A DNA stretch of 64,000 nt, from NCBI GenBank assembly GCA_013036095.1, contig JAAXCW010000011.1, positions 1 through 64,000 on the forward strand. Reading direction: 5' to 3'. This document shows positions 1 through 64,000 of this stretch, piece after piece. A program made the position numbers and the translations under genes. This DNA comes from Vulcanimicrobiota bacterium (GTDB lineage: Bacteria; Vulcanimicrobiota; Vulcanimicrobiia; Vulcanimicrobiales; Vulcanimicrobiaceae). Under the pieces are notes generated by a model that was not told the origin of the DNA, did no database searches, and was given only the letters and a program-made list of their open reading frames with translations. Within the stretch, counting starts at the first letter, position 1, and each line of letters opens with the position of its first letter.

Positions 1-1
1 G

Positions 2-601
2 CTCTTCGTGGTCTCCGGCCCGTCGGGGGCCGGCAAGGACACGCTCGTGGACGCGCTGCTGGCGCGTACGGGGCGCCTGCGCTACTCCGTCTCGGCCACC
101 ACGAGGCCGCCGAGGCCTGGGGAGCGAGAGGGCGAGCACTACTTTTTCGTTTCGCGTGAGGAGTTCGAAAAGCGCGCCGCGGCCGACGGGCTGCTCGAGT
201 GGCGCGAGTACAACGGCAACCTATACGGAACTCCGAGGGACTTCGTCGAAGATACCCTGACCCAGGGCTACGACCTGATCATGAAGCCCGAAGTGAACGG
301 CGCGCTCTCGATCAAGAGCACGTTTCCGGATGCCGTACTGATATTTTTGCTTCCGGACCGGTTTTCGTATCTGCGCGGGCGCCTGCTCGCGCGGCGGACC
401 GAAACCAACGAAGAGATCGCCGGGCGCCTTGAAATCGCGCACGAGGAGATCAGGAACATTCGGGACTTTGACTATATCGTCATCAATGAGGAGCATCGCT
501 CCGACGAGGCGGTCAAAGACCTGCAAGCCATACTCCACGCGGAGCGGTTCCGCATTCACCGATTTGGTGACGACGCTATAAGGAAATTGGAACACTCATA
601 A
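2..601 (+). CDS. gmk: Guanylate kinase, 5' end cut by window edge
   Basis: Guanylate kinase phosphorylates GMP to GDP with ATP in the cytoplasm. The reading frame is open to the first base of the window (Leu-Phe before the first GTG at position 8), so the true start lies upstream. The P-loop GPSGAGKDT is followed by the GMP-binding segment (SVSATTRPPRPGE, then EHYFFVSREEF) and the typical GNLYGTP motif. The stop codon TAA overlaps the ATG of rpoZ by one base (TAATG), so the two are translationally coupled, an arrangement common for gmk-rpoZ. About 199 residues are visible, close to the usual 200-210. Confidence 0.95.
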   Translation, partial: LFVVSGPSGAGKDTLVDALLARTGRLRYSVSATTRPPRPGEREGEHYFFVSREEFEKRAAADGLLEWREYNGNLYGTPRDFVEDTLTQGYDLIMKPEVNGALSIKSTFPDAVLIFLLPDRFSYLRGRLLARRTETNEEIAGRLEIAHEEIRNIRDFDYIVINEEHRSDEAVKDLQAILHAERFRIHRFGDDAIRKLEHS

Positions 602-819
602 TGACCGAACCCGTCTTCGGAGACCTCGACGAACTGCTCAAACACGTTGATTCGAAATTCAGCCTGGTCAATGTCGTGACCAAACGCGCCAAGCAATTGA
701 ACAACGGCGCGCCCGAACTCACCGAAAATATCAACCCGAATAAACCGGTTTCGACCGCCTTCGCGGAAGTCGCGACGGGCAAGATTCACTATCACCGCAC
801 CAAAGAGGGGATTAAGTAA
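601..819 (+). CDS. rpoZ: DNA-directed RNA polymerase omega subunit
   Basis: Omega is a small subunit that helps assemble RNA polymerase by latching onto beta prime. The 72-residue protein carries the family core: SLVNVVTKRAKQL near residues 20-32 and a helix around STAFAEVATGKI near residues 57-68. Its size and its position directly after gmk, with a one-base stop/start overlap, fit the usual gmk-rpoZ pair. The identification rests on the core motif plus context, because the family is short and diverse. Confidence 0.88.
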   Translation: MTEPVFGDLDELLKHVDSKFSLVNVVTKRAKQLNNGAPELTENINPNKPVSTAFAEVATGKIHYHRTKEGIK

Positions 820-828
820 AGCTCTCGC

Positions 829-894
829 CGGGACCGGCATATCGTCTCGGCCCACAGAGTTTGTTTAGTGGGCCGAACCGACACGCCGGTCCCG
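829..894 (+). repeat. Nested inverted repeat / long hairpin in the rpoZ-glmS gap
   Basis: The gap holds two nested perfect inverted repeats. The outer arms are CGGGACCGGC (829-838) and GCCGGTCCCG (885-894). The inner arms are TCGGCCCAC (847-855) and GTGGGCCGA (868-876). They are separated by a symmetric 8/8-base internal loop, and the apical loop is 12 bases. No T-tract follows at once, so a classic intrinsic terminator is unlikely. It ends about 37 bases before the glmS start codon and would lie in the glmS leader. It does not resemble the glmS ribozyme core as far as I can tell. Function unknown. Confidence 0.75.
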
Positions 895-931
895 CCTCGA
901 TCGATACGTAAAAGGTGGAAGAAGAGCTGCT

Positions 932-2770
932 ATGTGCGGGATAGTCGGATACATCGGTGAGCGCGACAGCGTCCCGATCATTCTGGACTCGCTCGCGCGC
1001 CTGGAATATCGCGGTTACGATAGCGCCGGCATCGCCGTTATCGACGGCTCCGGCGCATTGACGGGATCCAAAGCAGAGGGCAAACTCCAGCGGCTGGCCG
1101 AGCGCTTGCGCAACGGCGAGGCCCTTTCGGGACGCGTGGGCGTCGGACATACGCGCTGGGCCACGCATGGACGACCCTCGGACGCAAACGCGCATCCGCA
1201 CATGGATTGCAGCGGACGGATCGCCGTCGTGCACAATGGCATCATCGAAAATTACGCGCCGCTGCGGGCGCGGTTAATAGAGTCGGGACACATTTTCAAG
1301 AGCGAAACGGATACCGAGGTGCTCGCGCATCTGATCGAAGCGCATTACGACGGCGGCCTGGAAGAGGCGCTCCGGCGCACGCTGCACGAGGTGCGCGGCG
1401 CCTACGCGCTCGGCGTCATCTCTTCGGACGATCCCGACCATTTGATCTTTGCGCGAAACGGCGCGAGCCCGCTCGTGGTCGGCATCGGCGACGGCGAGAT
1501 GTTCGTCGCCTCCGATACGCCGGCCATTCTCCAGTACACGCGCAAAGAGATCATTCTGCAAGAAGGCGAGATCGTCGTCGTCGGCCGCGACGGCTGGCGC
1601 CTCACGGATTATGACGGTAAGCCCGTATCGCGCGAAGTGATGAACATCACCTGGGACGTCACGTCGGCCGAAAAAAGCGGCTACAAGCATTTCATGCTCA
1701 AGGAGATCTTCGAGCAGCCCAACGTCATCAAAGAAACGCTCTCCGGCCGGATCAACGAAAGCAACGACGTGCATTTGGGCGCCGAGATCGGGTTGGACGA
1801 AGCGAAGCTGCGCGATCTCTCGAAAATTGCGATCACCGGATGCGGCACCGCTTACCACGCCGGTATGGTCGGCATGTACCTGCTGCGCTCGCTCGTGCAC
1901 ATTCCCGTCGAGATGGAGCTCGCGAGCGAATTTCGCTACGGCGATCCGGTCATCGACCCCACGTCGCTGACGATCGCGATGTCGCAATCGGGCGAGACCG
2001 CCGACACGATCGAGGCCGTGCGTATTGCCAAAGAAGCCGGCAGTTCCGTGCTCGGCATCTGCAACGTGCTGGGCTCACATTTGACGCGGCTGGCCGACGG
2101 GATGCTGTTCACGCGCGGTGGCCCTGAAATAGGAGTCGCCGCCTCGAAGACCTATGTTTCACAAGTGACGGCCATGACGCTGTTCGCGCTCTATGTAGCG
2201 CGCCTGCGCGGAACGGCGCCGCTCGAACGCTTGCGCGAGATTGCCGACAATGCGCGCCTTTTACCCGCGGCTGTCGACGTCGTGTTGAACACGTCCGACG
2301 AAATTCGCAAAGTGGCCCGGCGCATTCGCAAGGCGCGTTCCGTGCTCTTTATCGGCCGATACATCAATTTCCCGACCGCGCTCGAGGGCGCGCTCAAACT
2401 CAAAGAGATCTCATACATACATGCTGAGGGGTATGCGGCGGGCGAAATGAAACACGGACCGATCGCGCTGCTCGATCTGAACGTTCCCGTCGTTGGCGTC
2501 ATGACCGGCGGGCGCGTGCGTGAGAAGATCCTTTCCAATTTGGCGGAATCGAAGGCGCGCGAAGCTCCGGTCATCGTGGTCGCCAACCACGGAGACGAAG
2601 ACGCCAAAGCCATCGCCGATCACGTCTTCTGGGTACCGAAGGTCGACGAACTGCTCTCGCCGATCGTCAACGTCATTCCGCTCCAACTATTGGCCTACCA
2701 TATCGCCGACATCGAAGGCAAAGACGTCGACCAGCCACGGAATCTCGCCAAGACCGTTACGGTCGAATAG
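932..2770 (+). CDS. glmS: Glutamine--fructose-6-phosphate aminotransferase (isomerizing)
   Basis: GlmS makes glucosamine-6-phosphate from fructose-6-phosphate and glutamine, the first committed step to UDP-GlcNAc for peptidoglycan and LPS. The N-terminal class II glutamine amidotransferase domain begins MCGIVGYIG with the catalytic Cys at residue 2, followed by VGHTRWATHG and HNGIIEN. Two SIS sugar-isomerase domains follow (TGCGTAYHAG and AMSQSGETADT; then FIGRY and EGALKLKEISY). The C-terminus is the characteristic DQPRNLAKTVTVE. The 612 residues match the family length. A purine-rich stretch (AGGTGGAAGAAGAG) precedes the ATG. Its product feeds GlmM, which is encoded at 29683-31065. Confidence 0.98.
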   Translation: MCGIVGYIGERDSVPIILDSLARLEYRGYDSAGIAVIDGSGALTGSKAEGKLQRLAERLRNGEALSGRVGVGHTRWATHGRPSDANAHPHMDCSGRIAVVHNGIIENYAPLRARLIESGHIFKSETDTEVLAHLIEAHYDGGLEEALRRTLHEVRGAYALGVISSDDPDHLIFARNGASPLVVGIGDGEMFVASDTPAILQYTRKEIILQEGEIVVVGRDGWRLTDYDGKPVSREVMNITWDVTSAEKSGYKHFMLKEIFEQPNVIKETLSGRINESNDVHLGAEIGLDEAKLRDLSKIAITGCGTAYHAGMVGMYLLRSLVHIPVEMELASEFRYGDPVIDPTSLTIAMSQSGETADTIEAVRIAKEAGSSVLGICNVLGSHLTRLADGMLFTRGGPEIGVAASKTYVSQVTAMTLFALYVARLRGTAPLERLREIADNARLLPAAVDVVLNTSDEIRKVARRIRKARSVLFIGRYINFPTALEGALKLKEISYIHAEGYAAGEMKHGPIALLDLNVPVVGVMTGGRVREKILSNLAESKAREAPVIVVANHGDEDAKAIADHVFWVPKVDELLSPIVNVIPLQLLAYHIADIEGKDVDQPRNLAKTVTVE

Positions 2771-2773
2771 GGT

Positions 2774-3151
2774 ATGCCTACCAAGAAGCAGATAGAAGAA
2801 GCGATTTTTGCGCTCGAAGGCTTTCGCGTTGAGTTCGATCTGTTCGATCCCAAGCGCCCGCTGCCCGAGTACGAATGGCGCGTCATGTCGCCGCAGCGTT
2901 GGAAGATCTCGGACTGGAAGAACGAGCGGCTCGGAGCTTACCGCAACTTGGCCAAGGGATTGACGGTCTTTCGCGGCGACGGTTCGCCGGTTCCGCGGGA
3001 TATGCAATTGGGAAATCTCCGCGACGGCTACTTTGAAGCCGAGTATGGTCAGATCGCGCGCCCCAGCGTCGAGAAGCCCTCCAACGTGATCCGCATGGAC
3101 GCACGCGAGGGCGGAGTCACGGTGCGCGGACGCAAACCTCGCCGCACATGA
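2774..3151 (+). CDS. Conserved-looking hypothetical protein between glmS and rph
   Basis: I do not recognise this 125-residue protein. It begins four bases after the glmS stop and its own stop overlaps the rph start as ATGA, so it is probably co-transcribed and translationally coupled with both. It is soluble and charged, with no signal peptide or membrane segment. The N-terminal half is helical-looking ([14 protein letters not shown]) with aromatic residues around [16 protein letters not shown]. The C-terminal tail is basic (VRGRKPRRT), which could allow nucleic-acid contact, but nothing proves that. Confidence 0.75.
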
Positions 3152-3897
3152 AAAGAAGCGATGGGCGCGCGCCGGACGCCCTGCGGCCGATCGCGATCGA
3201 AGCGAACTATTTGAAATACCCCGAAGGCAGCGCGCTGATCACCGTTGGAAACACGCGCGTGCTTTGCGCTGCGACGATCGAAGAGCGCGTGCCGCAATGG
3301 ATGAAGGGGCGAGGGGTCGGTTGGGTTACGGCGGAGTATTCGATGCTGCCGCGCGCCACGCAAGAGCGTACGCAGCGCGAAGCTTCGCGCGGCCGCCTCG
3401 GCGGGCGCACGCACGAGATCCAGCGCATTATCGGCAGGGCGCTGCGCGCCGTCACCGATATGGCGAAACTCGGCGAGCGCACCGTCTGGCTGGATTGCGA
3501 CGTGCTGCAGGCCGACGGCGGTACGCGCACGGCGGCGGTCACCGGAGCGTGGGTTGCGCTGGCGCTGGCACTTATCGCGCGGTTCGACGTCAAGAAACAC
3601 GCGGCTTGGCCGCTGCTCGGACAAATAGCCGCAACCAGCGTCGGCATCGTCGACGGTTATAGCCTGCTCGACCTCGCTTATGATGAAGACAGCCGCGCGC
3701 AAGTCGACCTCAACGTGTTCATGACGGACACGGGGAAGTTTACGGAATTGCAAGGGACGGCGGAAGCGACGCCGTTCAGCCGCTCCGAGCTCGACGCGCT
3801 GTTGCAGCTGGCCGAGACGGGCATCAAGCAGCTGCTCGACGCGCAACGCTCCATCGTCGAACCTCTCGGGTACCCAAGCCTCGCCAATGTCCGATGA
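3148..3897 (+). CDS. rph: Ribonuclease PH
   Basis: RNase PH is a phosphorolytic 3'-5' exoribonuclease that trims tRNA 3' ends. The protein opens with the family signature [13 protein letters not shown], then [57 protein letters not shown] and [20 protein letters not shown] with the catalytic acidic residues; [16 protein letters not shown] and the [10 protein letters not shown] motif complete the fold. The 249 residues are typical. Its ATG overlaps the preceding stop by four bases, and its end overlaps the next gene by 11 bases. Confidence 0.97.
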
Positions 3898-4228
3898 GCG
3901 ATTTCGCGCGCTCGTCGCGCGCGTGGGAGAATTCTACATCACCGACCGTGCGATGAAAGCCGCGCAGAAGACGATCGAAGCCGAGCTCGCGGCCGGCGCC
4001 GCGGGTGCATCTGCCCGGGAACGCTACATCCAGGCCGTGCGGCGGTACTTCACCGGATTCGAACGGGAAGCTCGCGCGCAGCTGCGCGACGTGGACAAGC
4101 GCCTCGTTCACGTGAACCAGGTGCATTTTAACCTGACCGCCGAACGCGGCGTGGTGGTCAAACGCATCGAAGCGACGCAGGGCGTACTGAGAGAGATCGA
4201 AGATGGCGCAAGTACTGCGCGAGGTTGA
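3887..4228 (+). CDS. Small helical protein upstream of and overlapping mlaE
   Basis: A 113-residue protein of unknown family. It starts inside the rph 3' end and overlaps mlaE by 26 bases. The sequence has almost no proline and looks helical throughout, with heptad-like spacing in the C-terminal half ([20 protein letters not shown], then [18 protein letters not shown]), so a coiled coil is likely. There is no signal peptide or TM segment. Because it is wedged into an mla operon it could be a cytoplasmic accessory of the transporter, but this is inference from position only. Confidence 0.75.
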
Positions 4229-5042
4229 AGAAAGCCCGACGGCTCAAGCCGTCGAGCGCGTCAGCGTCGGCGTCCTGGCCTCAGTCGGGCGAAAAGTCAG
4301 CGACATTCTCGAGTATGCCGGCGGTCTCACGCTGCTCATGTGGGAGACCATCAAGACGATCTTCCGGCTGCGCATTCGTTTTGCCGAGACGCTGAACCAA
4401 TGCTATCTCCTGGGCTATCAGTCGCTCATCATCGTTCTGCTCACCTCGCTCTTTACCGGCATGGTCTTTTCGTTGGAATCGGCCGTCCAGGCCGTGCAGT
4501 ACGGTTTCGGCAGTTTCGTGGGCGGAATCGTCTCGTACACGGTTGTCCGCGAACTCGGTCCGATGCTTTCGGCCGTCGTGGTGGCGGGCCGCGCGTGCGC
4601 TGCGATCGCGGCCGAACTCGGATCGATGGAAGTCACCGAGCAGATCGAAGCCCTCAAATCGCTGGGTTTAGCTCCGGTCCGTTTCCTGGTCGTCCCCCGT
4701 TTGCTCGCACTGATGATCATGCTGCCGCTGCTTACCGTTTTCGCTGATGTCATCGGTGTGTACGGCGGACAGTGGATCGCGCACGCGCAAGCGCACATCG
4801 GCACCGAGGACTTCATGGCGTCGGCGCGGCAGACGGTCGGCTTCGAAGATGTGGTCAAGGGTTTATTCAAAGCCCTTGTTTTTGCCATCGTCATCGTCAT
4901 GATCGGATCGTACCAAGGCTTGACGACGAAGGGCGGCGCCGCGGGCGTCGGAAAATCGGCGACGAGCGCCGTGGTCACCTGCATTATTTTGATCTTCATC
5001 CTGAATTTTGTGATGTCGTACTTCCTGTACGCGGGAGCCTGA
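4203..5042 (+). CDS. mlaE: MlaE-family ABC transporter permease
   Basis: Inner-membrane permease of the Mla/MCE phospholipid transport system. The 279 residues include an N-terminal amphipathic region and about five membrane segments (for example SLIIVLLTSLFTGMVFSLE and LLALMIMLPLLTVFADVIGV). The MlaE signature YTVVRELGPMLSAVVVAGR, followed by AAELGSMEVTEQIEALKSLG, is present, as is the cytoplasmic GSYQGLTTKGGAAGVGKSAT motif that couples to the ATPase. Its stop overlaps the mlaF ATG (TGATG). Confidence 0.96.
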   Translation: MAQVLREVEESPTAQAVERVSVGVLASVGRKVSDILEYAGGLTLLMWETIKTIFRLRIRFAETLNQCYLLGYQSLIIVLLTSLFTGMVFSLESAVQAVQYGFGSFVGGIVSYTVVRELGPMLSAVVVAGRACAAIAAELGSMEVTEQIEALKSLGLAPVRFLVVPRLLALMIMLPLLTVFADVIGVYGGQWIAHAQAHIGTEDFMASARQTVGFEDVVKGLFKALVFAIVIVMIGSYQGLTTKGGAAGVGKSATSAVVTCIILIFILNFVMSYFLYAGA

Positions 5043-5797
5043 TGGCCGAACCCATAGCCAGGCTCGATGACGTGTCGGTGCGATTCGGCGAGCGCGTGGT
5101 GCTGCAGAACTGCAGCCTCGAAGTTCCCGAAGGCGCGATCACGTGCATTATCGGGCTCTCCGGGGCCGGCAAGTCGACGATCCTGCGGCTGCTGGACGGT
5201 CTACTCCTGCCCAATTCCGGTCACGTGTATCTGCGCGAAAACGATATCTGCCACATGCGCGAGAGCCAGCTCATCGAGATGCGCACGAAAATTGGCTTTG
5301 CGTTCCAGTTTGCGGCCCTCTTCGATAGTATGACCGTAGGTGACAACATCTCGCTGCCGCTGCGCGAACATACGACGCTCTCAGAGAAAGAGATTCGCGA
5401 CATCGTCATGCACACGCTGGAAAGCGTCGGCCTGTCGCACACGTACGACAACATGCCCTCCGAGCTCTCGGGCGGCATGCTCAAACGCGCCGGTTTCGCC
5501 CGGGCCGTGGTCACCAACCCCGAGTTGGTGCTTTACGACGAGCCCACGACCGGAGTCGATCCCATCGTGACGCATCTTTTGACCGACACGATCAAGCGGC
5601 TGCGCAAACAACTCAACGCCACCGCGGTCGTCATTTCGCACGACCTGCAATCGATCTATATGATGGCGGACTATGTGGCCATGCTTTTCGAGGGCGCCAT
5701 CATCGCCAACGGCACCGTGGAAGAAGTCCGCAAGTCGACCAACCCGATCGTGCAGCAATTCCTCCAGGGCTCCGAAGTCGGCCCCATCCCCCTGTGA
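5042..5797 (+). CDS. mlaF: MlaF-family ABC transporter ATPase
   Basis: Cytoplasmic ATPase energising MlaE. The chosen start is the ATG at 5042, which overlaps the mlaE stop; upstream in-frame codons lie inside mlaE and are ignored. The 251 residues show Walker A GLSGAGKST, a Q-loop (GFAFQFAALFDSMTV), the ABC signature ELSGGMLKRAGFARA, Walker B LVLYDEPTTGVDP and the switch His in VVISHDLQS. The atypical signature continuation (MLKRAGFARA) and the LFDSMTVGDNI segment are characteristic of the MlaF/Mkl group. Confidence 0.97.
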   Translation: MAEPIARLDDVSVRFGERVVLQNCSLEVPEGAITCIIGLSGAGKSTILRLLDGLLLPNSGHVYLRENDICHMRESQLIEMRTKIGFAFQFAALFDSMTVGDNISLPLREHTTLSEKEIRDIVMHTLESVGLSHTYDNMPSELSGGMLKRAGFARAVVTNPELVLYDEPTTGVDPIVTHLLTDTIKRLRKQLNATAVVISHDLQSIYMMADYVAMLFEGAIIANGTVEEVRKSTNPIVQQFLQGSEVGPIPL

Positions 5798-5869
5798 TGC
5801 GTAGCAGCACAGGGGGCCTCCGCTACTGCAAAAAAAAGGCAGAAGAACCCGTGCGGGAATAGGAGGAGC

Positions 5870-7435
5870 ATGTTTCTCACCAGGCAGGCGCAATTGGGAG
5901 TCTTCGCAATCGCTGCGCTGCTCTTGCTGTTCGGAATTTTTTACGTCATCACGGACTACGGGACGCGGCACAGCGGATACCGGATCGGTGTGCATTTTGC
6001 GTCGGCCTCCGGATTGCCGACCGGCGCGCAAGTCTTCTTTAGCGGGGTCAGCGTCGGAACGGTCGACCAAGTGCAATTGCTCCCCGACAACACCGTTGAC
6101 GTCATCCTAGCGATTCAACCGCAAGTCGACATTCCGAAGGATTCGAAGTTCCTGATTCAGTCGCCGCTTACGGGCTCGCCGAATTTTTACATCATCCCGC
6201 CGGTGCCGCCGGCCATCGAGCCCGGGTACGTCGCCACGCCCGTTCCTAAAAGCGCGATGCTGCCGCGAGAGGTTCTTCCACTCAACGAGCAGCCCGCGGG
6301 TATCACCGGCGCTACGGTAGCGGATTTGCTTTCGCAAGGCCAGGGTGAGATCAAGCGCCTGGACTCGATGCTCGTGATGCTTCAAGGCCGCGAAGGCAAG
6401 CTGCTGAACACGATGCAAAGCGCGCTTTCCAACGTTGACGAAATGTCCACACAGCTGAAGGGCACGGTCGCGGACGTATCAGGCACGATGTCGGTGACCA
6501 TGCATCAAGCCGGCGCGAACATCGTGGCGATGACCAATACGCTGAACTCGACCCTCGGGCGCAATCAGTACAAGATCGATTCCATGCTCGCGTCCCTTGA
6601 CAGCACGGCGCTCGCGCTCAGCCAATCCATGGACGCGCTCCGCTCGCTTTCAACCGATCCGCGCCTGCACAGCAACCTTATCGACACCACCACGAACATC
6701 CGCGACCTGACGATGAATCTCTCCGGAGTTGCCAGCGACTTGCGGAAAGTGACGGGCAGCGCGCAAACACAAGCGCAACTGCGCGATACCGTTGCGTCGC
6801 TCGACGCGACTATGCAGAAGGCAAACTCTTTGCTGGGCACACTGGGCGGGCGAAGCCACGTTCCGGGCGTCGATCCGGGAGCCACGCCTTACCCGCTACC
6901 CAACAAAAACGGCGTCCCGCCAATGGTTCCCGGCACGCCGGAGCCCGCGGCGTCGCCCGGCGCCTCCGCGCTCAAAGGCGGCCTGTCGAAGATTCTGAGC
7001 AACCTTGTTTCGGTGCAGCTGCGCCTGAGTTACCTCAATCAACAGACGGTTCCGGGCAACAACCGTTTGCTCACTGCCGACCGCGGGCCGCAAGCCGACG
7101 TCAACGCGATCCTGTTGCCGCGCGGCCAGATGAGCATCATGACGGGCGCCAACGATATCGGCAGCGGCCGCACGACCTATAATTTGCTCCCGATTAAAGC
7201 ATTCACGCCGTCCATTCACATCGGCGGCGGCATTCTCTATTCGCAAATCGGTGCGCTTGCGACCTTCGATGCCGGTCCCGTCGGAGTGGAAGCCCGCGTG
7301 TATAACTTACGACTGCCCAGCTTCGACTTCTACGGAAACTTCAACGTCGCGCGGTGGGGCAAGCTCTTCCTCGGCGAACGCGATGCGAACCGTCCCGACA
7401 AGCGCACCGTTTTCGGATTGCAACTGCAGTTCTAA
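5870..7435 (+). CDS. mlaD: MlaD-like MCE protein with long helical region and C-terminal beta domain
   Basis: Periplasmic lipid-binding subunit of the Mla system, 521 residues against about 180 for E. coli MlaD. Regions in order: one N-terminal TM segment (about 6-28, GVFAIAALLLLFGIFYVI); an MCE domain (about 36-115, with FASASGLPTGAQVFFSGVSV and SPLTGSPNFYIIP); a long helical stretch (about 145-325) rich in Leu/Met/Thr; a Pro/Gly linker (about 330-362, PGVDPGATPYPLPNKNG); then about 155 residues of alternating strands ending VFGLQLQF with a terminal Phe, as in outer-membrane barrels. This matches the MlaD-barrel fusion described for Veillonella, which spans the envelope. The SD TAGGAGGAGC precedes the ATG. 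A 72-base gap after mlaF contains a small GTAGC...GCTAC hairpin. Confidence 0.9.
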   Translation: MFLTRQAQLGVFAIAALLLLFGIFYVITDYGTRHSGYRIGVHFASASGLPTGAQVFFSGVSVGTVDQVQLLPDNTVDVILAIQPQVDIPKDSKFLIQSPLTGSPNFYIIPPVPPAIEPGYVATPVPKSAMLPREVLPLNEQPAGITGATVADLLSQGQGEIKRLDSMLVMLQGREGKLLNTMQSALSNVDEMSTQLKGTVADVSGTMSVTMHQAGANIVAMTNTLNSTLGRNQYKIDSMLASLDSTALALSQSMDALRSLSTDPRLHSNLIDTTTNIRDLTMNLSGVASDLRKVTGSAQTQAQLRDTVASLDATMQKANSLLGTLGGRSHVPGVDPGATPYPLPNKNGVPPMVPGTPEPAASPGASALKGGLSKILSNLVSVQLRLSYLNQQTVPGNNRLLTADRGPQADVNAILLPRGQMSIMTGANDIGSGRTTYNLLPIKAFTPSIHIGGGILYSQIGALATFDAGPVGVEARVYNLRLPSFDFYGNFNVARWGKLFLGERDANRPDKRTVFGLQLQF

Positions 7436-7442
7436 GCCGCCG

Positions 7443-8363
7443 ATGGAGCAGAGCCGTCCCCGCGTAGGAATCATCGGCTCCGGTGCGATGGGCACCCTCT
7501 TCGGTTTTCATTTGGCATCAAGCTGCGACGTCACGATGCTCGACAGCAACGCATCGGTGCTCGAGGGCATTCAAAAACATAAGGGCCTTTCGGTCAACGA
7601 CGCGCCGCCTCGCGCAGTCCGAGTCGGAAAGACGCCGCGCGACCTGTTCGGGTCGACGATGATTTTCCTGTTCGTGAAAGCCGTCGACACGTTGCGCGCG
7701 CTGCGTCCATTTGCCGGCGAGCTGAATCCCTCAACGCCGATCGTCTCGCTGCAGAACGGCGTCGGAAACGAAGACGCCATCAAGGCCGCGCTGGGCGGCG
7801 CGGTCCCCGTCGTCCTGGGGATTACAACCGAATCGTCGCTGACCGTGAAAGCGGGCCGCGTTCGCAGCTCGGAAGAGGGCAGCACCATCGTGGGCTCCGG
7901 TGGCGCTTCTCCGGCGACGTCGCGCGCGGTCGCCGATTTGTTGATACAGAGCGGGCTGCGAGCTGCAGTCGTCTACGATATCCGCCCGCATCTCTGGGGC
8001 AAACTCGTCGCCAACGCGGCCATCAATGCACCCAGCGCAATCTTAGATTGCGTCGCGGGCGATCTGTTGCACGATCCCAACGCAGCACGACTATGCGAAG
8101 CGCTGGCCGAAGAAGCGGCTGCCGTCGCGTCGGCGTTAAAGATCAATCTGCCTTACGCCAATCCGTGGCAATACGTCAGCGAAGTCATCGCCGTCGGTGC
8201 GGATTCTAAAACGTCGATGGCCTTCGATCTCGAATCAGGCCACCCATCCGAAATCGATCACATCAACGGCGCGGTCTGCGCCGCGGGCAGGCGAACCGGA
8301 GTCGCGACGCCTTACAACGACACGATGGTTCGGCTCGTCAAAGCGCGCGAGGCCCTAAAGTAA
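7443..8363 (+). CDS. panE: Ketopantoate reductase (2-dehydropantoate 2-reductase) family
   Basis: Reduces ketopantoate to pantoate with NADPH in pantothenate/CoA synthesis. The start is the ATG at 7443, seven bases after the mlaD stop; earlier in-frame codons lie within mlaD. The Rossmann motif GIIGSGAMGTLFGFHLA begins at residue 8. FLFVKAVDT, VSLQNGVGNED and the C-terminal domain HLWGKLVANAAINAPSAIL with the conserved catalytic Lys follow, then SMAFDLESGHPSEIDHINGA, all typical of the family. 306 residues. The 3' end overlaps the convergent pbpC by 26 bases. Paralogous oxidoreductases share this fold, so the exact substrate is probable rather than certain. Confidence 0.88.
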   Translation: MEQSRPRVGIIGSGAMGTLFGFHLASSCDVTMLDSNASVLEGIQKHKGLSVNDAPPRAVRVGKTPRDLFGSTMIFLFVKAVDTLRALRPFAGELNPSTPIVSLQNGVGNEDAIKAALGGAVPVVLGITTESSLTVKAGRVRSSEEGSTIVGSGGASPATSRAVADLLIQSGLRAAVVYDIRPHLWGKLVANAAINAPSAILDCVAGDLLHDPNAARLCEALAEEAAAVASALKINLPYANPWQYVSEVIAVGADSKTSMAFDLESGHPSEIDHINGAVCAAGRRTGVATPYNDTMVRLVKAREALK

Positions 8364-10518
8364 ACCCGCGCGGCCCGTGTACCGCGCCGCGGACGACCCG
8401 AAAATGTATCTCGCTTACCGCGCCTCCCGACCGTACACGTAACGCCCAGTCGCCGGGCAGCACGCGCCAAAAATAAGCGTCGCCTTCGCCAACCGCGATC
8501 CGTCGGCCATTGAGTTCCCACAGCGCCCGCGCGTGCCGCGGACGGCTGACGCGAAACTCGATCCGCTGCTGCGCGCGGCGAGGATCGTTTGCCTCGAGCC
8601 GATCTTCAAAGATGTCGCCATCGCTGGGAAAGAGCACCCGCAGTTTTCCTGTCGTGTCGTCTTGGCGCGCACGCCATTCGTTATAAGCCGCCGGCGCATC
8701 CCCCGGAGGCGGCACTTGAACGCGAGCAAGGTCACGGCCCGGTGGTCGCGGGAATGCCGGCGGATCGCGGTGCTCGTAGAGGTGCAGCATGATCCTATTC
8801 CAAAGCGGGCCTGCGCCCGTAATGCCCGCGATGCGGCGCATTGGTGCGCCCGAGAAATTGCCGGCCCAGACGGCGACCGTATATTCAGGCGTGGCGCCGA
8901 CCGTCCACGTGTCGCGGTAGTCCGACGACGTCCCCGTCTTGACAAGCGAAACAAAAGGCGTATCGATCACCGATCCGACGCCGAACGATTTTGCACGAGC
9001 GTAGCGGTCGGCAAGCATATCCGCCACGAGCTCCCAGCTTGCGCGGTCGCCGATCTGCACCGCCGCGGGCTCGCGTCCGTCAAACACGGTGCGCAGCGGA
9101 ATCGCGCTGCCGCCTCTCGCTAGCGTCACATACGCGTGCGCGAGATCCCAAAGCGTGACCTCGCCCGCGCCAAGCGTCAATCCCAATCCGTAATAGTCCG
9201 GCGACCGGTGCAAATCTTCAAACCCGAGCGTTCGCAAGCGCGCCAAGAACGATGGCACCCCAACATTGGAAAGAACCCGCACCGCGGGAACGTTGAGCGA
9301 ATTCGCCAGCGCGATGCGCACCGAGACCGGACCGGCGAAGCTCGAACTGTAATCTTCGGGAGCGTACGTTTCGCCGTTCGGGATGGCGTATGAAGTGGGC
9401 ACGTCGGCCAGGATCGTATCCGGGCGGATCGTCCCACGCTCCAACGCGTACTCGTAGAGAAAGGGTTTAAGCGTCGATCCCGGCTGGCGAAGCGTGCGAA
9501 CGCCGTCGTTTTTTCCTAAATACGCATCGTTGAAGTAATCGGTCGATCCGACGTAGGCAAGAACGTCGCCGCTGCGGTTGTCGATGACGAGTGCCGCCGC
9601 TTGCGTCACGTCGCGACCCGCAAGCGCGGCGACGACGTCGCGTGCCTGCGACTGCACGAAGCGCTGAAGCGGAAGATCGATCGTCGTGCGAACCGGGCTC
9701 GATTCCGCTTGCGGCGAGAGGCGGAAGAGCAACTGCTGCGCGGCCGCTAACTCATCGCCGGCCTTACGCACGTGCAGCGTTTCGCGGCTCGCGGTTACGG
9801 CTTGGGTTTGCGTAACGTCACCGGCCGACACCATCGCGTTCAAAACCGCGCGCTGGCGCGCGCGAGCGTTCCGCCAGTGCGTGCGCGGCTCCAGACCGGA
9901 CGGATCGTTCGGCAGACCGGCCAAGAGCGCGGCTTGCGCCAAATCTAGATCGCTCGCCGGGATGCCGAAATACGTGCGCGCCGCCGCCTCGATTCCATAC
10001 ACGTTCCCGCCCATCGCGACGCGGTTGACGTAGGCGTTGAGAATCTGATCTTTACTTGCGCCCGCTTCGATCCGTGCGGCGTCCCACATCTGGAGCGCTT
10101 TCCCGCGCATTCCCGAGGGAAGAACGAACTGCTCCCGAGCGAGCTGCATGGTGATCGTTGAAGCGCCGCCCGCGCGGCAAAGGCAGCGGACGCTTTGCCA
10201 CGTTGCGCGCGCTGCCGCCAGCCAATCGACGGGGCCGTGCGCGAAGAAACGGCGATCTTCGGCGGCGAGAATCGCTTTGATGAAGAAGGGCGAAACGCGG
10301 GCAAGCGGCACGGCCACGGAGCTTTCGCTCCCGCTGCTCAGTACCACGCCCAACGGAATGCCGGCACGATCGGTAAAGCTGACGGCAGAGCTCCGCGGTT
10401 CAATCGCCGCGGCCGGGATGGCGAAGGCGCGCCATGCAAGCCACGCCGCGATCAACGCGGCGGCGCAGATTGAAGTCCGCACGCCATGGCTCACCGGAAG
10501 GTGCTTCCCCCGGCTCAA
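8338..10518 (-). CDS. pbpC: Penicillin-binding protein 1C (transglycosylase/transpeptidase)
   Basis: Bifunctional class A PBP that polymerises and crosslinks peptidoglycan. The 726 residues comprise an N-terminal membrane anchor (about 15-35), a GT51 glycosyltransferase domain with the catalytic EDRRFF near residue 87, GGASTITMQLAR and a YVNRVAMGGNVYGIEAAA segment, and a transpeptidase domain with SxxK as STLK (about 348), SLN (NSLNVPA) and KTG (VKTGTSSDYRDTW). A C-terminal beta domain follows, with the GEGDAYFWRVLPGDW segment near the end, typical of PBP1C. It is divergent from the macroglobulin-like gene with only 33 bases between start codons. In many bacteria pbpC and such a macroglobulin gene are neighbours. 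Confidence 0.96.
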   Translation of the reverse strand: MSRGKHLPVSHGVRTSICAAALIAAWLAWRAFAIPAAAIEPRSSAVSFTDRAGIPLGVVLSSGSESSVAVPLARVSPFFIKAILAAEDRRFFAHGPVDWLAAARATWQSVRCLCRAGGASTITMQLAREQFVLPSGMRGKALQMWDAARIEAGASKDQILNAYVNRVAMGGNVYGIEAAARTYFGIPASDLDLAQAALLAGLPNDPSGLEPRTHWRNARARQRAVLNAMVSAGDVTQTQAVTASRETLHVRKAGDELAAAQQLLFRLSPQAESSPVRTTIDLPLQRFVQSQARDVVAALAGRDVTQAAALVIDNRSGDVLAYVGSTDYFNDAYLGKNDGVRTLRQPGSTLKPFLYEYALERGTIRPDTILADVPTSYAIPNGETYAPEDYSSSFAGPVSVRIALANSLNVPAVRVLSNVGVPSFLARLRTLGFEDLHRSPDYYGLGLTLGAGEVTLWDLAHAYVTLARGGSAIPLRTVFDGREPAAVQIGDRASWELVADMLADRYARAKSFGVGSVIDTPFVSLVKTGTSSDYRDTWTVGATPEYTVAVWAGNFSGAPMRRIAGITGAGPLWNRIMLHLYEHRDPPAFPRPPGRDLARVQVPPPGDAPAAYNEWRARQDDTTGKLRVLFPSDGDIFEDRLEANDPRRAQQRIEFRVSRPRHARALWELNGRRIAVGEGDAYFWRVLPGDWALRVRSGGAVSEIHFRVVRGAVHGPRGFTLGPRAL

Positions 10519-10551
10519 GTGCTTTTCCGCCGCTGTGTTGAAGAAGCGGGC

Positions 10552-13500
10552 GTGCGTGGCCGTTTAGCAGTCGCGGCAATCGGTATTCTCACCGTTGTTT
10601 CCGCGTGCGGCAAACCGGCGCCGCCGCCGCTCGAGCCGGTGGCCCCGCTGCCGGCGCCCTCCGCGCCCGCCTGGATCAAGCAGATCGCGCCTCTTGGAAG
10701 GGTCACGAGCTCCGCGCAGATCCGCGTCATATTCGCCAACCCCGTTATTCCAGTTGCGCAGCTGGGCTCGCCGTCGGAGCAGGACCTGATCGCGCACTTT
10801 CGCGTCGCGCCCGTTCTGGCCGGCTCGTTCGTCCTCTTGACGCCGCGCATGATCGGCTTCGAATCGGACTCAGCGCTGCCGCGCGCGACTCGCGTCCGCG
10901 TCACCTTGACGTCGGGCCTGCGCGACCTCTCCGGTCACGCGCTCGATCGCGATCTTTCGTGGACTTTCGAAACCGATCCGATCGTTCTCAAGAACGCCGG
11001 CCAATCTCCCGACGTAACGCCGACTCCGTTCACCGTGTCCCTGAAGCCCGTCGTACGGCTTTCGTCAAACACACAGCTCGACGCGGCCTCGCTGGGTTCG
11101 GCCGCGGTCTTCCATTCAGGCGCGGGCGATACGCCGGCGGTGGCCGCGCAAGAAAGCCCCGACCCCGACAGTGGAGGTTGGAGCTACTCGGTTTGGCCGC
11201 AAAGCGATCTGCAAAAAGATACGGCTTACACGCTCACCGTAAAACCAGGCGTCTTACCCAAAGCCGGCAACGTTCCCAGTACAAAGACGCTATCCGTTGC
11301 GATGCACACCTACTCTCCGCTCGCATTTATCTCCGTGCGTCCGACCGCCGATCCGATGACGTCTACCGGCAATCCGCGATTTTCCGGCGGCGATCCGGTG
11401 CTGATCTTCAACAATGCGCTGGACCCCAAAACATACGCTTCGCACATCACCATGCAGCCGTCCCCGCGTCCCGTCGGACAGCTGTACTCGATCTCCGACG
11501 ACGGAACGACGGTTTCGATTAATCCCTACGCGTTGGCGCCGAAGATCAACTACGCGCTCTCAGCCGATGCCGGCTTGCAAGATATTTATGGTCAGCAGCT
11601 CGGACGCGACGCGCGCGGAGCGTTTGCCTCCGGAAATCTATCGCCGTACTTTTGGGCGCCCAGCGGCTTTCATATGTTCGTCGCAAGCCAGAATCTGCAG
11701 CTCCAATACAGCGCCGTCAATTTGCCCGGCAACAGTTACCACGCAGCGTATCAGTCGATCGCGCCCGCGCAGCTCGTATACACGGACGAATCGGATGTTT
11801 CAAAAACGCTTCCCGATCCGTCGCAGTGGCCCGCGTTCAACGTGAAGGCGTCCCCGAATACGCAAGTCCCAATCAACGTATCGGTGCGCGACCGTCTCGG
11901 CGGTCCGATGGGTCTGCTCGCCTACGGCGCGCAGGCCGGAACGAACAGCGGAAGCAGTTTCAGCGGCAGCGTCGCACTGACGAACCTCGGCGTCTTTGCG
12001 CAATGGTTCCCGCAAAGCGCAACGATCATGGTGCAGCGCTTGAGCGACGGCGCTCCCGCGGCCGGTTCGCCGGTTTCCGTCTACGCGATGCACATGTACG
12101 ATCAGGGCCCGGTCGATCGCAACCCGCAGCCCTGCGCGGCCGGCACGACAGGCGCAAACGGCGTGCTCGCGCTTGCGTCGATCGATCTCGTCCGCTGCTA
12201 TGCCGGTAACCGCCCGGCCGATCAGGCGCCGGAGCTGCTCACGATTGCGCGGTCCGGGTCCGACTGGAGTTTCGTACGCACCTACGCATGGAGCGGGGCG
12301 TACACGTACAACCTCGGCAATCTGGATTCGACCTGGTCCAACGGGCAGCCGATCTCGCGCGGCGTCGTCTATTCCGACCGCCAGATGTATCAGCCCGGAG
12401 AACGCGGCTGGCTTACTGCGGTCTGCTACGTGCTGCAAAACGGTGCACTTAAAGCAGACGCAAATGCGCAATACTCGATCGTGCTCACCGATCCGAACGG
12501 CGCCAAGCATACGCTGCCCGCGCAAACCACGAACCGCTACGCGAGTTTCTCGTTCCCGGTCACCTTTTCAAAGACGCAGCCGCTCGGTTATTACGCGGTG
12601 ACCGCAACCGGCCCCAGCGGCGTCCAGATGACCGGCAATTTCAGAGTCGCCGAATTTCACCCGCCGAGCTTCAGCGTCGACTTAAGCCTCGACCGGCAGT
12701 ACGCTGCTGTGGGCGACTCGGTAAACGCCGCGGGCGTTGCGAAGTATCTGTTCGGCGCGCCGATGGGCGGAGCGAACGCAACTTTCCACGTCACCCGCGA
12801 GCAAACGGCGTTCACGCCGAAAGGCTGGGATGATTTCTCGTTTGGGCGCCAATGGTTTTGGCCTGAAGAACAGCCGGATACCTCCGGCGACGTTGGTCAG
12901 CAAAGCGTAACGCTAGACAGCGAGGGCAAGGGGACGTACGCCGTTGCCGTGCCGCAAGATTTGCCGTACGCAATGACATACCGCATCGATCTCGAAGCCA
13001 CCGACGCTTCGCATCTCACCAGCAGCGCCACGCAAAGTTTTGTTGCCGTTCCGGGTGCTTCCATGATCGGTTTGCGCAGCGATTTCGTCGGGACGGTAAA
13101 TGCGCCGGTCCCGGTGGGAGTGATCGTCACGGATCCGGCGGGCAAGCCGCAGAGCGGCTCCGCCGTTCACGTCGAGCTGCAGAAGATGGAGTACAGCGGC
13201 GTCACCCAGCTGGTCGAAGGCGCGGAATCGGCGCGGAATCAGGTTCAATACACGACGGTCGCGCAGGCGGACACGACAAGCGGCAGCGCGGCGCAAACTG
13301 TTACGCTCGTTGCAAAAGATCCCGGCAGTTATCGCATACGAGCGAACTTTTCCGGTGCGGGCAGCGACGCCACTGCGACCGATTCGCAAATCTGGATATC
13401 GGGCCCGGGCCAAGCGGTTTGGGGCGATCAAAATCCGTCGCAACTGCAAATGAAACTCGACCGCCAAGTCTACTCGGCCGGCGATACCGCGACGGTCGCG

Positions 13501-16155
13501 GTCGCGTCGCCTTACGCCAAAGCCGATCTTTATCTGTCGGTCGTGCGGGATCGCGTTCTCTATAAGACGCTCGTCCACATCAACGGAACCGCTCCGCGCG
13601 TGCGCATTCCGATCGTACAGGCGATGTTCCCGAACGCTGCCGTAGAGGGCATTCTGGTGCGGCGCGGAGCGCCGCTTTCGTCTCCGGCCGTGCAAAACCC
13701 GGACAGCCTCGTACGGCTAGGGATGGTTGCGCTAACGCTCGACCTGCGCCCGCGTTACTTGTCGGTACGGATCGCACCGGGACAAGCCAAAGTGCAGCCC
13801 GGACAACGGCAAACCGTTCATCTGCAATTGCGCGACCGCGGCGGAAAGGCGGCGCAGGGGCAATTCACCGTCATCGTAGCCGACGACGCAATCCTCCGGC
13901 TGAGCGGATACCGCCCGCCCGATCTCGTGCAAACCGTCTTCGCGGCGCAGCCGATCTCGACACGTTACGCCGACAACAGGCCGCAAGTCACGTTGGCGCA
14001 GCCCAAAGACATAGCTCAGAAGGGCTGGGGTTACGGCGGCGGTTTCCTGGCCGGCGCCGCCAGTACGCGCCTGCGCACCAACTTCGTGCAGCTCGCGTAC
14101 TTTAACGGCTCGGTGCAGACCGATGCGAACGGCAACGCGAACGTCTCGTTCAGCGTACCGGATAACTTGACGACGTGGCGCATTATGGCGGTAGCGATGA
14201 CCGGCGGTGCGGCGCCGCGCTTTGGAAATTCCGACACCACGTTTATCGCGACCAAGCCGCTCGTAACCGACCCGCTGCTGCCGCAGTTCGCGCGCACGGG
14301 AGATCTCTTTGACGGCGGGTTGCTGCTGCTCAATGGAACGAGTGGATCGCTCGACGCGCGCACGCAAGGAACGCTGACCGGCGCGCTGAGTTTCTCATCG
14401 ACTCCAAGCGGGTCTGTGCAAGGGCAGCAATCGTTCGCGCCGGGAATGAACGCGTGGCGCTTCGGGATGATCGCCGGAACGGGCGATGCGGCCACCGTGC
14501 AGTTCCGCACGCTCGCCGGCAGCACGGACGCCTTCAAAGTACCGTTCGCAATTCGCAACACCGACGTGACCGAGTCGGTGATAGATTCCGGAGCAACCGG
14601 CACGCAAGCCCAAGTTCCGATTCGGATTGGCAGCGGAGGCGGCTCGATCAAAGTTGACGTCGCGGGCTCACTCATTCCCCAAGTCGCGGTTCCGGCCGGA
14701 CGCGCGCTCGCGGACGACCGGTTAACGCTGCTTCCAGCTCTAGCGGATCGTTTGAGCATCGCGACATCGTTCTTGGCGCTGCAAGCGAAGACCGGAGTAG
14801 CGTCCGGCAGCGTCGACGCGAAAACCGAAGCTGCGGAGGACGTTGCCGAGTTGGCCTCTATGCAGCGCATCGACGGTGGATTTGCCTGGTGGCCCGACGA
14901 CCGGTCGTCCGACGCTTGGGACAGCGCCGGCGCGCTCATGGCGCTTGCCTACGCTCGTTCCGCCGGAGTAAACGTTTCGGAGTCCATGATGGCTCGGGCA
15001 CGCAGCTACGCGGAGAACGTGCTGGCGGATCCGGCGCGCACCGATAAAACCTGTGCGACCCTGGCCTGCCGCACGTCGCTCAGGCTGGGGGCGTTGCGAG
15101 CGCTGGCTGCGGCCGGAGACCGGCGCACGGATTTCTTGCAGAGCATTTTCGACCAGCGCGCGACGCTGGGACTTGCAGAAGAAGCAGCGCTCGGTGTGTA
15201 CTTGCAGCAGACCCCGGGCTGGCGTTCGCAGGCCGATACCGTTGCGGCCGAGCTTTCTCAACGCGTTTATCTTACCGGCCGGTACGCAAACGTCCAGCCG
15301 CCGGGACCCTGGTACGGCTCGTTGCCGCAGGCGCAAGCGGCGTACCTCGAGCTGCTCGCAGCACGCGGCGCGCCGGCCGAAGATCAGGATCGTGCGTTGC
15401 GCGCGCTCGTCGCTCAAAGTTGCCGCTGCGGGTGGCCATCGCTCGCCGACACGGCGGCGGCGCTGCGCGCGATCGAATCTTATGCGTCTCGCGAAGTCGT
15501 GCCGAACTTTGCCGCGGAACTACTCGTCGACGGAAAGAGTGTGGGCAGCGCATCCTTTAAGAACGCGACTGCTTCCAAGTCGCTTGCCCTGCCGCTTTCT
15601 CTGACAGCCGGGAATCACACGCTGACGCTGCGTAAGACCGGCACCGGCACGCTGCACTACGTCGTTTCCTACACGTATAAGCTCGGCGCGAACGCGCCCG
15701 GAAGATTGAGCGGGTTACGTGTGATCCGCACCGTTCATCCGGCAAACCAGCAGACCGTACTCGCAACCGTGGACATCGCCTCACAAAGCGATCCGCTCGA
15801 CCTGCCGGCGGGCAACGTCTATGACATCGGAGTCGAGGTCGCCGTGGACCACCCGGTCGATCGCGTCGTCATCACCGACCCGCTACCGGCGGGCTTCGAA
15901 GCGCTCGACACGTCGTTCCAAACGACGGCCGCGTATTACCAGCCGCTGACGCAAGCCTGGCAGATCGATTATCAGCAGATCTACCGCGACCGCATCACGG
16001 CGTTTGCCGAGCATCTCGATCCCGGAGTCTACATGCTGCACTATTTGGTTCGATCGGTTACGCCCGGAATGTATCTCTGGCCTGGCGCTCATGCCTATCT
16101 GCTCGACGCCCCCGAGCAATTCGGTCGCAGCGCGTTCCGGAGCGTCAAAGTCTAG
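10552..16155 (+). CDS. Large alpha-2-macroglobulin-like lipoprotein without thioester
   Basis: Bacterial alpha-2-macroglobulins are periplasmic protease traps that act next to PBP1C. I chose the GTG at 10552 because it gives a compact lipoprotein signal (basic RGR, hydrophobic core, lipobox VSAC) and avoids overlap with pbpC; an ATG at 10486 would add 22 residues. Visible are Ig-like N-terminal repeats, MG domains (SDRQMYQPGERGWL; LDRQVYSAGDTATVAV), a bait-region/MG stretch, the A2M core NLTTWRIMAVAMTGG, TKPLVTDPLLPQFARTGD, and a helical complement-like domain with QRIDGGFAWWPDD. The position where CxEQ normally sits reads PAGRALADDRLTLLPALADR: no Cys, no thioester. That matches the YfaS-type subclass. 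1867 residues with this start. Confidence 0.93.
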   Translation: MRGRLAVAAIGILTVVSACGKPAPPPLEPVAPLPAPSAPAWIKQIAPLGRVTSSAQIRVIFANPVIPVAQLGSPSEQDLIAHFRVAPVLAGSFVLLTPRMIGFESDSALPRATRVRVTLTSGLRDLSGHALDRDLSWTFETDPIVLKNAGQSPDVTPTPFTVSLKPVVRLSSNTQLDAASLGSAAVFHSGAGDTPAVAAQESPDPDSGGWSYSVWPQSDLQKDTAYTLTVKPGVLPKAGNVPSTKTLSVAMHTYSPLAFISVRPTADPMTSTGNPRFSGGDPVLIFNNALDPKTYASHITMQPSPRPVGQLYSISDDGTTVSINPYALAPKINYALSADAGLQDIYGQQLGRDARGAFASGNLSPYFWAPSGFHMFVASQNLQLQYSAVNLPGNSYHAAYQSIAPAQLVYTDESDVSKTLPDPSQWPAFNVKASPNTQVPINVSVRDRLGGPMGLLAYGAQAGTNSGSSFSGSVALTNLGVFAQWFPQSATIMVQRLSDGAPAAGSPVSVYAMHMYDQGPVDRNPQPCAAGTTGANGVLALASIDLVRCYAGNRPADQAPELLTIARSGSDWSFVRTYAWSGAYTYNLGNLDSTWSNGQPISRGVVYSDRQMYQPGERGWLTAVCYVLQNGALKADANAQYSIVLTDPNGAKHTLPAQTTNRYASFSFPVTFSKTQPLGYYAVTATGPSGVQMTGNFRVAEFHPPSFSVDLSLDRQYAAVGDSVNAAGVAKYLFGAPMGGANATFHVTREQTAFTPKGWDDFSFGRQWFWPEEQPDTSGDVGQQSVTLDSEGKGTYAVAVPQDLPYAMTYRIDLEATDASHLTSSATQSFVAVPGASMIGLRSDFVGTVNAPVPVGVIVTDPAGKPQSGSAVHVELQKMEYSGVTQLVEGAESARNQVQYTTVAQADTTSGSAAQTVTLVAKDPGSYRIRANFSGAGSDATATDSQIWISGPGQAVWGDQNPSQLQMKLDRQVYSAGDTATVAVASPYAKADLYLSVVRDRVLYKTLVHINGTAPRVRIPIVQAMFPNAAVEGILVRRGAPLSSPAVQNPDSLVRLGMVALTLDLRPRYLSVRIAPGQAKVQPGQRQTVHLQLRDRGGKAAQGQFTVIVADDAILRLSGYRPPDLVQTVFAAQPISTRYADNRPQVTLAQPKDIAQKGWGYGGGFLAGAASTRLRTNFVQLAYFNGSVQTDANGNANVSFSVPDNLTTWRIMAVAMTGGAAPRFGNSDTTFIATKPLVTDPLLPQFARTGDLFDGGLLLLNGTSGSLDARTQGTLTGALSFSSTPSGSVQGQQSFAPGMNAWRFGMIAGTGDAATVQFRTLAGSTDAFKVPFAIRNTDVTESVIDSGATGTQAQVPIRIGSGGGSIKVDVAGSLIPQVAVPAGRALADDRLTLLPALADRLSIATSFLALQAKTGVASGSVDAKTEAAEDVAELASMQRIDGGFAWWPDDRSSDAWDSAGALMALAYARSAGVNVSESMMARARSYAENVLADPARTDKTCATLACRTSLRLGALRALAAAGDRRTDFLQSIFDQRATLGLAEEAALGVYLQQTPGWRSQADTVAAELSQRVYLTGRYANVQPPGPWYGSLPQAQAAYLELLAARGAPAEDQDRALRALVAQSCRCGWPSLADTAAALRAIESYASREVVPNFAAELLVDGKSVGSASFKNATASKSLALPLSLTAGNHTLTLRKTGTGTLHYVVSYTYKLGANAPGRLSGLRVIRTVHPANQQTVLATVDIASQSDPLDLPAGNVYDIGVEVAVDHPVDRVVITDPLPAGFEALDTSFQTTAAYYQPLTQAWQIDYQQIYRDRITAFAEHLDPGVYMLHYLVRSVTPGMYLWPGAHAYLLDAPEQFGRSAFRSVKV

Positions 16156-16207
16156 CATTGGGGCACGATTCGCTTCAAACGATGCAAGAAAGGGAAGGAA
16201 CTCATAT

Positions 16208-16552
16208 ATGAAAATAATCCGCCTACTTCCCGTAGTCGCTTTGGCATTGGCGTTCGCTGCGCCCCAGGCGGCGCTTGCCGGCAAAACCAATACGTTCTAC
16301 GGCATAACGCTTCACGTTTCAACGAATAACATAAAAGTTCAAGATCCGAGAACGAAGGAAACGTTGAGCTTTCTCATCCTGCCGAAATTCGACCAAGTGT
16401 TTTCGGACGACGGCAAGACCACGTATCAAATGAAAAACGTTCACGCGGGACAATACGTCCGCGTTATTTACGATCAAAAAGGTCTGGGCGTCCGGCACGC
16501 CGACAAAATCATCGTGATGACCAAGGGCAATAAGACGATCACCAAGCAGTAG
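16208..16552 (+). CDS. Small exported protein, paralogue of the gene at 17338
   Basis: 114 residues with a clear signal peptide (MKIIRLLPVVALALAFAAPQ, cleavage near AALA|GK). The ATG at 16208 follows an AAGGGAAGGA Shine-Dalgarno; longer in-frame extensions lie within the preceding gene. The mature part is small and beta-rich (YGITLHVSTNNIKVQDP, LSFLILPKFDQVF, GQYVRVIYDQKGLGVRHAD). The same order of motifs occurs in the protein at 17338-17703 (LHVSLNNVRV, LSFLSWPKF, VHVIFSQSLGLRHAYKIYV), so they are paralogues. Function unknown. An intrinsic terminator follows directly. Confidence 0.85.
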   Translation: MKIIRLLPVVALALAFAAPQAALAGKTNTFYGITLHVSTNNIKVQDPRTKETLSFLILPKFDQVFSDDGKTTYQMKNVHAGQYVRVIYDQKGLGVRHADKIIVMTKGNKTITKQ

Positions 16553-16572
16553 AAAGTCGCCCGTCCCGGAGA

Positions 16573-16600
16573 GAAGCGCCGCCCCGCGGCGCTTCTTTTT
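16573..16600 (+). terminator. Intrinsic terminator after the small exported protein gene
   Basis: A 10-bp perfect stem GAAGCGCCGC / GCGGCGCTTC with a CCC loop is followed by TTTTT. It lies 20 bases after the stop at 16552 and reaches the end of the convergent lipoprotein gene, whose stop codon overlaps the T-run. Confidence 0.9.
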
Positions 16601-17321
16601 ACATCTGAGGCTTCAGCTGCAAAAGACGGATAGAGCCGTCGCGCACAAATGCGCCGATTGAGCGTTTGGGGCGCCCCGAACCCGCCGCATTGATAGTGCC
16701 GTCTATCATCTCGCTGAGACCGTGCGCCGTGCCCTTGAGCGGAAAGTCGGTAAAGATCGTGCCGTTCATGGTGATGAGATCGATGCCGGCCGCCGCGGTC
16801 TGGTTGACGTAGAGTTCGACGTCGCCGCGCTGGGACGTAAAGTGCAGCGTCCCCGGCCAAGTTGTACTTGCAAAAATAACGCTCACGTTTCCGGTTCCGG
16901 CGTTCGCGCTTCCATATTGTGGAAGCAGCATCTTGATGTCGCCGCGATCGGTGCTCGCGTTCACGACGCCGTCAAAGTCGGCGGCATTGATGTTTCCGCT
17001 CGCAGCCTTCACGTTGATGATGGTGCCCTGTGGTCCGCGGAGCAACAGATCGCTTCCGAGGCCGCGGGTGATGATGGTAATGCGATTTCCGGTGCGCCGC
17101 ACGGTCACGTCGCGGCGGGTGTCCGGGCCGGTGGCATCGAGCGTGAATGATGATGGAGCCTGACCGCGTGCCGGAGCATAGATGCTGACGTTCCCGCGCA
17201 AGCTGGTTACGCTTATCACGCCGCCCGGGGGCAGCGCGCCGGTTTGCTCGAGTCCCGGAGGCGGCGGAGCGCACCCGGAGGCCGTGGCGAGCAGAAGAAG
17301 GCCTAACCGGGTACAAGCCAT
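16599..17321 (-). CDS. Lipoprotein with DUF4097-like beta repeats
   Basis: The start is placed at the ATG at 17321, giving a lipoprotein signal (MACTRLGLLLLATASGC, lipobox ASGC). Upstream in-frame codons overlap the divergent gene and are less likely. The mature part is a beta-helix-like series of short repeats (GNVSIYAP, GNINAADF, GDIKMLLP, GNVSVIFA, GDVELYVN, GTIFTDFP, GTINAAGS) as seen in DUF4097 putative adhesin proteins. 240 residues. Likely membrane-anchored in the envelope; partner unknown. It is divergent from the gene at 17338 with 16 bases between. Confidence 0.82.
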   Translation of the reverse strand: MACTRLGLLLLATASGCAPPPPGLEQTGALPPGGVISVTSLRGNVSIYAPARGQAPSSFTLDATGPDTRRDVTVRRTGNRITIITRGLGSDLLLRGPQGTIINVKAASGNINAADFDGVVNASTDRGDIKMLLPQYGSANAGTGNVSVIFASTTWPGTLHFTSQRGDVELYVNQTAAAGIDLITMNGTIFTDFPLKGTAHGLSEMIDGTINAAGSGRPKRSIGAFVRDGSIRLLQLKPQM

Positions 17322-17337
17322 TCGGAGGTAGCCTTTT

Positions 17338-17703
17338 ATGCGCTTGGTCTCATCCCTTATCCTCAGTCTCGCAATGGTAGCTACGGCCCTCACGTCGGCC
17401 TCAGCCGCCCAAAGCGGGACGCTGCCGCCCGGCGGCAAGTACAAAGATTGCCACGGTTATATGCTGCACGTGAGCTTGAACAACGTCCGCGTGCACTGCA
17501 TCGACGGAGTCCCGGCCGATCTGTCGTTTCTTTCCTGGCCGAAGTTCACGGATCTCCCGAACGGGAAGACCGTGCAGACGAACAGCTTGAAACCGGGAAC
17601 GCCCGTGCACGTGATCTTTTCACAATCCTTAGGCCTTCGGCACGCGTATAAAATCTACGTGGCGAATCCCAAGGGGCACGGCCTTTTCGGCTTTAAAGCT
17701 TAA
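17338..17703 (+). CDS. Small exported protein, paralogue of the gene at 16208
   Basis: 121 residues with a signal peptide (MRLVSSLILSLAMVATALTS, cleavage near ASA|AQ) and a strong SD (GGAGGT, 8 bases from the ATG). The mature protein has two Cys (KDCHGY, RVHCID) absent from its paralogue, which suggests a disulfide. Shared order with the 16208 protein: LHVSLNNVRV, DLSFLSWPKF, GTPVHVIFSQ, LGLRHAYKIYV. The 3' end overlaps the convergent gene by four bases. Function unknown. Confidence 0.85.
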   Translation: MRLVSSLILSLAMVATALTSASAAQSGTLPPGGKYKDCHGYMLHVSLNNVRVHCIDGVPADLSFLSWPKFTDLPNGKTVQTNSLKPGTPVHVIFSQSLGLRHAYKIYVANPKGHGLFGFKA

Positions 17704-19145
17704 GTCCAAAATCCGTTTATCCGCGCCTGGAGTTTGAACTTCACGAGCGCGGCGCCCGCGGAGATGCCGCGAATGCGAACCTGAGCGATCCCGTTTATGA
17801 CGGGAGCGCTCGTGGTTTGGCTGCCGTCTTCCAGCCGCGCCGCACCGCTGACGAGAAAGTACATCGTACCGGTGTCCGCCGGCGGGAGCCCGTCGCAGTG
17901 AACCGTGAGCGTGTTGACAGTGCCGGGTTCGCCGCCCGCGACCGGATCGGCGCGCAGCGTCACGACGTCGGCGGGCATTGCATCGCTGGTTTCCGTTCCG
18001 GAGCGAAGCGAGAATTCGTGCCGGCCCAGAGCCGCATCGTCACCGATGCGAGCTTTGACGTTCGAGTCGGAAGCTGCAAGCGTTTGAACACCGTTCGTAC
18101 TGCCGTCCATCAGAAGCTGTGAAGAGGCCGGATCGTTGCCGCGCGTCTGAACGCTGACGATGCCGTTGCCCATACCGCCGCGCTCATAGGCAGAAGAAGC
18201 CCGTGTAATCGCGAGGCCGTTTGAGGCAACTCGCGGCACGGCTTGCGTTTCGGGAACGTTGCCGCCGATCGCGCACCTGACTGCGCCGTCATCCGGCGTT
18301 CCGTCGCCCTTAAAGCTCTTGAAGAGCCACACCGCCACCGCGCCTTCCATCACTTTGAAGAGGACGTGATGCTGCGCGTCCGCGACGGTCTTGAAGAAGG
18401 TGCGGTGTCCGGATCGATCATCGAACGCGACCATCACCTGACCGGAGGGCCCGCTTTGGTCGGGGTCGGTGAACGTCGCGACGACTTGTGACGATGGCCC
18501 GGCGACGTCGGGAAGATAAGCGATCTCGTCATGTGTGCCGCTGCCCGGCTGCACGGATGCCTGCTCGAGCGACGGGGCGGCGAGCGAGGTTTTTTCCCAC
18601 GTCTGTTTTTCGGGAGAGAACGTCTCGTTCGTTTTGACGGGCTTTTCACCAGGCTTGCGTGTGGTCTTGGTACCTTGGCCGCTTAGCGTTTTTCCCGAAG
18701 CATCTTTTTCGCTTTCCGTGTGCTCATCGGTCGTCTCGCCGGTTTCATTGTTCACGGTCGTTTCGTCGAAGACGTGGTTGTAGCCACCGGCTTCGTTGTA
18801 CGTGTCTTTTTCCGTCCAGCCGTCGCGAGCGAGCTGCTTGCCGCCTTTCTTATCGTAGGTTGTGCGCACGAGCTTGCGCGTGTAGCGGACAGTATTACCA
18901 TCTTTGTCTTTTTCGAATGAGTACGTGTACGTTTGGCTCACGTACTTCCCGTCGAGGAAGCCTGTCGTCTCAGCGGTGGTCGTCTCGAGCGTATTGCCAT
19001 TGTCCAGCTTCGCGGTCGTGACGGTCTGCGTCCCGGTCATGCTCGAGTTGTTCGGGTCGACGTATGGCGTGGTGGTCTGCGCCGCCGCGCTCACGGGTGC
19101 GAGAAGAAGAGCTAGGATCAAAGCTCGGGCTACAACGTTCTGCAT
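17700..19145 (-). CDS. Exported protein of unknown function, Thr/Lys/Glu-rich N-terminal half
   Basis: 481 residues from the ATG at 19145, chosen because AGGGAG lies five bases upstream; a GTG at 19151 would sit against that SD. Signal peptide MQNVVARALILALLLAPVSA ends before AAAQ. Residues about 25-170 are a polar, low-complexity region dominated by T, E, K and D (TVTTAKLDNGNTLETTTAET; DEHTESEKDASGKTL), and may be extended or fibrous. The C-terminal third is beta-rich, like an Ig-type domain (ADVVTLRADPVAGGEPGTVN; INGIAQVRIRGISAGAALVK). I recognise no enzyme motif. It shares an operon with the gene at 19155-19550, nine bases upstream. Confidence 0.8.
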   Translation of the reverse strand: MQNVVARALILALLLAPVSAAAQTTTPYVDPNNSSMTGTQTVTTAKLDNGNTLETTTAETTGFLDGKYVSQTYTYSFEKDKDGNTVRYTRKLVRTTYDKKGGKQLARDGWTEKDTYNEAGGYNHVFDETTVNNETGETTDEHTESEKDASGKTLSGQGTKTTRKPGEKPVKTNETFSPEKQTWEKTSLAAPSLEQASVQPGSGTHDEIAYLPDVAGPSSQVVATFTDPDQSGPSGQVMVAFDDRSGHRTFFKTVADAQHHVLFKVMEGAVAVWLFKSFKGDGTPDDGAVRCAIGGNVPETQAVPRVASNGLAITRASSAYERGGMGNGIVSVQTRGNDPASSQLLMDGSTNGVQTLAASDSNVKARIGDDAALGRHEFSLRSGTETSDAMPADVVTLRADPVAGGEPGTVNTLTVHCDGLPPADTGTMYFLVSGAARLEDGSQTTSAPVINGIAQVRIRGISAGAALVKFKLQARINGFWT

Positions 19146-19154
19146 GGTCACTCC

Positions 19155-19550
19155 CTAATGCACGTACTTGCTTTTCAGGGAGCCGCAATATTTTAGACCG
19201 GGAACCACGACGACGTTCCGGCCATTGAAAAGTTTGACCATATCGGCGGTCGGGATCGCCGTGTTGGAGAGTCCGTTCCGGATCGGTTTCAGGCTGTAGA
19301 GTTGCTTGTAGGCGGTACACGTGCCGGCCGCTATCAGCGCGATGTCCGGGCCTGGCCCGGCTGCCTTGAGCGATACCTGAACCGCGACGCCCTTAGGCAA
19401 GCCCTGAAAGCTCGCCGTGCCGCGCGCCTGGCCGCTGTTTGGCACATCCCAGAGCGTCACGCTGAGCGGCGCAATCGGCATGCCTTCCGCCCGCAACGCC
19501 AGTGCCCCGAGTGCAAATGCCGCAATCGCGGCGTATGAAATCCGTCGCAT
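19155..19550 (-). CDS. Small exported protein of unknown function
   Basis: 131 residues with a signal peptide (MRRISYAAIAAFALGALALRAEG) and a good SD (GGAGGT, 8 bases before the ATG). The mature part is beta-rich (PLSVTLWDVPNSGQARGTAS, VAVQVSLKAAGPGPDIALIA) with two Cys (AGTCTAY, LKYCGS) that could form a disulfide. It is the first gene of a two-gene unit with the exported protein at 17700-19145, nine bases apart. I do not recognise the family. Confidence 0.78.
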   Translation of the reverse strand: MRRISYAAIAAFALGALALRAEGMPIAPLSVTLWDVPNSGQARGTASFQGLPKGVAVQVSLKAAGPGPDIALIAAGTCTAYKQLYSLKPIRNGLSNTAIPTADMVKLFNGRNVVVVPGLKYCGSLKSKYVH

Positions 19551-19591
19551 ATCAATGGACCTCCAGAGGCATCCGATTCCTCAGGCGGCGG

Positions 19592-19640
19592 CATGCTCCC
19601 GCGAAGCAGAAGACAGCGGGAAGCATGGCGCACTCCATGC
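19592..19640. repeat. Cluster of inverted repeats in a divergent intergenic region
   Basis: CATGCTCCCGC (19592-19602) pairs with GCGGGAAGCATG (19616-19627) with one bulge, and GCATGG/CCATGC (19623-19628/19635-19640) forms a second overlapping short repeat. The region separates the divergent genes at 19550 (-) and 19710 (+). No T-tract follows. It may be a regulatory site or leader structure. Confidence 0.5.
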
Positions 19641-19709
19641 GAGGCCCGGGCACTTAAAAGGACGTTCGCCTCTTCTGTGCGAAAACGATAAAACTGTTAT
19701 TATGTCGCA

Positions 19710-20093
19710 TTGACTTATGAGGAGAAACGTCTCGATGCGCATCGTCGTCAGCCAGGAACCACAGCACCGGCAGGGCGTCCGAAGCCATTACTGCATGATC
19801 GCGCCGGAGCGGCCGCCGAGACCGCGCCTGACTTCTCTCGCCCTGGCTTTGTGTATCTCATTGGTCATGATTCCGCTTTGAAGATTGGCTGGACGGAAAG
19901 ATATCCGTCCAAAGGCCGCCTCGCAGCATTGCAGAGCGCGACGGAAAGGACTCTGGAGATCATTGGTTACGTGCTAGGAACCGTCGAAGATGAACGCCGG
20001 CTTGATCGTCGTTTCTCGGCCCATCGAATCAGAGGCGAATGGTTTCATCCGGTCCAGGAGATCGTCGCTTACTTCCAGGAAAAACAACCGTAA
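19710..20093 (+). CDS. GIY-YIG-like (T5orf172/MUG113-type) domain protein
   Basis: 127 residues if the TTG at 19710 is used. The C-terminal 80 residues carry the T5orf172-like pattern: GFVYLIGHDSALKIGWT, RLAALQSATERTLEIIGYV, ERRLDRRFSAHRIRGEWFHP. This family is related to GIY-YIG nucleases and found in phages and chromosomes. No ATG or GTG exists in frame before the domain, and no SD precedes the TTG; a good GAGGAG SD (19719-19724) points instead to an ATG at 19735 in another frame, so the true start is uncertain. The stop TAA abuts the ATG of the Xer recombinase, so they are probably co-expressed. Confidence 0.75.
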   Translation: MTYEEKRLDAHRRQPGTTAPAGRPKPLLHDRAGAAAETAPDFSRPGFVYLIGHDSALKIGWTERYPSKGRLAALQSATERTLEIIGYVLGTVEDERRLDRRFSAHRIRGEWFHPVQEIVAYFQEKQP

Positions 20094-21065
20094 ATGGCCG
20101 CGCGCGGAGTCCCAGGAAAGAATAAGGAGACAAAAAAGGCGGCAGACCCGCTCGTATTGGACACCATGTCCTATCTGCTGCTCGAAAGAAACCGCAGCCT
20201 ACTTACCGTCGAGGCCTACGCCCGTGATCTTCAAGAGTTTGGCGCATATCTCGCCGGACTTCCTAAATCTGAGAGTCCAATAGGACGGCTCTATCCTCAG
20301 CTGCGTACGGCTTCTACATCGGACATCCGGCGTTACATCACGCAACTTGCGTCCAGGCGAGACTATAGTCCCGTATCGATTCGCAGAAAGCTTTCGTCGG
20401 TTAAGGCCTTTTACAAGTATCTCGTGTACGCGGCAATACGTCCGGACAACCCTGCCACGGCCGTCCCGGGGCCGAGCATCGAATCCAAGATCCCTCATCA
20501 CCTGGATACTACCGATATAGGAAAGCTTTTACGGACTACGATTGCCGGGCGTAGCGAGCCACAGCGACTGCGCGATCTCGCAATCATGGAGCTTCTTTAC
20601 GCTTCCGGTATTCGTCGCGCAGAGGTCACAACGATCAACATGAGCGACGTTGACCTGCGCAACCGAGTCATTTTGATTCACGGAAAAGGTAAAAAACAGC
20701 GCAAAGTTCTTTTTAATGAGGCGGCGGCGGCAGCCATCGAGTCTTACCTACGCGTCCGTCCAAGAAGCGCGGACGACGCCCTTTTTCTAGGCCGCGGAGG
20801 AAAACGACTGACGCCGAAGCACGTGTGGAGAATATTTCGAGATCTTTACAACGTAAGTAACGTCGAAGATCGCGCTACTCCTCACACGCTCCGCCACTCG
20901 TTCGCCACGCATCTGGCAGAAAACGGCGTGGACCTCGAGACAATAAGAGAATTGCTTGGCCACGCTAGTCTTGCGACCACCGGTGTGTATTTACAAATGT
21001 CGATGGCCCATAAGCGGCGTGCGTATGACGAAGCTCACCCGCGAGACCGAATGAAGGATCGCTAG
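20094..21065 (+). CDS. xerC: Tyrosine recombinase of the XerC/XerD family
   Basis: Site-specific recombinase, probably for chromosome dimer resolution at dif. 323 residues: an N-terminal SAM-like core-binding domain (about 20-125, TMSYLLLERNRSLLTVEAYA) and a C-terminal catalytic domain with the expected residues: Arg in SGIRRAEV, Lys in GKGKKQRKV, HTLRHSFATHL, LGHAS and the nucleophile Tyr in TTGVYLQ. The ATG follows directly on the previous stop. The host-type length and motifs suggest Xer rather than a phage integrase, though the neighbouring phage-like GIY-YIG gene keeps that open. XerC versus XerD cannot be decided here. I found no convincing dif site. Confidence 0.9.
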   Translation: MAARGVPGKNKETKKAADPLVLDTMSYLLLERNRSLLTVEAYARDLQEFGAYLAGLPKSESPIGRLYPQLRTASTSDIRRYITQLASRRDYSPVSIRRKLSSVKAFYKYLVYAAIRPDNPATAVPGPSIESKIPHHLDTTDIGKLLRTTIAGRSEPQRLRDLAIMELLYASGIRRAEVTTINMSDVDLRNRVILIHGKGKKQRKVLFNEAAAAAIESYLRVRPRSADDALFLGRGGKRLTPKHVWRIFRDLYNVSNVEDRATPHTLRHSFATHLAENGVDLETIRELLGHASLATTGVYLQMSMAHKRRAYDEAHPRDRMKDR

Positions 21066-21073
21066 CGCTTCTT

Positions 21074-21940
21074 CTACATCCCCAACAGCGAGGCCGCGCT
21101 CTTCTGATCGATCACCTGGAGCGCTACAGCGGTGTCCGCTCGCGTTACCGTCTTCTGCGGATAAAAGATCTTCGTGTTCCCGTAGACCCGTTTGATCTCT
21201 TGAACTGCGAGGCTGTTGCCCCAACCGTTGTTCAGCTGGAAAGCTCCCCAGTACGGCTTCGAAACCTTATCGCGATCGCTGAAATCGACTGCAATTGTTC
21301 CCCCGCCCGAGGAGTAGTTCCACGTCGACGGTGGACCTGCGTTGGGCAGCGGTGAGCTGTTCGCGTCGCGCGACATGAGAATCGCTATCATCTCCTCGCG
21401 CGTCAGCGGGCGGTCCGGCGCAAAATGTTTCTTGTCGATGCCGATCACGAATCCGGAGTTGACCATTCCCTGGATGTACTTAAAGTCAGGATTGGATTTG
21501 GGAACGTCAACGAAACTTGAATCGCTGTTCGCCTCCGCCAATCGGATCTGTTTGTCCGGCTGGGTCTTGAAGTAAATGTTGTTGGCGACAACGAGCCAGC
21601 GCACATACTCGGCGCGCGGCACGTTTCCATAAGGGTTGAACTTGCCTGATGTCGCGTTGCCGAAGACCCCGAGCTGCGCTTCCTGTTTGATCGCGTTCTC
21701 TGCGAAAATGCCGGCGATATCTGTGTAATGGATCGCTGCCGTGGGATTCAGAGTGGGCGTCGGGGTTGCGATCGTCGCAGGCGCGGCTGCGGCTGCGGTC
21801 GTTGCCGCCGGCGATGCGGGGGCGGCAACGGTCGGCGAAGGCTGCGGTGACGCAGTCGCCTGCGACTGGCCGTTACCACCGGAGCACGCGGCTAGCCCGA
21901 CTGCCGCTAGAACCAACAGGGCTGAGGTGCGTAGGTGCAT
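21074..21940 (-). CDS. SLH-domain lipoprotein
   Basis: 288 residues from the ATG at 21940, supported by AGGAG upstream. Signal with lipobox (MHLRTSALLVLAAVGLAAC), then an Ala/Thr/Pro-rich linker (about 20-65), then three SLH-like repeats: HYTDIAGIFAENAIKQEAQL with FNPYGNVPRAEYVRWLV, FVDVPKSNPDFKYIQGMV with FAPDRPLTREEMIAILM, and VDFSDRDKVSKPYWGAFQLN with FYPQKTVTRADTAVALQVI. SLH domains bind peptidoglycan-linked polymers, so a lipid-anchored SLH protein could tether the outer membrane or inner leaflet to the wall. No beta-barrel follows. Confidence 0.9.
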   Translation of the reverse strand: MHLRTSALLVLAAVGLAACSGGNGQSQATASPQPSPTVAAPASPAATTAAAAAPATIATPTPTLNPTAAIHYTDIAGIFAENAIKQEAQLGVFGNATSGKFNPYGNVPRAEYVRWLVVANNIYFKTQPDKQIRLAEANSDSSFVDVPKSNPDFKYIQGMVNSGFVIGIDKKHFAPDRPLTREEMIAILMSRDANSSPLPNAGPPSTWNYSSGGGTIAVDFSDRDKVSKPYWGAFQLNNGWGNSLAVQEIKRVYGNTKIFYPQKTVTRADTAVALQVIDQKSAASLLGM

Positions 21941-21954
21941 CTTCTTCTCCTGGG

Positions 21955-22512
21955 CTAAGCCGGCTTGCATTCGACCGGAGTGCCCTTGCGATGGTGCCGC
22001 AGCGTGTTGATCCGCAGCAAGTGGTCGTTTTTCATGGTGTAGGTCGAGACGACCCAGTCGTGCAGTTTGTCGCACCGGTGGTCGTGATTCCAGACGTCCG
22101 CGTACAGCTTGTTGTCGGCGAAAGAGACGTAAATCCAGTTGTCCGGATACGGTCCGTCGCCTTCGCTAAAATAACTAAAGTCGCCGAGGTCGGCCAAGTG
22201 GTTCGCTTTGCCGCCGGAGACTTCGAAGGCTTCGGCCGACGCGTTGTAACCGGTAGCGGGTAACTCGCCTCGCAGCACCGCTACGGCAACCGTTTTGCCC
22301 GCGACCTGGCCATGGTAAAAGTTGTCGATCGTCGTGGTGATCGCCGGGTCGTCGGCGGTGTAGGTCCCCTTATGGAGATGAATCGATCCGAACGTCAGCT
22401 CGTCAAAGTCCACGCCATTAACACTATGCGATGAGGGCGGCGCCGCACGGGTTACCGCGCCGAGAGCAAATGCCGAAGCGAAAACAAAAACAACTGCGGC
22501 TGCAAAACGCAT
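21955..22512 (-). CDS. Exported protein of unknown function
   Basis: 185 residues from the ATG at 22512 (a GTG at 22548 would add 12 residues and overlap the preceding gene). Signal peptide MRFAAAVVFVFASAFALGAV. The mature sequence looks like a compact globular domain (GVDFDELTFGSIHLHKGTYT, VAGKTVAVAVLRGELPATGY, DLGDFSYFSEGDGPYPDNWI) and ends near a Cys pair (HRCDKLHDW, PVECKPA). I recognise no catalytic motif. It sits between the SLH lipoprotein and a DNA glycosylase on the same strand. Confidence 0.78.
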   Translation of the reverse strand: MRFAAAVVFVFASAFALGAVTRAAPPSSHSVNGVDFDELTFGSIHLHKGTYTADDPAITTTIDNFYHGQVAGKTVAVAVLRGELPATGYNASAEAFEVSGGKANHLADLGDFSYFSEGDGPYPDNWIYVSFADNKLYADVWNHDHRCDKLHDWVVSTYTMKNDHLLRINTLRHHRKGTPVECKPA

Positions 22513-22544
22513 ACTTCCCAGGACCCTTGCTCGCCGTTCTGCCT

Positions 22545-23417
22545 TCACCCTTCAGCCGGAACCCAGCCGCGTGTGAGCATCAACCAGAACGCGAGGCCCG
22601 CGAAAGGGCCGTAAGGACGGAACGATCTTTCTATGGCGCGATCCGAGGCGCGCCGTCGCCCAGAGACGCGCAAGTACGCCGGCCGTGTCCACGAGTCGAA
22701 CACTAACCGGTGGTAGCGCCCAATCAGCATCATGATGTGCGCGCACGCATACGGACCGACACCCGGCAACGCCAACAGCCGCTCCTCGACCTCCGCGTCC
22801 AATAGCCCACATTCGGGACGAAGCAGCTCAAGATCGAGCGCGCCCGATGCCACATCCCGCGCTAGCGCCTTGAGATAGGCCCCGCGGTAACCGGCTCGCG
22901 CCGCGTCGCGATAGAATCTTACCGGCGCTGCCGCCATCGTTTTCGGTTCGGGAAATGCGCCGGCGCCGAGATCGTTCACCAGCGCCGAGACCATGCGCAC
23001 CGTGCCGGACCAGGCGCAATTGGTCGTGCAGATCGTTTTTACGACGTCTTCAAAAACCGTCGGCGCCGCCAACAGTCGCCCCGCGCCTTTTGCGGCCCAA
23101 GAGAGCGCCGCATCGTTTTCGATGAGCGCATAAAACGGCGCGAAGTCTTCGTCGAGCCGGAACATGCGCCGCACCGCCGCGGTCAGTTCCGTTCGGGCCC
23201 GTGCGCCCAGCCGCGCACCGGCAACGGATACATGCAATTCGCCGGAGCCCGGAGCGATGGTGATACGGCGTACGCGGCCGTCTAAGCGCAAGCCGATCTC
23301 GTAAAAAGCATTGTCGCCGGGTATCGATGCCGGCGGAAGTCCAGCGCAGCCGTGCGATTGGAGCGTGCGCGCGAAGTCGATTGGTTCACCGCCGGCGCCC
23401 CGTAACGGCAGACGCAG
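22545..23417 (-). CDS. HhH-GPD DNA glycosylase (AlkA/OGG-like), start codon non-canonical or unclear
   Basis: Base-excision repair glycosylase. The helix-hairpin-helix LLALPGVGPYACAHIMMLIG is followed by the expected acidic catalytic residue in RLVFDSWTRP; AAPTVFEDVVKTICTTNCAW is the family helix before it. The first ATG/GTG/TTG in frame is a TTG at 23291, but upstream codons encode a typical glycosylase N-terminus (LRLPLRGAGGEPIDFARTLQ, then SHGCAGLPP). No ATG, GTG or TTG exists between the in-frame stop at 23447 and that segment, so I placed the start at a CTG (23417; another at 23411). No clear SD is visible. The upstream gene stops at 23425, so coupling or frameshifting are alternatives. 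Confidence 0.82.
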   Translation of the reverse strand: MRLPLRGAGGEPIDFARTLQSHGCAGLPPASIPGDNAFYEIGLRLDGRVRRITIAPGSGELHVSVAGARLGARARTELTAAVRRMFRLDEDFAPFYALIENDAALSWAAKGAGRLLAAPTVFEDVVKTICTTNCAWSGTVRMVSALVNDLGAGAFPEPKTMAAAPVRFYRDAARAGYRGAYLKALARDVASGALDLELLRPECGLLDAEVEERLLALPGVGPYACAHIMMLIGRYHRLVFDSWTRPAYLRVSGRRRASDRAIERSFRPYGPFAGLAFWLMLTRGWVPAEG

Positions 23418-23424
23418 AACCGGA

Positions 23425-23877
23425 CTAGGTGACGTAGCTGACGTTTACCGGAAAGCCTGCTTCTTCTGCACCGCGCAAAACCGAGAACAGCTCGTCGAGC
23501 TCATCTTCGATGGCCACGATTTCACTGGCGCTCACACCAACCGGCTCGGCCTGTTCCCAAAGCAGCCGGCGCGCGGTTTGCAGCGCGGCGCGGAACCGCT
23601 GCGGCGTCGATTCCAAAACCGGCCAGTCGTCCAGCGACGTGGGGGGCACGACGCGCCAGCCGAGTCCCGACTGGGCATCGTCTTCTTCGTCGTAAAACGC
23701 GTGCGGAATCGCAGCGAGCATTTCGAGCGCTTCGCGTTCGTGCAATTGCAGGCGCACGCCCGATCCCGTGAGCTTGACGATATACCGGAAAAATGACGCG
23801 TTGCCGACGGTGAAAGCACCGGCCGGCGACGTGACGCTTATGTGGACGCTTTCGAGCTCTCCGCCGGTGTAATCCAA
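23425..23877 (-). CDS. Hypothetical protein downstream of mdh
   Basis: 150 residues from a TTG at 23877, four bases after the mdh stop, so it is probably in the mdh operon. The family is not recognised. The protein is soluble and acidic, with an N-terminal beta-looking half (LESVHISVTSPAGAFTVGNA, FFRYIVKLTGSGVRLQLHER) and a helical C-terminal half (FRAALQTARRLLWEQAEP, IVAIEDELDELFSVLRGAEE). There is no signal peptide. It leads into the DNA glycosylase gene. Confidence 0.7.
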   Translation of the reverse strand: MDYTGGELESVHISVTSPAGAFTVGNASFFRYIVKLTGSGVRLQLHEREALEMLAAIPHAFYDEEDDAQSGLGWRVVPPTSLDDWPVLESTPQRFRAALQTARRLLWEQAEPVGVSASEIVAIEDELDELFSVLRGAEEAGFPVNVSYVT

Positions 23878-23881
23878 AGCG

Positions 23882-24805
23882 TTACGGCAGCACTTTCACG
23901 AGCGACTCGACGGCCTCAGCACTCTTGCGCAGCGCGGCGCTTTCGTCGGCAGTTAATGTGATCTCGATGATTTTTTCCAAGCCTTTCGCGCCGAGTTGGC
24001 AAGGCACGCCGATGAAGAGATCTTTGATGCCGTATTCCCCTTGCAAGTACGCCGCACATGGCAGAATCTTATGTTTGTCCTTGAGAATCGCTTCGGCCAT
24101 CTCCATAATCGATCGGCCGGGCGCATAGTATGCGCTGCCCGCCTTCAGCAGATTGACGATCTCGCCGCCGCCTTTGGCGGTGCGCTCGACCAGGCGGTCG
24201 AGCACGGCTTTGTCGAGCAGCTCGGTGATCGGAATGCCGGCAACGGTGCTGTACCGCGGCAGCGGAACCATTTGATCGCCGTGTCCGCCCAGCACAAATG
24301 TGTGGACGTTCTCAATGCTGACGCCGAGCTCCATCGCCACGAACGTGGAGAACCGGGCCGAATCCAGGACACCGGCCATTCCCAGGATGCGTTCGCGCGG
24401 GAAGCCGCTGACGCGGCGGGCGACTTCGCACATCGCGTCGAGCGGATTGGTGACGATGATCAGGATGCAGTCGGGAGAGTATTTGACCGCCTCCTCGGTG
24501 GCTTTGCCGACGATCTCGGCGTTGGCGCGCACCAGGTCGTCGCGGCTCATGCCGGGTTTTCGGGGGAACCCTGCAGTAATGACAACGATGTCCGAGCCGG
24601 CGGTCGGCTCGTAGCCGTTGCTGCCGGTGATGCTCACGTCGCTCTTTTCGACCGGCATGGACTGGAGCAAATCCAGCGCCTTGCCTTGGGGGATGCCCTC
24701 GACGATGTCGACCAGGACGATATCGGCCAGTTCCTCGGCCGCGAGCCAATGGGCGGCGGTGGCGCCTACGTTTCCGGCGCCGACGATTGTTACTTTATTT
24801 CGCAC
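23882..24805 (-). CDS. mdh: Malate dehydrogenase (LDH/MDH superfamily)
   Basis: Interconverts malate and oxaloacetate with NAD in the TCA cycle. I chose the GTG at 24805, giving 307 residues and the standard N-terminus [20 protein letters not shown]; an ATG at 24841 would add 12 atypical residues. NAD-binding Asp in IVLVDIVEG, mobile loop [16 protein letters not shown] with the malate-type Arg pair (RKPGMSR), [17 protein letters not shown] and the catalytic His in [10 protein letters not shown] are present. The loop residue pattern favours MDH over LDH. Divergent from gltA (citrate synthase), which consumes its product; 67 bases lie between the starts. Confidence 0.95.
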
Positions 24806-24872
24806 GGAACGGTCTTTTCCGTAAAATCTGCTAAAAGTCATCGCGGGAACGCCGCAACTGGGGAAAGCTAGC

Positions 24873-26039
24873 ATGGCTATGAACACAACTGCTACACCGC
24901 CGGCGGCCGGCCAGTCCGGACTGCGGGGCGCCGTCGTTGGCGACACGCGCCTGTCTTCCATCAATGGTGAGGAAGGCAAACTCATCTACCGGGGCATCGA
25001 CATCCATGACCTCGCGCGGCACTCGACCTTCGAAGAGATCACCTATTTGCTGTGGTTCGGTTCCCTACCGACACAAGCGCATTTGGACGAGTTTCGCGCG
25101 CGCCTGAGCAAGCACCGCGCGCTCCCGCCGCAGTTGCTGGCGCTGCTGCGCGACCTGCCCAAGAGCGGCAGCCCGATGGACGCGCTGCGCACGGCGGTTT
25201 CAGCGCTTGGTCTCTTCGATCCCGACGTCAACGCGACGTCGGCTGAATCACAAATCGAAAAAGCGGTCCGGCTGACCGCAATCTTTCCGACCATACTCGC
25301 GGCGTATCATCGTATCTCCGAGAATCTGGACCCGGTCGAACCCGACCCCAAACTCGATACGGCTGCTAATTTTCTTTACATGTTTAACGGAAAGGCGCCC
25401 GACGCTCAGGCGGCGCGCGTACTCGACGTTTCGCTGATCTTGCACGCGGACCACGGCATGAACGCCTCCACATTTTCCGCGATCGTCACCGCGGCGACGC
25501 TCTCCGACATGTACGCGGCGATCACGTCGGCAATCGGCACGCTCAAAGGCCCGCTGCACGGCGGCGCCAACGAAGGCGTAATCCACAATCTGCTCGAGAT
25601 CGGCGACATCGGCGCGGTCGATCAATGGGTCGAGAAGAAATTCGCCGCGCACGAAAAGATCATGGGATTCGGGCACGCGGTCTACAAAGCGTACGATCCG
25701 CGCGCCACGGAGCTCAAAAAGATCGCGCTCGAGGTCGGCTCAAAAGCCGGCAGCACCAAGTGGGTCGAGATGACCGAACGCATGGAGCAGGCGGTGTGGA
25801 AAAACAAGCAACTCTATCCCAACGTCGACCTCTACTCAGCATCCGTCTATTACACGCTCGGCATTCCGACGCCATATTTCACGCCGGTTTTCGCGATCAG
25901 CCGCGTGTCGGGCTGGACTGCCCACTGCATGGAGCAGTACGCAGACAACAAGCTCATTCGGCCGCGCGCGAATTACGTCGGCGGTCGCGGAGTCACATAC
26001 GTGCCGGTCGCGGAGCGCAGCCAAGACATCACCGTCTAG
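24873..26039 (+). CDS. gltA: Citrate synthase
   Basis: Condenses oxaloacetate and acetyl-CoA into citrate. 388 residues, the shorter (archaeal/Gram-positive-like) size class rather than the 430-residue type. Motifs: [20 protein letters not shown] near the start, [20 protein letters not shown] with the first catalytic His, [12 protein letters not shown] with the second, [14 protein letters not shown] with the third, and the Asp/Arg-containing [17 protein letters not shown] and [13 protein letters not shown] segments. 2-methylcitrate synthases look alike, but the adjacent mdh supports a TCA role. It is 17 bases upstream of the Fe-S protein gene. Confidence 0.95.
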
Positions 26040-26056
26040 CCGCCGAAAGGCCGCGC

Positions 26057-27370
26057 ATGATCGAGGCCGCGCTTTACAACCAATGTGTTCGGTGCGGCCT
26101 CTGTTTGCCCACATGCCCCACGTATATCGAAACGCTCACCGAAACGTCGGGACCCCGTGGACGCATCAGTCTGATCAAAGACGTGGCCGAGGGAAGGCTC
26201 GACGTTCTTTCACCTGGATTCGTCCATCAAATGTCGGAATGTTTGGACTGCCGCGCGTGCGCCGCGGTTTGTCCGAGCGGCGTGCAGTACGGCACGCTGG
26301 TCGAATCGGCGCGTGCGCGCATCGAACGAGCGAAAGCGCCGCAGCGGGGCTTCTTCTCCCGGTTTGGACGCTGGTTCGCCCTCAAAGCCCTGTTCGGTCA
26401 TCTCGGGCTCATGCGCACCGGCGCGACGTTCTTGCGACTGTACCAGCGTTCCGGCCTCCAGACTCTGGCCCGTGCCACGGGGCTTCTGCGCCTCTTTCGC
26501 CTGAGCGAAACCGAAGCGTTTGCGCCGCCGATCTCCAAGAACTATTTCGTTCCGAACGATCAGGTCTTCGGGGCGCCGGCCGCGCGGCTGAAAGTCATGC
26601 TGCATGCGGGGTGCGTGATGCAAGTCGCCTTCGCCCACGTGCATGAAGCGACGGTGCGCGTTCTGACGCTGAACCGTTGTACCGTCGTCGTTCCGGCCGG
26701 TCAGGGGTGCTGCGGCGCAATCGCCGTGCACGCGGGCGAGCCCGAGTTTTCCGAGACGTTAGCCAAGCGGAATATCGAAGCGTTCGAATCCTCCGGCGCC
26801 GATTTTTACATCGTCAACGCCGCCGGCTGCGGTTCGGCCCTCAAAGAGTACGGCGAGCTGCTGTCGGGCGATCCGCGCTGGGCCGAACGCGCCCAAGTAT
26901 TTTCCGCTCGCGTTCGCGATGTGCTGGAGTTTCTCGATCAGTTGGAACTCAATCCGCGGATCGGCCGCCTGGAAGAAACTGTCACCTATCAAGAACCCTG
27001 TCACTTAGTGCACGCGCAGCGCATTTCGGAAGCGCCGCGGCGGCTGCTAGCCCAAATTCCGGGCTTACAACTGCGAGAAATGAACGAGAGCTCGGTCTGC
27101 TGCGGCAGCGCCGGGATCTACAATCTTACCGAACCGGCGATGTCTAAGAGATTACGCGACCGTAAGGTGGCCAACGTTATCGAGACCAATGCGCAGATCG
27201 TTGCGACGGCGAATCCCGGATGCGACATGCAAGTTACGGCGGGTTTAAGAAACGCCGGCTACCCGGCGCGCATGAAGCACGTCGTAGAAATATTAGATGA
27301 AGCTTACCGGAATTACAGCGACGGAACGAGCCGGTCGCGATCTTCGAGTGCCGCTTCGGTCGAAGGATAG
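26057..27370 (+). CDS. glcF: GlcF-like (Fe-S)-binding oxidoreductase subunit
   Basis: Likely the iron-sulfur subunit of a glycolate or related hydroxyacid oxidase, passing electrons from a flavoprotein to quinone. The ATG at 26057 is chosen; a longer in-frame extension lies within gltA. Two 4Fe-4S motifs, CVRCGLCLPTCPT and CLDCRACAAVCPSG, are in the first 80 residues. Two CCG domains follow (GCVMQ, GQGCCGA, NAAGCGS; then PCHLVHAQR, SSVCCGSAGIYN, NPGCDMQ). 437 residues. The last ~15 residues overlap the convergent STAS gene by 58 bases and look like overrun (Ser/Arg-rich). No GlcD/GlcE partner lies nearby, so the substrate is not settled. Confidence 0.85.
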   Translation: MIEAALYNQCVRCGLCLPTCPTYIETLTETSGPRGRISLIKDVAEGRLDVLSPGFVHQMSECLDCRACAAVCPSGVQYGTLVESARARIERAKAPQRGFFSRFGRWFALKALFGHLGLMRTGATFLRLYQRSGLQTLARATGLLRLFRLSETEAFAPPISKNYFVPNDQVFGAPAARLKVMLHAGCVMQVAFAHVHEATVRVLTLNRCTVVVPAGQGCCGAIAVHAGEPEFSETLAKRNIEAFESSGADFYIVNAAGCGSALKEYGELLSGDPRWAERAQVFSARVRDVLEFLDQLELNPRIGRLEETVTYQEPCHLVHAQRISEAPRRLLAQIPGLQLREMNESSVCCGSAGIYNLTEPAMSKRLRDRKVANVIETNAQIVATANPGCDMQVTAGLRNAGYPARMKHVVEILDEAYRNYSDGTSRSRSSSAASVEG

Positions 27371-27693
27371 ACCGCCAGCACACTCATCAATCCCGTAATG
27401 GTGAAGAGGCGCTCGATCGGACCGGGCGAAATGATCAGCCGGACACGCCCGCTTTGTTCGAGTGCGCGCTTGTGCGCGCCGATCAACGCCCCGAGTCCGC
27501 TAGAATCCAGAAACTCCAGATGCGTGAGATCGACGACGATATCGTGCTTGCCGTCGTCGGCAGCTTCCATAAGAGCTGCGCGCAGTGAAGGCGCCGTCTC
27601 AAAATCGAGACTTCCCTTAAGCGTGTAGACAATCGCGTCGCCGTCGTGCTCGGGTTGTATATCTACGGTGAGGGCGTCGTGTTCATGCGCCAT
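27313..27693 (-). CDS. STAS-domain anti-sigma factor antagonist-like protein
   Basis: 126 residues from the ATG at 27693 (an ATG at 27729 would add 12 basic residues and overlap the upstream gene). Single STAS domain of the SpoIIAA/RsbV type: VYTLKGSLDFETAPSLRAAL, DIVVDLTHLEFLDSSGLGAL with the phosphorylatable Ser pair, IISPGPIERLFTITGL. Such proteins bind anti-sigma kinases to release a sigma factor. No RsbW-like kinase is in this window. It follows the DUF1835 gene on the same strand. Confidence 0.88.
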   Translation of the reverse strand: MAHEHDALTVDIQPEHDGDAIVYTLKGSLDFETAPSLRAALMEAADDGKHDIVVDLTHLEFLDSSGLGALIGAHKRALEQSGRVRLIISPGPIERLFTITGLMSVLAVYPSTEAALEDRDRLVPSL

Positions 27694-28630
27694 GAGGCGG
27701 CGCTTTCTCGAAAGCGTTGGCCGTTTCATCCCAACGCCAATGATGCGCCGACGTTAAGCGAACGCCCCCAATCCAGCGATCCATGGGCTGTTGATCGAGC
27801 CAATCCGCATCGCCCCCAAGTACCCGCCTGCCCTGCACCGTCACATCGTAGCCGTTCTCCAATTGCGCGAGAAGCGGCGCGGGCTGCGCGCTCAAGTCTT
27901 CGATAACGCGAAAGCACGACGTGTCGCCCATGAATGCCGCTTCTTCTCTCGCTTGCGCGCGCCGGAAAATCTCATCGGCCGGCGCCGATCCCTGCGCAGC
28001 CGCCTCCAGCACGTGTTTCTGAGAACGCGAAAGGCCATTGGCGGCGGCCGGGTACTCTTCGCAGAGACGCTTGAACGCATCCGGCAAAAACGGCAGCCCC
28101 GCAAACCTATCGGCAGCCGCCGCTTGCAGCGCCGCCGGATCGGTGCTGGTGAATGCACCCCAGGCCCGCGCTGCGGAATCCGACGTAGCCGACGTGACGA
28201 ATCGCCGCTTTGCAAGAAGCGCCAGCAATTCGTCCGGAATCATCGGTCCGAGATATTGATCGGACTGCACGAGCTGCACGCTTCCCGAACCCATCCCCAT
28301 ATCGCGCAGTGTCGTCAGAATTTGCAGCAGGTGCAACTGGTCGTACAGGTCGTGTTCGAACCACAGCACGACTTCATCGAATTCGCCGGCGCGACGCAGC
28401 ACCGCGTCGCGTTTTTCGAAATCGTGATGGATCTTTATGGGATTCCCATAGCCTCGGTCGCAAAGATACTGCGCGCGCACCCGGCTGAGTTCTTCGAGCG
28501 GCAAGCCCGCGGGCACCGGGCCTTCATGCAAGATGTCTCGCCACGCTATGTGCGTGCCGAGCAGCCCGGCCTTCTTCCAACTGTAAAGGACGGAGTCTCC
28601 GTTAGTAATGTGGAGGCTGTTCGTGCTCAC
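27683..28630 (-). CDS. DUF1835-domain protein
   Basis: The GTG at 28630 is chosen because DUF1835 proteins begin close to LHITNGDS and because GAAGGG lies upstream; the TTG at 28690 is an alternative. The N-terminal half shows the DUF1835 pattern (LHITNGDSVLYSWKKAG, IAWRDILHEGPVPAG, EVVLWFEHDLYDQLHLLQIL). The C-terminal half is helical with a winged-helix-like end. 315 residues. Biochemical function is not established for the family, and the neighbours (STAS, tRNA-Gln) do not clarify it. Confidence 0.82.
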   Translation of the reverse strand: MSTNSLHITNGDSVLYSWKKAGLLGTHIAWRDILHEGPVPAGLPLEELSRVRAQYLCDRGYGNPIKIHHDFEKRDAVLRRAGEFDEVVLWFEHDLYDQLHLLQILTTLRDMGMGSGSVQLVQSDQYLGPMIPDELLALLAKRRFVTSATSDSAARAWGAFTSTDPAALQAAAADRFAGLPFLPDAFKRLCEEYPAAANGLSRSQKHVLEAAAQGSAPADEIFRRAQAREEAAFMGDTSCFRVIEDLSAQPAPLLAQLENGYDVTVQGRRVLGGDADWLDQQPMDRWIGGVRLTSAHHWRWDETANAFEKAPPHGA

Positions 28631-28696
28631 AAGCGCGTTTGGCCCTTCGAGATGCGTTCGCCAACGGCGGACGGCACTGCAGGATGACAATCAATT

Positions 28697-28768
28697 CTGG
28701 GGCGGCTGGATTCGAACCAACGAATGGCGGATTCAAAGCCCGCTGCCTTACCACTTGGCGACGCCCCA
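28697..28768 (-). tRNA. tRNA-Gln (anticodon TTG)
   Basis: On the minus strand the acceptor TGGGGCG (28762-28768) pairs perfectly with CGCCCCA (28698-28704), with discriminator G at 28697. The anticodon arm GCGGG-CTTTGAA-TCCGC has anticodon TTG (Gln). The T arm is GTTGG-TTCGAAT-CCAGC. The U1-A72 pair and this acceptor are typical of bacterial tRNA-Gln. CCA is not encoded. 72 nt. Confidence 0.96.
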
Positions 28769-28782
28769 GCGGCGCGACCTGG

Positions 28783-28791
28783 ATTATATCA
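28783..28791 (-). promoter_or_regulatory. Extended -10 promoter for tRNA-Gln
   Basis: The minus strand reads TGATATAAT, a perfect TATAAT with the TGn extension, about 15 bases before the tRNA 5' end. The -35 position would fall inside the terminator hairpin just upstream, and no good -35 is visible, consistent with an extended -10 promoter. Confidence 0.7.
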
Positions 28792-28818
28792 AAAAGGCGC
28801 CCAAATGGGCGCCTTTTT
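28791..28818 (-). terminator. Bidirectional terminator after the NlpC/P60 gene
   Basis: AAAAA-GGCGCCC-AAAT-GGGCGCC-TTTTT: a 7-bp GC stem with a 4-base loop, flanked by A5 and T5, so it works on either strand. It ends transcription of the NlpC/P60 gene (stop at 28841) immediately before the tRNA-Gln promoter. Confidence 0.92.
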
Positions 28819-28840
28819 CGGGGGAGAGCGTTTGTTGCCG

Positions 28841-29443
28841 CTAGTGAAGCGACATCACCCGTTTCGCGCCGATGTAGCGCGCCGACCAATATGAATCGGA
28901 GAGGCTGCTGACCATCACGCCGTGACTGGAACTGGCGTGAGCGAAGTGGCCGTTGCCCAGGTAGATGCCGACGTGCGACGGTCCGGGTTCGTAAGTCTGA
29001 AAGAATACCAGGTCGCCGGTTTTGATGCCGCCGACGGTACGGCTGCCGGCATAGTACTGCGCGTCAGCGGTCCGGGGAAGGTGAACGCCGAGCATCGCGT
29101 AGACGTGCTGCACGTAGCCCGAGCAGTCGAATCCGTAGCCGCTGGTTCCACCGAAAACGTAGGGTGTGCCGAGGAAGCGCAGCGCGCTCCGCGTCAGCGT
29201 GCTGGCGATCCGCGCCGTGCGCGTAAACAGCCGGCTGGCGAATCTCGCCATGTCGTGGTGTTTCGCAACGTGAGCTGCGGGATGGGGGGCGATGCCCGTC
29301 CATTGAGCGACGTCCGGGCTTTCCGCAAGTTCGGCCGCAGTCACCGAGGTGTGGGCCGTCGGGGCGGTCGGACTGGCCTGGGCAAATGCACTGCTGCCGG
29401 CGAGTAAAAACGCCAATGCCGCGGGTGCTAAAAGATAACGCAA
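28841..29443 (-). CDS. Secreted NlpC/P60 peptidoglycan hydrolase under c-di-AMP riboswitch
   Basis: Probably a DL-endopeptidase cutting peptide stems in peptidoglycan. 200 residues from a TTG start supported by AGGAG five bases upstream. A signal peptide (MRYLLAPAALAFLLAGSSAFA) is followed by a linker of about 70 residues, then the NlpC/P60 domain: LRFLGTPYVFGGTSGYGFDC with catalytic Cys (DCSGYVQHVY), GDLVFFQTYEPGPSHVGIYL with catalytic His, and NGHFAHASSSHGVMV with the third polar residue. The c-di-AMP aptamer lies 20 bases upstream, and glmM and cdaA lie further up the same strand. Confidence 0.95.
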   Translation of the reverse strand: MRYLLAPAALAFLLAGSSAFAQASPTAPTAHTSVTAAELAESPDVAQWTGIAPHPAAHVAKHHDMARFASRLFTRTARIASTLTRSALRFLGTPYVFGGTSGYGFDCSGYVQHVYAMLGVHLPRTADAQYYAGSRTVGGIKTGDLVFFQTYEPGPSHVGIYLGNGHFAHASSSHGVMVSSLSDSYWSARYIGAKRVMSLH

Positions 29444-29462
29444 AACTGCTCCTCTTTCAAAA

Positions 29463-29572
29463 CACTTGCGGGGTTAGTTGACGGGTTCGGACGTGAAAGA
29501 TCGCCCTAGGGCCGACCGGCCCATTCACCCCACCGGAGAATCCCCCGCTCCGGGCTGCTCCCGGACTCAGTG
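29463..29572 (-). promoter_or_regulatory. c-di-AMP riboswitch (ydaO/yuaA type)
   Basis: Read on the minus strand the leader contains the conserved ydaO elements in order: CACTGAG (5' P1), a CCGGG-agca-CCCGG hairpin, GAGCGGGGGA, GGTGGGGTGAAT, CTAGGGCGATCTTTC, TCCGAACCCGTCAACTAACC, CCGCAAGTG (3' P1). The same blocks occur in the Bacillus ydaO aptamer. The SD AGGAG of the NlpC/P60 gene follows about 12 bases after P1, with no terminator hairpin between, so control at translation initiation looks more likely than attenuation. The aptamer lies downstream of the cdaA-cdaR-glmM operon. Confidence 0.93.
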
Positions 29573-29574
29573 AT

Positions 29575-29682
29575 TACTGGCAGGTTCCCACGCCGGAACT
29601 CATAAGAGCCGGCGTCCTTAGCGCCCATTCTTTCCCCCCAGGCTCGGGTGTCCTCCCCCGGGGCTCTTCCTTGGCGCTTGAC
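29575..29682 (-). other. GC-rich structured leader between glmM and the riboswitch
   Basis: About 108 bases without a gene. On the minus strand a perfect 7-bp inverted repeat ACGCCGG / CCGGCGT encloses 12 bases, and GCGCC / GGCGC repeats flank a GGGGGA ... TGGGGGGAAA stretch that loosely resembles the aptamer core. It may be an extended leader, a decayed second aptamer or a processing site. I see no clear promoter. Confidence 0.45.
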
Positions 29683-31065
29683 TTAGTATTCGGCAGCGGG
29701 CTCCATAACTGTAGCCGCTGCCTGTTCTATGCGGCCGGCCAAGTCGCGCGCGTACGCCTCGACTCGGGTCCGGTCGTCGCCCTCGACCATAACACGGATG
29801 AGGGGCTCGGTACCCGACGGACGTATCAGCAATCGTCCAGATCCTGTTAAGTTCGCCTCAACTTCGCTTATGGCGAGCCGGATTTCCGGACGGTCGAGCA
29901 CGTCTTTGCGATCGGTCCGGACATTGAGCAGTATTTGGGGATAGACCGCCAGCTCGCTTGCCAACTCGTGCAGCATTTTGCCCCGGCGGACCATCGCGGA
30001 GAAAAGTTCGATTGCCGTTTTCGGCCCGTCGCCCGTCGTATTGTTGCGTAAATTGATGATGTGCCCCGACTGCTCGCCGCCGAAGACATATCCGCCCTGA
30101 CGCATCTTCTCCAATACGTAGCGATCGCCAACCGCCGCGCGCAGCAACGTGATTCCGCGCGCTGCAAGCGCTTTTTCCAGACCGAGGTTACTCATCACGG
30201 TGCCGACGACGGTCTCGCCCGCGAGCTCGCCGCGATCGTGCAGTTCGCCGCCGAGAATGAGCATGACGTGATCGCCGTTGCATACGGCGCCGGTTTCGTC
30301 TACGAACAGCGCGCGGTCCGCGTCACCATCGAACGCGACGCCGATCGCTTTCCCGGCTCCGCCGTTCAACTCGCTTACTCGCCGCTGCAAAGCGCGCAAG
30401 TCCGTAGCGCCGCATTCGACGTTTATCCGCGAGCCGTCGTCTTCACAGTTGATCTCGTGCACCGTCGCGCCGAGCTTACGCAATGCATAGGGCGCAAACG
30501 CGTAAGCCGCGCCGAAGGCCCCGTCGACGGCAATCGTGAGCCCGCTGAGACTCCCGGCGCCGGCATAGAGTTCTTCGTAGTAATACTTGCCGAGGTTCAT
30601 GGCACTCTTTGCAACGCCGACATCGGCGCCCGAGGGCCGCGCTTGATCGTCTGCGCGGTGGAGGAGCGCCTCGATCTGATCCTCGGTTGCGTCGGAGAGT
30701 TTGTATCCATCGGGACCGAAGAATTTTATGCCGTTGTCGGCGATTGGATTGTGCGATGCGCTGATCATCACACCGGCCGCCGCGCCGGTGCGTACCGTAA
30801 TGGCGGCGACCGCGGGCGTGGGTAATACGCCGACGGTCAGCGCGTCCCGCCCCACCGACGTGATGCCTGCGACGATTGCGGCCTCGAGCATCGGGCCGGA
30901 AAGTCGCGTGTCGCGCCCCACGATGATAGGACGATGGCGGTCACTGCTGTTCGCAAGCACCGCCGCTCCGGCGCGCCCAACCGAGAAAGCCAACTCCGGC
31001 GTCAGGTCGACATTGGCAACGCCGCGCACGCCGTCGGTGCCGAAAAGGCGCCCTTTACCGTCCAC
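29683..31065 (-). CDS. glmM: Phosphoglucosamine mutase
   Basis: Converts glucosamine-6-phosphate to glucosamine-1-phosphate for UDP-GlcNAc synthesis. The GTG at 31065 is chosen: it puts the conserved GRLFGTDGVRG six residues in and overlaps cdaR by 11 bases; a TTG at 31110 would add 15 residues. The active-site serine loop GVMISASHNPIADNGIKFFG, the metal loop GVAFDGDADRALFVDETG, the sugar-binding GGEQSGHI and the phosphate loop IRPSGTEPLIRVMVEG are present. About 460 residues. GlmM is known to bind and restrain CdaA, which fits this operon. Confidence 0.97.
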   Translation of the reverse strand: MDGKGRLFGTDGVRGVANVDLTPELAFSVGRAGAAVLANSSDRHRPIIVGRDTRLSGPMLEAAIVAGITSVGRDALTVGVLPTPAVAAITVRTGAAAGVMISASHNPIADNGIKFFGPDGYKLSDATEDQIEALLHRADDQARPSGADVGVAKSAMNLGKYYYEELYAGAGSLSGLTIAVDGAFGAAYAFAPYALRKLGATVHEINCEDDGSRINVECGATDLRALQRRVSELNGGAGKAIGVAFDGDADRALFVDETGAVCNGDHVMLILGGELHDRGELAGETVVGTVMSNLGLEKALAARGITLLRAAVGDRYVLEKMRQGGYVFGGEQSGHIINLRNNTTGDGPKTAIELFSAMVRRGKMLHELASELAVYPQILLNVRTDRKDVLDRPEIRLAISEVEANLTGSGRLLIRPSGTEPLIRVMVEGDDRTRVEAYARDLAGRIEQAAATVMEPAAEY

Positions 31066-31723
31066 GCGCCGCCGCAGTTCCCGGAAGAAAGCTCGCTTGT
31101 ACGCGCACAAGGTTCGGCACGACCTGAACGTCTGAAATTTCTTGACCGGCTGAATTCACGGCGATCGGACGGATCATCGCATCGAGTTTCGCTTTGCCGC
31201 TGGAGAGCTGAATATCCACACGTACCGTGGCGACCTGCGAGAGTGCGTCGGTCGGGCCGCGGACCACTGCCGCTGCCGGCGTCAGCGTAAAGTGACTGAC
31301 GACGACGTCCCCTTGCCCGCCATAATGGACTGCCAACGGAAACGTCTTTTGATCCATCTTTGAGATCGTCAGCGAGACCGAGGCCGGACTGAGCGATTGC
31401 ACCACGACGTTTGGCGCGACGAGCTGGACCGGGACGTTGTACACGCCGGCGGTGCGGTTCGAAAGATCGAGTACTGCCTTGACCTCCTCCTGTTTTATCG
31501 GCGGCTCTCCGGGCTTGGGCACGATTGCGACCGTTGCGGCCTTATCGGAATAGGTCGCGATGAGTCCCGCCGGCAGATTGGCCGCGTTGATCGGAACCGT
31601 AAGGTGTTCTTCGAATGTCGGCACCAGCGCACTGCCGGCGAGGCGAAAATAAGCCCAGCCGATCAGCGCGAGCAAAACCGAGAGCGCCTTCAGCGCGAAG
31701 TTATGACGGATGATCTGCAGCAT
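31055..31723 (-). CDS. cdaR: CdaR (YbbR-domain) regulator of diadenylate cyclase
   Basis: Membrane-anchored regulator of CdaA. 222 residues: a short cytoplasmic start, one TM segment (ALKALSVLLALIGWAYF) and an extracytoplasmic part with YbbR repeats (VPINAANLPAGLIATYSDKA, VPVQLVAPNVVVQSLSPASV, VRGPTDALSQVATVRVDIQL). YbbR repeats usually come in several copies; about two are clear here, so it is a short form. Overlaps cdaA by 23 bases upstream and glmM by 11 bases downstream. Confidence 0.9.
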   Translation of the reverse strand: MLQIIRHNFALKALSVLLALIGWAYFRLAGSALVPTFEEHLTVPINAANLPAGLIATYSDKAATVAIVPKPGEPPIKQEEVKAVLDLSNRTAGVYNVPVQLVAPNVVVQSLSPASVSLTISKMDQKTFPLAVHYGGQGDVVVSHFTLTPAAAVVRGPTDALSQVATVRVDIQLSSGKAKLDAMIRPIAVNSAGQEISDVQVVPNLVRVQASFLPGTAAARGR

Positions 31724-32576
31724 GGTCTTGCGGCGCGGGCTTGCGCGGCGGCGTCAGGCGCGCTCGGAGATTGCGCACGAGATCGCGGCGCATCGTGCCA
31801 GGGTCGCGGTGCGGCCGCGTCGCCGCGAGCAAGAAGCGAAAGAGGCGCGGCTCTTCCTCTATGGCGCGCGTCAGTTTTCCGTCACGCGCGACCGCAACGG
31901 TACCGCTTTCGGAGACGACGATCACCACCGCGTCGGTCTGCTCTGACAGACCGAGCGCGGCACGGTGACGTGTTCCCAGCCGCGGTTCGCCCAGCGACTG
32001 CTCTGCCAGCGGCAAAAGACAGGCGGCAGCTTCGACCATATCTTCGCGCACGATCGCCGCGCCATCGTGCAGCGGAGAACGCGGCGAAAAAATCGAGAGC
32101 AGTAACTCGGCAGACAACCGTGCATTCAAGACGGTGCCGCTTTCTACGAATTCCTTGAGACCCGTCTGCTGCTCGATCACGATCAGCGCGCCGATTTTCT
32201 CGCGCGAGAGTAAAAAGGATGTGCGCGCGACGATCGACATCGCGCGGTCCTCGCTGCGATTTTGGCGCTCGACGTCCTCCGACCGGAATATGCCGCCGCG
32301 TCCAAGCCGCTCCAAAGCGCGCCGCAGTTCGGGCTGAAAGATGATCGGCAAGGAAACGGCTGCGCCCAGCAGCGCGAGCTTTAAGATCGTTCCCAACAGA
32401 AATAGATTCAAGAACGTCGCAAAGCCTAGGAGCGCAACCAGAACGAGAACGCCGGTCAGAATTTGAACGGCGCGCGTCCCGCGAATCAGGAGCACCAGAT
32501 AATAAATCAAGACGCTGGTCGCGACGATATCCAAAACATCCGTCGGAGCGAACGAATGCAGCAGGTTATTCCACAC
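31701..32576 (-). CDS. cdaA: Diadenylate cyclase CdaA
   Basis: Makes cyclic di-AMP from two ATP. 291 residues: three N-terminal TM segments (about 12-80: DIVATSVLIYYLVLLIRG, ILTGVLVLVALLGFATFLNL, LLGTILKLALLGAAVSLPII), then the DAC domain with GALIVIEQQTGLKEFVESGT, the DGA motif (RSPLHDGAAIV) and the RHR motif (LGTRHRAALGLSE). This is the CdaA (YbbP) architecture. The C-terminal tail is Arg/Pro-rich and overlaps cdaR. Confidence 0.97.
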   Translation of the reverse strand: MWNNLLHSFAPTDVLDIVATSVLIYYLVLLIRGTRAVQILTGVLVLVALLGFATFLNLFLLGTILKLALLGAAVSLPIIFQPELRRALERLGRGGIFRSEDVERQNRSEDRAMSIVARTSFLLSREKIGALIVIEQQTGLKEFVESGTVLNARLSAELLLSIFSPRSPLHDGAAIVREDMVEAAACLLPLAEQSLGEPRLGTRHRAALGLSEQTDAVVIVVSESGTVAVARDGKLTRAIEEEPRLFRFLLAATRPHRDPGTMRRDLVRNLRARLTPPRKPAPQDHAADHPS

Positions 32577-33114
32577 CGCTCTGCTCCAACAACGTCTCGA
32601 GAATGCGGTCCGGCGCGATTTCGGACGCCTGCAAACCGCTCGCTGCGATCTGCGCGAGGATATCTGCAGGCAACGGATTTAGCAGCGTCACTTTCCGGTA
32701 ACCGTGAAAGCGGCGCAGCTCGACGTCGGCAATATTCAGAATAAGCGACGGCATCGTTCGCGCGGGTTCGAATTCGATGACAAAAATATCCGCCAGAACC
32801 GTGCATTCGAGGACGCCTGCGACTCCCGCATCAGCTGAAAACGCTCCGGCGATCGCGTGCAAGGCATCCGCGGGCGTTGGTTCAATTGCAAGAGCGATGA
32901 TCGTTTCCTCATACCATCGCGCGCCGGGAAGTGCTTGCGCGACTTCGGTGGGCTCGATGGAAGCCGGGCCTTGGACGAGCCCGTACGTCCGGCCGGCGGC
33001 CGGGTGAGGCGCGCCGAACTGCAACGACGAACCGCCGGGTAAAGATGCCGATATCTTCCGCTGCGTTACGCCGCCAATCGTTCCGTCGAACCGAACCGTT
33101 CGCGCCCAATTCAC
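32566..33114 (-). CDS. Hypothetical protein coupled to cdaA
   Basis: 182 residues from the GTG at 33114, the last in-frame start before the divergent rsgA (33134); longer versions would run antisense into rsgA. The family is not recognised. It is soluble and has two halves: a beta-looking start (RTVRFDGTIGGVTQRKISAS) and a C-terminal part (SLILNIADVELRRFHGYRKV, LEQSGVE end). It is the first gene of the cdaA-cdaR-glmM unit and overlaps the cdaA start by 11 bases, so it could modulate c-di-AMP synthesis; that is inference from position only. Confidence 0.7.
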   Translation of the reverse strand: MNWARTVRFDGTIGGVTQRKISASLPGGSSLQFGAPHPAAGRTYGLVQGPASIEPTEVAQALPGARWYEETIIALAIEPTPADALHAIAGAFSADAGVAGVLECTVLADIFVIEFEPARTMPSLILNIADVELRRFHGYRKVTLLNPLPADILAQIAASGLQASEIAPDRILETLLEQSGVE

Positions 33115-33133
33115 TGCACCAATCGTTAGGCGC

Positions 33134-34036
33134 GTGAGCGAGCTCTTCCCGGGCCTCGTGCTCGGCATCGGCAAGAACTCGGCTTGGATAGCCTTGGACG
33201 GCGAATCGGAGCCGCGCATGGCGGCGCTCAAGCGGATGCGCGGCAAACGCGAAATGCCCGTTTCGGGCGATCGCGTGGAGGCGCGCATTCTCGAAGACGC
33301 GAGCGCGCTGATCGAGCGCATTCTGCCGCGGCAGTCGACGTTGACGCGGCGCATCGCGCGCGGCCGCTCCAAAGTGATGGCGGCAAACGTGGATACGCTC
33401 GTGACAGTGACGTCGCTGGCGGATCCGCCGCCGCGTTTAACGACCCTCGATCAACTCTTAGTCTATTCCGAGCTCGAATCGATCGCTGCGGTCGTGATCT
33501 TCACCAAACCCGACCGCGCCGCGCCGAGCTTGCGCAAGGAACTGGGAGCGCTCTATGAATCGCTCGGCTATACCACTCTTGTCGTTAATCCGAAGACCGG
33601 GCAGAACATGGACGCGTTGCGTGAAAGCTTGGCCGGCCGAAAGGCCATGCTCGCCGGCGTCTCCGGGGTCGGCAAGAGCTCGATTTTTCGCGCGCTGGGC
33701 GGCATTGCAGTAGTCGGCGAACTCTCGAGCGCCGGATTAGGCAAGCAGACGACGAGCACAGCGCGGCTCTATCGTCTCCCCTCGGGCTTCCTTATAGATA
33801 GCCCGGGCGTCTCCGAGTTCGGCCTGGGCAAGGCGACGCCGGCGGAGGTCGTGCAAGGCTTTCCGGAGCTGCGCGAACGGGCGGCGGCCTGCAAATTCAA
33901 CGACTGCAGCCACCTGACCGAACCCGGCTGCGCGGTACGCACGGCAGTCGACGCCGGGGTCATCGCGCCGAGCCGCTACGAGAGCTACCTGCGAATCGTA
34001 GAAATGTGCTATACTCCGCCTCGTGCCGAATATTAA
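33134..34036 (+). CDS. rsgA: Ribosome small subunit GTPase RsgA
   Basis: Circularly permuted GTPase that matures the 30S subunit. 300 residues from GTG: an OB-fold start (GLVLGIGKNSAWIALDGESE, VSGDRVEARI), the permuted GTPase motifs (G4 as FTKPD, G1 as AGVSGVGKSS, G3 as DSPGVSEF) and the C-terminal zinc motif CKFNDCSHLTEPGCAV. All expected parts are present. The gene is divergent from the cdaA unit with 19 bases between starts and overlaps rpsT by 14 bases. Confidence 0.96.
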   Translation: MSELFPGLVLGIGKNSAWIALDGESEPRMAALKRMRGKREMPVSGDRVEARILEDASALIERILPRQSTLTRRIARGRSKVMAANVDTLVTVTSLADPPPRLTTLDQLLVYSELESIAAVVIFTKPDRAAPSLRKELGALYESLGYTTLVVNPKTGQNMDALRESLAGRKAMLAGVSGVGKSSIFRALGGIAVVGELSSAGLGKQTTSTARLYRLPSGFLIDSPGVSEFGLGKATPAEVVQGFPELRERAAACKFNDCSHLTEPGCAVRTAVDAGVIAPSRYESYLRIVEMCYTPPRAEY

Positions 34037-34343
34037 AGCAGCCGAAAAATGGATGCGCGGAACCGAACGCCGCAGCAAGCGGAACCTCGACGTCAAGACG
34101 CGCCTGAAAACGATTTACAAGAAAGCCGCCGCCGAAGGCGGCGAGCTCGTGAAGCCGGTTGAGAGCCAATTCGACAAAGCCGCGCGCAAAGGAATCATTC
34201 ACCCGAACAAGGCCGCGCGAAAGAAATCGCGGCTTGCCAAGGCCGTCGCGAAAATATCCGGCTCGGCCACGCCGGCAAAAAAGTCCGGTCGAAAGAAAGC
34301 CGCCGCACCGAAAACCTCACGAAAGAAAAAAGCCGCCAAATAG
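34023..34343 (+). CDS. rpsT: 30S ribosomal protein S20
   Basis: Binds 16S rRNA in the small subunit. 106 residues from a GTG start overlapping the rsgA end. The core MPNIKAAEKWMRGTERRSKR, LKTIYKKAAAEGG and IHPNKAARKKSRLAKAV is typical. A C-terminal extension of about 25 Lys/Ala/Ser residues (TPAKKSGRKKAAAPKTSRKK) goes beyond the usual ~85. An intrinsic terminator overlaps the stop codon. Pairing with rsgA, itself a 30S factor, is sensible. Confidence 0.95.
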   Translation: MPNIKAAEKWMRGTERRSKRNLDVKTRLKTIYKKAAAEGGELVKPVESQFDKAARKGIIHPNKAARKKSRLAKAVAKISGSATPAKKSGRKKAAAPKTSRKKKAAK

Positions 34344-34357
34344 GCGGCTTCTTCTTT
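34330..34357 (+). terminator. Terminator overlapping the rpsT stop codon
   Basis: AAGCCGCC (34330-34337) pairs with GGCGGCTT (34343-34350) around a 5-base loop that contains the TAG stop, followed by CTTCTTTT. The stem therefore uses the last rpsT codons. Confidence 0.85.
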
Positions 34358-35304
34358 TACGGTGTCAGGTTGGCCGTGCGGACGGCGTCATAGAGCCGGC
34401 GGCGAAACTCGGCCGCGGCTTGCGCGCGATCTTTCGCGCTCTCGACCGGAAGATACGCGGTCACTTCTAGGCTGGCTTCGTTCACGGCGGTTAAGGCTAC
34501 CGCCGCTCCGCGGGATGCCCGGCTCGCGATCGCTTCGAGCTCGTGGTAATTGCCCTTCCACGGAACGGTTGCGCTGACGGGCACGAGCTGATCGCTCGAT
34601 CCAAGCGAGTAATTGACGAGCACCGAGCCGGCCACTTTTTCGTTCGGAACGATGACCGTGTTGTTTTGCGCGTCGCGAATCGTGGTGCTGCGCCATTGAA
34701 TATCGCTGACCTCGCCCTCGACACCGAAATCGAACTTGACCGAATCGCCCGGACGTATCTGCCGCGATGCGACGATGTGCACGCCCGAAAACAGGTTCGC
34801 CAACGTATCGCGCAGCGCGATTGCAACTGCTAAACCGCCCAAGCCGAGCGTTGTGAGCAGCGGCGCGATCGAAACGCCGAAGCTGCTGAGCACGGTGATA
34901 ATGCCGACCACTAGCACCGCGCCTTGCACGACGTTCGCGTAGAGCGACGCCGAGAAAATGCGCTTGTCCGCTTGCCTTCCGTATGCAGCCACTGCGGCGC
35001 CCAAGAAGCGAGCCAAGACCCAGGTGACCGAAAGAATCGCGAGCGACGAAATAAGGCGGTCGAGAAAGATTCCCGTCCGCGGCGTCAGGATAACGCTGCC
35101 CAGTCCGATGTAGAGGCCCGCAAGCGCGCACCATAACACGATGACTGACGCCGTTATGGACGCAATCGTTCCGACCGCGTCCCAGCTGTGCCGTTTGGCC
35201 ACGCCCTTCAAAGGCGCCAGCAAGCCGAACTGCACGATCAGGCCAACGGCGATGCCGCCGAAGACCCACGCCAGCGGAATCCAGGCGACGCTATTCATGC
35301 TCAT
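34357..35304 (-). CDS. Small-conductance mechanosensitive channel (MscS family)
   Basis: Inner-membrane channel that opens under membrane tension to release solutes. 315 residues with about four N-terminal TM segments (for example VFGGIAVGLIVQFGLLAPL and IASITASVIVLWCALAGLYI), the pore helix (LGLGGLAVAIALRDTLANLF) and the MscS beta domain (IRPGDSVKFDFGVEGEVSDI, TIRDAQNNTVIVPNEKVAGS). It is larger than E. coli MscS by one TM region. It follows priA by 14 bases, perhaps in the same operon. c-di-AMP often governs osmotic balance, but nothing here links this channel to it directly. Confidence 0.92.
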   Translation of the reverse strand: MSMNSVAWIPLAWVFGGIAVGLIVQFGLLAPLKGVAKRHSWDAVGTIASITASVIVLWCALAGLYIGLGSVILTPRTGIFLDRLISSLAILSVTWVLARFLGAAVAAYGRQADKRIFSASLYANVVQGAVLVVGIITVLSSFGVSIAPLLTTLGLGGLAVAIALRDTLANLFSGVHIVASRQIRPGDSVKFDFGVEGEVSDIQWRSTTIRDAQNNTVIVPNEKVAGSVLVNYSLGSSDQLVPVSATVPWKGNYHELEAIASRASRGAAVALTAVNEASLEVTAYLPVESAKDRAQAAAEFRRRLYDAVRTANLTP

Positions 35305-35317
35305 TGCGCCATTCTAT

Positions 35318-37711
35318 TCATGGATCGACGTTGATCGCAAGCCGCGTCGCGCGATTCTTTCGCGCCGGCGGCACGACGCGGGCACGCACCGCCGTGCGCA
35401 TCGGGTCGCCCTGCATGCCTTTGAGGGCGATCCGGAAGCGCCACTCGTCGTTGAGGCGCGCAATGGGAAATGGCGCGGGTCCGAGGACTTCACCCACGCC
35501 GGCGGCTTCCAGTAACGCCGCATATTTTCGCGCCTGATCCAAAACGACGGGCCGGTTTCTTCCAAAGACGCCCAGGTAGAGCAACTCGCACGAAGGCGGA
35601 TAGCGCATAGCGACGCGGTCGGCGAGCTCTTGGCGCGCGAAGCCAGTGTAGTCGTGCGCAGCCGCATGGACGATCGCGGGATGATTCGGCGAGTACGTTT
35701 GCACGATCGCTTCGCCCGGACTCGCGCGTCCGCTCCGTCCGCAGACTTGCATCACCAGCGCAAACGTGCGTTCCGATGCCCGGAACTCCGGCGCATGCAA
35801 GCCGATGTCGGCCGCAACCACGCCGACCAGGGTAACGGTCGGAAAGTCGAGGCCTTTTGCGACCATCTGCGTGCCGACTAAAATATCGCCTTCGTCTGCG
35901 AACGCATCGAGCAAGCGTGCGTGTTCGCCGATGCGCGTGGTCGTGTCGCTATCCATCCGGATCACACGTGCATCGGGATAGAGCTTCTGAACTTCTTCAG
36001 CCACGCGCTGCGTGCCGACGCCGAGCTCTTTGATCGCTTCATTTCCACAAGTTTCACAGCGCTCAGGAATGGCTCGCTGCGCGTCGCAGTAATGGCAACG
36101 AAGCTTATGGTCAGCGCGGTGGACCGTCAGCGAGACGCTGCAGCGCGCGCACATCGGCACATGGCCGCACGCGCGGCAGAGCAAGAAATTGCCGCTTCCC
36201 CGCCGGTTCACGAAGAGCACGGTCTTCTCACGCCGCTGCACGCGTTCGTCGAGCGCTTGGAGCAGCGCGCTGCTAAAAATACGCCGGTTCCCCGCTTCGA
36301 ACTCTTGCGCCATATCCACGATGCGGACGGCCGGCAGCTCTTGCTTGGTCGCGCGCGTGCGCAGCTCGTGCAGCTCGACGCGGCCGGCCAAGACGTCGGC
36401 GAAGCTTTCCAGCGGCGGCGTCGCGCTACCGAGCAGTAGCAAACCGTTTTCGAGGCGCATTCGTTCGCGTCCGACGCGTACGGCGTGGTAGCGCGGAGAG
36501 CTGTCCTGTTTGTACGACGTTTCGTGCGCTTCGTCGATCACCAGTAGTCGGACGTCGTGCAGCGGCGCAAAGACCGCGCTGCGCGCGCCCACTACAACGT
36601 CGACGTCTCCGTTAGCGCAAGCCTGCCAGGCGTCGAAGCGCTCGCGTTCCGATAACGCCGAGTGCAAGACGGCCACGCGATCGCCGAAAGCTTGCTCGAA
36701 GCGGCGAGCGATCTGCGGCGTCAGCGAAATCTCCGGGACCAGCACGATAGCGCTTCCTCCCGCGCGCAACACGTGTTTGATCGCCTCGATGTAGACGAAC
36801 GTCTTGCCACTGCCAGTAATGCCTTGGAGCAGTATTTCGTCGTGGACCTGTTCGTCGAGCTTGCCTCTGATCGCGTCGATGGCGGATTGTTGTTCGACCG
36901 TGGGCTCAAAGATCGGAGGCGGAAGCGCCTCGCGCTGCGACGCTCGTGCGGGGACGATCTCTTCCTCGCGGATGACACCAGCCTTGATCGCGCGCGCGAG
37001 GATCGCTCCCGAAAATCCGGCCAGCAGCGCGTCCGCACGCGGCACGCCGGGCTGTTCGCGGACAAAATCCACTAGCGCTTTCGCTTTGGGGCCTTTGATG
37101 GCGCCATCACCGGGAAATAGGACCTTGACGCGGTATTCGTGCGTTCGCGCGTCGACAAACCGCCGCTCGCGTTTGAGATCTCCACTGCGGACCAGCGCGT
37201 TGAGGTAACGCATCAGGCCGATCCGGTCGCCGGCGCGACGCGCTTCGGGATGGCGGAGCAGCTGCTCGATCGTAAAGCCTTCGCCGAGATCTTCCCAGAT
37301 GAGCGAGAGTAAGCGCTCGGGCACCGACGGATACCGCTCGCGATTGGGCTGTAGAGTCGTGCGAACGAAGGTATCGATCGTGCGCGGCACCGCGCCGCTG
37401 AGCACCACGGTCGAAAGTGCTTCGCCCAGCGTGCAGAGATAATGCGCCGCAACGAACTTTGCGAGCTGCAAGCCGATCTCGTCGAACGCGCGCGGAACGT
37501 CAACGTGTTCGTTGACGGCACGCAGCGGCCGGTCAGCCTCAAGCGTCCGAGGCTCGGAGACAACGAACGCGACGTGCTCGCGGTTTCCCATCGGCACGCG
37601 CACGACGTCGCCGATGCGCAACTGGAGATCGCGCGCATCGTAGCTCAAGGGCAGATCGAATCGTGGCGAGCGGATCGCGGCGAGCGCGTCGATCGAACGG
37701 ACTAGCGGAAT
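35318..37711 (-). CDS. priA: Primosomal protein N' (replication restart helicase PriA), probable ATT start
   Basis: Restarts stalled replication forks. DEAH-box helicase with ITGSGKTFVYIEA (Walker A), VIDEAHE (Walker B), a LLGSATPP motif, and the PriA zinc region CRACGHVPMCARC ... CHYCD ... CETCG inserted in the helicase core; GRSGRASPGEAIVQT lies in the C-terminal lobe. The first ATG/GTG/TTG in frame is TTG at 37648, but the codons before it encode a typical PriA start (PLVRSIDALAAIRSPRFDLP). A GGAGG SD (37718-37722) lies six bases from an in-frame ATT (37711), so I placed the start there, giving 797 residues. It overlaps the aroB end by 10 bases. Confidence 0.9.
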   Translation of the reverse strand: MPLVRSIDALAAIRSPRFDLPLSYDARDLQLRIGDVVRVPMGNREHVAFVVSEPRTLEADRPLRAVNEHVDVPRAFDEIGLQLAKFVAAHYLCTLGEALSTVVLSGAVPRTIDTFVRTTLQPNRERYPSVPERLLSLIWEDLGEGFTIEQLLRHPEARRAGDRIGLMRYLNALVRSGDLKRERRFVDARTHEYRVKVLFPGDGAIKGPKAKALVDFVREQPGVPRADALLAGFSGAILARAIKAGVIREEEIVPARASQREALPPPIFEPTVEQQSAIDAIRGKLDEQVHDEILLQGITGSGKTFVYIEAIKHVLRAGGSAIVLVPEISLTPQIARRFEQAFGDRVAVLHSALSERERFDAWQACANGDVDVVVGARSAVFAPLHDVRLLVIDEAHETSYKQDSSPRYHAVRVGRERMRLENGLLLLGSATPPLESFADVLAGRVELHELRTRATKQELPAVRIVDMAQEFEAGNRRIFSSALLQALDERVQRREKTVLFVNRRGSGNFLLCRACGHVPMCARCSVSLTVHRADHKLRCHYCDAQRAIPERCETCGNEAIKELGVGTQRVAEEVQKLYPDARVIRMDSDTTTRIGEHARLLDAFADEGDILVGTQMVAKGLDFPTVTLVGVVAADIGLHAPEFRASERTFALVMQVCGRSGRASPGEAIVQTYSPNHPAIVHAAAHDYTGFARQELADRVAMRYPPSCELLYLGVFGRNRPVVLDQARKYAALLEAAGVGEVLGPAPFPIARLNDEWRFRIALKGMQGDPMRTAVRARVVPPARKNRATRLAINVDP

Positions 37712-38781
37712 TCTGCGCCTCCGGGCAACTGGGCGATACGTTTGAGCACGGCCTTCACGGTAGAATCTGCGGCTTCGACGCCGTACTCCACATCCCCGAT
37801 GGCGCGCGGCAGCACGAAGCGCAAGCGTCCCTCTCGCTTCTTCTTATCGGCTTGCATCGCCGAAAAGATTGCCGGCTGCGATCGCCGGGTCACAACGGGG
37901 AGTTTGAGCAGCGTAAGCAGCGTGAGCAGCCGCAAGTGCTCGTCGCGCGAGAAGCGCCCGGTTCGCAGCGCAAGCAGCCCGGCAGCACGCAGGCCGACGG
38001 CGACGCCCGCTCCGTGGGAGACGCGATACTCTGAAGCGCGTTCGATCGCATGGCCGAAAGTGTGGCCCAGATTCAGCAGTTCGCGTTCGCCTTTTTCGAG
38101 CCGGTCGTCGGCCACGATCATCGTTTTTACCTTCAGCGAATCGGCGACGACGTTTTCCCACGGCCACCGCCAAAACGCGTGCGGCGCCAGCGTTTCGAGA
38201 CTCTCGAAGAGCTCGCCGCCCTCGATGACGGCATGCTTCACCATTTCCGCTAAGCCCTCGCGCAAATTCCGATAGGGCAACGTTGCGAGCGCATCGATAT
38301 GGGCGAAGACGGCAACCGGATTGGTAAAGGTGCCGGCGAGATTCTTTCCCTCCGGTAAATCGACGCCTGTTTTTCCGCCGATCGCGGCGTCCACCATCGC
38401 AACCAGCGAGGTTGCAGCGTGGGCGTATGGCACGCCGCGCATATAGACGGAAGCGGTGAACCCGAAGAGGTCCGATGCTACGCCCCCGCCGATGCCCAGC
38501 ACGAGCGTTTTCCGGTCGGCTCCGCTTTGCAAGAGCGCGCGGAGGAGCTCTTCCACAGTCGAGAGGCGTTTGCGCCGCTCTCCGAGTTTCACGGGAATGA
38601 AAGCCAGCCGGTCGCGCAATCCGTCCGTGAGACCATGTCCGTACGACGCGACGTTGGCGTCGCAGAGCACAACGAATCGCCCGCCTTGCCGCACGAGAAA
38701 TTCGGTCAGCGCCGCGCGAACCGACGGCGCTACGACGATCGGGTAGCCGAGATCGTGATTCTCCGAGCCGGCCGCGCTCAC
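37702..38781 (-). CDS. aroB: 3-dehydroquinate synthase
   Basis: Second step of the shikimate pathway: DAHP to 3-dehydroquinate, NAD-dependent with a metal. 359 residues; motifs GIGGGVASDLFGFTASVYMR (NAD/glycine-rich), PYAHAATSLVAMVDAAIGGK, the metal ligands in GLAEMVKHAVI, LNLGHTFGHAIE and SHGAGVAVGL. Its 3' end carries the SD of priA and its start overlaps the aroK stop by four bases. Confidence 0.97.
   Translation of the reverse strand: MSAAGSENHDLGYPIVVAPSVRAALTEFLVRQGGRFVVLCDANVASYGHGLTDGLRDRLAFIPVKLGERRKRLSTVEELLRALLQSGADRKTLVLGIGGGVASDLFGFTASVYMRGVPYAHAATSLVAMVDAAIGGKTGVDLPEGKNLAGTFTNPVAVFAHIDALATLPYRNLREGLAEMVKHAVIEGGELFESLETLAPHAFWRWPWENVVADSLKVKTMIVADDRLEKGERELLNLGHTFGHAIERASEYRVSHGAGVAVGLRAAGLLALRTGRFSRDEHLRLLTLLTLLKLPVVTRRSQPAIFSAMQADKKKREGRLRFVLPRAIGDVEYGVEAADSTVKAVLKRIAQLPGGAEFR
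37718..37722 (-). promoter_or_regulatory. Shine-Dalgarno placing the priA start at ATT
   Basis: The minus strand reads GGAGG, then six bases (CGCAGA), then ATT at 37711. No ATG, GTG or TTG in the priA frame lies near. The SD sits inside the last codons of aroB, the usual place for a translationally coupled downstream gene. Confidence 0.6.
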
Positions 38782-39296
38782 AGCAGCTCTTTCGGAAGTT
38801 GTTCGATGATTGCGGCCACGAGCTGGGCAGACGTTTTTCGCGCTGCCTCAACGATAAGATCCGACTGCCGATAGACCGAGAGTCGCCCCGTATAGAGTCC
38901 GATGATTTTCGAGTTTTCAGGATTCGGCCCGAGGAGCGGCCGGACGCGCTTCGCGCTTCGCACGCGCTTGATCGTCTCCGCGATCGAGAGATAGAGCCAG
39001 ATGCTAAATGTTTTCGCCTTGACGACTTCGAGCGTCGGTGGATAAGTCACGGCGCCGCCGCCGAGCGCAATGACGCCCGGCTGCTCGTTTTCAACCGTTC
39101 GTTGCAGCGCGGTCAGTTCGAAGTCGCGAAACGCGGGTTTTCCGAGCCGGTCAAAGATCACGTCAATCGGACCGTGTTCTTCAACGATCAGCGCATCGAG
39201 ATCGAAGAATCGCACACTGAGGCGGTTCGCCAGCTTCTTGCCGACCGTGGTCTTGCCCGCGCCCATGAAGCCGTTGAGGGCAATATGCCGTCTCAC
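38778..39296 (-). CDS. aroK: Shikimate kinase
   Basis: Phosphorylates shikimate to shikimate-3-phosphate. 172 residues with P-loop LNGFMGAGKTTVG, FFDLDALIVEEHG (shikimate-binding Asp), IFDRLGKPAFRDFE, the VIALGGGAV motif and a lid with RPLLGPNPEN. Starts within the aroC stop (four-base overlap) and stops in the aroB start, a tightly coupled aroC-aroK-aroB unit. Confidence 0.97.
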   Translation of the reverse strand: MRRHIALNGFMGAGKTTVGKKLANRLSVRFFDLDALIVEEHGPIDVIFDRLGKPAFRDFELTALQRTVENEQPGVIALGGGAVTYPPTLEVVKAKTFSIWLYLSIAETIKRVRSAKRVRPLLGPNPENSKIIGLYTGRLSVYRQSDLIVEAARKTSAQLVAAIIEQLPKELL

Positions 39297-40456
39297 GCCT
39301 CGGTGGGAGAGCGATCGAAAAGCACTTCCGCAGCAGCTTTGCTGCGCACCAAATTCTCCAGCGTCTCTTCGATCGAGTCGCCGCCGAATTTTTCGAGCAC
39401 CGGTTCCACCAGCGCCAGCCGCACCATCGCTTCGCCGACGATCGCCGCCGCCGGCACGACGCAGACGTCGCTGCGCACCACCGTCGCGGGCGCGTTGGTC
39501 ATCTCTTGTAGATTGACCGACGGCAAGGCACGCACGAGCGTTGGAATCGGCTTCACGCTCACGCGCAACATTATCGGCTGGCCGTTACTCATGCCGCCCT
39601 CGATGCCGCCCGCGCGATTGCTCGTGCGCACAACCTGGTCTTCATTTAAAGCAAACGGATCGTGGGCGGCCGAACCGGGACGCGACGCGACGTCGGCTCC
39701 CAGACCCACCTCCACCGCCTTCACCGTCTGCATGCCCATTAGCGCGCCCGCCAGCACGCCATCGAGGCGCGTGTAGGGTTGGCGGTTGCTCCCGATACCC
39801 ACCGGCATGCCATCCACGCGCACGATGTACTGACCGCCGAGCGTGTCGCCCGCGGCTTTGGCCTTGTCGATCTCTTCGATCATCGCGCGCTCGGCTTTGG
39901 GATCCGGACAGCGCACATCGCTCTTCTCGACATCTTCTTGTGAGAAATCATCGATGTCGCCGGCCTCCACCGGACCTATGCGGTGCACGTACGACCGTGT
40001 GGTTATTCCGAGCGCCTGCAAAAACTGCGCGCAAATTTCGCCGAGGCAGACGCGCATGGCCGTTTCGCGCGCACTGGCTCGCTCGAGCACATTACGCAGA
40101 TCGCGCTGCCGGTACTTCAAAGCACCGGCGTAGTCGGCGTGCCCGGGGCGCGGGTTGGTCAGCGCCTTGCCGTGACCGGTCACCGGATCCATTAATTCGC
40201 GATTGTTCTTGTAGTCGCGGTTCCGAATCATCACCGCGATCGGCGAACCCAACGTATACGATCCCCGCAAGCCGGCTAAAAACTCGACTTGGTCGAGTTC
40301 GATCTTCATCCGTTTGCCGCGGCCGTAACCGCCTTGACGGCGTGCCAGAACGGCGTCAATCTGCTCGACGTCGACGCGCAATTTTGCCGGCAAGCCGTCA
40401 AGGACGCCGATCAGTGCCGGACCGTGTGACTCGCCGGCGGTCAGATAGCGGAACAT
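39293..40456 (-). CDS. aroC: Chorismate synthase
   Basis: Last common step of aromatic synthesis: EPSP to chorismate with reduced FMN. 387 residues starting MFRYLTAGESHGPALIGVLD, followed by RRQGGYGRGKRMKIE, RPGHADYAGALKYRQRDLRN, VLERASARETAMRV and the later TRLDGVLAGALMGMQTVKAV, RSDVCVVPAAAIVGEAM. First gene of aroC-aroK-aroB-priA. The 36 bases before it separate it from the DUF2442 gene. Confidence 0.98.
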   Translation of the reverse strand: MFRYLTAGESHGPALIGVLDGLPAKLRVDVEQIDAVLARRQGGYGRGKRMKIELDQVEFLAGLRGSYTLGSPIAVMIRNRDYKNNRELMDPVTGHGKALTNPRPGHADYAGALKYRQRDLRNVLERASARETAMRVCLGEICAQFLQALGITTRSYVHRIGPVEAGDIDDFSQEDVEKSDVRCPDPKAERAMIEEIDKAKAAGDTLGGQYIVRVDGMPVGIGSNRQPYTRLDGVLAGALMGMQTVKAVEVGLGADVASRPGSAAHDPFALNEDQVVRTSNRAGGIEGGMSNGQPIMLRVSVKPIPTLVRALPSVNLQEMTNAPATVVRSDVCVVPAAAIVGEAMVRLALVEPVLEKFGGDSIEETLENLVRSKAAAEVLFDRSPTEA

Positions 40457-40492
40457 TCGGGTGTTTTAGCGGCCGCGCCGCAACTTACCCGT

Positions 40493-40900
40493 CTAGCGCC
40501 GCGCGCGTTTTTTTGGTCTGCCTCCCTTGGCGCCGTTGAGCCGGGCCGCCCGAATCTTGGCGGGCGATGTTGTACTCCCGGCGCGCGCATACGGATCCTC
40601 GCCCATTACGGCGTGCCGCAGCAAACCCAGCGCTGAAATCTGCACATCGTGATCGTCGATATGCAAAGCATCGCGCCATTTGTTAAGATAGAGTTTTTTT
40701 ACCGCAGTCTTCGGCAACTCCGCAATTTCCCAAATCCACATTCGGGGAATTATCACGATCGCTCCACTGGGCATCGTGATGCTCAATGTGTCAGCCCCTG
40801 GCGAATATGCTAGAGCCACCGGCCTCCGGCGTAGTTTTTCGGCGCCTCGTTTCTTGGCTCGGGCTATTCCCGCGTCATCGAATCCGATCACCCTTACCAT
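40493..40900 (-). CDS. DUF2442-domain protein
   Basis: 135 residues from the ATG at 40900, with a strong GGAGGAG SD seven bases upstream. The central part is DUF2442-like (PVALAYSPGADTLSITMPSG, PRMWIWEIAELPKTAVKKLY, ALHIDDHDVQISALGLLRHA), followed by a basic tail (AARLNGAKGGRPKKRARR). DUF2442 genes are very often paired with DUF4160 genes, as here (17 bases upstream), an organisation suspected of being toxin-antitoxin-like. No activity is shown by sequence. Confidence 0.85.
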   Translation of the reverse strand: MVRVIGFDDAGIARAKKRGAEKLRRRPVALAYSPGADTLSITMPSGAIVIIPRMWIWEIAELPKTAVKKLYLNKWRDALHIDDHDVQISALGLLRHAVMGEDPYARAGSTTSPAKIRAARLNGAKGGRPKKRARR

Positions 40901-40917
40901 GATATCTCCTCCATAAT

Positions 40918-41136
40918 TCACAGCAGGCGGTGAATCAGGGCGGCCACAAGGCGCCCGGCACGTCCGATGTCGGATGGTTTCATATCACTTTCAGAATCGT
41001 CCAACACAATGCAGTCCGCCTCAAGATAGATTCTCACCGACCCCTCACTGCTATGCACGTGTACGTGTGGAGGCCCATGATCCCGTGCATGCACATAAAT
41101 CCGGAGTCCACCTTCTCTCGGCATAACCTCCGGCAT
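40918..41136 (-). CDS. DUF4160-domain protein
   Basis: 72 residues from the ATG at 41136 (an ATG at 41124 is four residues in). The DUF4160 core is clear: GGLRIYVHARDHGPPHVHVH, SVRIYLEADCIVLDD, GRAGRLVAALIHRLL. The HxRDHxPPHxH motif could bind metal. It lies 60 bases after the secretin stop and 17 bases before the DUF2442 gene. It could be the tail of the pilus operon or a separate small module. Confidence 0.85.
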   Translation of the reverse strand: MPEVMPREGGLRIYVHARDHGPPHVHVHSSEGSVRIYLEADCIVLDDSESDMKPSDIGRAGRLVAALIHRLL

Positions 41137-41195
41137 ACATGATACCCAACGCGATGGGTTTTGGCAAGTCCTTGCGTCAGAGGTCTTGGCGTTCA

Positions 41196-42557
41196 TTAGG
41201 GCGCCCTATGCAAGATGTGCGGAGTTATGAGGAAAATCACTTCATCACGCTGGTGCGTCCGCTGGCGATCTTGAAAGAGCTTTCCCAGCACTGGGATCGA
41301 AGAAAGGCCTGGCACTCGAGTCAGCGATTCGGAATCAATGTCGCGCACGAGCCCGCCAAGCACGATCGTTTCCCCATCTCGGACGCGCAATCTTGAATCC
41401 ACTTTACGGCTTGTTAAAACCGGATAGCCGCCAACGAATCCTTCGATGGCGCTGTATTCCGGATGCATTTCGGCAGTAACGGAGCCGTCGCTTCCGATGG
41501 TCGGCGTCAGCCGCAGCTTAACGCCGATGTCCACAAATTGGACCTGCTGGCCACCCGAGCGCGCATCGAAGTAGGTCACCGGATAGGTTTCTCCGATCAG
41601 AAGGTCTGCCTCGTGATTATTGAGCGTCAGCAATTTGGGCGTAGCGAGAATCTCCGCGTGCCCCGAGCTGACCAACGCGTTAAGCCGCGCATTAATCGCT
41701 AGAGCATTTCGCGTAAATGCGTAACCGGCAGCGCCGGCAACGGCCTGACCGTTGAGATCATAACCGCCAAGTTGTATTCCGACGTCGCTTTGCTGGTTTA
41801 TGGGTCGCACGTCTGCGACGCGAACTTCGAATAAGACTTGGTCGCTCGCGACGTCCATGCTCTCGACAAACCGTGCGGCCGCGTTCTGCAACGCTTCGCC
41901 CCCTGTAACGAGGACTGCATTCTGAGCGTCGTCGTCTACGAGGGCAGCGTCAGGAATTGCTGCCTTTAGGGCCGCCGCAATGTCTATCGAACGAGCGTAA
42001 CGCAACCGGTAAACGCGAACCGCTTTGTTTAAAGGCCCACTCAGTTCGCTTGCATCCAACGATGCCACCAGACCGCGCGCTCGCGCAATGGTAGAGGGAT
42101 CCCCGGAAATCACGATTTTACCGCTCAGTTTGTCCGGGACGATCGCGGTGCCCGGCGGCAGGGCATCCTGTAGCTCTTTGGCCGTGGTAACCGCGTCGGA
42201 ACGCAGTAACGTAAGCACGGCCGTTTCAATGCCGGCGCCGCCGGAAGAGTATTTGCGGTTCATCGTTTCGGCAGTTCCGACGATAATGACCGAACCTACT
42301 CGGTGAATGGCCAGCCGCTGCGATTCAACGATGACCGCGAGCGCTTCTTCTATCGAGACGTTTGCCAGACGCATGGTGACCTTGTCGGGCTTAATCGAAG
42401 AGTCAGCGATAATGTTCGTGTCAGACTCGGCCGCGAGCAAAGCGAGTACCTCGGCGACCGTTGCATCGCGCACCTCGATAGAGAACCGCGCGTTGCGCGC
42501 AGGGTTCGAGACCGCCAAAACGCAGATCAAACAACAGAGAACGCAGGCGCCTTTCAA
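41196..42557 (-). CDS. pilQ: Type IV pilus secretin (PilQ-like)
   Basis: Outer-membrane ring through which the pilus passes. 453 residues from a TTG overlapping the pilP-like stop (TTGA). Order: signal peptide (about 1-20), an STN/N0-like domain (RFSIEVRDATVAEVLALLAA, VTMRLANVSIEEALAVIV), an N1-type repeat (VYRLRYARSIDIAAALKAA) and the secretin barrel domain (ARLNALVSSGHAEILATPKL, LLIGETYPVTY, VQFVDIGVKLRLTPTIGSDG, LRVRDGETIVLGGLV). It is shorter than Proteobacterial PilQ because the AMIN domains are missing. A secretin implies an outer membrane. Confidence 0.92.
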   Translation of the reverse strand: MKGACVLCCLICVLAVSNPARNARFSIEVRDATVAEVLALLAAESDTNIIADSSIKPDKVTMRLANVSIEEALAVIVESQRLAIHRVGSVIIVGTAETMNRKYSSGGAGIETAVLTLLRSDAVTTAKELQDALPPGTAIVPDKLSGKIVISGDPSTIARARGLVASLDASELSGPLNKAVRVYRLRYARSIDIAAALKAAIPDAALVDDDAQNAVLVTGGEALQNAAARFVESMDVASDQVLFEVRVADVRPINQQSDVGIQLGGYDLNGQAVAGAAGYAFTRNALAINARLNALVSSGHAEILATPKLLTLNNHEADLLIGETYPVTYFDARSGGQQVQFVDIGVKLRLTPTIGSDGSVTAEMHPEYSAIEGFVGGYPVLTSRKVDSRLRVRDGETIVLGGLVRDIDSESLTRVPGLSSIPVLGKLFQDRQRTHQRDEVIFLITPHILHRAP

Positions 42558-43024
42558 GGTAATTTCCTTGAAAGCATCAGCACCGATCCGTCGATCAGTA
42601 TAATCCGGTCCGGGAGGATCGCTGCAACGCGCATTCCGCTAATGAAATCGCCGGGTGCGACGATCTTCGTGGCTCCTCCAACTTCGATGACAGCCTTCGG
42701 CTTTTGGCCGAAAGCGACACCGCGAACCGAGGCTTCCGTCACCTGGATGCCGACGGCGCTGCGGTTGCCGGTTAGCCGTGACGGGCGCATGGGCGACTTC
42801 GTGGACGTGGGCTCCGGCAAGAAAGGATCGCGCACCACCTTTACCATGGCGTTTCTCCAGGGATCGTCACGTTGCACGATTGCTTGCTGTGGGCCAGTGG
42901 ACGGGCCAGAGTTATGATCCGAAGTTGAACCGGCCAGTGGAACCACAAGAAGCGTGCGGATAGCGATCGTCGAACTCCCACTGACGAGCGCCAGGCGCAC
43001 GCACTTTTCAATCGGCTGGAACAT
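42554..43024 (-). CDS. pilP: PilP-like type IV pilus assembly protein
   Basis: Links the inner-membrane PilN/PilO complex to the secretin. 156 residues from the ATG at 43024, which overlaps the pilO-like end by 17 bases. An N-terminal hydrophobic stretch (IAIRTLLVVPLAG) is followed by a proline-rich linker and a beta domain (RGVAFGQKPKAVIEVGGATK, IVAPGDFISGMRVAAILPDR, IILIDGSVLML) resembling the PilP/GspC homology region. The call rests on that domain plus its position between pilO and the secretin. Confidence 0.75.
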   Translation of the reverse strand: MFQPIEKCVRLALVSGSSTIAIRTLLVVPLAGSTSDHNSGPSTGPQQAIVQRDDPWRNAMVKVVRDPFLPEPTSTKSPMRPSRLTGNRSAVGIQVTEASVRGVAFGQKPKAVIEVGGATKIVAPGDFISGMRVAAILPDRIILIDGSVLMLSRKLP

Positions 43025-43595
43025 CGGCGACATTCAATAGCAGGCGATAGAGCGTCACATGAATCGTCGCGTCGAGCCCGGCCGCGCTCGCGGACGGAAG
43101 CGACGGCACCATGAGCTGCGCGCTTTCCAATCCCGTCAACGTTCTTTGACGCGTCGTCTCTTGAATAAAGCGCACCACCGAGCGAAATTTACCACGAACA
43201 AGGACGGTGACCGGCAGTGGAACGAGCGCCTTGCTCACAGATTTCTGGGCCGGAAGCCCGTCGGAGGGTGTTACGGAAACGACCGACAACCGAAGCCGGG
43301 CGGCCAGGTATTCGAGCCGACGCAAGAACTCGGCAACCGAAACCGCCGGCTGCTCTCCGCCGGATACCTGCATGAGATCGTCCCGTGCCAGCCGCTCGCG
43401 ACGCCGGAGAATTGCAGCCTCCGCAATGGCCAAATTGTTCGCGTTTATCCTGCGCGCCAGCTCTTCTGTCGCAGCAGACGCCTTCGCGATCGATGATTCG
43501 CGCGCTGCGATCGTGCGGCAGCCCAACATGAACACGAAGAGTGCTAGCAACCAGACCAATCGCCGCCGGTCTTCCGGTCCTAGTCGTAAGGTCAC
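43008..43595 (-). CDS. pilO: PilO-like type IV pilus assembly protein
   Basis: Inner-membrane protein that dimerises with PilN. 195 residues, GTG start overlapping the pilN-like stop (GTGA). One TM segment (RLVWLLALFVFMLGC) is followed by a coiled coil (about 35-75) and a small periplasmic ferredoxin-like domain (VSVAEFLRRLEYLAARLRLS, LPVTVLVRGKFRSVVRFIQE). The architecture and the order pilM-N-O-P-Q support the call; sequence identity within this family is low. Confidence 0.8.
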   Translation of the reverse strand: MTLRLGPEDRRRLVWLLALFVFMLGCRTIAARESSIAKASAATEELARRINANNLAIAEAAILRRRERLARDDLMQVSGGEQPAVSVAEFLRRLEYLAARLRLSVVSVTPSDGLPAQKSVSKALVPLPVTVLVRGKFRSVVRFIQETTRQRTLTGLESAQLMVPSLPSASAAGLDATIHVTLYRLLLNVADVPAD

Positions 43596-44158
43596 GGGGC
43601 GGTTGCCGCAATATGGAGTGTGAATCTTAAGCCGAGCGGAGCCGCCGCCGGGGGTGTGGTTTGAGCGCTCAGCAAAGAGGGCCTGGCAAAAAGCGGATCG
43701 GCGTTCAACCGGATGAGCGCATCGCTTAACGCGTTCAGGTCGCGGGTTCGCCCGTCTAGCCTTACTCCGCCGGCATCCGGCGTTATGGCGGTGATCCAGA
43801 CATTTTTCGGCAGGTCCGCAGATAGCGCTGCAAGGCGACGCGCCGCCAGGGTCCCCGATTCTGCAATTGTGCGAACGCGCCGATCCAGGTCCGTCAAAAG
43901 TCGCACGCGCTTTTCATAAACTCGTTCCGCACTGAGCTCGCTCAGTTGCTGCGCATATCGACTCGCGTTCAAGCGTTCCGACTGGACGGCTCGGTGCATT
44001 CGGGCTCCTTCAAAAACCCAAGCGGACAGCGCAAAAAGGCACGAACAGCACAGCGCGCGGCACGCTGCTTGAAAGCTTTTTGGGACACGGAACGAGGACA
44101 ACGCTTCCTCCAGCGTCGGCATGGAGCGCAGATAATCGAACGATGATAGTACATTCAT
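43592..44158 (-). CDS. pilN: PilN-like type IV pilus assembly protein
   Basis: 188 residues from the ATG at 44158, overlapping the pilM stop. A cytoplasmic N-terminus (about 1-30) with an early SSFDYLRSMP segment that could take the part of the PilM-binding tail, one TM segment (CRALCCSCLFALSAWVFEGA), a coiled coil, and a periplasmic domain (LPKNVWITAITPDAGGVRLD, RTRDLNALSDALIRLNADPL) match PilN. The canonical INLLP motif is not evident, so the PilM contact may differ. Confidence 0.8.
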   Translation of the reverse strand: MNVLSSFDYLRSMPTLEEALSSFRVPKSFQAACRALCCSCLFALSAWVFEGARMHRAVQSERLNASRYAQQLSELSAERVYEKRVRLLTDLDRRVRTIAESGTLAARRLAALSADLPKNVWITAITPDAGGVRLDGRTRDLNALSDALIRLNADPLFARPSLLSAQTTPPAAAPLGLRFTLHIAATAP

Positions 44159-45099
44159 CCGGCAAGCGCGGCGGCGAGTGTCCAGTCCGGAGCACCCGCG
44201 CATACGACGTCTTTGCTGTAACTCTCACCGTCCAAAGCGTTGCTAACGGCAAATTCGCACACGCATCCGGTAGCGGCAATGAGGTCGTCGAGAAGTCCTG
44301 GCAACCGCGCCCCGTTGCCGACCACAGCCACGCATTGACACGCGGCGACACTAGCTGCTTCTTGAAAAAGTGAAGCCAGAGAAATAACCAGCTTCTCCTT
44401 CGCCCGCTCACCCGCACCGGCGGTTCCGACGATCCGTTTCCGCTTTTCGGCGGGCGCCCGATCCAGATTCAGGTCTCGCTCGATCGCAGATGTGATCTCG
44501 GCGCCTCCGCTTTTGATCTGGAACGTTTCGAGCGAATTGACAAGATATATCGTCGAGCGATATTGGCCAATATCGAGCACCGCATCGTAATTGGGAAGGC
44601 ACCTGCGCAAGGCGCATCCCTCGTCATTTATGCCTTGAACGCGCAAGCGGGCCTTCCGGAGACACGCTGCGCGCGCCTTGAGCGTTCTCGCCCGCACGAT
44701 CCCAAGAGCCCACAGATGGGAACCTTCACTCAGACGACGTATGCGAACGATCGCTTCCGCGATCGGGTATTCGACATAACGCGCCGCCTCGAAATGAGCC
44801 GTCCTCGTTCGCTCGAACGACGTCATTACCGGAAGCGCAATGCTTTTCAGCTTTGCTGCCGGTAGACCAACGGCTCCAACACAGCGACGCTCGGTTGTTT
44901 TCAGCTCGCGCACGGCATCTTCCAAGAGGGCCGCGACGTATTCAGGTTCGACGATATCATCTGCGGAGATCGCTCCCGAAGGTACGTCGCGAACCGCAAC
45001 GGCACGGACGAGGCGTCGCGATCCTTGTAAGACCGAATGAACAACTCGGATTCGCGCGGTGCCCATGTCCACACCGAGCGGCAAAGATCGAATTCTCAT
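44155..45099 (-). CDS. pilM: PilM-like actin-fold pilus assembly ATPase
   Basis: Cytoplasmic actin-like protein that forms a ring with PilN. 314 residues, beginning MRIRSLPLGVDMGTARIRVV, with the FtsA/PilM-like phosphate motifs (GVDMGTA, AVLDIGQYRSTIYLV, VAVVGNGARLPGLLDDLIAA). ATG overlaps the prepilin peptidase stop by four bases. The second phosphate loop reads DIGQYRST instead of DIGxxxT/S, which may weaken nucleotide binding. Confidence 0.87.
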   Translation of the reverse strand: MRIRSLPLGVDMGTARIRVVHSVLQGSRRLVRAVAVRDVPSGAISADDIVEPEYVAALLEDAVRELKTTERRCVGAVGLPAAKLKSIALPVMTSFERTRTAHFEAARYVEYPIAEAIVRIRRLSEGSHLWALGIVRARTLKARAACLRKARLRVQGINDEGCALRRCLPNYDAVLDIGQYRSTIYLVNSLETFQIKSGGAEITSAIERDLNLDRAPAEKRKRIVGTAGAGERAKEKLVISLASLFQEAASVAACQCVAVVGNGARLPGLLDDLIAATGCVCEFAVSNALDGESYSKDVVCAGAPDWTLAAALAG

Positions 45100-45704
45100 G
45101 TCCGTGCCAAAGTCAGCACGGTTAACGTGCCGGCCGCAATATACGGGGCAAAAGGTACCGTCATCTTACGCGAAGCGCGACCACTAAGAACGAGGAGCGC
45201 TGCCATGCAACCGCCCAAAACAAAAGAGACTCCGAGCGAAATCAGGCCGGCTTCCGCACCAAGGAGTGTCCCTGTGGCGGCCGCCAGCTTTACGTCGCCC
45301 AAACCAAGCCCTCGCCGGCGGGTAATCGTATAGAGCAAGAGCATCGAGCCAGAAACCGCAAGCGCCCCCATCAAAGGATGGAGGCCGGCGGCGGTGGATG
45401 CCTCAGCAACGATCGCGAATGCGCAGCTCGGAAGCGTCACAACGTCGAGGATATATCCTGCCGTCTGATCTGTTGCTACACTGACCCCAATCGATCCCAT
45501 GAGTAACGCATAGACAAGCTGCGACGAGCCATGTCGATTTTTTATCGCTACCTCTGCAAGGGTCCAAAGAATAAGCCAAATTACCGGATACACCGAAATT
45601 GGATACGTCGCAATACCGTACCGGCGAAACTCCCGTGAAGCAACTCCGAGTAGTGCGCCATTTATCGCCGCTGCGAATCCCAGCTCCACTATCTGCACTG
45701 TCAT
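45096..45704 (-). CDS. pilD: A24-family prepilin peptidase, short form
   Basis: Membrane aspartic protease that removes the prepilin leader. 202 residues from the ATG at 45704 (ATGA overlap with the TPR gene). Mostly hydrophobic, about six TM segments. Catalytic Asp candidates are in SVATDQTAGYILD and the conserved GLGLGDVKLAAATG. The zinc-binding, N-methyltransferase domain of long PilD proteins is absent, so the pilin N-terminus may be methylated by another enzyme or not at all. Confidence 0.88.
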   Translation of the reverse strand: MTVQIVELGFAAAINGALLGVASREFRRYGIATYPISVYPVIWLILWTLAEVAIKNRHGSSQLVYALLMGSIGVSVATDQTAGYILDVVTLPSCAFAIVAEASTAAGLHPLMGALAVSGSMLLLYTITRRRGLGLGDVKLAAATGTLLGAEAGLISLGVSFVLGGCMAALLVLSGRASRKMTVPFAPYIAAGTLTVLTLART

Positions 45705-46234
45705 CGCCTGAGTTCGGATAACGCGGCGGCTGCCGGACGATAGCCGTGACGTAATCGCAGCGCCTGCCGCCATGAGTCCACTGCTCGGTCCAATCTGCCT
45801 GCGCGCCGTGCGGCCCAGCCCGCGAACGTGTATTGCTCCGGATCTTGAGTGAGCCGCGCCGCATGAGAGAAATCCAAATATGCTGACCGGTAGTTCCCTT
45901 GCTTCAGATAACAGAGAGCGCGGTCAAACAGCACGATCGGTTCAGCCGGATGTGCTCTCAGGTAGTCCGAAGCGCGATCCGCCACCGAACGGAATGCTTC
46001 GGGGCTTCGTTGCTGCAGCGCGACAAATGTCAGCCGATCGATAGCCACAGCGGACCCTGAATCGAATCGCAAGGCGCGCAAATAACGTTGGCCGGCCCCC
46101 TCATATGCATTTTGGACGAGCAGGTCGTCCCCGCGCACGACCAGCGCGTCTGCAACCTGTGCGTGAAAGAGCAGAAGGCCAATCGCTAAGCTCAAAATTG
46201 CGAGAACGACCCGTCCGCCCGCGCTGTTCAGCAT
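45701..46234 (-). CDS. TPR-containing membrane-anchored protein in the pilus operon
   Basis: 177 residues. An N-terminal TM/signal segment (GRVVLAILSLAIGLLLFHAQ) is followed by TPR-like helices (VQNAYEGAGQRYLRALRFD, EPIVLFDRALCYLKQGNYRS, YTFAGWAARRAGRLDRAVDS). Starts directly after the CcdA-like stop and overlaps the peptidase start. A TPR protein such as PilF/PilW helps secretin assembly in other bacteria; that is a possible role here. Confidence 0.8.
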   Translation of the reverse strand: MLNSAGGRVVLAILSLAIGLLLFHAQVADALVVRGDDLLVQNAYEGAGQRYLRALRFDSGSAVAIDRLTFVALQQRSPEAFRSVADRASDYLRAHPAEPIVLFDRALCYLKQGNYRSAYLDFSHAARLTQDPEQYTFAGWAARRAGRLDRAVDSWRQALRLRHGYRPAAAALSELRR

Positions 46235-46888
46235 CTACGCGAGCACACAATAAAAACCGGCTACGGCGAGCATGAGCGCGCCCGTGACAACCCGCGCAGC
46301 CGATTGCACGCGGCTATGAACGGCCAATCCAATCCTCCTCGAACCCAGCGCAGCTAGAGTTAGCGGTGCCGCATGACCCAAGGCGAAGCAGGCTGCCATC
46401 AGCCACGCGAAGAGTGGCCCGGTACTGTGCGCGTACAAAGCCGCCGCCACTATGACCGGCATGCAGCACGGAGAGAACGTCGCCGCCGACGACGCGCCCA
46501 ACAAAAACACCGAGCTCAGCGACGCTTTGGAATGCGAAAACTGCGCGCGTCGACACTCTGAATGACGAACCAGGGCAAGAACGCCAGCTACGGCCATGAC
46601 CGCGGCGATCCCAATGTAAACGTAGCGGGAAAAGCTCACGACACGCCATACTAGCGTACCGCCAAGCGCGAGTATGGAATATGCAGCCACGACACCGGCC
46701 GTAAAAACGGCCGCGACCCAAACCGCATAGGTAGTCGGTTTATTAGCCGTCAAAGCTGCGACAGCCAGCATTCTCGGCGCGACACACGGACTAAAACTCG
46801 ACGCAGCTCCCGCCGCGAACGCCAGCGCGGGGGTCCAACTATTTTGCATCGCGAGCGCGCGCAACGCTGCCGAGGTAGGGTCGATCAC
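46235..46888 (-). CDS. ccdA: CcdA/DsbD-like thiol-disulfide transporter
   Basis: Inner-membrane electron carrier that moves reducing power to the periplasm. 217 residues, GTG start overlapping the pilin stop (GTGA). Six TM segments with the paired Cys-Pro motifs SSFSPCVAPRML and ATFSPCCMPVIV, and a further Cys in SECRRAQ. No thioredoxin or c-type cytochrome gene is nearby. Inside this operon its most plausible substrate is a disulfide in pilus proteins, for example the two Cys of the pilin. Confidence 0.88.
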   Translation of the reverse strand: MIDPTSAALRALAMQNSWTPALAFAAGAASSFSPCVAPRMLAVAALTANKPTTYAVWVAAVFTAGVVAAYSILALGGTLVWRVVSFSRYVYIGIAAVMAVAGVLALVRHSECRRAQFSHSKASLSSVFLLGASSAATFSPCCMPVIVAAALYAHSTGPLFAWLMAACFALGHAAPLTLAALGSRRIGLAVHSRVQSAARVVTGALMLAVAGFYCVLA

Positions 46889-47349
46889 GATCCCTGCGAC
46901 GAAGCCGCCGCGAACCCCGATTTATTGTCATAACGGATGTGAGTGTCCGTCGTTCCCGGTGCAATATTTTGCAGAGTAGCGGGATCGTGCGCTCCGGGAC
47001 ACCATATCGTATAACCGGCAACGCCGCCATTTTCCGCGGCCGTCACCGTTGTTAGGAGATAATACGTGTTTGGAACAGCAGCCGGGTCGCGCGGAATGGA
47101 GCTCAGGTAGCCGTTCAGATTATTTGCCATAAACGAAGACTCGATGCTGGCCCCGGGAGGATATGACTGCTTATCCGTATAGTAGAGCTCCAGTGCAGTT
47201 GCGATTGTTTTCATGTTTCCAATACAAGCAGCCGTTTGCGCTTGCGCGCGAGCGCGCGTAAAATTCGGAATCAGGATCCCTGCCAGGATGGCGATGATCG
47301 CCACAACCACCATCATTTCGAGTAAGGTGAACCCGCGCTGCCGTTCCAT
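46885..47349 (-). CDS. pilA: Type IV major pilin / pseudopilin-like prepilin
   Basis: 154 residues from the ATG at 47349, supported by GGAGGAG eight bases upstream. A short leader (MERQRG) is followed by the type III signal FTLLEMMVVVAIIAILAGIL with Glu at mature position 5, then a globular head. Two Cys (TAACIGNMK and IWCPGAHD) could form the disulfide typical of pilin heads. It is the only prepilin in the cluster. The short head with the NYYLLTT-like strand looks like GspG/PilA types. Confidence 0.93.
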   Translation of the reverse strand: MERQRGFTLLEMMVVVAIIAILAGILIPNFTRARAQAQTAACIGNMKTIATALELYYTDKQSYPPGASIESSFMANNLNGYLSSIPRDPAAVPNTYYLLTTVTAAENGGVAGYTIWCPGAHDPATLQNIAPGTTDTHIRYDNKSGFAAASSQGS

Positions 47350-47397
47350 GACGCTCTCTCCTCCTGCGGACAAAAGAACATGGTGCCCCAAATGTTG

Positions 47398-48072
47398 CTA
47401 AACTGCGACGGAAGTCCGCATCTTCTTCAGTGCGCGGCGGTGTAATCTGGATATGTGACGGCGCGAGTAGCCCAAGCGATCTGCAAGCTCGAGCTGGCTA
47501 TAACCGCCGGCATATAAAGCCAACACGATGGCCCGTTCGGTACCGGTGAGCCGCGAGAGCGCTTCTCGTATGACGAGACCATTTTCCGGTCCCTCCGTCG
47601 CACCGGCGTGCAGCCCTAGCTCGTACGGAGCGAGCGCGTCGAGGGATTCCGCAACGGCCCGGTCGCGACACGCGCATGCGTCCGCGACGAGTTGAGGATT
47701 TACGCCGAGATATTGCGCAAGTTCGATTGTGGAAGGCTCGCGTTGGAGCCGCGCGACGAGCGCTTCTTGCGCTTGCTGCACCCGCTTTTCCATCTTTCGC
47801 ACCTGGCGTGGCGCGCGCACTAACCTTTCGTGATCGCGAACAAAATGCATGAGCTCGCCAATGATAAACAGCCACGCGAAAGGCTCGAACGGCGTCGCGG
47901 CGGCCGGATCGTACCGGTCGCACGCTTTGATAAGGCCAATTGCTGCAATTTGGTAAAGGTCGGCTTTATCGAGTCCGGGACGCACGAAGCGCCGGCACGC
48001 GCGCGTGCATAGCGCGCCGAAATCATTGAATAAGGTTTCGCGCGTCGGAACCCGAGCTTCGCGCTGTATCAT
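47398..48072 (-). CDS. RNA polymerase sigma factor embedded in the pilus operon
   Basis: 224 residues with sigma-70 regions: region 2 (KADLYQIAAIGLIKACDRYD, PFAWLFIIGELMHFVRDHER), region 3 (QREPSTIELAQYLGVNPQLV) and region 4 (LTGTERAIVLALYAGGYSQL, ELADRLGYSRRHISRLHRRA). Having regions 2, 3 and 4 without region 1 places it in the SigB/SigF/FliA-like group. It is the fourth gene after pilB-pilT-pilC, with an ATGA overlap to pilC, and sits 49 bases ahead of the pilin gene. It may serve the pilin or a competence regulon. Confidence 0.92.
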   Translation of the reverse strand: MIQREARVPTRETLFNDFGALCTRACRRFVRPGLDKADLYQIAAIGLIKACDRYDPAAATPFEPFAWLFIIGELMHFVRDHERLVRAPRQVRKMEKRVQQAQEALVARLQREPSTIELAQYLGVNPQLVADACACRDRAVAESLDALAPYELGLHAGATEGPENGLVIREALSRLTGTERAIVLALYAGGYSQLELADRLGYSRRHISRLHRRALKKMRTSVAV

Positions 48073-49292
48073 TTGATGCTCCCAATAAGCGAATAAAGCG
48101 GGATGAAAATAGCGGCCGCAACCGTTCCGACAATGCTTCCTAGCACGACGATCAGGACCGGCTCGAGCGCTGTTCCTAGTTGCTGCAGCGCCGCTTCCAC
48201 GTCAAGCTCGTAGTACTCGGCTATGCGCAAAAGCATTTCGCCGACCGTGCCGGTTTCTTCACCCACGCGAACAAGTTGTATAAAAAATGAATCGTACAAT
48301 CCCGAGGATTCCAATGCCGGCGAGATCGAGGATCCTTCGAAAAGCGACCGCCGTAAGGCTTCGGCGCTCGCTCGAAACCGTGCGCTCGACGTCGCCTGTG
48401 AAACAATGGGAATGGCAGAATGAAGGCTGACCCCGCAGCCAAGTAACATGCCCAAGAGCCGCGCGAGGCGCGCAGCGCCCGCTTTTCTTGCTATCGTACC
48501 GATAACCGGAAAGCCGAACTGAATAGTCTCAACGACTAAGGCCGTGCGCGCACTCGTTCGCAAGTGCACGATGAAGAACGCGAGGAATCCCGCCGCACAC
48601 ATCGCGATCAGGATGAAGCTTCCCGATTTTAGCATTTCGCCCGCGGCAACGAGTATTCGTAATACCGGCGGAATCTGTACTCTGAGTTGGTCGTACATGG
48701 TTTCGAAAACGGGAACGGTCGTCGTAAGTAACAGCGCGGTAACGCTGACGGTAGCCGCCAGAACGACCGCCGGATACGTTAACGCCGCTGCAAGCTTTTT
48801 GCGCAACATGTGATCGCGTTCCAAGCCGCCGGCAAGGCGCAGGAGCATCTCGTCTAGTTTTCCGCTTTGCTCCCCCGCCTTAACGCTAGCCGCAGCGAGT
48901 GTCGAAAATTCGCGCGGGCGCGTAAGCATGGCGTCGCTCAGGGCACGGCCGTTCTGCAGCTCTGCCGCGATGCCGTTGAGCGCTTCTCTTAGGCGAGAAT
49001 CAGCGGTTTGCTCCGCGCAAATTGCGAGTGACCGCGACAGCGAAACGCCCGCATGTGTAAGTGTCGCGAGCGATCGGTAAAACGCAACGATGTCGTTTTG
49101 CGATAACGGACGAATCTGGAGTATGCCCGAAAGCGCTCCCCGGATCGAAACGTCTTCGTCTAAAACGCTTACGAACAAGCCCCTATTGCTTAATACGGAC
49201 AGCGCTTCGAGAGCGGTTGCTGCTTGAAGGGAGCCGCGGACGAAAAGCCCGTCTGCACTGCGCGCGGAGTAGTAATAGAGCACTACAGTCAC
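48069..49292 (-). CDS. pilC: Type IV pilus inner-membrane platform protein PilC/GspF
   Basis: Platform on which the PilB/PilT motors act. 407 residues from a GTG at 49292 overlapping the pilT stop (GTGA); a start at 49337 would overlap pilT much more. Two T2SSF domains: FYRSLATLTHAGVSLSRSLA with GEQSGKLDEMLLRLA, and LARLLGMLLGCGVSLHSAIP with VGEETGTVGEMLLRIAEYYE. Three TM segments, the last at the C-terminus (VLIVVLGSIVGTVAAAIFIP). Confidence 0.95.
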   Translation of the reverse strand: MTVVLYYYSARSADGLFVRGSLQAATALEALSVLSNRGLFVSVLDEDVSIRGALSGILQIRPLSQNDIVAFYRSLATLTHAGVSLSRSLAICAEQTADSRLREALNGIAAELQNGRALSDAMLTRPREFSTLAAASVKAGEQSGKLDEMLLRLAGGLERDHMLRKKLAAALTYPAVVLAATVSVTALLLTTTVPVFETMYDQLRVQIPPVLRILVAAGEMLKSGSFILIAMCAAGFLAFFIVHLRTSARTALVVETIQFGFPVIGTIARKAGAARLARLLGMLLGCGVSLHSAIPIVSQATSSARFRASAEALRRSLFEGSSISPALESSGLYDSFFIQLVRVGEETGTVGEMLLRIAEYYELDVEAALQQLGTALEPVLIVVLGSIVGTVAAAIFIPLYSLIGSIK

Positions 49293-50359
49293 GCCTCGGG
49301 GACCGGCAATTCGTCGGGCCGATCCGTTGCCAAACATGCCGTCGCGTAAGTCACGTCACCGCGCAGAAGCAGCTCACCTAAGTGGGCCTCTAACGTCTGC
49401 ATCCCGCAGCTTCTGCCGGTTGCGATGATGTTGCGCAGATGGTGCGTCTTGGCCTCACGAATTGCGACGCGCACCGCGTCGTTGGCAACGAGCGTTTCCA
49501 CTGCTGCCACTCGTCCCGATCCTTGAGCGCGGGGAACTAACCGAAGGCTCACGACGCCGGCCAAGCTCTCCGCTAACCGCGTCCTAACCTCGATTTGAGC
49601 GGCGCCCTCAAAGCTGCCGACTATCCGGTCGACGCTTTCTGCTGCCTTTCCCGTATGCATTGTGCACAGAACCAAATGCCCGGTTTCGGCGGCAGTCAGA
49701 GCGGCGTGCATGGTCGCACGATCGCGCATTTCCCCCACCAGAAGCACGTCGGGATCGCTGCGCAGTGCTCCGAGCAGAGCGGCCAAAAAGCTCGGCGTGT
49801 CTCTCCCGATTTCGCGCTGCGTTATGCGGCATTTCATGGACTCGTGCCTATACTCGATGGGATCTTCTATTGTGATGATATGCTTCGAGAAAGTTCGATT
49901 CAAGCGATCGACCATCGCGGCAAGAGCGGTCGACTTTCCGCTCCCCGTCGGTCCGGAAACAATTATCAGCCCGTGATTACGTTCGACCAGTTGCGTAGCG
50001 CTGGCCGGCAAACGAAGACTGTCAAGGGACGGAATCTCGAGCGCGAGTAGCCGAAATGCAAGCGCGTAATTTGCTTCGGTCTTGAACGCGTGAATGCGCG
50101 TGAAGCGTGACTGCTCATCCGAATGCGTAACGGTCGCGTCTCCCTCTTCCTCGAGCCGTCTCGCGGCCGTTTCAGGAAAACAATGTGCAACAATGTCACC
50201 GATTTCACCAGAGGTAACCAGCTTCGGGTCGATTTGCTCGAGACTTCCGTCGATCCGCAGCGTTACCGGTAATCCTGGTGATAGGTGCACGTCGGAGGCT
50301 CGTGCGTCCCGGGCAATGCGCAGCGTCTCTCGCAACAGGAGCGGGGACGGGTTTGTCAT
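49289..50359 (-). CDS. pilT: Type IV pilus retraction ATPase PilT
   Basis: Hexameric motor that retracts pili. 356 residues starting LLLRETLRIARDARASDVHL; Walker A GPTGSGKSTALAA, Asp box EDPIEYRHE, Walker B RSDPDVLLVGEMRDRATMHA, and the PilT-type ALTAAETGHLVLCTMHT. The pairing of a distinct PilT with PilB implies a dynamic pilus rather than a type II secretion system. Its stop overlaps the pilC GTG and its ATG overlaps the pilB stop. Confidence 0.95.
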   Translation of the reverse strand: MTNPSPLLLRETLRIARDARASDVHLSPGLPVTLRIDGSLEQIDPKLVTSGEIGDIVAHCFPETAARRLEEEGDATVTHSDEQSRFTRIHAFKTEANYALAFRLLALEIPSLDSLRLPASATQLVERNHGLIIVSGPTGSGKSTALAAMVDRLNRTFSKHIITIEDPIEYRHESMKCRITQREIGRDTPSFLAALLGALRSDPDVLLVGEMRDRATMHAALTAAETGHLVLCTMHTGKAAESVDRIVGSFEGAAQIEVRTRLAESLAGVVSLRLVPRAQGSGRVAAVETLVANDAVRVAIREAKTHHLRNIIATGRSCGMQTLEAHLGELLLRGDVTYATACLATDRPDELPVPEA

Positions 50360-51813
50360 TCGCCTGCAAGGACGCGCCGCAGCTCGTTCAGAGTCGTCTC
50401 TCCCGCCATAGCTCGACGCAACCCGTGTCCGAACATGGAGCGAAAGCCGCGTTGCCGGGCGACCGCGCGGATTGCCACTGTCGTGGCCTCTTTGGAAATT
50501 GCTTCCCGTATGACGTCATCGATAAAGAGCATCTCAAACAGTGCCACGCGCCCGCGATAACCCGTTTGGGCGCATTCGCTGCAACCCGTCGGTTTGAAAA
50601 TTACAGTGCCCTCAGGGATGTTGAACTCGCTCGCCGCGCATCCGTCCAACGTCGTTTCGGCGCGGCAGCGGCCGCAAAGCGCGCGCACCAGCCGTTGGGC
50701 GATTACAACAGAGAGGCCGGCCGATATCGTTCGGCGCGCCACGCCGAGTTCCAACAGCCGCTCAATCGCGCTCGGCGCATCATTGCTATGAAGGGTCGTC
50801 AGAACGAGCTGCCCACTCAACGACGCCGCTGCAGCGACTGCTGCGGTTTCCTGATCTCGCATTTCGCCGACCATAATGACGTTGGGATCTTGTCTCAAGA
50901 ACGCACGGAGAGCACAAGCAAATGTGACGCCCGCTCGCGGATTGAATTGGACCTGCGAGATGCCCGGCATCCGCACTTCGATTGGGTCCTCGACGCTGCA
51001 CAGGTTCTCAGAAAGTGCATCGCGTTCGCTTAGAGCCGCGTACAACGTCGTCGTCTTGCCACTGCCCGTTGGGCCGGCCGCAACGATGAAACCGTACGGC
51101 GCTTTGCACGCCTTTTTGAAAGCATCGTAATACTCGTCCGGAATATTTAGCTGGTCGAGACGCGGAGTTTGAACGTGATCAGCCAGAAGTCTTACCGCGA
51201 GCTTTTCGCCGGCTATTGTCGGAACCGAGCTAACGCGCGCGTCGAAGCAGCAGCCATCTACTTCGAGATTGTACCGGCCGTCTTGAGGCTGTCGCTTGTC
51301 GGCGATATCCATTCCGGCGAGCAATTTGACCCGCGAAACAACCTGTGCAAATAGTTCCGGCGTTATCGTCCTGCAGACATGCAGAATGCCATCGACGCGC
51401 TGTCTGACGCGCCCGCCATCCTCGACTGGCTCTATGTGTACGTCCGAGGCGTTTGCAAGCGCGGCGGCGCGCATGATGTCGTTCGCCACCGCGACCGCGG
51501 GCGGCTCGACTACGCCGCGATCAGGAAGGGGAATAGGGTTATGATAGATGCGTTTCAGGCGCTCGCGAATCGCATCGCGCGGCGCCTCCAGGGCGCGTAC
51601 CTGCATGCCCGTGGAGAACCGTATTTTTTCAACGATCTCGCGCTCGCCGGCATCGGGGACGGCGACAGTCAACTCGTTCCCATCGCTGGAAAGCGACAGG
51701 ACATCATGCCCGAAGGCAAGCGCTCGTGGTATTTTTCGCAGCGCATCCGCTTCCACCGGAACGGACGCTACATCGACGATAGCTCGTGCGCTATCAACGT
51801 CTCTAAGAGCCAC
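50356..51813 (-). CDS. pilB: Type IV pilus extension ATPase PilB
   Basis: Hexameric motor that extends pili. 485 residues from a GTG at 51813, with AAGGGG six bases upstream. Walker A AAGPTGSGKTTTLYAALS, SVEDPIEVRMPGISQVQFN, Walker B RQDPNVIMVGEMRDQETA, and the tetracysteine zinc site CGRCR ... CSECAQTGYRGRVALFE. The N-terminal MshEN region is shortened (about 90 residues before the core). First gene of the operon. Confidence 0.95.
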   Translation of the reverse strand: MALRDVDSARAIVDVASVPVEADALRKIPRALAFGHDVLSLSSDGNELTVAVPDAGEREIVEKIRFSTGMQVRALEAPRDAIRERLKRIYHNPIPLPDRGVVEPPAVAVANDIMRAAALANASDVHIEPVEDGGRVRQRVDGILHVCRTITPELFAQVVSRVKLLAGMDIADKRQPQDGRYNLEVDGCCFDARVSSVPTIAGEKLAVRLLADHVQTPRLDQLNIPDEYYDAFKKACKAPYGFIVAAGPTGSGKTTTLYAALSERDALSENLCSVEDPIEVRMPGISQVQFNPRAGVTFACALRAFLRQDPNVIMVGEMRDQETAAVAAAASLSGQLVLTTLHSNDAPSAIERLLELGVARRTISAGLSVVIAQRLVRALCGRCRAETTLDGCAASEFNIPEGTVIFKPTGCSECAQTGYRGRVALFEMLFIDDVIREAISKEATTVAIRAVARQRGFRSMFGHGLRRAMAGETTLNELRRVLAGE

Positions 51814-51841
51814 ACCCGACCCCTTCGAAAGACAGTTAGCC

Positions 51842-51857
51842 TGCGTTCGCTAACGCA
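51842..51857. promoter_or_regulatory. Perfect inverted repeat upstream of pilB
   Basis: TGCGTT-CGCT-AACGCA, 6-bp arms with a 4-base spacer, 29-44 bases before the pilB GTG. On the minus strand a TATTAT box lies just upstream, so the repeat would fall at the transcription start: an operator or a short leader hairpin. No good -35 was found. Confidence 0.5.
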
Positions 51858-51979
51858 AACGCATAATAAACATGTACCATATGTCGGCTCGCTGAGCAAT
51901 CTCCCGGCAACAAAAATGCATGGTCCTTATTTCCCTAGCCATCCGGATAGATTCTGGGCATCCCTTTTGTGGTATGTAG

Positions 51980-51988
51980 TTATCCACA
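51980..51988 (+). promoter_or_regulatory. DnaA-box-like 9-mer before the lipid kinase gene
   Basis: TTATCCACA, identical to the consensus DnaA box, directly precedes the ATG at 51989. It is a single copy with no companion boxes or AT-rich unwinding element seen, so it could at most be a regulatory DnaA site. Confidence 0.4.
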
Positions 51989-52855
51989 ATGCGTGAAGTG
52001 ACGATTATATGCCGGCCGAAATCTCGGAATGGCGTGCCGTTTTATCAGCGCCTGCACGACGAACTTCCGAAGCAGGGCGTTCGGGTTGTCGCCGCCCACA
52101 GCGCGGAGAGCCGGAAAGACCTCATTCGCGCTGTTCGAAGTGCGGTGAAGGCCAGGGCCGAGACGATCGTCGTGGTCGGCGGAGACGGCTCTCAAACAGC
52201 GGCCGTCGCGGAGATCGCGCACACCAAATCTGCGCTGGCCGTGGTTCCGGCAGGCACCGGGAATAGCTTCGCGCTCAGTATCGGGATCAAGGATTTTGAA
52301 ACCGCCGTAGAGGCGATCGTCAAAGGGCGCGAAGAGCGTATCGACGTGGGCGTGCTCAACGGGACGTATTTTGCAAACTTTGCCTCAGTCGGTCTGTTGG
52401 CCGATGCTGCCGATGATACGAGCCGTCCGCTCAAACGCATCGTGGGTCCGGTAGCGTACGGCGTATCGTTCATGCGCAACCTTTTGAAGAGCAGGCCGTT
52501 CGACATGCACGTGACCTGGGAAGGCGGCGAGCTCGACGTACAAACGTACCAGGCAATCATCGCCAACGGGCGCTACTTCGGGTGGCAGGCGCTCACGCCC
52601 GATGCCGGCGTGCATAGCGGTAAGCTCGCATTTTTTGCCGTCGAAGGCGTTTCGCGGACAGATGCTCTCAAGACGAGCGCCGCACTCATTCGTGGCGACC
52701 AGGTGAAACTCGAGGGCGCGCATTACTTCTCGGCCTGCAAGATTCAAATCAAGACCAAACCCAAACAGCAGCTCGATATCGACGGCCACACGCTCGGCAA
52801 GACGCCCGCCAAATTTAAGGTCGAAGTCAAAGCGCTGCGCGTCCTTATACCTTGA
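51989..52855 (+). CDS. Diacylglycerol/lipid kinase (DagK/YegS family)
   Basis: Phosphorylates a lipid such as diacylglycerol with ATP. 288 residues beginning MREVTIICRPKSRNG; the family's glycine-rich motif TIVVVGGDGSQTAAV (about 62) and the following VVPAGTGNSFALSIGI are intact, and the second domain (GVLNGTYFANFASVGLLADA) is typical. It is translationally coupled to the PAP2 phosphatase gene by a TTGA overlap. The exact lipid cannot be read from the sequence. Confidence 0.9.
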   Translation: MREVTIICRPKSRNGVPFYQRLHDELPKQGVRVVAAHSAESRKDLIRAVRSAVKARAETIVVVGGDGSQTAAVAEIAHTKSALAVVPAGTGNSFALSIGIKDFETAVEAIVKGREERIDVGVLNGTYFANFASVGLLADAADDTSRPLKRIVGPVAYGVSFMRNLLKSRPFDMHVTWEGGELDVQTYQAIIANGRYFGWQALTPDAGVHSGKLAFFAVEGVSRTDALKTSAALIRGDQVKLEGAHYFSACKIQIKTKPKQQLDIDGHTLGKTPAKFKVEVKALRVLIP

Positions 52856-53466
52856 GCCGCACGGCCGAATACTACGTCGCCGCGGGCGTTCTCTTCGTCG
52901 CGTTTCTCGCGCTCGGCGAGTTGGTCACGCGCAAACCCGCGCTACGAGTCGACTCGAAGGCGCTCTTCCACGCACGTGCTACGCCGATGGCGCGCTTCTT
53001 CACCTTCTCCGGGCGCTGGATTTTCCTCACTTCGGGTTTCGTCATTGCCACGCTTCTCTTTGCGCACATGCATCGCAGCGTCATTATCCCGGCTTTGCTG
53101 CTCATCTCGCAGATCGTCACGCAGACGCTGGCGGAGCTCTTTAAAGCGCACTACCGCCGCGTCCGGCCGGAGTATTGGATCGTCGGGCTCGACATCGGCA
53201 AATCGTATCCGAGCGGCCACGCGGTGACGGCCATGGTCTACTTCTGCGGCTGGGCGTGCGTGGTCGCGTTCAGCGCGCTGACGCCTGATTTAAAGTACGC
53301 ACTGGTTGGCGTGCTGATCGCGTGGGCCGTCTGCGTGGATTGGTCGCGCCTAGCTTTAGGAGCGCATTACCTGACCGACATCGCCGGCGGCACCCTCCTG
53401 GGCTCGGCCTGGCTCTGCGCAGTCCTGGGAGCGGTGCACCAATTCGCCCTGGCGCACGCGCCCTAG
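52852..53466 (+). CDS. PAP2-family membrane phosphatase
   Basis: 204 residues from a TTG overlapping the previous stop (TTGA). About five TM segments. The PAP2 catalytic motifs are AHYRRVRPE (KxxxxxxRP variant), YPSGHAVTA (PSGH) and SRLALGAHYLTDIAGG (SRxxxxxHxxxD). It could act on undecaprenyl diphosphate or phosphatidic acid; the coupling to a lipid kinase suggests a lipid kinase/phosphatase pair. TTG start chosen on overlap. Confidence 0.9.
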   Translation: MSRTAEYYVAAGVLFVAFLALGELVTRKPALRVDSKALFHARATPMARFFTFSGRWIFLTSGFVIATLLFAHMHRSVIIPALLLISQIVTQTLAELFKAHYRRVRPEYWIVGLDIGKSYPSGHAVTAMVYFCGWACVVAFSALTPDLKYALVGVLIAWAVCVDWSRLALGAHYLTDIAGGTLLGSAWLCAVLGAVHQFALAHAP

Positions 53467-53468
53467 CC

Positions 53469-53885
53469 TTATTGACCCGTGACGTACCGGTGGTGGTGCG
53501 TTAGAAAGCAAACCTCGAGTTTATTGCCCGCGGGATCGTCGCAAAACGTTGCATAGTAGCCGGAGTAATCGGCCGGGCCATCGACGTCTAGCGCGCCGGC
53601 CTTCTGTAATGTTGCCGTAACCCGGTCGACTTGCTCGCGAGACGTCGCATGAAAAGCGATCCGGTTGGCGTTTGGCACGAACTCAGGGTCGACGGTGAGC
53701 CCGATGAATTCGTCATTGGCCTGCCAGTGTTCGCGCCGCCACGTCGGTTCGTCGTCGGGGAAAAGCCCCTTGACGCGCACGAAGCCGAACTCGGCTAAGA
53801 ACGCATCGTAGAATCGGGTCGCGGACGCAACGTCTTTGACTCGCAAATCGACGTGACTAAATAAACGTTGCTCCGCATCGCCCAT
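53469..53885 (-). CDS. VOC (glyoxalase/bleomycin-resistance) family protein
   Basis: 138 residues. The start FSHVDLRVKDVASATRFYDA and the end YYATFCDDPAGNKLEVCFL are the two halves of a VOC domain, with potential metal ligands (His in FSHVDL, His in RIAFHATS, Glu in KLEVCF). Substrate unknown. It is on the same strand as ftsZ, 10 bases after it, and convergent with the PAP2 gene. Confidence 0.88.
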   Translation of the reverse strand: MGDAEQRLFSHVDLRVKDVASATRFYDAFLAEFGFVRVKGLFPDDEPTWRREHWQANDEFIGLTVDPEFVPNANRIAFHATSREQVDRVTATLQKAGALDVDGPADYSGYYATFCDDPAGNKLEVCFLTHHHRYVTGQ

Positions 53886-53895
53886 CCGGCGGCCG

Positions 53896-54969
53896 TTAGC
53901 CGCGATAGCGCAGGAAGGCCGGGACCTCGATGTCGTCCATGTTCACGGGCGAAACCGCGTCGAAGCGCGTGTCGGCGAAATTGAACGAGGCCTGCGAGCG
54001 TCCGTAACCGCGCTGCGTACCAAAGCCCGCCGCGAGCACCGTGACGCGCACTTTGCCCGTCATGGTCGGATCGATGCTCGCCCCGAAGATGATCTGAGCG
54101 TCGCCGTCAACGGCGCGGCTGATCATTTCGGCCGCTTCGTTGACTTCGTACATCGCCATATCCGCGCCGCCGGTGATGTTGAAGATCACGCCGCGCGCGC
54201 CTTCGATCGTCGTCTCGAGCAGCGGTGAGGCGATCGCCTTTTGCGCCGCATCGGCCGCGCGATGCTCACCCGTGCCTTCGCCGATCCCCATCATCGCGGT
54301 GCCGGCGTCGGTCATCACGGTCTTCACGTCGGCGAAATCGAGGTTGATGAGACCCGGCTGCGTGATCAGGTCCGAGATACCGGCAATGCCCTGACGCAAG
54401 ACGTCGTCGGCATACGCGAAGGCTTCGTTGAGCGGTGTGCGCTTTTCGATCACTTGCAGAATACGCTCGTTGGGAATGGTGATCATCGTGTCGACTTTGG
54501 GCTCGAGCTCGGCGATGCCGTTCTCGGCGACTTGCATGCGCTTGCGCCCCTCGAACGCGAAGGGCTTGGTTACAACGGCGATCGTCAGCGCGCCCGCGTC
54601 GTGCGCGAGTTCGGCGATGATCGGCGTCGCGCCGGTACCGGTGCCGCCGCCCATGCCCGAGGTGATAAAGACCAAATCGGCGCCTTCAAGAATCAGCGAA
54701 AGGTCTTCGCGTGAGTCTTCGGCCGCTTCGCGCGCCAGCACCGGGTTGGCGCCGGCGCCCAGGCCGCGCGTCAGACCCGTGCCGATCTGCACGGTATTTT
54801 CGGTCAGTGAATTGCGGAGCGCTTGCACGTCGGAGTTGACGGCATAAAACTCCACGCCGGTCAGCCCGGCTTCGATCATGCGATTGACCGCATTGCATCC
54901 GCCGCCGCCGACGCCGACCACTTTAATCGTCGCCGCATGCTCGGGTACGTAGCGCTTCGCTTCAGCCAT
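53896..54969 (-). CDS. ftsZ: Cell division GTPase FtsZ
   Basis: Tubulin-like GTPase forming the division ring. 357 residues from the ATG at 54969, with a GGAG SD nine bases upstream. Motifs: VVGVGGGGCNAVNRMIEAGL, the tubulin signature ITSGMGGGTGTGATP, VTKPFAFEGRKR and NLDFADVKTVM (T7 loop). The C-terminus is short and ends DIEVPAFLRYRG, the conserved FtsA-binding tail (DIPxFLR-like). It follows ftsA by 17 bases. Confidence 0.98.
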   Translation of the reverse strand: MAEAKRYVPEHAATIKVVGVGGGGCNAVNRMIEAGLTGVEFYAVNSDVQALRNSLTENTVQIGTGLTRGLGAGANPVLAREAAEDSREDLSLILEGADLVFITSGMGGGTGTGATPIIAELAHDAGALTIAVVTKPFAFEGRKRMQVAENGIAELEPKVDTMITIPNERILQVIEKRTPLNEAFAYADDVLRQGIAGISDLITQPGLINLDFADVKTVMTDAGTAMMGIGEGTGEHRAADAAQKAIASPLLETTIEGARGVIFNITGGADMAMYEVNEAAEMISRAVDGDAQIIFGASIDPTMTGKVRVTVLAAGFGTQRGYGRSQASFNFADTRFDAVSPVNMDDIEVPAFLRYRG

Positions 54970-54986
54970 GGTAGTCGTCTCCTTAT

Positions 54987-56198
54987 TTAGTTCCATAGAT
55001 CGCCCAGCCACGAGCGGAATTTGCCGAACATCGACGGGCTGCGTTTAACGTAGCGGTGCTCTGTCCCGCCGTTGGGACCGAAGAGTAGTAAACCGATCGC
55101 GGTGGCGTATTCGGGCTGCTTCATCGCGTCGGTGAGGCCCCCGATCGCATCGGGTGTACCGACACGCACCGGCAATCCAAAGACCTCTTCCGCCAGCGGC
55201 TCGACGCCTTTGAGGTGCGCGCCGCCGCCGGTCAAGACGATCTCGCCCAAGACTAAATCGCGCGGCACGTTCTCGATGATCTTCGTCTTGCACATGCGGA
55301 ACGTTTCGATGACGCGCGGCACAACGATCTGGCGCAGCTGCGAACTGGCCGACTCGCGCGTGCTGCGTCCGTCGAGCGTTTTGACCGGGAAGAATTGTTC
55401 TTCCATCTCAGGCGGGCCCGAACCGTAGACCCGTTTGATTTGCTCGGCTTCGCCCGCAGTCGTTTTCAGTCCGAGCGAGATGTCGTTGGTCAGAATATTG
55501 CCGCCGATCGGAATGGTCGCGGTATAGATCGCGCCGCCGCCTGAGTACACGGCGATGTCCGTCGTGCCGCCGCCGATATCCAGCAGCACCACGCCGACCT
55601 GTTTTTCTTCGGCCAGCAACGTCGCGGCCGAGCTCGCGAGCGGCTCGAAGACCAGCCCCGACGCCTCGAGTCCGGCGCGGTGCACGCACTTGAGCACGTT
55701 GGTGATGAACGACGTGCCGCCGGTGATGATGTGCGTGTCGACCTCGAGACGCCCGCCGGCCATGCCGATCGGATCCTCGACGCCGTCTTGCCCGTCGACG
55801 GTAAAATAGCGCGGCAGCGCGTGGATGATCTGCCGGTCGCTGGGCACACTGATAATTTTGCTCGCCTCGACCACGCGGTGCACGTCGCTGCTGCTGACCT
55901 CGCGGTCTTCGTTCTGGACCGCGACCACGGCGCGGTTGTTGGTGCTGCGGATGTGCTCGCCGGTGATGGCGACATAAACGTCGCCGATGTGGACGCCGGC
56001 CATGCGCTCGGCCTTTTCGGTCGCGGCCTCGATCGACTTGATGGTCTCCTCGAGGTCGGTCACGACGCCCTTGCGCATTCCCAGTGAAGGCGCTTCCCCG
56101 TAGCCGATAATCTCCAAGCCTTGGGGTCCGTCGGAGGCGACAACAGCGCACGTCTTAGTCGTGCCTATGTCTAGCCCCGCAACGGTGCCATTCCTCAT
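54987..56198 (-). CDS. ftsA: Cell division protein FtsA
   Basis: Actin-like membrane tether for FtsZ. 403 residues from the ATG at 56198, with a GAGGGG SD eight bases upstream. Phosphate 1 VAGLDIGTTKTCAVV, the SHS2/1C domain (VYVAITGEHIRSTNNRAVV), phosphate 2 VGVVLLDIGGGTTDIAVY, adenosine motif IVLTGGGAHLKGV, and a C-terminal amphipathic helix (MFGKFRSWLGDLW). Its upstream neighbour on this strand is ftsQ beyond an oppositely oriented small gene. Confidence 0.97.
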   Translation of the reverse strand: MRNGTVAGLDIGTTKTCAVVASDGPQGLEIIGYGEAPSLGMRKGVVTDLEETIKSIEAATEKAERMAGVHIGDVYVAITGEHIRSTNNRAVVAVQNEDREVSSSDVHRVVEASKIISVPSDRQIIHALPRYFTVDGQDGVEDPIGMAGGRLEVDTHIITGGTSFITNVLKCVHRAGLEASGLVFEPLASSAATLLAEEKQVGVVLLDIGGGTTDIAVYSGGGAIYTATIPIGGNILTNDISLGLKTTAGEAEQIKRVYGSGPPEMEEQFFPVKTLDGRSTRESASSQLRQIVVPRVIETFRMCKTKIIENVPRDLVLGEIVLTGGGAHLKGVEPLAEEVFGLPVRVGTPDAIGGLTDAMKQPEYATAIGLLLFGPNGGTEHRYVKRSPSMFGKFRSWLGDLWN

Positions 56199-56447
56199 CC
56201 GCGATCCCCTCAAGCCCAATATATTGTGGCCCGGCTGCCTAAACCCTACAACGTGTAGCGGGTGTTGGCAAGGGCCCTGTACGACTAGAGCCCAGAGGTT
56301 TGAGCGGCGCGGGCCTGCTCCTTGCGAGCAACCTGTGCAGCGATGTGGAGAAAGAGCGGAAACTTTTCGGGAGCCCGCTGGCGCGAGGCGCCCGACCTGG
56401 GGTAAAATCCCATGCTAAGACCACTCGGACGCTTTGATGGAGTTTTC

Positions 56448-56747
56448 GTGCGAACAATCAGCCTGCTAGCTTTCATCGCGGCTCTGGCCGCGCCCGCGGT
56501 TGCGGCTCAAACCTCGACGCGAACCGCCGCTGCCAATCCCGCTCAACTTCCCGACGGCACCTATACCGCGGTCGTGCAGAAAGTGCTCGACACCAAAGAC
56601 GTCGTCGTGAAACTTTCCAACGGCTCTCAAGCGACGCTGAAAACGAACAAAGATAATGTCGACTTCACGAAATGCCAGACCAATCAATCGATCCGGTTCT
56701 CCGTAATCAACGGTCTGGTCGCAGTGTACGCGCCCGAAACGCCCTAA
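56448..56747 (+). CDS. Small exported protein between ftsA and ftsQ, opposite strand
   Basis: 99 residues from a GTG at 56448, with GGAG five bases upstream (an ATG at 56412 would add 12 residues without SD support). Signal peptide MRTISLLAFIAALAAPAVA, then a small beta-looking domain (GTYTAVVQKVLDTKDVVVKL, QATLKTNKDNVDFTKCQTN, IRFSVINGLVAVYAP) with one Cys. The general shape resembles the 16208/17338 pair, but similarity is too weak to call them related. A terminator follows. It splits ftsQ from ftsA. Confidence 0.82.
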   Translation: MRTISLLAFIAALAAPAVAAQTSTRTAAANPAQLPDGTYTAVVQKVLDTKDVVVKLSNGSQATLKTNKDNVDFTKCQTNQSIRFSVINGLVAVYAPETP

Positions 56748-56767
56748 GAACTAGACGCGCAATAATC

Positions 56768-56807
56768 ACGGGCCTTTCGGTTCTGCCGAGGGGCCCGTTC
56801 GCGTTTT
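56768..56807 (+). terminator. Terminator after the small exported protein gene
   Basis: ACGGGCC (56768-56774) pairs with GGCCCGT (56792-56798), with an inner TCGG/CCGA stem, followed by TCGCGTTTTATTT. It ends at the convergent ftsQ stop. T-run imperfect. Confidence 0.6.
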
Positions 56808-57546
56808 ATTTGTAGCGGACGACGGGCGTGCCCGGGGCGCGCAAATCGATTGCAGCGATCTTCTTTCCCGCCGTCTGGGACAAGATCGGGCCGATCAAAG
56901 AAATCTTGCGCGCGAGATCCTCGTCATCGCCTCCGAGGAGTATTTGCACGCCGCGCGGCGTGACCGCAACTAAGTCGCCGAAACGATCGTAGCGCATCGA
57001 CTTCACGATGACGTGCGCGCCTTCCAGCTGGTCGTAATCGTCGCGAAGCCGGGCGACACGTTCGTCCTTCACGTCTTTCCCTTGAGCCAGAGCAGATATC
57101 GGCACAACAAATTGAGGGAGCGTCGGAGCCGCTCCAAAATCGAGAACGCGCAGATCGCGATCCACGACGATCTTCTTATTCCCGGAGAGTATGACGGCAA
57201 ACGGGTGCCGCTCGCGCAGCACGATCGAAACCGATGCCGGAAAGGCTCGCCGGATCGTCACTTGCCCCACATCGGGTATCGCCGCAACCCGATCCGCGAC
57301 GGCGCGCATGTTCTGGAGCCAAATATTGATGCGCCGGTTGATCGCCGCGCGATGCAGGATCTCTTTGGCGCCGACCCGGCGATTGCCGATTACGACGATC
57401 TGATTCGCGCGGAAACCCGGCCAGGTCGCCGCATAGTACCCCCCAAGGCCAACGACGGCGACAAAAAGCACGAGCAGTATCCAAAACGGCTTCAAACGAT
57501 CGGCGGCCGAACGTTTCCGCCTGGCGACGGGCTTTCGTTTGCTCAT
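56806..57546 (-). CDS. ftsQ: FtsQ-type division protein (POTRA)
   Basis: Bitopic division protein. 246 residues from the ATG at 57546, overlapping the HAD gene stop (ATGA). A basic cytoplasmic start (KRKPVARRKRSAADR), one TM segment (FWILLVLFVAVVGLGGYYAA), a POTRA domain (FRANQIVVIGNRRVGAKEIL, IWLQNMRAVADRVAAIPDVG) and the beta domain (VTIRRAFPASVSIVLRERHP; FGDLVAVTPRGVQILLG). Confidence 0.92.
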   Translation of the reverse strand: MSKRKPVARRKRSAADRLKPFWILLVLFVAVVGLGGYYAATWPGFRANQIVVIGNRRVGAKEILHRAAINRRINIWLQNMRAVADRVAAIPDVGQVTIRRAFPASVSIVLRERHPFAVILSGNKKIVVDRDLRVLDFGAAPTLPQFVVPISALAQGKDVKDERVARLRDDYDQLEGAHVIVKSMRYDRFGDLVAVTPRGVQILLGGDDEDLARKISLIGPILSQTAGKKIAAIDLRAPGTPVVRYK

Positions 57547-58346
57547 TGGAGCACGTACCGTTCGATGGCTTCGGCCACGCCGTCGTGGGCCACGTCCGCG
57601 ACGACGGCACCGCTCACCGCCCGCAACTCCACCGGCGATGATCCCATCGCGACGCCCAAGCCTGCGGTACGCAACAGCGGCACGTCGTTCCAAGAGTCGC
57701 CGATGGCCATGGTCGCCTCGAGCGGTACACCAACGGTCTTGGCAACGAGCTCGAACGCTTTGCCCTTGTCGACTTTCGGATCCATCACTTCGATGAACCA
57801 GGGAATGCTGCGCGTCACATACGCGCGGTCGCCCAGCGCTTGCCGCACGCCGATTATTTCGCGATCGACGACCTCGGGCTCTGCGATAATGCACGCCTTG
57901 GTCGCGTCGCTGAAGCGGAACTCTTCGGCCAGCGACGGCACGACGATCGGTTCCGAATCGGAAAGACGCGCGTAGTAGTCGGAGTAGCGGTTGCGCTCTT
58001 CGCAGTAATAGCGATCGTTCTTATAGAGCTGTACGTGAAGGCCGCGGAATTTCGCGTAGGCCGCGACTTCGCGTGCGGCGGCGTTTGGCAGCGGGGTGTC
58101 GAGCAGCACTTCGTCTTTGATGGGATCGACGACCGCAGCGCCCTGATAGCAAATAACCGGCGTCTCGAAACCGAGACTGCGCGCGAACGGAAGCGCGGCG
58201 CGAAACATGCGGCCGGTCACGATGCAGCCTTGTACGCCGCGATCGCGCATCGCCGCGATGGCTTGGGCTACGCGCGGGCGGATCTGCAGATCCTCGCCGA
58301 TGAGCGTTCCGTCGAGGTCGAACGCGACCAGTTGCGGACGCGTCAG
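57543..58346 (-). CDS. Cof-type HAD phosphatase, probable CTG start
   Basis: HAD-superfamily hydrolase with a C2 cap, probably a phosphatase on sugar phosphates or FMN. The first ATG (58250) would miss the catalytic motif I. Upstream codons encode RPQLVAFDLDGTLIGEDLQI, with the nucleophile Asp in DLDGT, and no ATG/GTG/TTG lies before it. A CTG at 58346 overlaps the dnaE stop (CTGA), with AAGAAGG nine bases upstream, so I placed the start there (267 residues). VTGRMF (motif II), KGKAFELVAK (motif III Lys) and AIGDSWNDVPLL (motif IV) are present. Confidence 0.87.
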   Translation of the reverse strand: MTRPQLVAFDLDGTLIGEDLQIRPRVAQAIAAMRDRGVQGCIVTGRMFRAALPFARSLGFETPVICYQGAAVVDPIKDEVLLDTPLPNAAAREVAAYAKFRGLHVQLYKNDRYYCEERNRYSDYYARLSDSEPIVVPSLAEEFRFSDATKACIIAEPEVVDREIIGVRQALGDRAYVTRSIPWFIEVMDPKVDKGKAFELVAKTVGVPLEATMAIGDSWNDVPLLRTAGLGVAMGSSPVELRAVSGAVVADVAHDGVAEAIERYVLQ

Positions 58347-61300
58347 GTCGGCAAGCCTTCTTGTACGTTCCCCGCGCCGACGATGCGTTCGAGTTCGAGT
58401 TTCACGCGATAGTCCGACGCGATGCCTCGGGCGAGTTTCTGTTCGCGCTCACCGACGCGCAAGACCAGCGGCACCGAACCCGGCCATTCGTCCAAAATCG
58501 CGACCAGGCGGTCGACTTGATCGCGCTGCGTGACATTGACGTGCCAGCCTGGCGCGCGCGATGCCGCCGCCGGTCTCTCGAACGCCAAGACGTCACTCAC
58601 CGCGATTGTCGTCTCCATCGGCCCTTCTTGGCCGACAGGCCCGCCGATGCGTTCGCGCGTGCGCAATCGTCCCTTTACAACCAAGATCTTGTCGGCTTCG
58701 AAAAAGCCTTGAACCTGCGCGTAGATCTTCGAAAAGACCACGGCCTCGACACTGCCGGTCACATCTTCGATCGTCGCGATCAAGATTTGCTGGCCGGCTT
58801 TCGTCAGGGTGCGTCGTACACCGGTCACCATTCCGGCAACGCTCACGAACGTGTCGTCTTCGCGCTGCCGCAAGTCTTTGACCGGCACGGCGCCGGTGCG
58901 CGCCAGCGCTTCGGCGATATCCGCTAGCGGATGCCCGGAGACGAAAATGCCAAGCGTCTCCTTCTCCCACTGCAGCATCTGCAGCGTTGTGGGCGGCGCG
59001 ACGGACGGAAGCGACGGCGCCAACCCTTCAACCGTTGCCGCGTCGCTTTCGCCAAAGAGCGACGCTTGTCCGAGCGCGGCGTCGCGCGTTTCGGCAGCAG
59101 CAATACGCATCGCAACGTCGAGCGCGGCCATCTTCTGCGCGCGGTTTCCCGGCAAGCAATCCAGGGCGCCGCATTTTATCAGCGACTCGAAGACGCGGCG
59201 GTTCACTTGTTTGCCGTCCACGCGGCGAGCGAAGTCGAACAGGTCGACGAACGGCCCGTTCTTGTCGCGCTCCTCGAGAATCACGCGAACCGCGCCTTCG
59301 CCGACGCCTTTGATCGCGGAGAGTCCGAACCGGACCTCACCGTTAGCAACACCGAAATCGATCAAGGAAGCATTGACGTCGGGCGGCAGCACCGCGATGC
59401 CGATGTGCTTGGCTTCTTCGATGTACTCGACGAGCTTGTCGGTGCGGTCGCGCACCGACGTCATCAGCGCGCTGAAGTACGCGAGTGGATGGTTCGCCTT
59501 GAGAAACGCCGTCTGATAGGCGATCCAGGCGTATGCGGCGGCGTGCGCTTTGGGAAAACCGTAGCCGGCAAAGGGTTCGATGTATGCGAAAATTTCTGAC
59601 GCCAGCTTCTCATCGATGCCGGAGTGCCGCTTGGCGCCTTCGATGAATTTTTTGCGATAAACGGGAATTTTCTCTTTTTGCTTCTTGCTCATCACTTTGC
59701 GCAGCTCGTCGACCTCGCCCATCGAAAAGCCCGCCACGTCGCGCGCCGTGCGCATCACCTGCTCTTGATAAGCGATCGTTCCGTAGGTTTCGGAGGTAAT
59801 GGCCTCGAGCTTCGGATGCAGATATTTGGCTTTGGTGCGGCCGTGCTTGGCGCTGATGTATTGGGGAATCCATTCCATCGGGCCGGGCCGGTACAAAGCG
59901 ACAAGCACGATGATGTCGTTGAATTCGTTGGGCCGCAGATCCATGCAGATGCGGACCATGCCCTCCGACTCCAACTGAAATACGCCGACCGTTTCGCCGC
60001 GGCTAAGCATCTCATAGGTACGCTTGTCGTCATCGGCGATCGTCGCCAGCTCGAACTGCGGATCCGACGTCCGTTTGATCTCATCGACCGCATTCTTCAT
60101 CACCGTCAAGTTGCGCAGGCCGAGAAAATCCATCTTGAGCAGGCCGATGCGCTCGACCCAGTTCATGTCGTACTGGGTATTGATGCCGGTGTCGCTCTTG
60201 GCCAGCGGCGCGTAATCGATGAGCGGGCCCGCCGAAATCACCACGCCTGCCGCATGCGTTCCCGCGTTACGCGCCAGACCTTCAATCGACTTGGCGGTAT
60301 CCAGCCATTTCCGCATCTCCGGCGAGCCGCGATAGAGCGTCTTCAACTCCGGAATCTGTTCGAGCGCCTGGCCGATCGTTAAACCTGTCGGGCCGGACGG
60401 AATCATTTTCGCGACGCGATCCACATCAGGTAACGGCACGCCAAGAGCGCGCCCGGCGTCGCGAACGGCCGCGCGCGCGGCCATCGTGCCAAAGGTCACG
60501 ATCTGCGCGACGCGATCCTCGCCGTATTTTTTCGAAACGTAGGCGATCACTTCGTCGCGCCGGTCGACGCAGAAATCGGTATCGATATCAGGCATCGAGA
60601 TACGGTCCGGGTTCAGGAAGCGCTCGAAGAGCAGATTAAACTTCAGCGGATCGAGGTCGGTGATATGCAGACTATATGAAACGACCGATCCGACCGCCGA
60701 ACCGCGACCCGGCCCGACCGGAATGTCATGGTCGCGCGCATATTTGATGAAATCCCATACGATGAGAAAGTACGACGCATACCCCATCTTATTGATGATC
60801 GAGAGCTCATACTCCAAGCGCTCGCGAAGCGCTGCATCGCCGCCGGCGCGCTCCGCTCCGTAGCGTTCGATGAGGCCAACCTCACAAAGCTCGAGCAGAT
60901 ACGCTTCGGCTGTCTTCTCGTTGAGCAGGTCCTCTTGCGGCACCGGATACTCCGGCACGTTGAAGACGCGCTCGGGAATGCGGATGTCGACGCGCTTGGC
61001 GATTTCCTCGGTTGCATCGCAGGCTTCGGGCAAATCCGCCCACGCGGCCCGCATCTCGTCGTTCGACTTGACGTAAAACTCGTCGGAGTAAAACTTCATG
61101 CGGTTGGTATCGGCGACCGTCTTTCCGGTACCGATACAGAGCAGCACGTCGTGCGCCGCCGCGTCTTTGCGCTCGAGATAGTGCGAATCGTTGGTCGCGA
61201 CGATCGGCAGGCCGAGTTCTTTCGAGATTTTGACGATGCCCGGATTGATCGTCTCTTCCTCGGGCATGCCGTGACGCATCATCTCCAGATAGAACCGGTC

Positions 61301-61861
61301 GCCGAAGATATCCGAGTACGCCTTCGCATTGTTCTTAGCGGTGTCGTAGTCGTTGCGAAGCAACGGCGCGGCCACCATTCCCGAAAGGCAGCCCGAAAGC
61401 GCGATCAAGCCTTCGTTGTGCTTGGCCAGCAGCTCCATGTCGATGCGTGGCTTGTAATAATAGCCTTCCAGAAAACCTTTGGAGACCAGCGCGCTCAAAT
61501 TCCGGTAGCCGATGAAGTCGGCGGCAAGCAGCGTGATATGCGCTTCTTCCCGCGCGGTCCGGTCGAGCCGGCCGCGCGGCGCAAGGTACGCTTCGCAGCC
61601 GAGAATGGGCGTGAGTCCGTGCTCGCGCGCGGCGTAGTAAAACTCCATCGCGCCGTACATGACGCCGTGGTCGGTCAGCGCGATCGCGGGGCTTCCGTTT
61701 TCAGCGGCGCGCCGGCAGAGTTCGGAAATGCGGCACGCTCCGTCTAACAACGAGTATTCGCTGTGGACGTGCAGATGGACGAATTGGCTCACTGGCTCGC
61801 GCAGTTCGTCGCGCCTCGGAGAAAACCGTGTCTTGGACGCTTGCCTAGTCTTGCGGGCCAT
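58343..61861 (-). CDS. dnaE: DNA polymerase III subunit alpha
   Basis: Replicative polymerase. 1172 residues from the ATG at 61861; a GTG at 61792 would start at the common SQFVHLHVHSEYSLLDGACR. PHP domain (LHVHSEYSLLDG, ALTDHGVMYGAMEF), polymerase palm with the catalytic acidic residues (SMPDIDTDFCVDRRDEVIAY), fingers (GYGFPKAHAAAYAWIAYQTA), OB domain and tail (VASVAGMVTGVRRTLTKAGQ). It is DnaE1-type, with no exonuclease domain. First gene before the HAD phosphatase and ftsQ. Confidence 0.97.
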   Translation of the reverse strand: MARKTRQASKTRFSPRRDELREPVSQFVHLHVHSEYSLLDGACRISELCRRAAENGSPAIALTDHGVMYGAMEFYYAAREHGLTPILGCEAYLAPRGRLDRTAREEAHITLLAADFIGYRNLSALVSKGFLEGYYYKPRIDMELLAKHNEGLIALSGCLSGMVAAPLLRNDYDTAKNNAKAYSDIFGDRFYLEMMRHGMPEEETINPGIVKISKELGLPIVATNDSHYLERKDAAAHDVLLCIGTGKTVADTNRMKFYSDEFYVKSNDEMRAAWADLPEACDATEEIAKRVDIRIPERVFNVPEYPVPQEDLLNEKTAEAYLLELCEVGLIERYGAERAGGDAALRERLEYELSIINKMGYASYFLIVWDFIKYARDHDIPVGPGRGSAVGSVVSYSLHITDLDPLKFNLLFERFLNPDRISMPDIDTDFCVDRRDEVIAYVSKKYGEDRVAQIVTFGTMAARAAVRDAGRALGVPLPDVDRVAKMIPSGPTGLTIGQALEQIPELKTLYRGSPEMRKWLDTAKSIEGLARNAGTHAAGVVISAGPLIDYAPLAKSDTGINTQYDMNWVERIGLLKMDFLGLRNLTVMKNAVDEIKRTSDPQFELATIADDDKRTYEMLSRGETVGVFQLESEGMVRICMDLRPNEFNDIIVLVALYRPGPMEWIPQYISAKHGRTKAKYLHPKLEAITSETYGTIAYQEQVMRTARDVAGFSMGEVDELRKVMSKKQKEKIPVYRKKFIEGAKRHSGIDEKLASEIFAYIEPFAGYGFPKAHAAAYAWIAYQTAFLKANHPLAYFSALMTSVRDRTDKLVEYIEEAKHIGIAVLPPDVNASLIDFGVANGEVRFGLSAIKGVGEGAVRVILEERDKNGPFVDLFDFARRVDGKQVNRRVFESLIKCGALDCLPGNRAQKMAALDVAMRIAAAETRDAALGQASLFGESDAATVEGLAPSLPSVAPPTTLQMLQWEKETLGIFVSGHPLADIAEALARTGAVPVKDLRQREDDTFVSVAGMVTGVRRTLTKAGQQILIATIEDVTGSVEAVVFSKIYAQVQGFFEADKILVVKGRLRTRERIGGPVGQEGPMETTIAVSDVLAFERPAAASRAPGWHVNVTQRDQVDRLVAILDEWPGSVPLVLRVGEREQKLARGIASDYRVKLELERIVGAGNVQEGLPT
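58356..58362 (-). promoter_or_regulatory. Shine-Dalgarno placing the HAD start at CTG
   Basis: The minus strand reads AAGAAGG inside the dnaE 3' end, nine bases before the CTG at 58346 that overlaps the dnaE TGA. It supports coupled initiation at CTG. Confidence 0.55.
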
Positions 61862-61964
61862 GCCTCGGCCGAGCGATTAACCATGCTCTAAGCGAGGCCG
61901 AGGTATGGCCCGAAAGACTAAGGTCATGGGGGCCGAGCGCCGGGAGTAGTATAAAGAAGGTCAC

Positions 61965-63650
61965 GTGATCAAGCACGATGTCGTGGTCATCGGTGGCGGC
62001 CTGGCCGGCATGCGCGCCGCCGTGGAAGCGGCCGAGCGCGGGGCCGACGTCGCTATCGTCAGCAAGATGCACCCGGTGCGCAGCCACTCCGGCGCCGCTC
62101 AGGGCGGCATCAACGCCGCTTTAGGCAATACGGCCGAAGATACGCCGGCAAACCACGCCTTCGACACCGCTAAGGGCTCGGATTACCTGGGCGATCAGGA
62201 TGCCATCGAGGCGATGTGCGACGACGCACCCCGGCAGATCATCTGGCTCGAGCACCGCGGCTGCATCTTCTCACGTCTGCCCGACGGAAGGCTGGCGCAG
62301 CGGCCCTTCGGCGGCGCGGGGTCGCCCCGCACGTGTTACAGCGCCGACGTTACCGGGCTAGTCATCTTGCACACCCTCTGGGAGCAGCTCGAGCGCTTCA
62401 ACGTCAAAGTCTACGAAGAGTATTTTTGCACGGCGCTCTGCACCGAGGACGGTGTCGGCACGGGCGTGGTCGCTTACAACATGCGCAACGGCCAGCTCGA
62501 ACTGATTACGGCTAAGGCCACGATTTTTGCCACGGGCGGCTGCGGACGCATGTACGCCAAGACGACCAACGGCTACGCCTCAACCGCCGACGGGTTGGGC
62601 ATCGCGTTCCGCGGCGGCGTGCCGATTATGGACATGGAATTCGTGCAGTTCCACCCGACCTCGCTCAAAGAGAACGGCGTGCTGCTTTCGGAAGCGGCGC
62701 GCGGCGAAGGCGCGCATCTGCTGAATTCACTCGGCGAACGCTTCATGTTTAAGTATGCGCCTGAAAAAGGCGAACTCGCTTCGCGCGACGTCGTCTCCCG
62801 CGCCGGGTGGACCGAAATCATGCAAGGGCGGGGCATCGACGGTTGCGTGCTGCTCGACTTGCGCCATCTGGGACGCGAGAAAATTCTCGAGCGCCTGCCG
62901 CAGATCCGCGAACTCGCGCTGGATGCAACCGGCAAGGACGCTATCGACACACCGATCCCGATCTTACCCGGCATGCACTACACGATGGGCGGCATCGAGA
63001 CCGACAAGGACGGCGCGACGCGCGTTCCCGGAATCTACGCGGCCGGCGAAGCGGCCTGCGTCTCCGTGCACGGCGCTAACCGGCTGGGCGGCAATTCGCT
63101 GCTCGAAACGATCGTTTTCGGCGCGCGCGCGGCCAAACACGCCTGCGAGTACATAAAGCAAAGCGGCGACGTACGGCCGTCGGAGCGCACGCTCAAGGCC
63201 GAACAGGAGCGCATCGACCGCTGGCTTTCCAAGAATGAAGGCATACGCGCGCCGCAACTCCGCGCGCAGATGAACAAGACGATGAGCGACAACGTCTTCA
63301 TTTTCCGCAATGAAAAAGAGCTCACCAAAGCCGTCGACGATTTGCTGGAGATTCGCAGAGCATTCGACCGCGACGTGTACGTGATGGATAAGTCCAAAAC
63401 GTTCAACACCGATCTGGTCCACGCCATGGAAGTGGACTTCTTAATCGACGCAGCGATGTGCGTCGCCAACGGCGCGCTGGCCCGCAAAGAATCGCGCGGC
63501 GCGCAGGCGCGCACGGATTATCCGGAACGCGACGACGAAAACTGGATGGTCCATACGCTCGCGTGGCGTCAAGACGGACAGAACCCGCGCCTCGACTACT
63601 CCCGCAAAGTGACGATCACCAAGTGGGCACCGACCGTGAGATCGTATTAA
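61965..63650 (+). CDS. sdhA: Succinate dehydrogenase/fumarate reductase flavoprotein subunit
   Basis: Oxidises succinate to fumarate with covalent FAD. 561 residues from a GTG at 61965 (AAGAAGG precedes it). FAD motif VVIGGGLAGMRAAVEAAE, the flavin-linking histidine stretch MHPVRSHSGAAQGGINAALG, FATGGCGRMY, FVQFHPTSL, LLSEAARGEGAHL, TMGGIETDKDGA and GEAACVSVHGANRLGGNSLL. The sdhB gene follows two bases after the stop. A membrane anchor (sdhC) is not in the window. Confidence 0.97.
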   Translation: MIKHDVVVIGGGLAGMRAAVEAAERGADVAIVSKMHPVRSHSGAAQGGINAALGNTAEDTPANHAFDTAKGSDYLGDQDAIEAMCDDAPRQIIWLEHRGCIFSRLPDGRLAQRPFGGAGSPRTCYSADVTGLVILHTLWEQLERFNVKVYEEYFCTALCTEDGVGTGVVAYNMRNGQLELITAKATIFATGGCGRMYAKTTNGYASTADGLGIAFRGGVPIMDMEFVQFHPTSLKENGVLLSEAARGEGAHLLNSLGERFMFKYAPEKGELASRDVVSRAGWTEIMQGRGIDGCVLLDLRHLGREKILERLPQIRELALDATGKDAIDTPIPILPGMHYTMGGIETDKDGATRVPGIYAAGEAACVSVHGANRLGGNSLLETIVFGARAAKHACEYIKQSGDVRPSERTLKAEQERIDRWLSKNEGIRAPQLRAQMNKTMSDNVFIFRNEKELTKAVDDLLEIRRAFDRDVYVMDKSKTFNTDLVHAMEVDFLIDAAMCVANGALARKESRGAQARTDYPERDDENWMVHTLAWRQDGQNPRLDYSRKVTITKWAPTVRSY

Positions 63651-63651
63651 C

Positions 63652-64000
63652 ATGGCTCAAGTCAAACTCGACATCTTCCGCTACGACGAGGCTGTCGACG
63701 CCGTTCCGCATCGCGATACCGTCGAGGTCGATATTCCGGTCACGACGACCGTCCTCGATGCGCTCGAAACCGCGAAAGCGGAAGTGGACGGTTCGATTAG
63801 TTTCCGCCGCTCGTGCCGTTCGGCGATCTGCGGATCGTGCTCGATGAACATCAACGGCGTGACCGGACTTGCGTGCAAGACGCCGTGCAAGAGCGTCATG
63901 AACGACGAAGGCGTCATCCAAATCGATCCCATGCCGAATTTCCAGCCGATGAAAGATCTCGTCGTGCACATGGATCCGTTCTGGGACAAGTACACGCGCC
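63652..64000 (+). CDS. sdhB: Succinate dehydrogenase iron-sulfur subunit, 3' end beyond window
   Basis: Carries electrons from SdhA to quinone. 116 residues are visible before the window ends. The N-terminal 2Fe-2S domain has RRSCRSAICGSCSMNINGV and a fourth Cys in LACKT. The downstream region with the 4Fe-4S and 3Fe-4S Cys motifs is not in the window. It follows sdhA with a one-base gap. ATG at 63652. Confidence 0.96.
   Translation, partial: MAQVKLDIFRYDEAVDAVPHRDTVEVDIPVTTTVLDALETAKAEVDGSISFRRSCRSAICGSCSMNINGVTGLACKTPCKSVMNDEGVIQIDPMPNFQPMKDLVVHMDPFWDKYTR

Follow-up and report, generated by a model that had tools for sequence, protein, structure and literature searches.

A cda operon beside a c-di-AMP riboswitch and an NlpC/P60 hydrolase gene in a Vulcanimicrobiota bacterium: a proposed translational OFF switch

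The window, that is, the whole analysed stretch of 64,000 nucleotides, carries on its minus strand a 182-aa uncharacterised gene followed in order by cdaA, cdaR, glmM, a c-di-AMP (ydaO) aptamer and an NlpC/P60 gene. The features needed for the discussion are given here in the direction of transcription.

32566..33114 (-): uncharacterised first gene, 182 aa, GTG start at 33114, overlaps cdaA
31701..32576 (-): cdaA, membrane diadenylate cyclase; TIGR00159 (diadenylate cyclase CdaA), 213.9 bits, cut-off 188.8
31055..31723 (-): cdaR, YbbR-domain regulator of CdaA, overlaps cdaA; YbbR PF07949, 8e-6
29683..31065 (-): glmM, phosphoglucosamine mutase; TIGR01455, 535.5 bits, cut-off 447.55
29590..29615 (-): hairpin in the gap that separates glmM from the aptamer, lacking a T run; from reading the sequence and folding
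29447..29582 (-): c-di-AMP (ydaO/yuaA) riboswitch aptamer; RF00379, 87.1 bits, E 5.9e-19
29494..29500 (-): putative pseudoknot strand 1, aptamer loop, UCUUUCA
29453..29459 (-): putative pseudoknot strand 2, 3' tail, UGAAAGA; shares one base with the Shine-Dalgarno core
29449..29453 (-): Shine-Dalgarno core AGGAG, 5 nt ahead of the start codon; read from the sequence
28841..29443 (-): NlpC/P60 wall hydrolase, UUG start at 29441-29443; NLPC_P60 PF00877, 1.3e-32
28791..28818 (-): terminator-like hairpin with a T run, after nlpC and before tRNA-Gln; read from the sequence

A sequence-only reading had placed these genes, in this order, between positions 28841 and 33114, and the coordinates and order are borne out by the RF00379 match and the family matches. 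The identity it gave to every named part agrees with the covariance model, Pfam and NCBIfam. The aptamer class it proposed is matched over the whole model (1-134 of 134), where the score of 87.1 bits lies well above the gathering score, 38. The proposal thereby withstood the computational half of its own refuting check, the lack of a significant RF00379 match.

The genome, which lies near Candidatus Eremiobacterota MAGs, is represented by a 2.58-Mb assembly (97.02% complete, 6.6% contamination). A genome-wide covariance search returns a single RF00379 match, a DAC domain search a single diadenylate cyclase gene, and a genome-wide domain search a single NlpC/P60 gene, all three at the locus. 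The locus cannot sensibly be put down to chance, since this is the sole RF00379 match in the assembly and dozens of related genomes repeat the arrangement.

CdaA, a predicted diadenylate cyclase, contains the DAC and the membrane CdaA_N domains, and its DGA and RHR motifs align with the solved diadenylate cyclase chain 9g69. The YbbR match of cdaR reaches 26.5 bits (cut-off 22.3), and no NCBIfam family was matched by this gene. The order cdaA-cdaR recurs in 75 loci with a median gap of -35 nt. For glmM, reading of the sequence favours the GTG at 31065 over a longer reading that begins with TTG at 31110; the TIGR01455 match starts at residue 23 of the longer one. The estimate of the cdaR-glmM gap is too negative, probably owing to the long TTG reading of the query. 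The GlmM translation contains ISASHNP, the catalytic serine loop. It is general knowledge that CdaR and GlmM restrain or tune CdaA; the link to UDP-GlcNAc supply proposed in the sequence-only reading would likewise draw on what is generally known of GlmM and CdaA.

The first gene matched no Pfam or NCBIfam family, and the alignment of its homologues gave no convincing match among solved sequences and Pfam. This alignment holds 42 of the 46 homologues listed, one with a fused frame, one with a doubtful start and two others (L128, L183) being left out. A homologue is found upstream of cdaA in 52 loci, with a median gap of -8 nt. The AlphaFold2 model has a mean pLDDT of 92.7, and its highest TM-score among the 50 matches listed is 0.62, to the formiminotransferase domain 1qd1. 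A tandem ferredoxin-like fold is predicted from the model.

At the other end of the locus, the best solved relative of the hydrolase is LytE. Residues Cys107, His157 and His169, the Cys-His-His of the NlpC/P60 peptidase, align with the solved LytE chain, and the N-terminus reads like a signal peptide. The product presumably cuts the wall in the source organism. Among the viral contigs searched, no relative of the hydrolase was found. The hairpin at 28791..28818 is absent from the terminator pattern scan, which may have treated its A and T runs as part of the stem.

The UUG start is near-invariant, being present in 85 of 91 nlpC loci. In the survey of gene order and gaps, cdaA and cdaR were each assigned whichever start codon lay closest to the aligned position, with only matches beginning within 12 residues used, and the resulting counts are approximate. 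The same nearest-codon test placed just 4 glmM starts out of 23, each of them a TTG, and left 19 unplaced, probably because the query used the long TTG reading; glmM is therefore no control.

We now turn to the conservation of the neighbourhood. In a sample of 98 genomes of the phylum, own genome included, the aptamer precedes an NlpC/P60 gene in 91 of 108 cases. Among the 70 aptamer-NlpC/P60 loci with at least 5 kb of upstream sequence, cdaA lies within 5 kb upstream in 69, and the linkage spans three families. In 43 more distant cdaA loci there is no RF00379 match at threshold, and in 10 of these a glmS ribozyme lies 2.8-4.3 kb downstream of cdaA. The aptamer seemed to be missing in two genomes (G119 and G125), an absence that is only apparent, as the contigs end there.

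It is conceivable that the neighbourhood has no regulatory meaning of its own and that an nlpC riboswitch of a known kind merely sits beside the cda operon, a reading that is compatible with the switch mechanism favoured below. In three lineages the aptamer and nlpC are kept together while cdaA is elsewhere, which means that the switch belongs to nlpC and that the cda operon is not needed in cis. In addition, nlpC may have its own promoter: the gap between glmM and the aptamer is 40-200 nt in 69 of 88 loci, while the cda genes overlap. The linkage in 69 of the 70 adequately covered loci speaks against this reading, and we consider it fairly unlikely.

Between the end of the aptamer match at 29447 and the first base of the start codon at 29443 lie only 3 nt, which leave no room for a terminator, and the pattern scan found no terminator-like site on the minus strand between the aptamer and nlpC. 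A terminator-type ydaO riboswitch of the B. subtilis kimA kind was rejected on these two observations. A promoter scan, for which 0.9 sites were expected, gave one, located on the aptamer tail, and it was given no weight. Where the hairpin without a T run lies, folding of the 60 nt immediately upstream of the aptamer in 74 loci gave a mean z of -1.31, with values below -1 in 45 of the 74; the value for the window is only -0.44.

The same spacing bears on the possibility that the aptamer acts mainly on elongation or stability of the transcript rather than on initiation of translation. Premature termination is described for S. coelicolor rpfA in the accessible part of one report (PMC10117811). 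For C. glutamicum, it is reported that the presence of the riboswitch alone lowered the transcript whatever the c-di-AMP level, but also that the transcript was unchanged with c-di-AMP (PMC9960051). With 3 nt available and no terminator-like site on the minus strand, we give an effect on the transcript only a small probability.

In the candidate pseudoknot, UCUUUCA of the loop and UGAAAGA of the tail would form 7 Watson-Crick pairs. Across 94 nlpC-type loci (77 distinct pairs), the longest Watson-Crick helix between native loop and tail averages 6.23 bp, compared to 5.44 when tails are swapped between loci (sd 0.10, highest of 200 trials 5.74) and 4.13 when the loop letters are shuffled; as swapped tails still pair well, much of the pairing reflects conserved sequence and not covariation. 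The tail swap was used as control because differences in loop length throw the DNA alignment out of register, and since the loci are related the swap yields no probability. These counts include one locus with a misplaced anchor, and three loci that are cut off on their downstream side by the end of the contig are included as nlpC-type. Paired variants such as UCUUUC/GAAAGA, UUCUUCC/GGAAGAA and UCUUUCUC/GAGAAAGA occur among the loci. The longest helix is 5 bp or less in 20 of the 94, and in six loci it corresponds to another pairing. Judged from these leaders, the predicted loop-tail pseudoknot covaries and reaches the Shine-Dalgarno sequence.

Folding with the pseudoknot left out kept the Shine-Dalgarno core mostly paired, at a mean unpaired probability of 0.39 in 89 leaders, with values above 0.5 in 22 and 0.31 here; the locus with the misplaced anchor, where no Shine-Dalgarno sequence was found, is not part of this set. 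These folds do not support a simply open unbound state and are uninformative to adverse for the proposed switch.

An ON switch was also considered. Here CGCAAG in the 3' strand of the unliganded aptamer would pair with CUUGCG or UUUUGCG in the start region and hide the UUG, while in the c-di-AMP-bound aptamer CGCAAG would be used internally, freeing the start. Such complementarity is present in the window and in many relatives. However, the native Watson-Crick helix averages 3.68 compared to 3.56 for swapped pairs (sd 0.08, highest of 300 trials 3.83), and with G-U pairs allowed the values are 5.14 and 5.11 (65 distinct pairs), so that covariation is not clear and the pairing was rejected as a conserved feature. 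This start-region test retains one locus whose start was placed 206 nt away, probably because of a broken frame or a wrong alignment. The pairing is also lost in two genera that retain the UUG start, and the class members described in the accessible parts of the two reports repress (PMC9960051, PMC10117811). Both the hidden start and its release by ligand appear very unlikely to us.

The reading that we prefer, with a probability of about 0.68, is a translational switch in which the pseudoknot of the aptamer, closed by c-di-AMP, blocks the Shine-Dalgarno sequence of the UUG-start nlpC and represses the hydrolase. CdaA, tuned by CdaR and GlmM, would make c-di-AMP, which would be bound by the aptamer that immediately precedes the nlpC coding region. 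Binding would close the pseudoknot between the loop UCUUUCA and the 3' tail UGAAAGA, and the closed aptamer would reach as far as the first base of the Shine-Dalgarno core, leaving 9 nt to the weak UUG start. As the pseudoknot shares only one base with AGGAG here, the block would be mainly steric. The closed aptamer would keep the 30S subunit off, so that high c-di-AMP would give little wall hydrolase, while at low c-di-AMP the hydrolase would be made. What the sequence itself shows is the set of parts and their order, the single copies that were found, the conservation, the covarying predicted pseudoknot and the missing room for a terminator. c-di-AMP thus probably lowers hydrolase synthesis, where we infer both the ligand binding and the OFF direction. 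The earlier suggestion, in which the messenger acts on the last gene, is plausible, and both the conserved linkage and the single copies strengthen it; the relation would be a feed-forward one from cyclase to hydrolase.

A broader proposal, to which we assign somewhat less than even odds, is that in these Eremiobacteria-type bacteria the only cyclase operon of the cell, its only c-di-AMP RNA sensor and its often-only NlpC/P60 gene form one conserved regulatory unit, in which the aptamer is its own expression platform through a ligand-closed pseudoknot on the ribosome-binding site and the weak UUG is preserved for the switch. Two things are new as far as we have searched: the conserved coupling among cyclase operon, sensor and hydrolase, and the near-invariant UUG start of nlpC. 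Each part of the neighbourhood is of an already known kind. A literature search for Eremiobacterota or WPS-2 together with c-di-AMP found no paper, and the locus would add this little-known group of soil bacteria to those in which c-di-AMP controls wall hydrolases. The locus encodes the making of a signal next to its use, and its dozens of natural variants, with a putative pseudoknot covarying at the ribosome-binding site, make translational control by c-di-AMP riboswitches directly testable.

Compared to known systems, the gene order and overlap are like those of the known cdaA-cdaR-glmM operon, whereas here a c-di-AMP aptamer and nlpC come after it.

The closest parallel is the nlpC riboswitch of C. 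glutamicum, which in the available excerpts is of the same RNA class, has an NlpC/P60 target and lacks a canonical terminator (PMC9960051). There it represses without an effect of c-di-AMP on the transcript, and the repression is judged translational; a CTCC-GGAG pseudoknot at the ribosome-binding site is proposed by the authors, only as a suggestion, and the anatomy predicted here would fit. According to the same excerpts, C. glutamicum differs in using DisA, encoded in one operon with radA, as its cyclase and in having four NlpC/P60 proteins, while here the sole DAC found is CdaA, with its operon adjacent, and one NlpC/P60 gene was found.

The ydaO-like riboswitches of Streptomyces rpfA and other hydrolase genes likewise place a c-di-AMP sensor before wall hydrolases and are reported as OFF switches in the accessible part of that work (PMC10117811), which, unlike here, describes termination, six or seven hydrolase genes with such leaders, and a DisA cyclase. 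Finally, the ydaO crystal structures 4QLM and 4QLN represent the aptamer class found here, as far as the available portion of the source goes (PMC5393176). The construct sequence given there appears to hold the same loop-tail pseudoknot, CUCCUUCG/CGAAGGAG, with GGAG wholly inside it, whereas the pseudoknot predicted here stops at the first base of AGGAG.

On the minus strand of the window, running from 33114 to 28841, an uncharacterised gene is followed by cdaA, cdaR, glmM, a c-di-AMP aptamer and an NlpC/P60 hydrolase gene (nlpC). The sequence-only reading had proposed this order, with a ydaO-type aptamer before the hydrolase, and both are borne out, the order by family and Rfam matches and the aptamer by a covariance-model match:

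32566-33114, minus strand: uncharacterised 182-aa frame, no family match in Pfam or NCBIfam
minus strand: CdaA, TIGR00159 with a score above the cut-off (NCBIfam)
minus strand: CdaR, YbbR domain (Pfam)
minus strand: GlmM, TIGR01455 with a score above the cut-off (NCBIfam)
29447-29582, minus strand: c-di-AMP aptamer, RF00379 over the whole model, 87.1 bits, E 5.9e-19 (Rfam)
28841-29443, minus strand: nlpC, last gene of the cluster, NLPC_P60 (Pfam)

The closest named records to CdaA are Candidatus Eremiobacterota MAGs, at 97% identity. For the first gene, an alignment of 42 sequences was given to AlphaFold2, and the resulting model (mean pLDDT 92.7) looks like two ferredoxin-like halves in tandem. 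Foldseek returned five matches with E ≤0.001, with TM-scores to the query of 0.28 to 0.46, and the top TM-score among the 50 matches listed was 0.62, for 1qd1, a formiminotransferase domain with 8% identity. These matches do not point to a function.

With aligned starts, the median gap is −8 nt between the first gene and cdaA and −35 nt between cdaA and cdaR, that is, they overlap; cdaR and glmM overlap too, the figure of −58 being inflated by the glmM start used. The gap from glmM to the aptamer is 40-200 nt in 69 of 88 cases. The last 60 nt ahead of the aptamer fold slightly more stably than shuffled versions of them, with a mean z of −1.31 (74 loci; 45 below −1 and 19 below −2), and the value in the window itself is −0.44. 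A hairpin of variable sequence lies between glmM and the aptamer (29590-29615; 74 related intergenic regions), and in several genera it is followed, as judged by eye, by a CCUGC-like stretch.

We now turn to the conservation of this arrangement. RF00379 is present in 98 of the 148 genomes of the phylum sample (46/70 genera); among the 85 that reach 90% completeness and do not exceed 5% contamination, it is present in 64. The DNA around all 108 match places was fetched and oriented on the aptamer, and neighbouring genes were assigned by tblastn with the window's proteins as queries. Downstream lies NlpC/P60 in 91 loci, a contig end in 3 and another gene in 14. On the same strand upstream, cdaA is found within 3.3 kb in 73 loci and at 3.3-5 kb in five, which carry extra sequence in the interval (an M61 peptidase in L127, the one scanned); it was not seen in 16, and in 14 the contig stops short on the upstream side, with glmM visible in 10 of these. 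In the well-covered subset, 82 loci whose upstream sequence reaches 5 kb or more and whose downstream sequence reaches 700 nt or more, nlpC is present in 70, and 69 of these 70 have cdaA within 5 kb; the remaining 12 have neither. Families f1 and f2 show the linkage, as do seven genomes of f3, which are class-level relatives (G053, G056, G065, G068, G072, G074, G102).

Three lineages have the aptamer-nlpC pair without linked cdaA: in G054 cdaA shares the contig at a distance of ca 15 kb, and in G079 and G095 it is on a different contig. We have also searched 20 genomes lacking an RF00379 match with the hydrolase query. In 14 of these the query had no match, and they include G076, which is 96% complete and of the same genus. 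A contig end truncates the aptamer in G119 and G125, and the short loci examined from G024, G038, G086 and G133 yielded a hydrolase relative and no aptamer match. Among 43 more distant cdaA loci, some of them short (L066-L110 minus L091 and L099), none had RF00379 above threshold. In ten of them (L068, L072, L073, L076, L078, L080, L083, L084, L089, L095) cdaA is followed at 2.8-4.3 kb by a glmS ribozyme, in the position of the c-di-AMP aptamer in the window's group.

The aptamer also stands before other genes. In more distant phylum members it precedes kdpA, alanine racemase, a lytic transglycosylase and a universal stress protein (L118, L154, L188, L117). Extra aptamers in f3 (L206, L134, L164) precede proteins of ca 430-450 aa with a signal-like start, and the two scanned, from L206 and L134, have no Pfam family. 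Second copies in f1 (L167, L171, L180), differing in loop and tail, precede a glycosyltransferase, by Pfam match in L167, the one scanned, and by resemblance to it in L171 and L180.

In its own assembly (2.58 Mb, 97.02% complete, 6.6% contamination) the cluster holds the one RF00379 match, the one DAC domain and the one NlpC/P60 domain. A draw of 41 same-family genomes, own included, gave a single DAC match in 40 and none in the other one, while NlpC/P60 matches number exactly one in 30, two or three in 9 and none in 2. A domain search of the window's genome found no PgpH-type 7TMR-HDED domain. A DHH-DHHA1 protein (337-aa frame) adjoins rbfA- and truB-like frames and is a candidate phosphodiesterase.

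As to the mechanism, 3 nt separate the end of the aptamer match from the UUG start codon (29443-29441), which leaves no room for a terminator. The loop UCUUUCA (29500-29494) is complementary to the tail UGAAAGA (29459-29453), which runs into AGGAG (29453-29449). Across 94 nlpC-type loci with 77 distinct loop/tail pairs, among which kinship remains, the longest Watson-Crick helix averages 6.23 bp for native pairs. Swapping tails among the loci lowers this to 5.44 (200 trials; sd 0.10, maximum 5.74), and shuffling the loop letters to 4.13; the first difference is the covariation and the second is common sequence. The longest helix is ≤5 in 20 of the 94 loci. The same pseudoknot can be read from the printed sequence of the ydaO crystal construct (PMC5393176), and it is therefore a feature of the aptamer class; the notable point is that it extends to the nlpC ribosome-binding site in so many genomes. 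For the Corynebacterium glutamicum nlpC riboswitch, passages of PMC9960051 describe less protein at high c-di-AMP with the transcript not lowered, and suggest a CTCC-GGAG pseudoknot, while a review passage names ydaO as one of the riboswitches in which the expression platform docks onto the aptamer (PMC10907184). On these grounds we favour a translational OFF switch, whose direction and c-di-AMP binding we infer. Against it count the overlap of pseudoknot and AGGAG, only one base in the window, and the fold without the pseudoknot, in which the Shine-Dalgarno sequence is not open (mean unpaired probability 0.39, 89 leaders).

Taking the first in-frame start past the purine tract, nlpC starts with UUG in 85 of 91 loci, with ATG in 4 and GTG in 2. 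Among placeable loci UUG is used in 3/72 for cdaA and 6/77 for cdaR, counts from related genomes that carry no probability; these two genes mostly start with ATG or GTG. For glmM the 4 of 23 starts that could be placed are all TTG, an unreliable figure since the query used the long reading. Another option considered was that UUG is dictated by pairing of the start region with the aptamer 3' strand. However, UUG is retained where that pairing is lost and when the second codon changes (CGN, CAT, AAG), so pairing does not explain it. A weak start would make nlpC rely more on its own Shine-Dalgarno sequence.

A literature search for c-di-AMP with Eremiobacterota or WPS-2 found no paper, and one combining cdaA, cdaR, glmM, riboswitch and operon found, among titles, none on such an arrangement, for which prior publication is possible. 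The aptamer class, the target family and the operon are each already known separately, and for Actinobacteria, passages of PMC9960051 and PMC10117811 describe c-di-AMP control of hydrolase genes, those for NlpC/P60 included. What is new, as far as we have searched, is that the window's group conserves a coupling between cyclase operon and sensor-hydrolase pair, together with the UUG constraint on the nlpC start.
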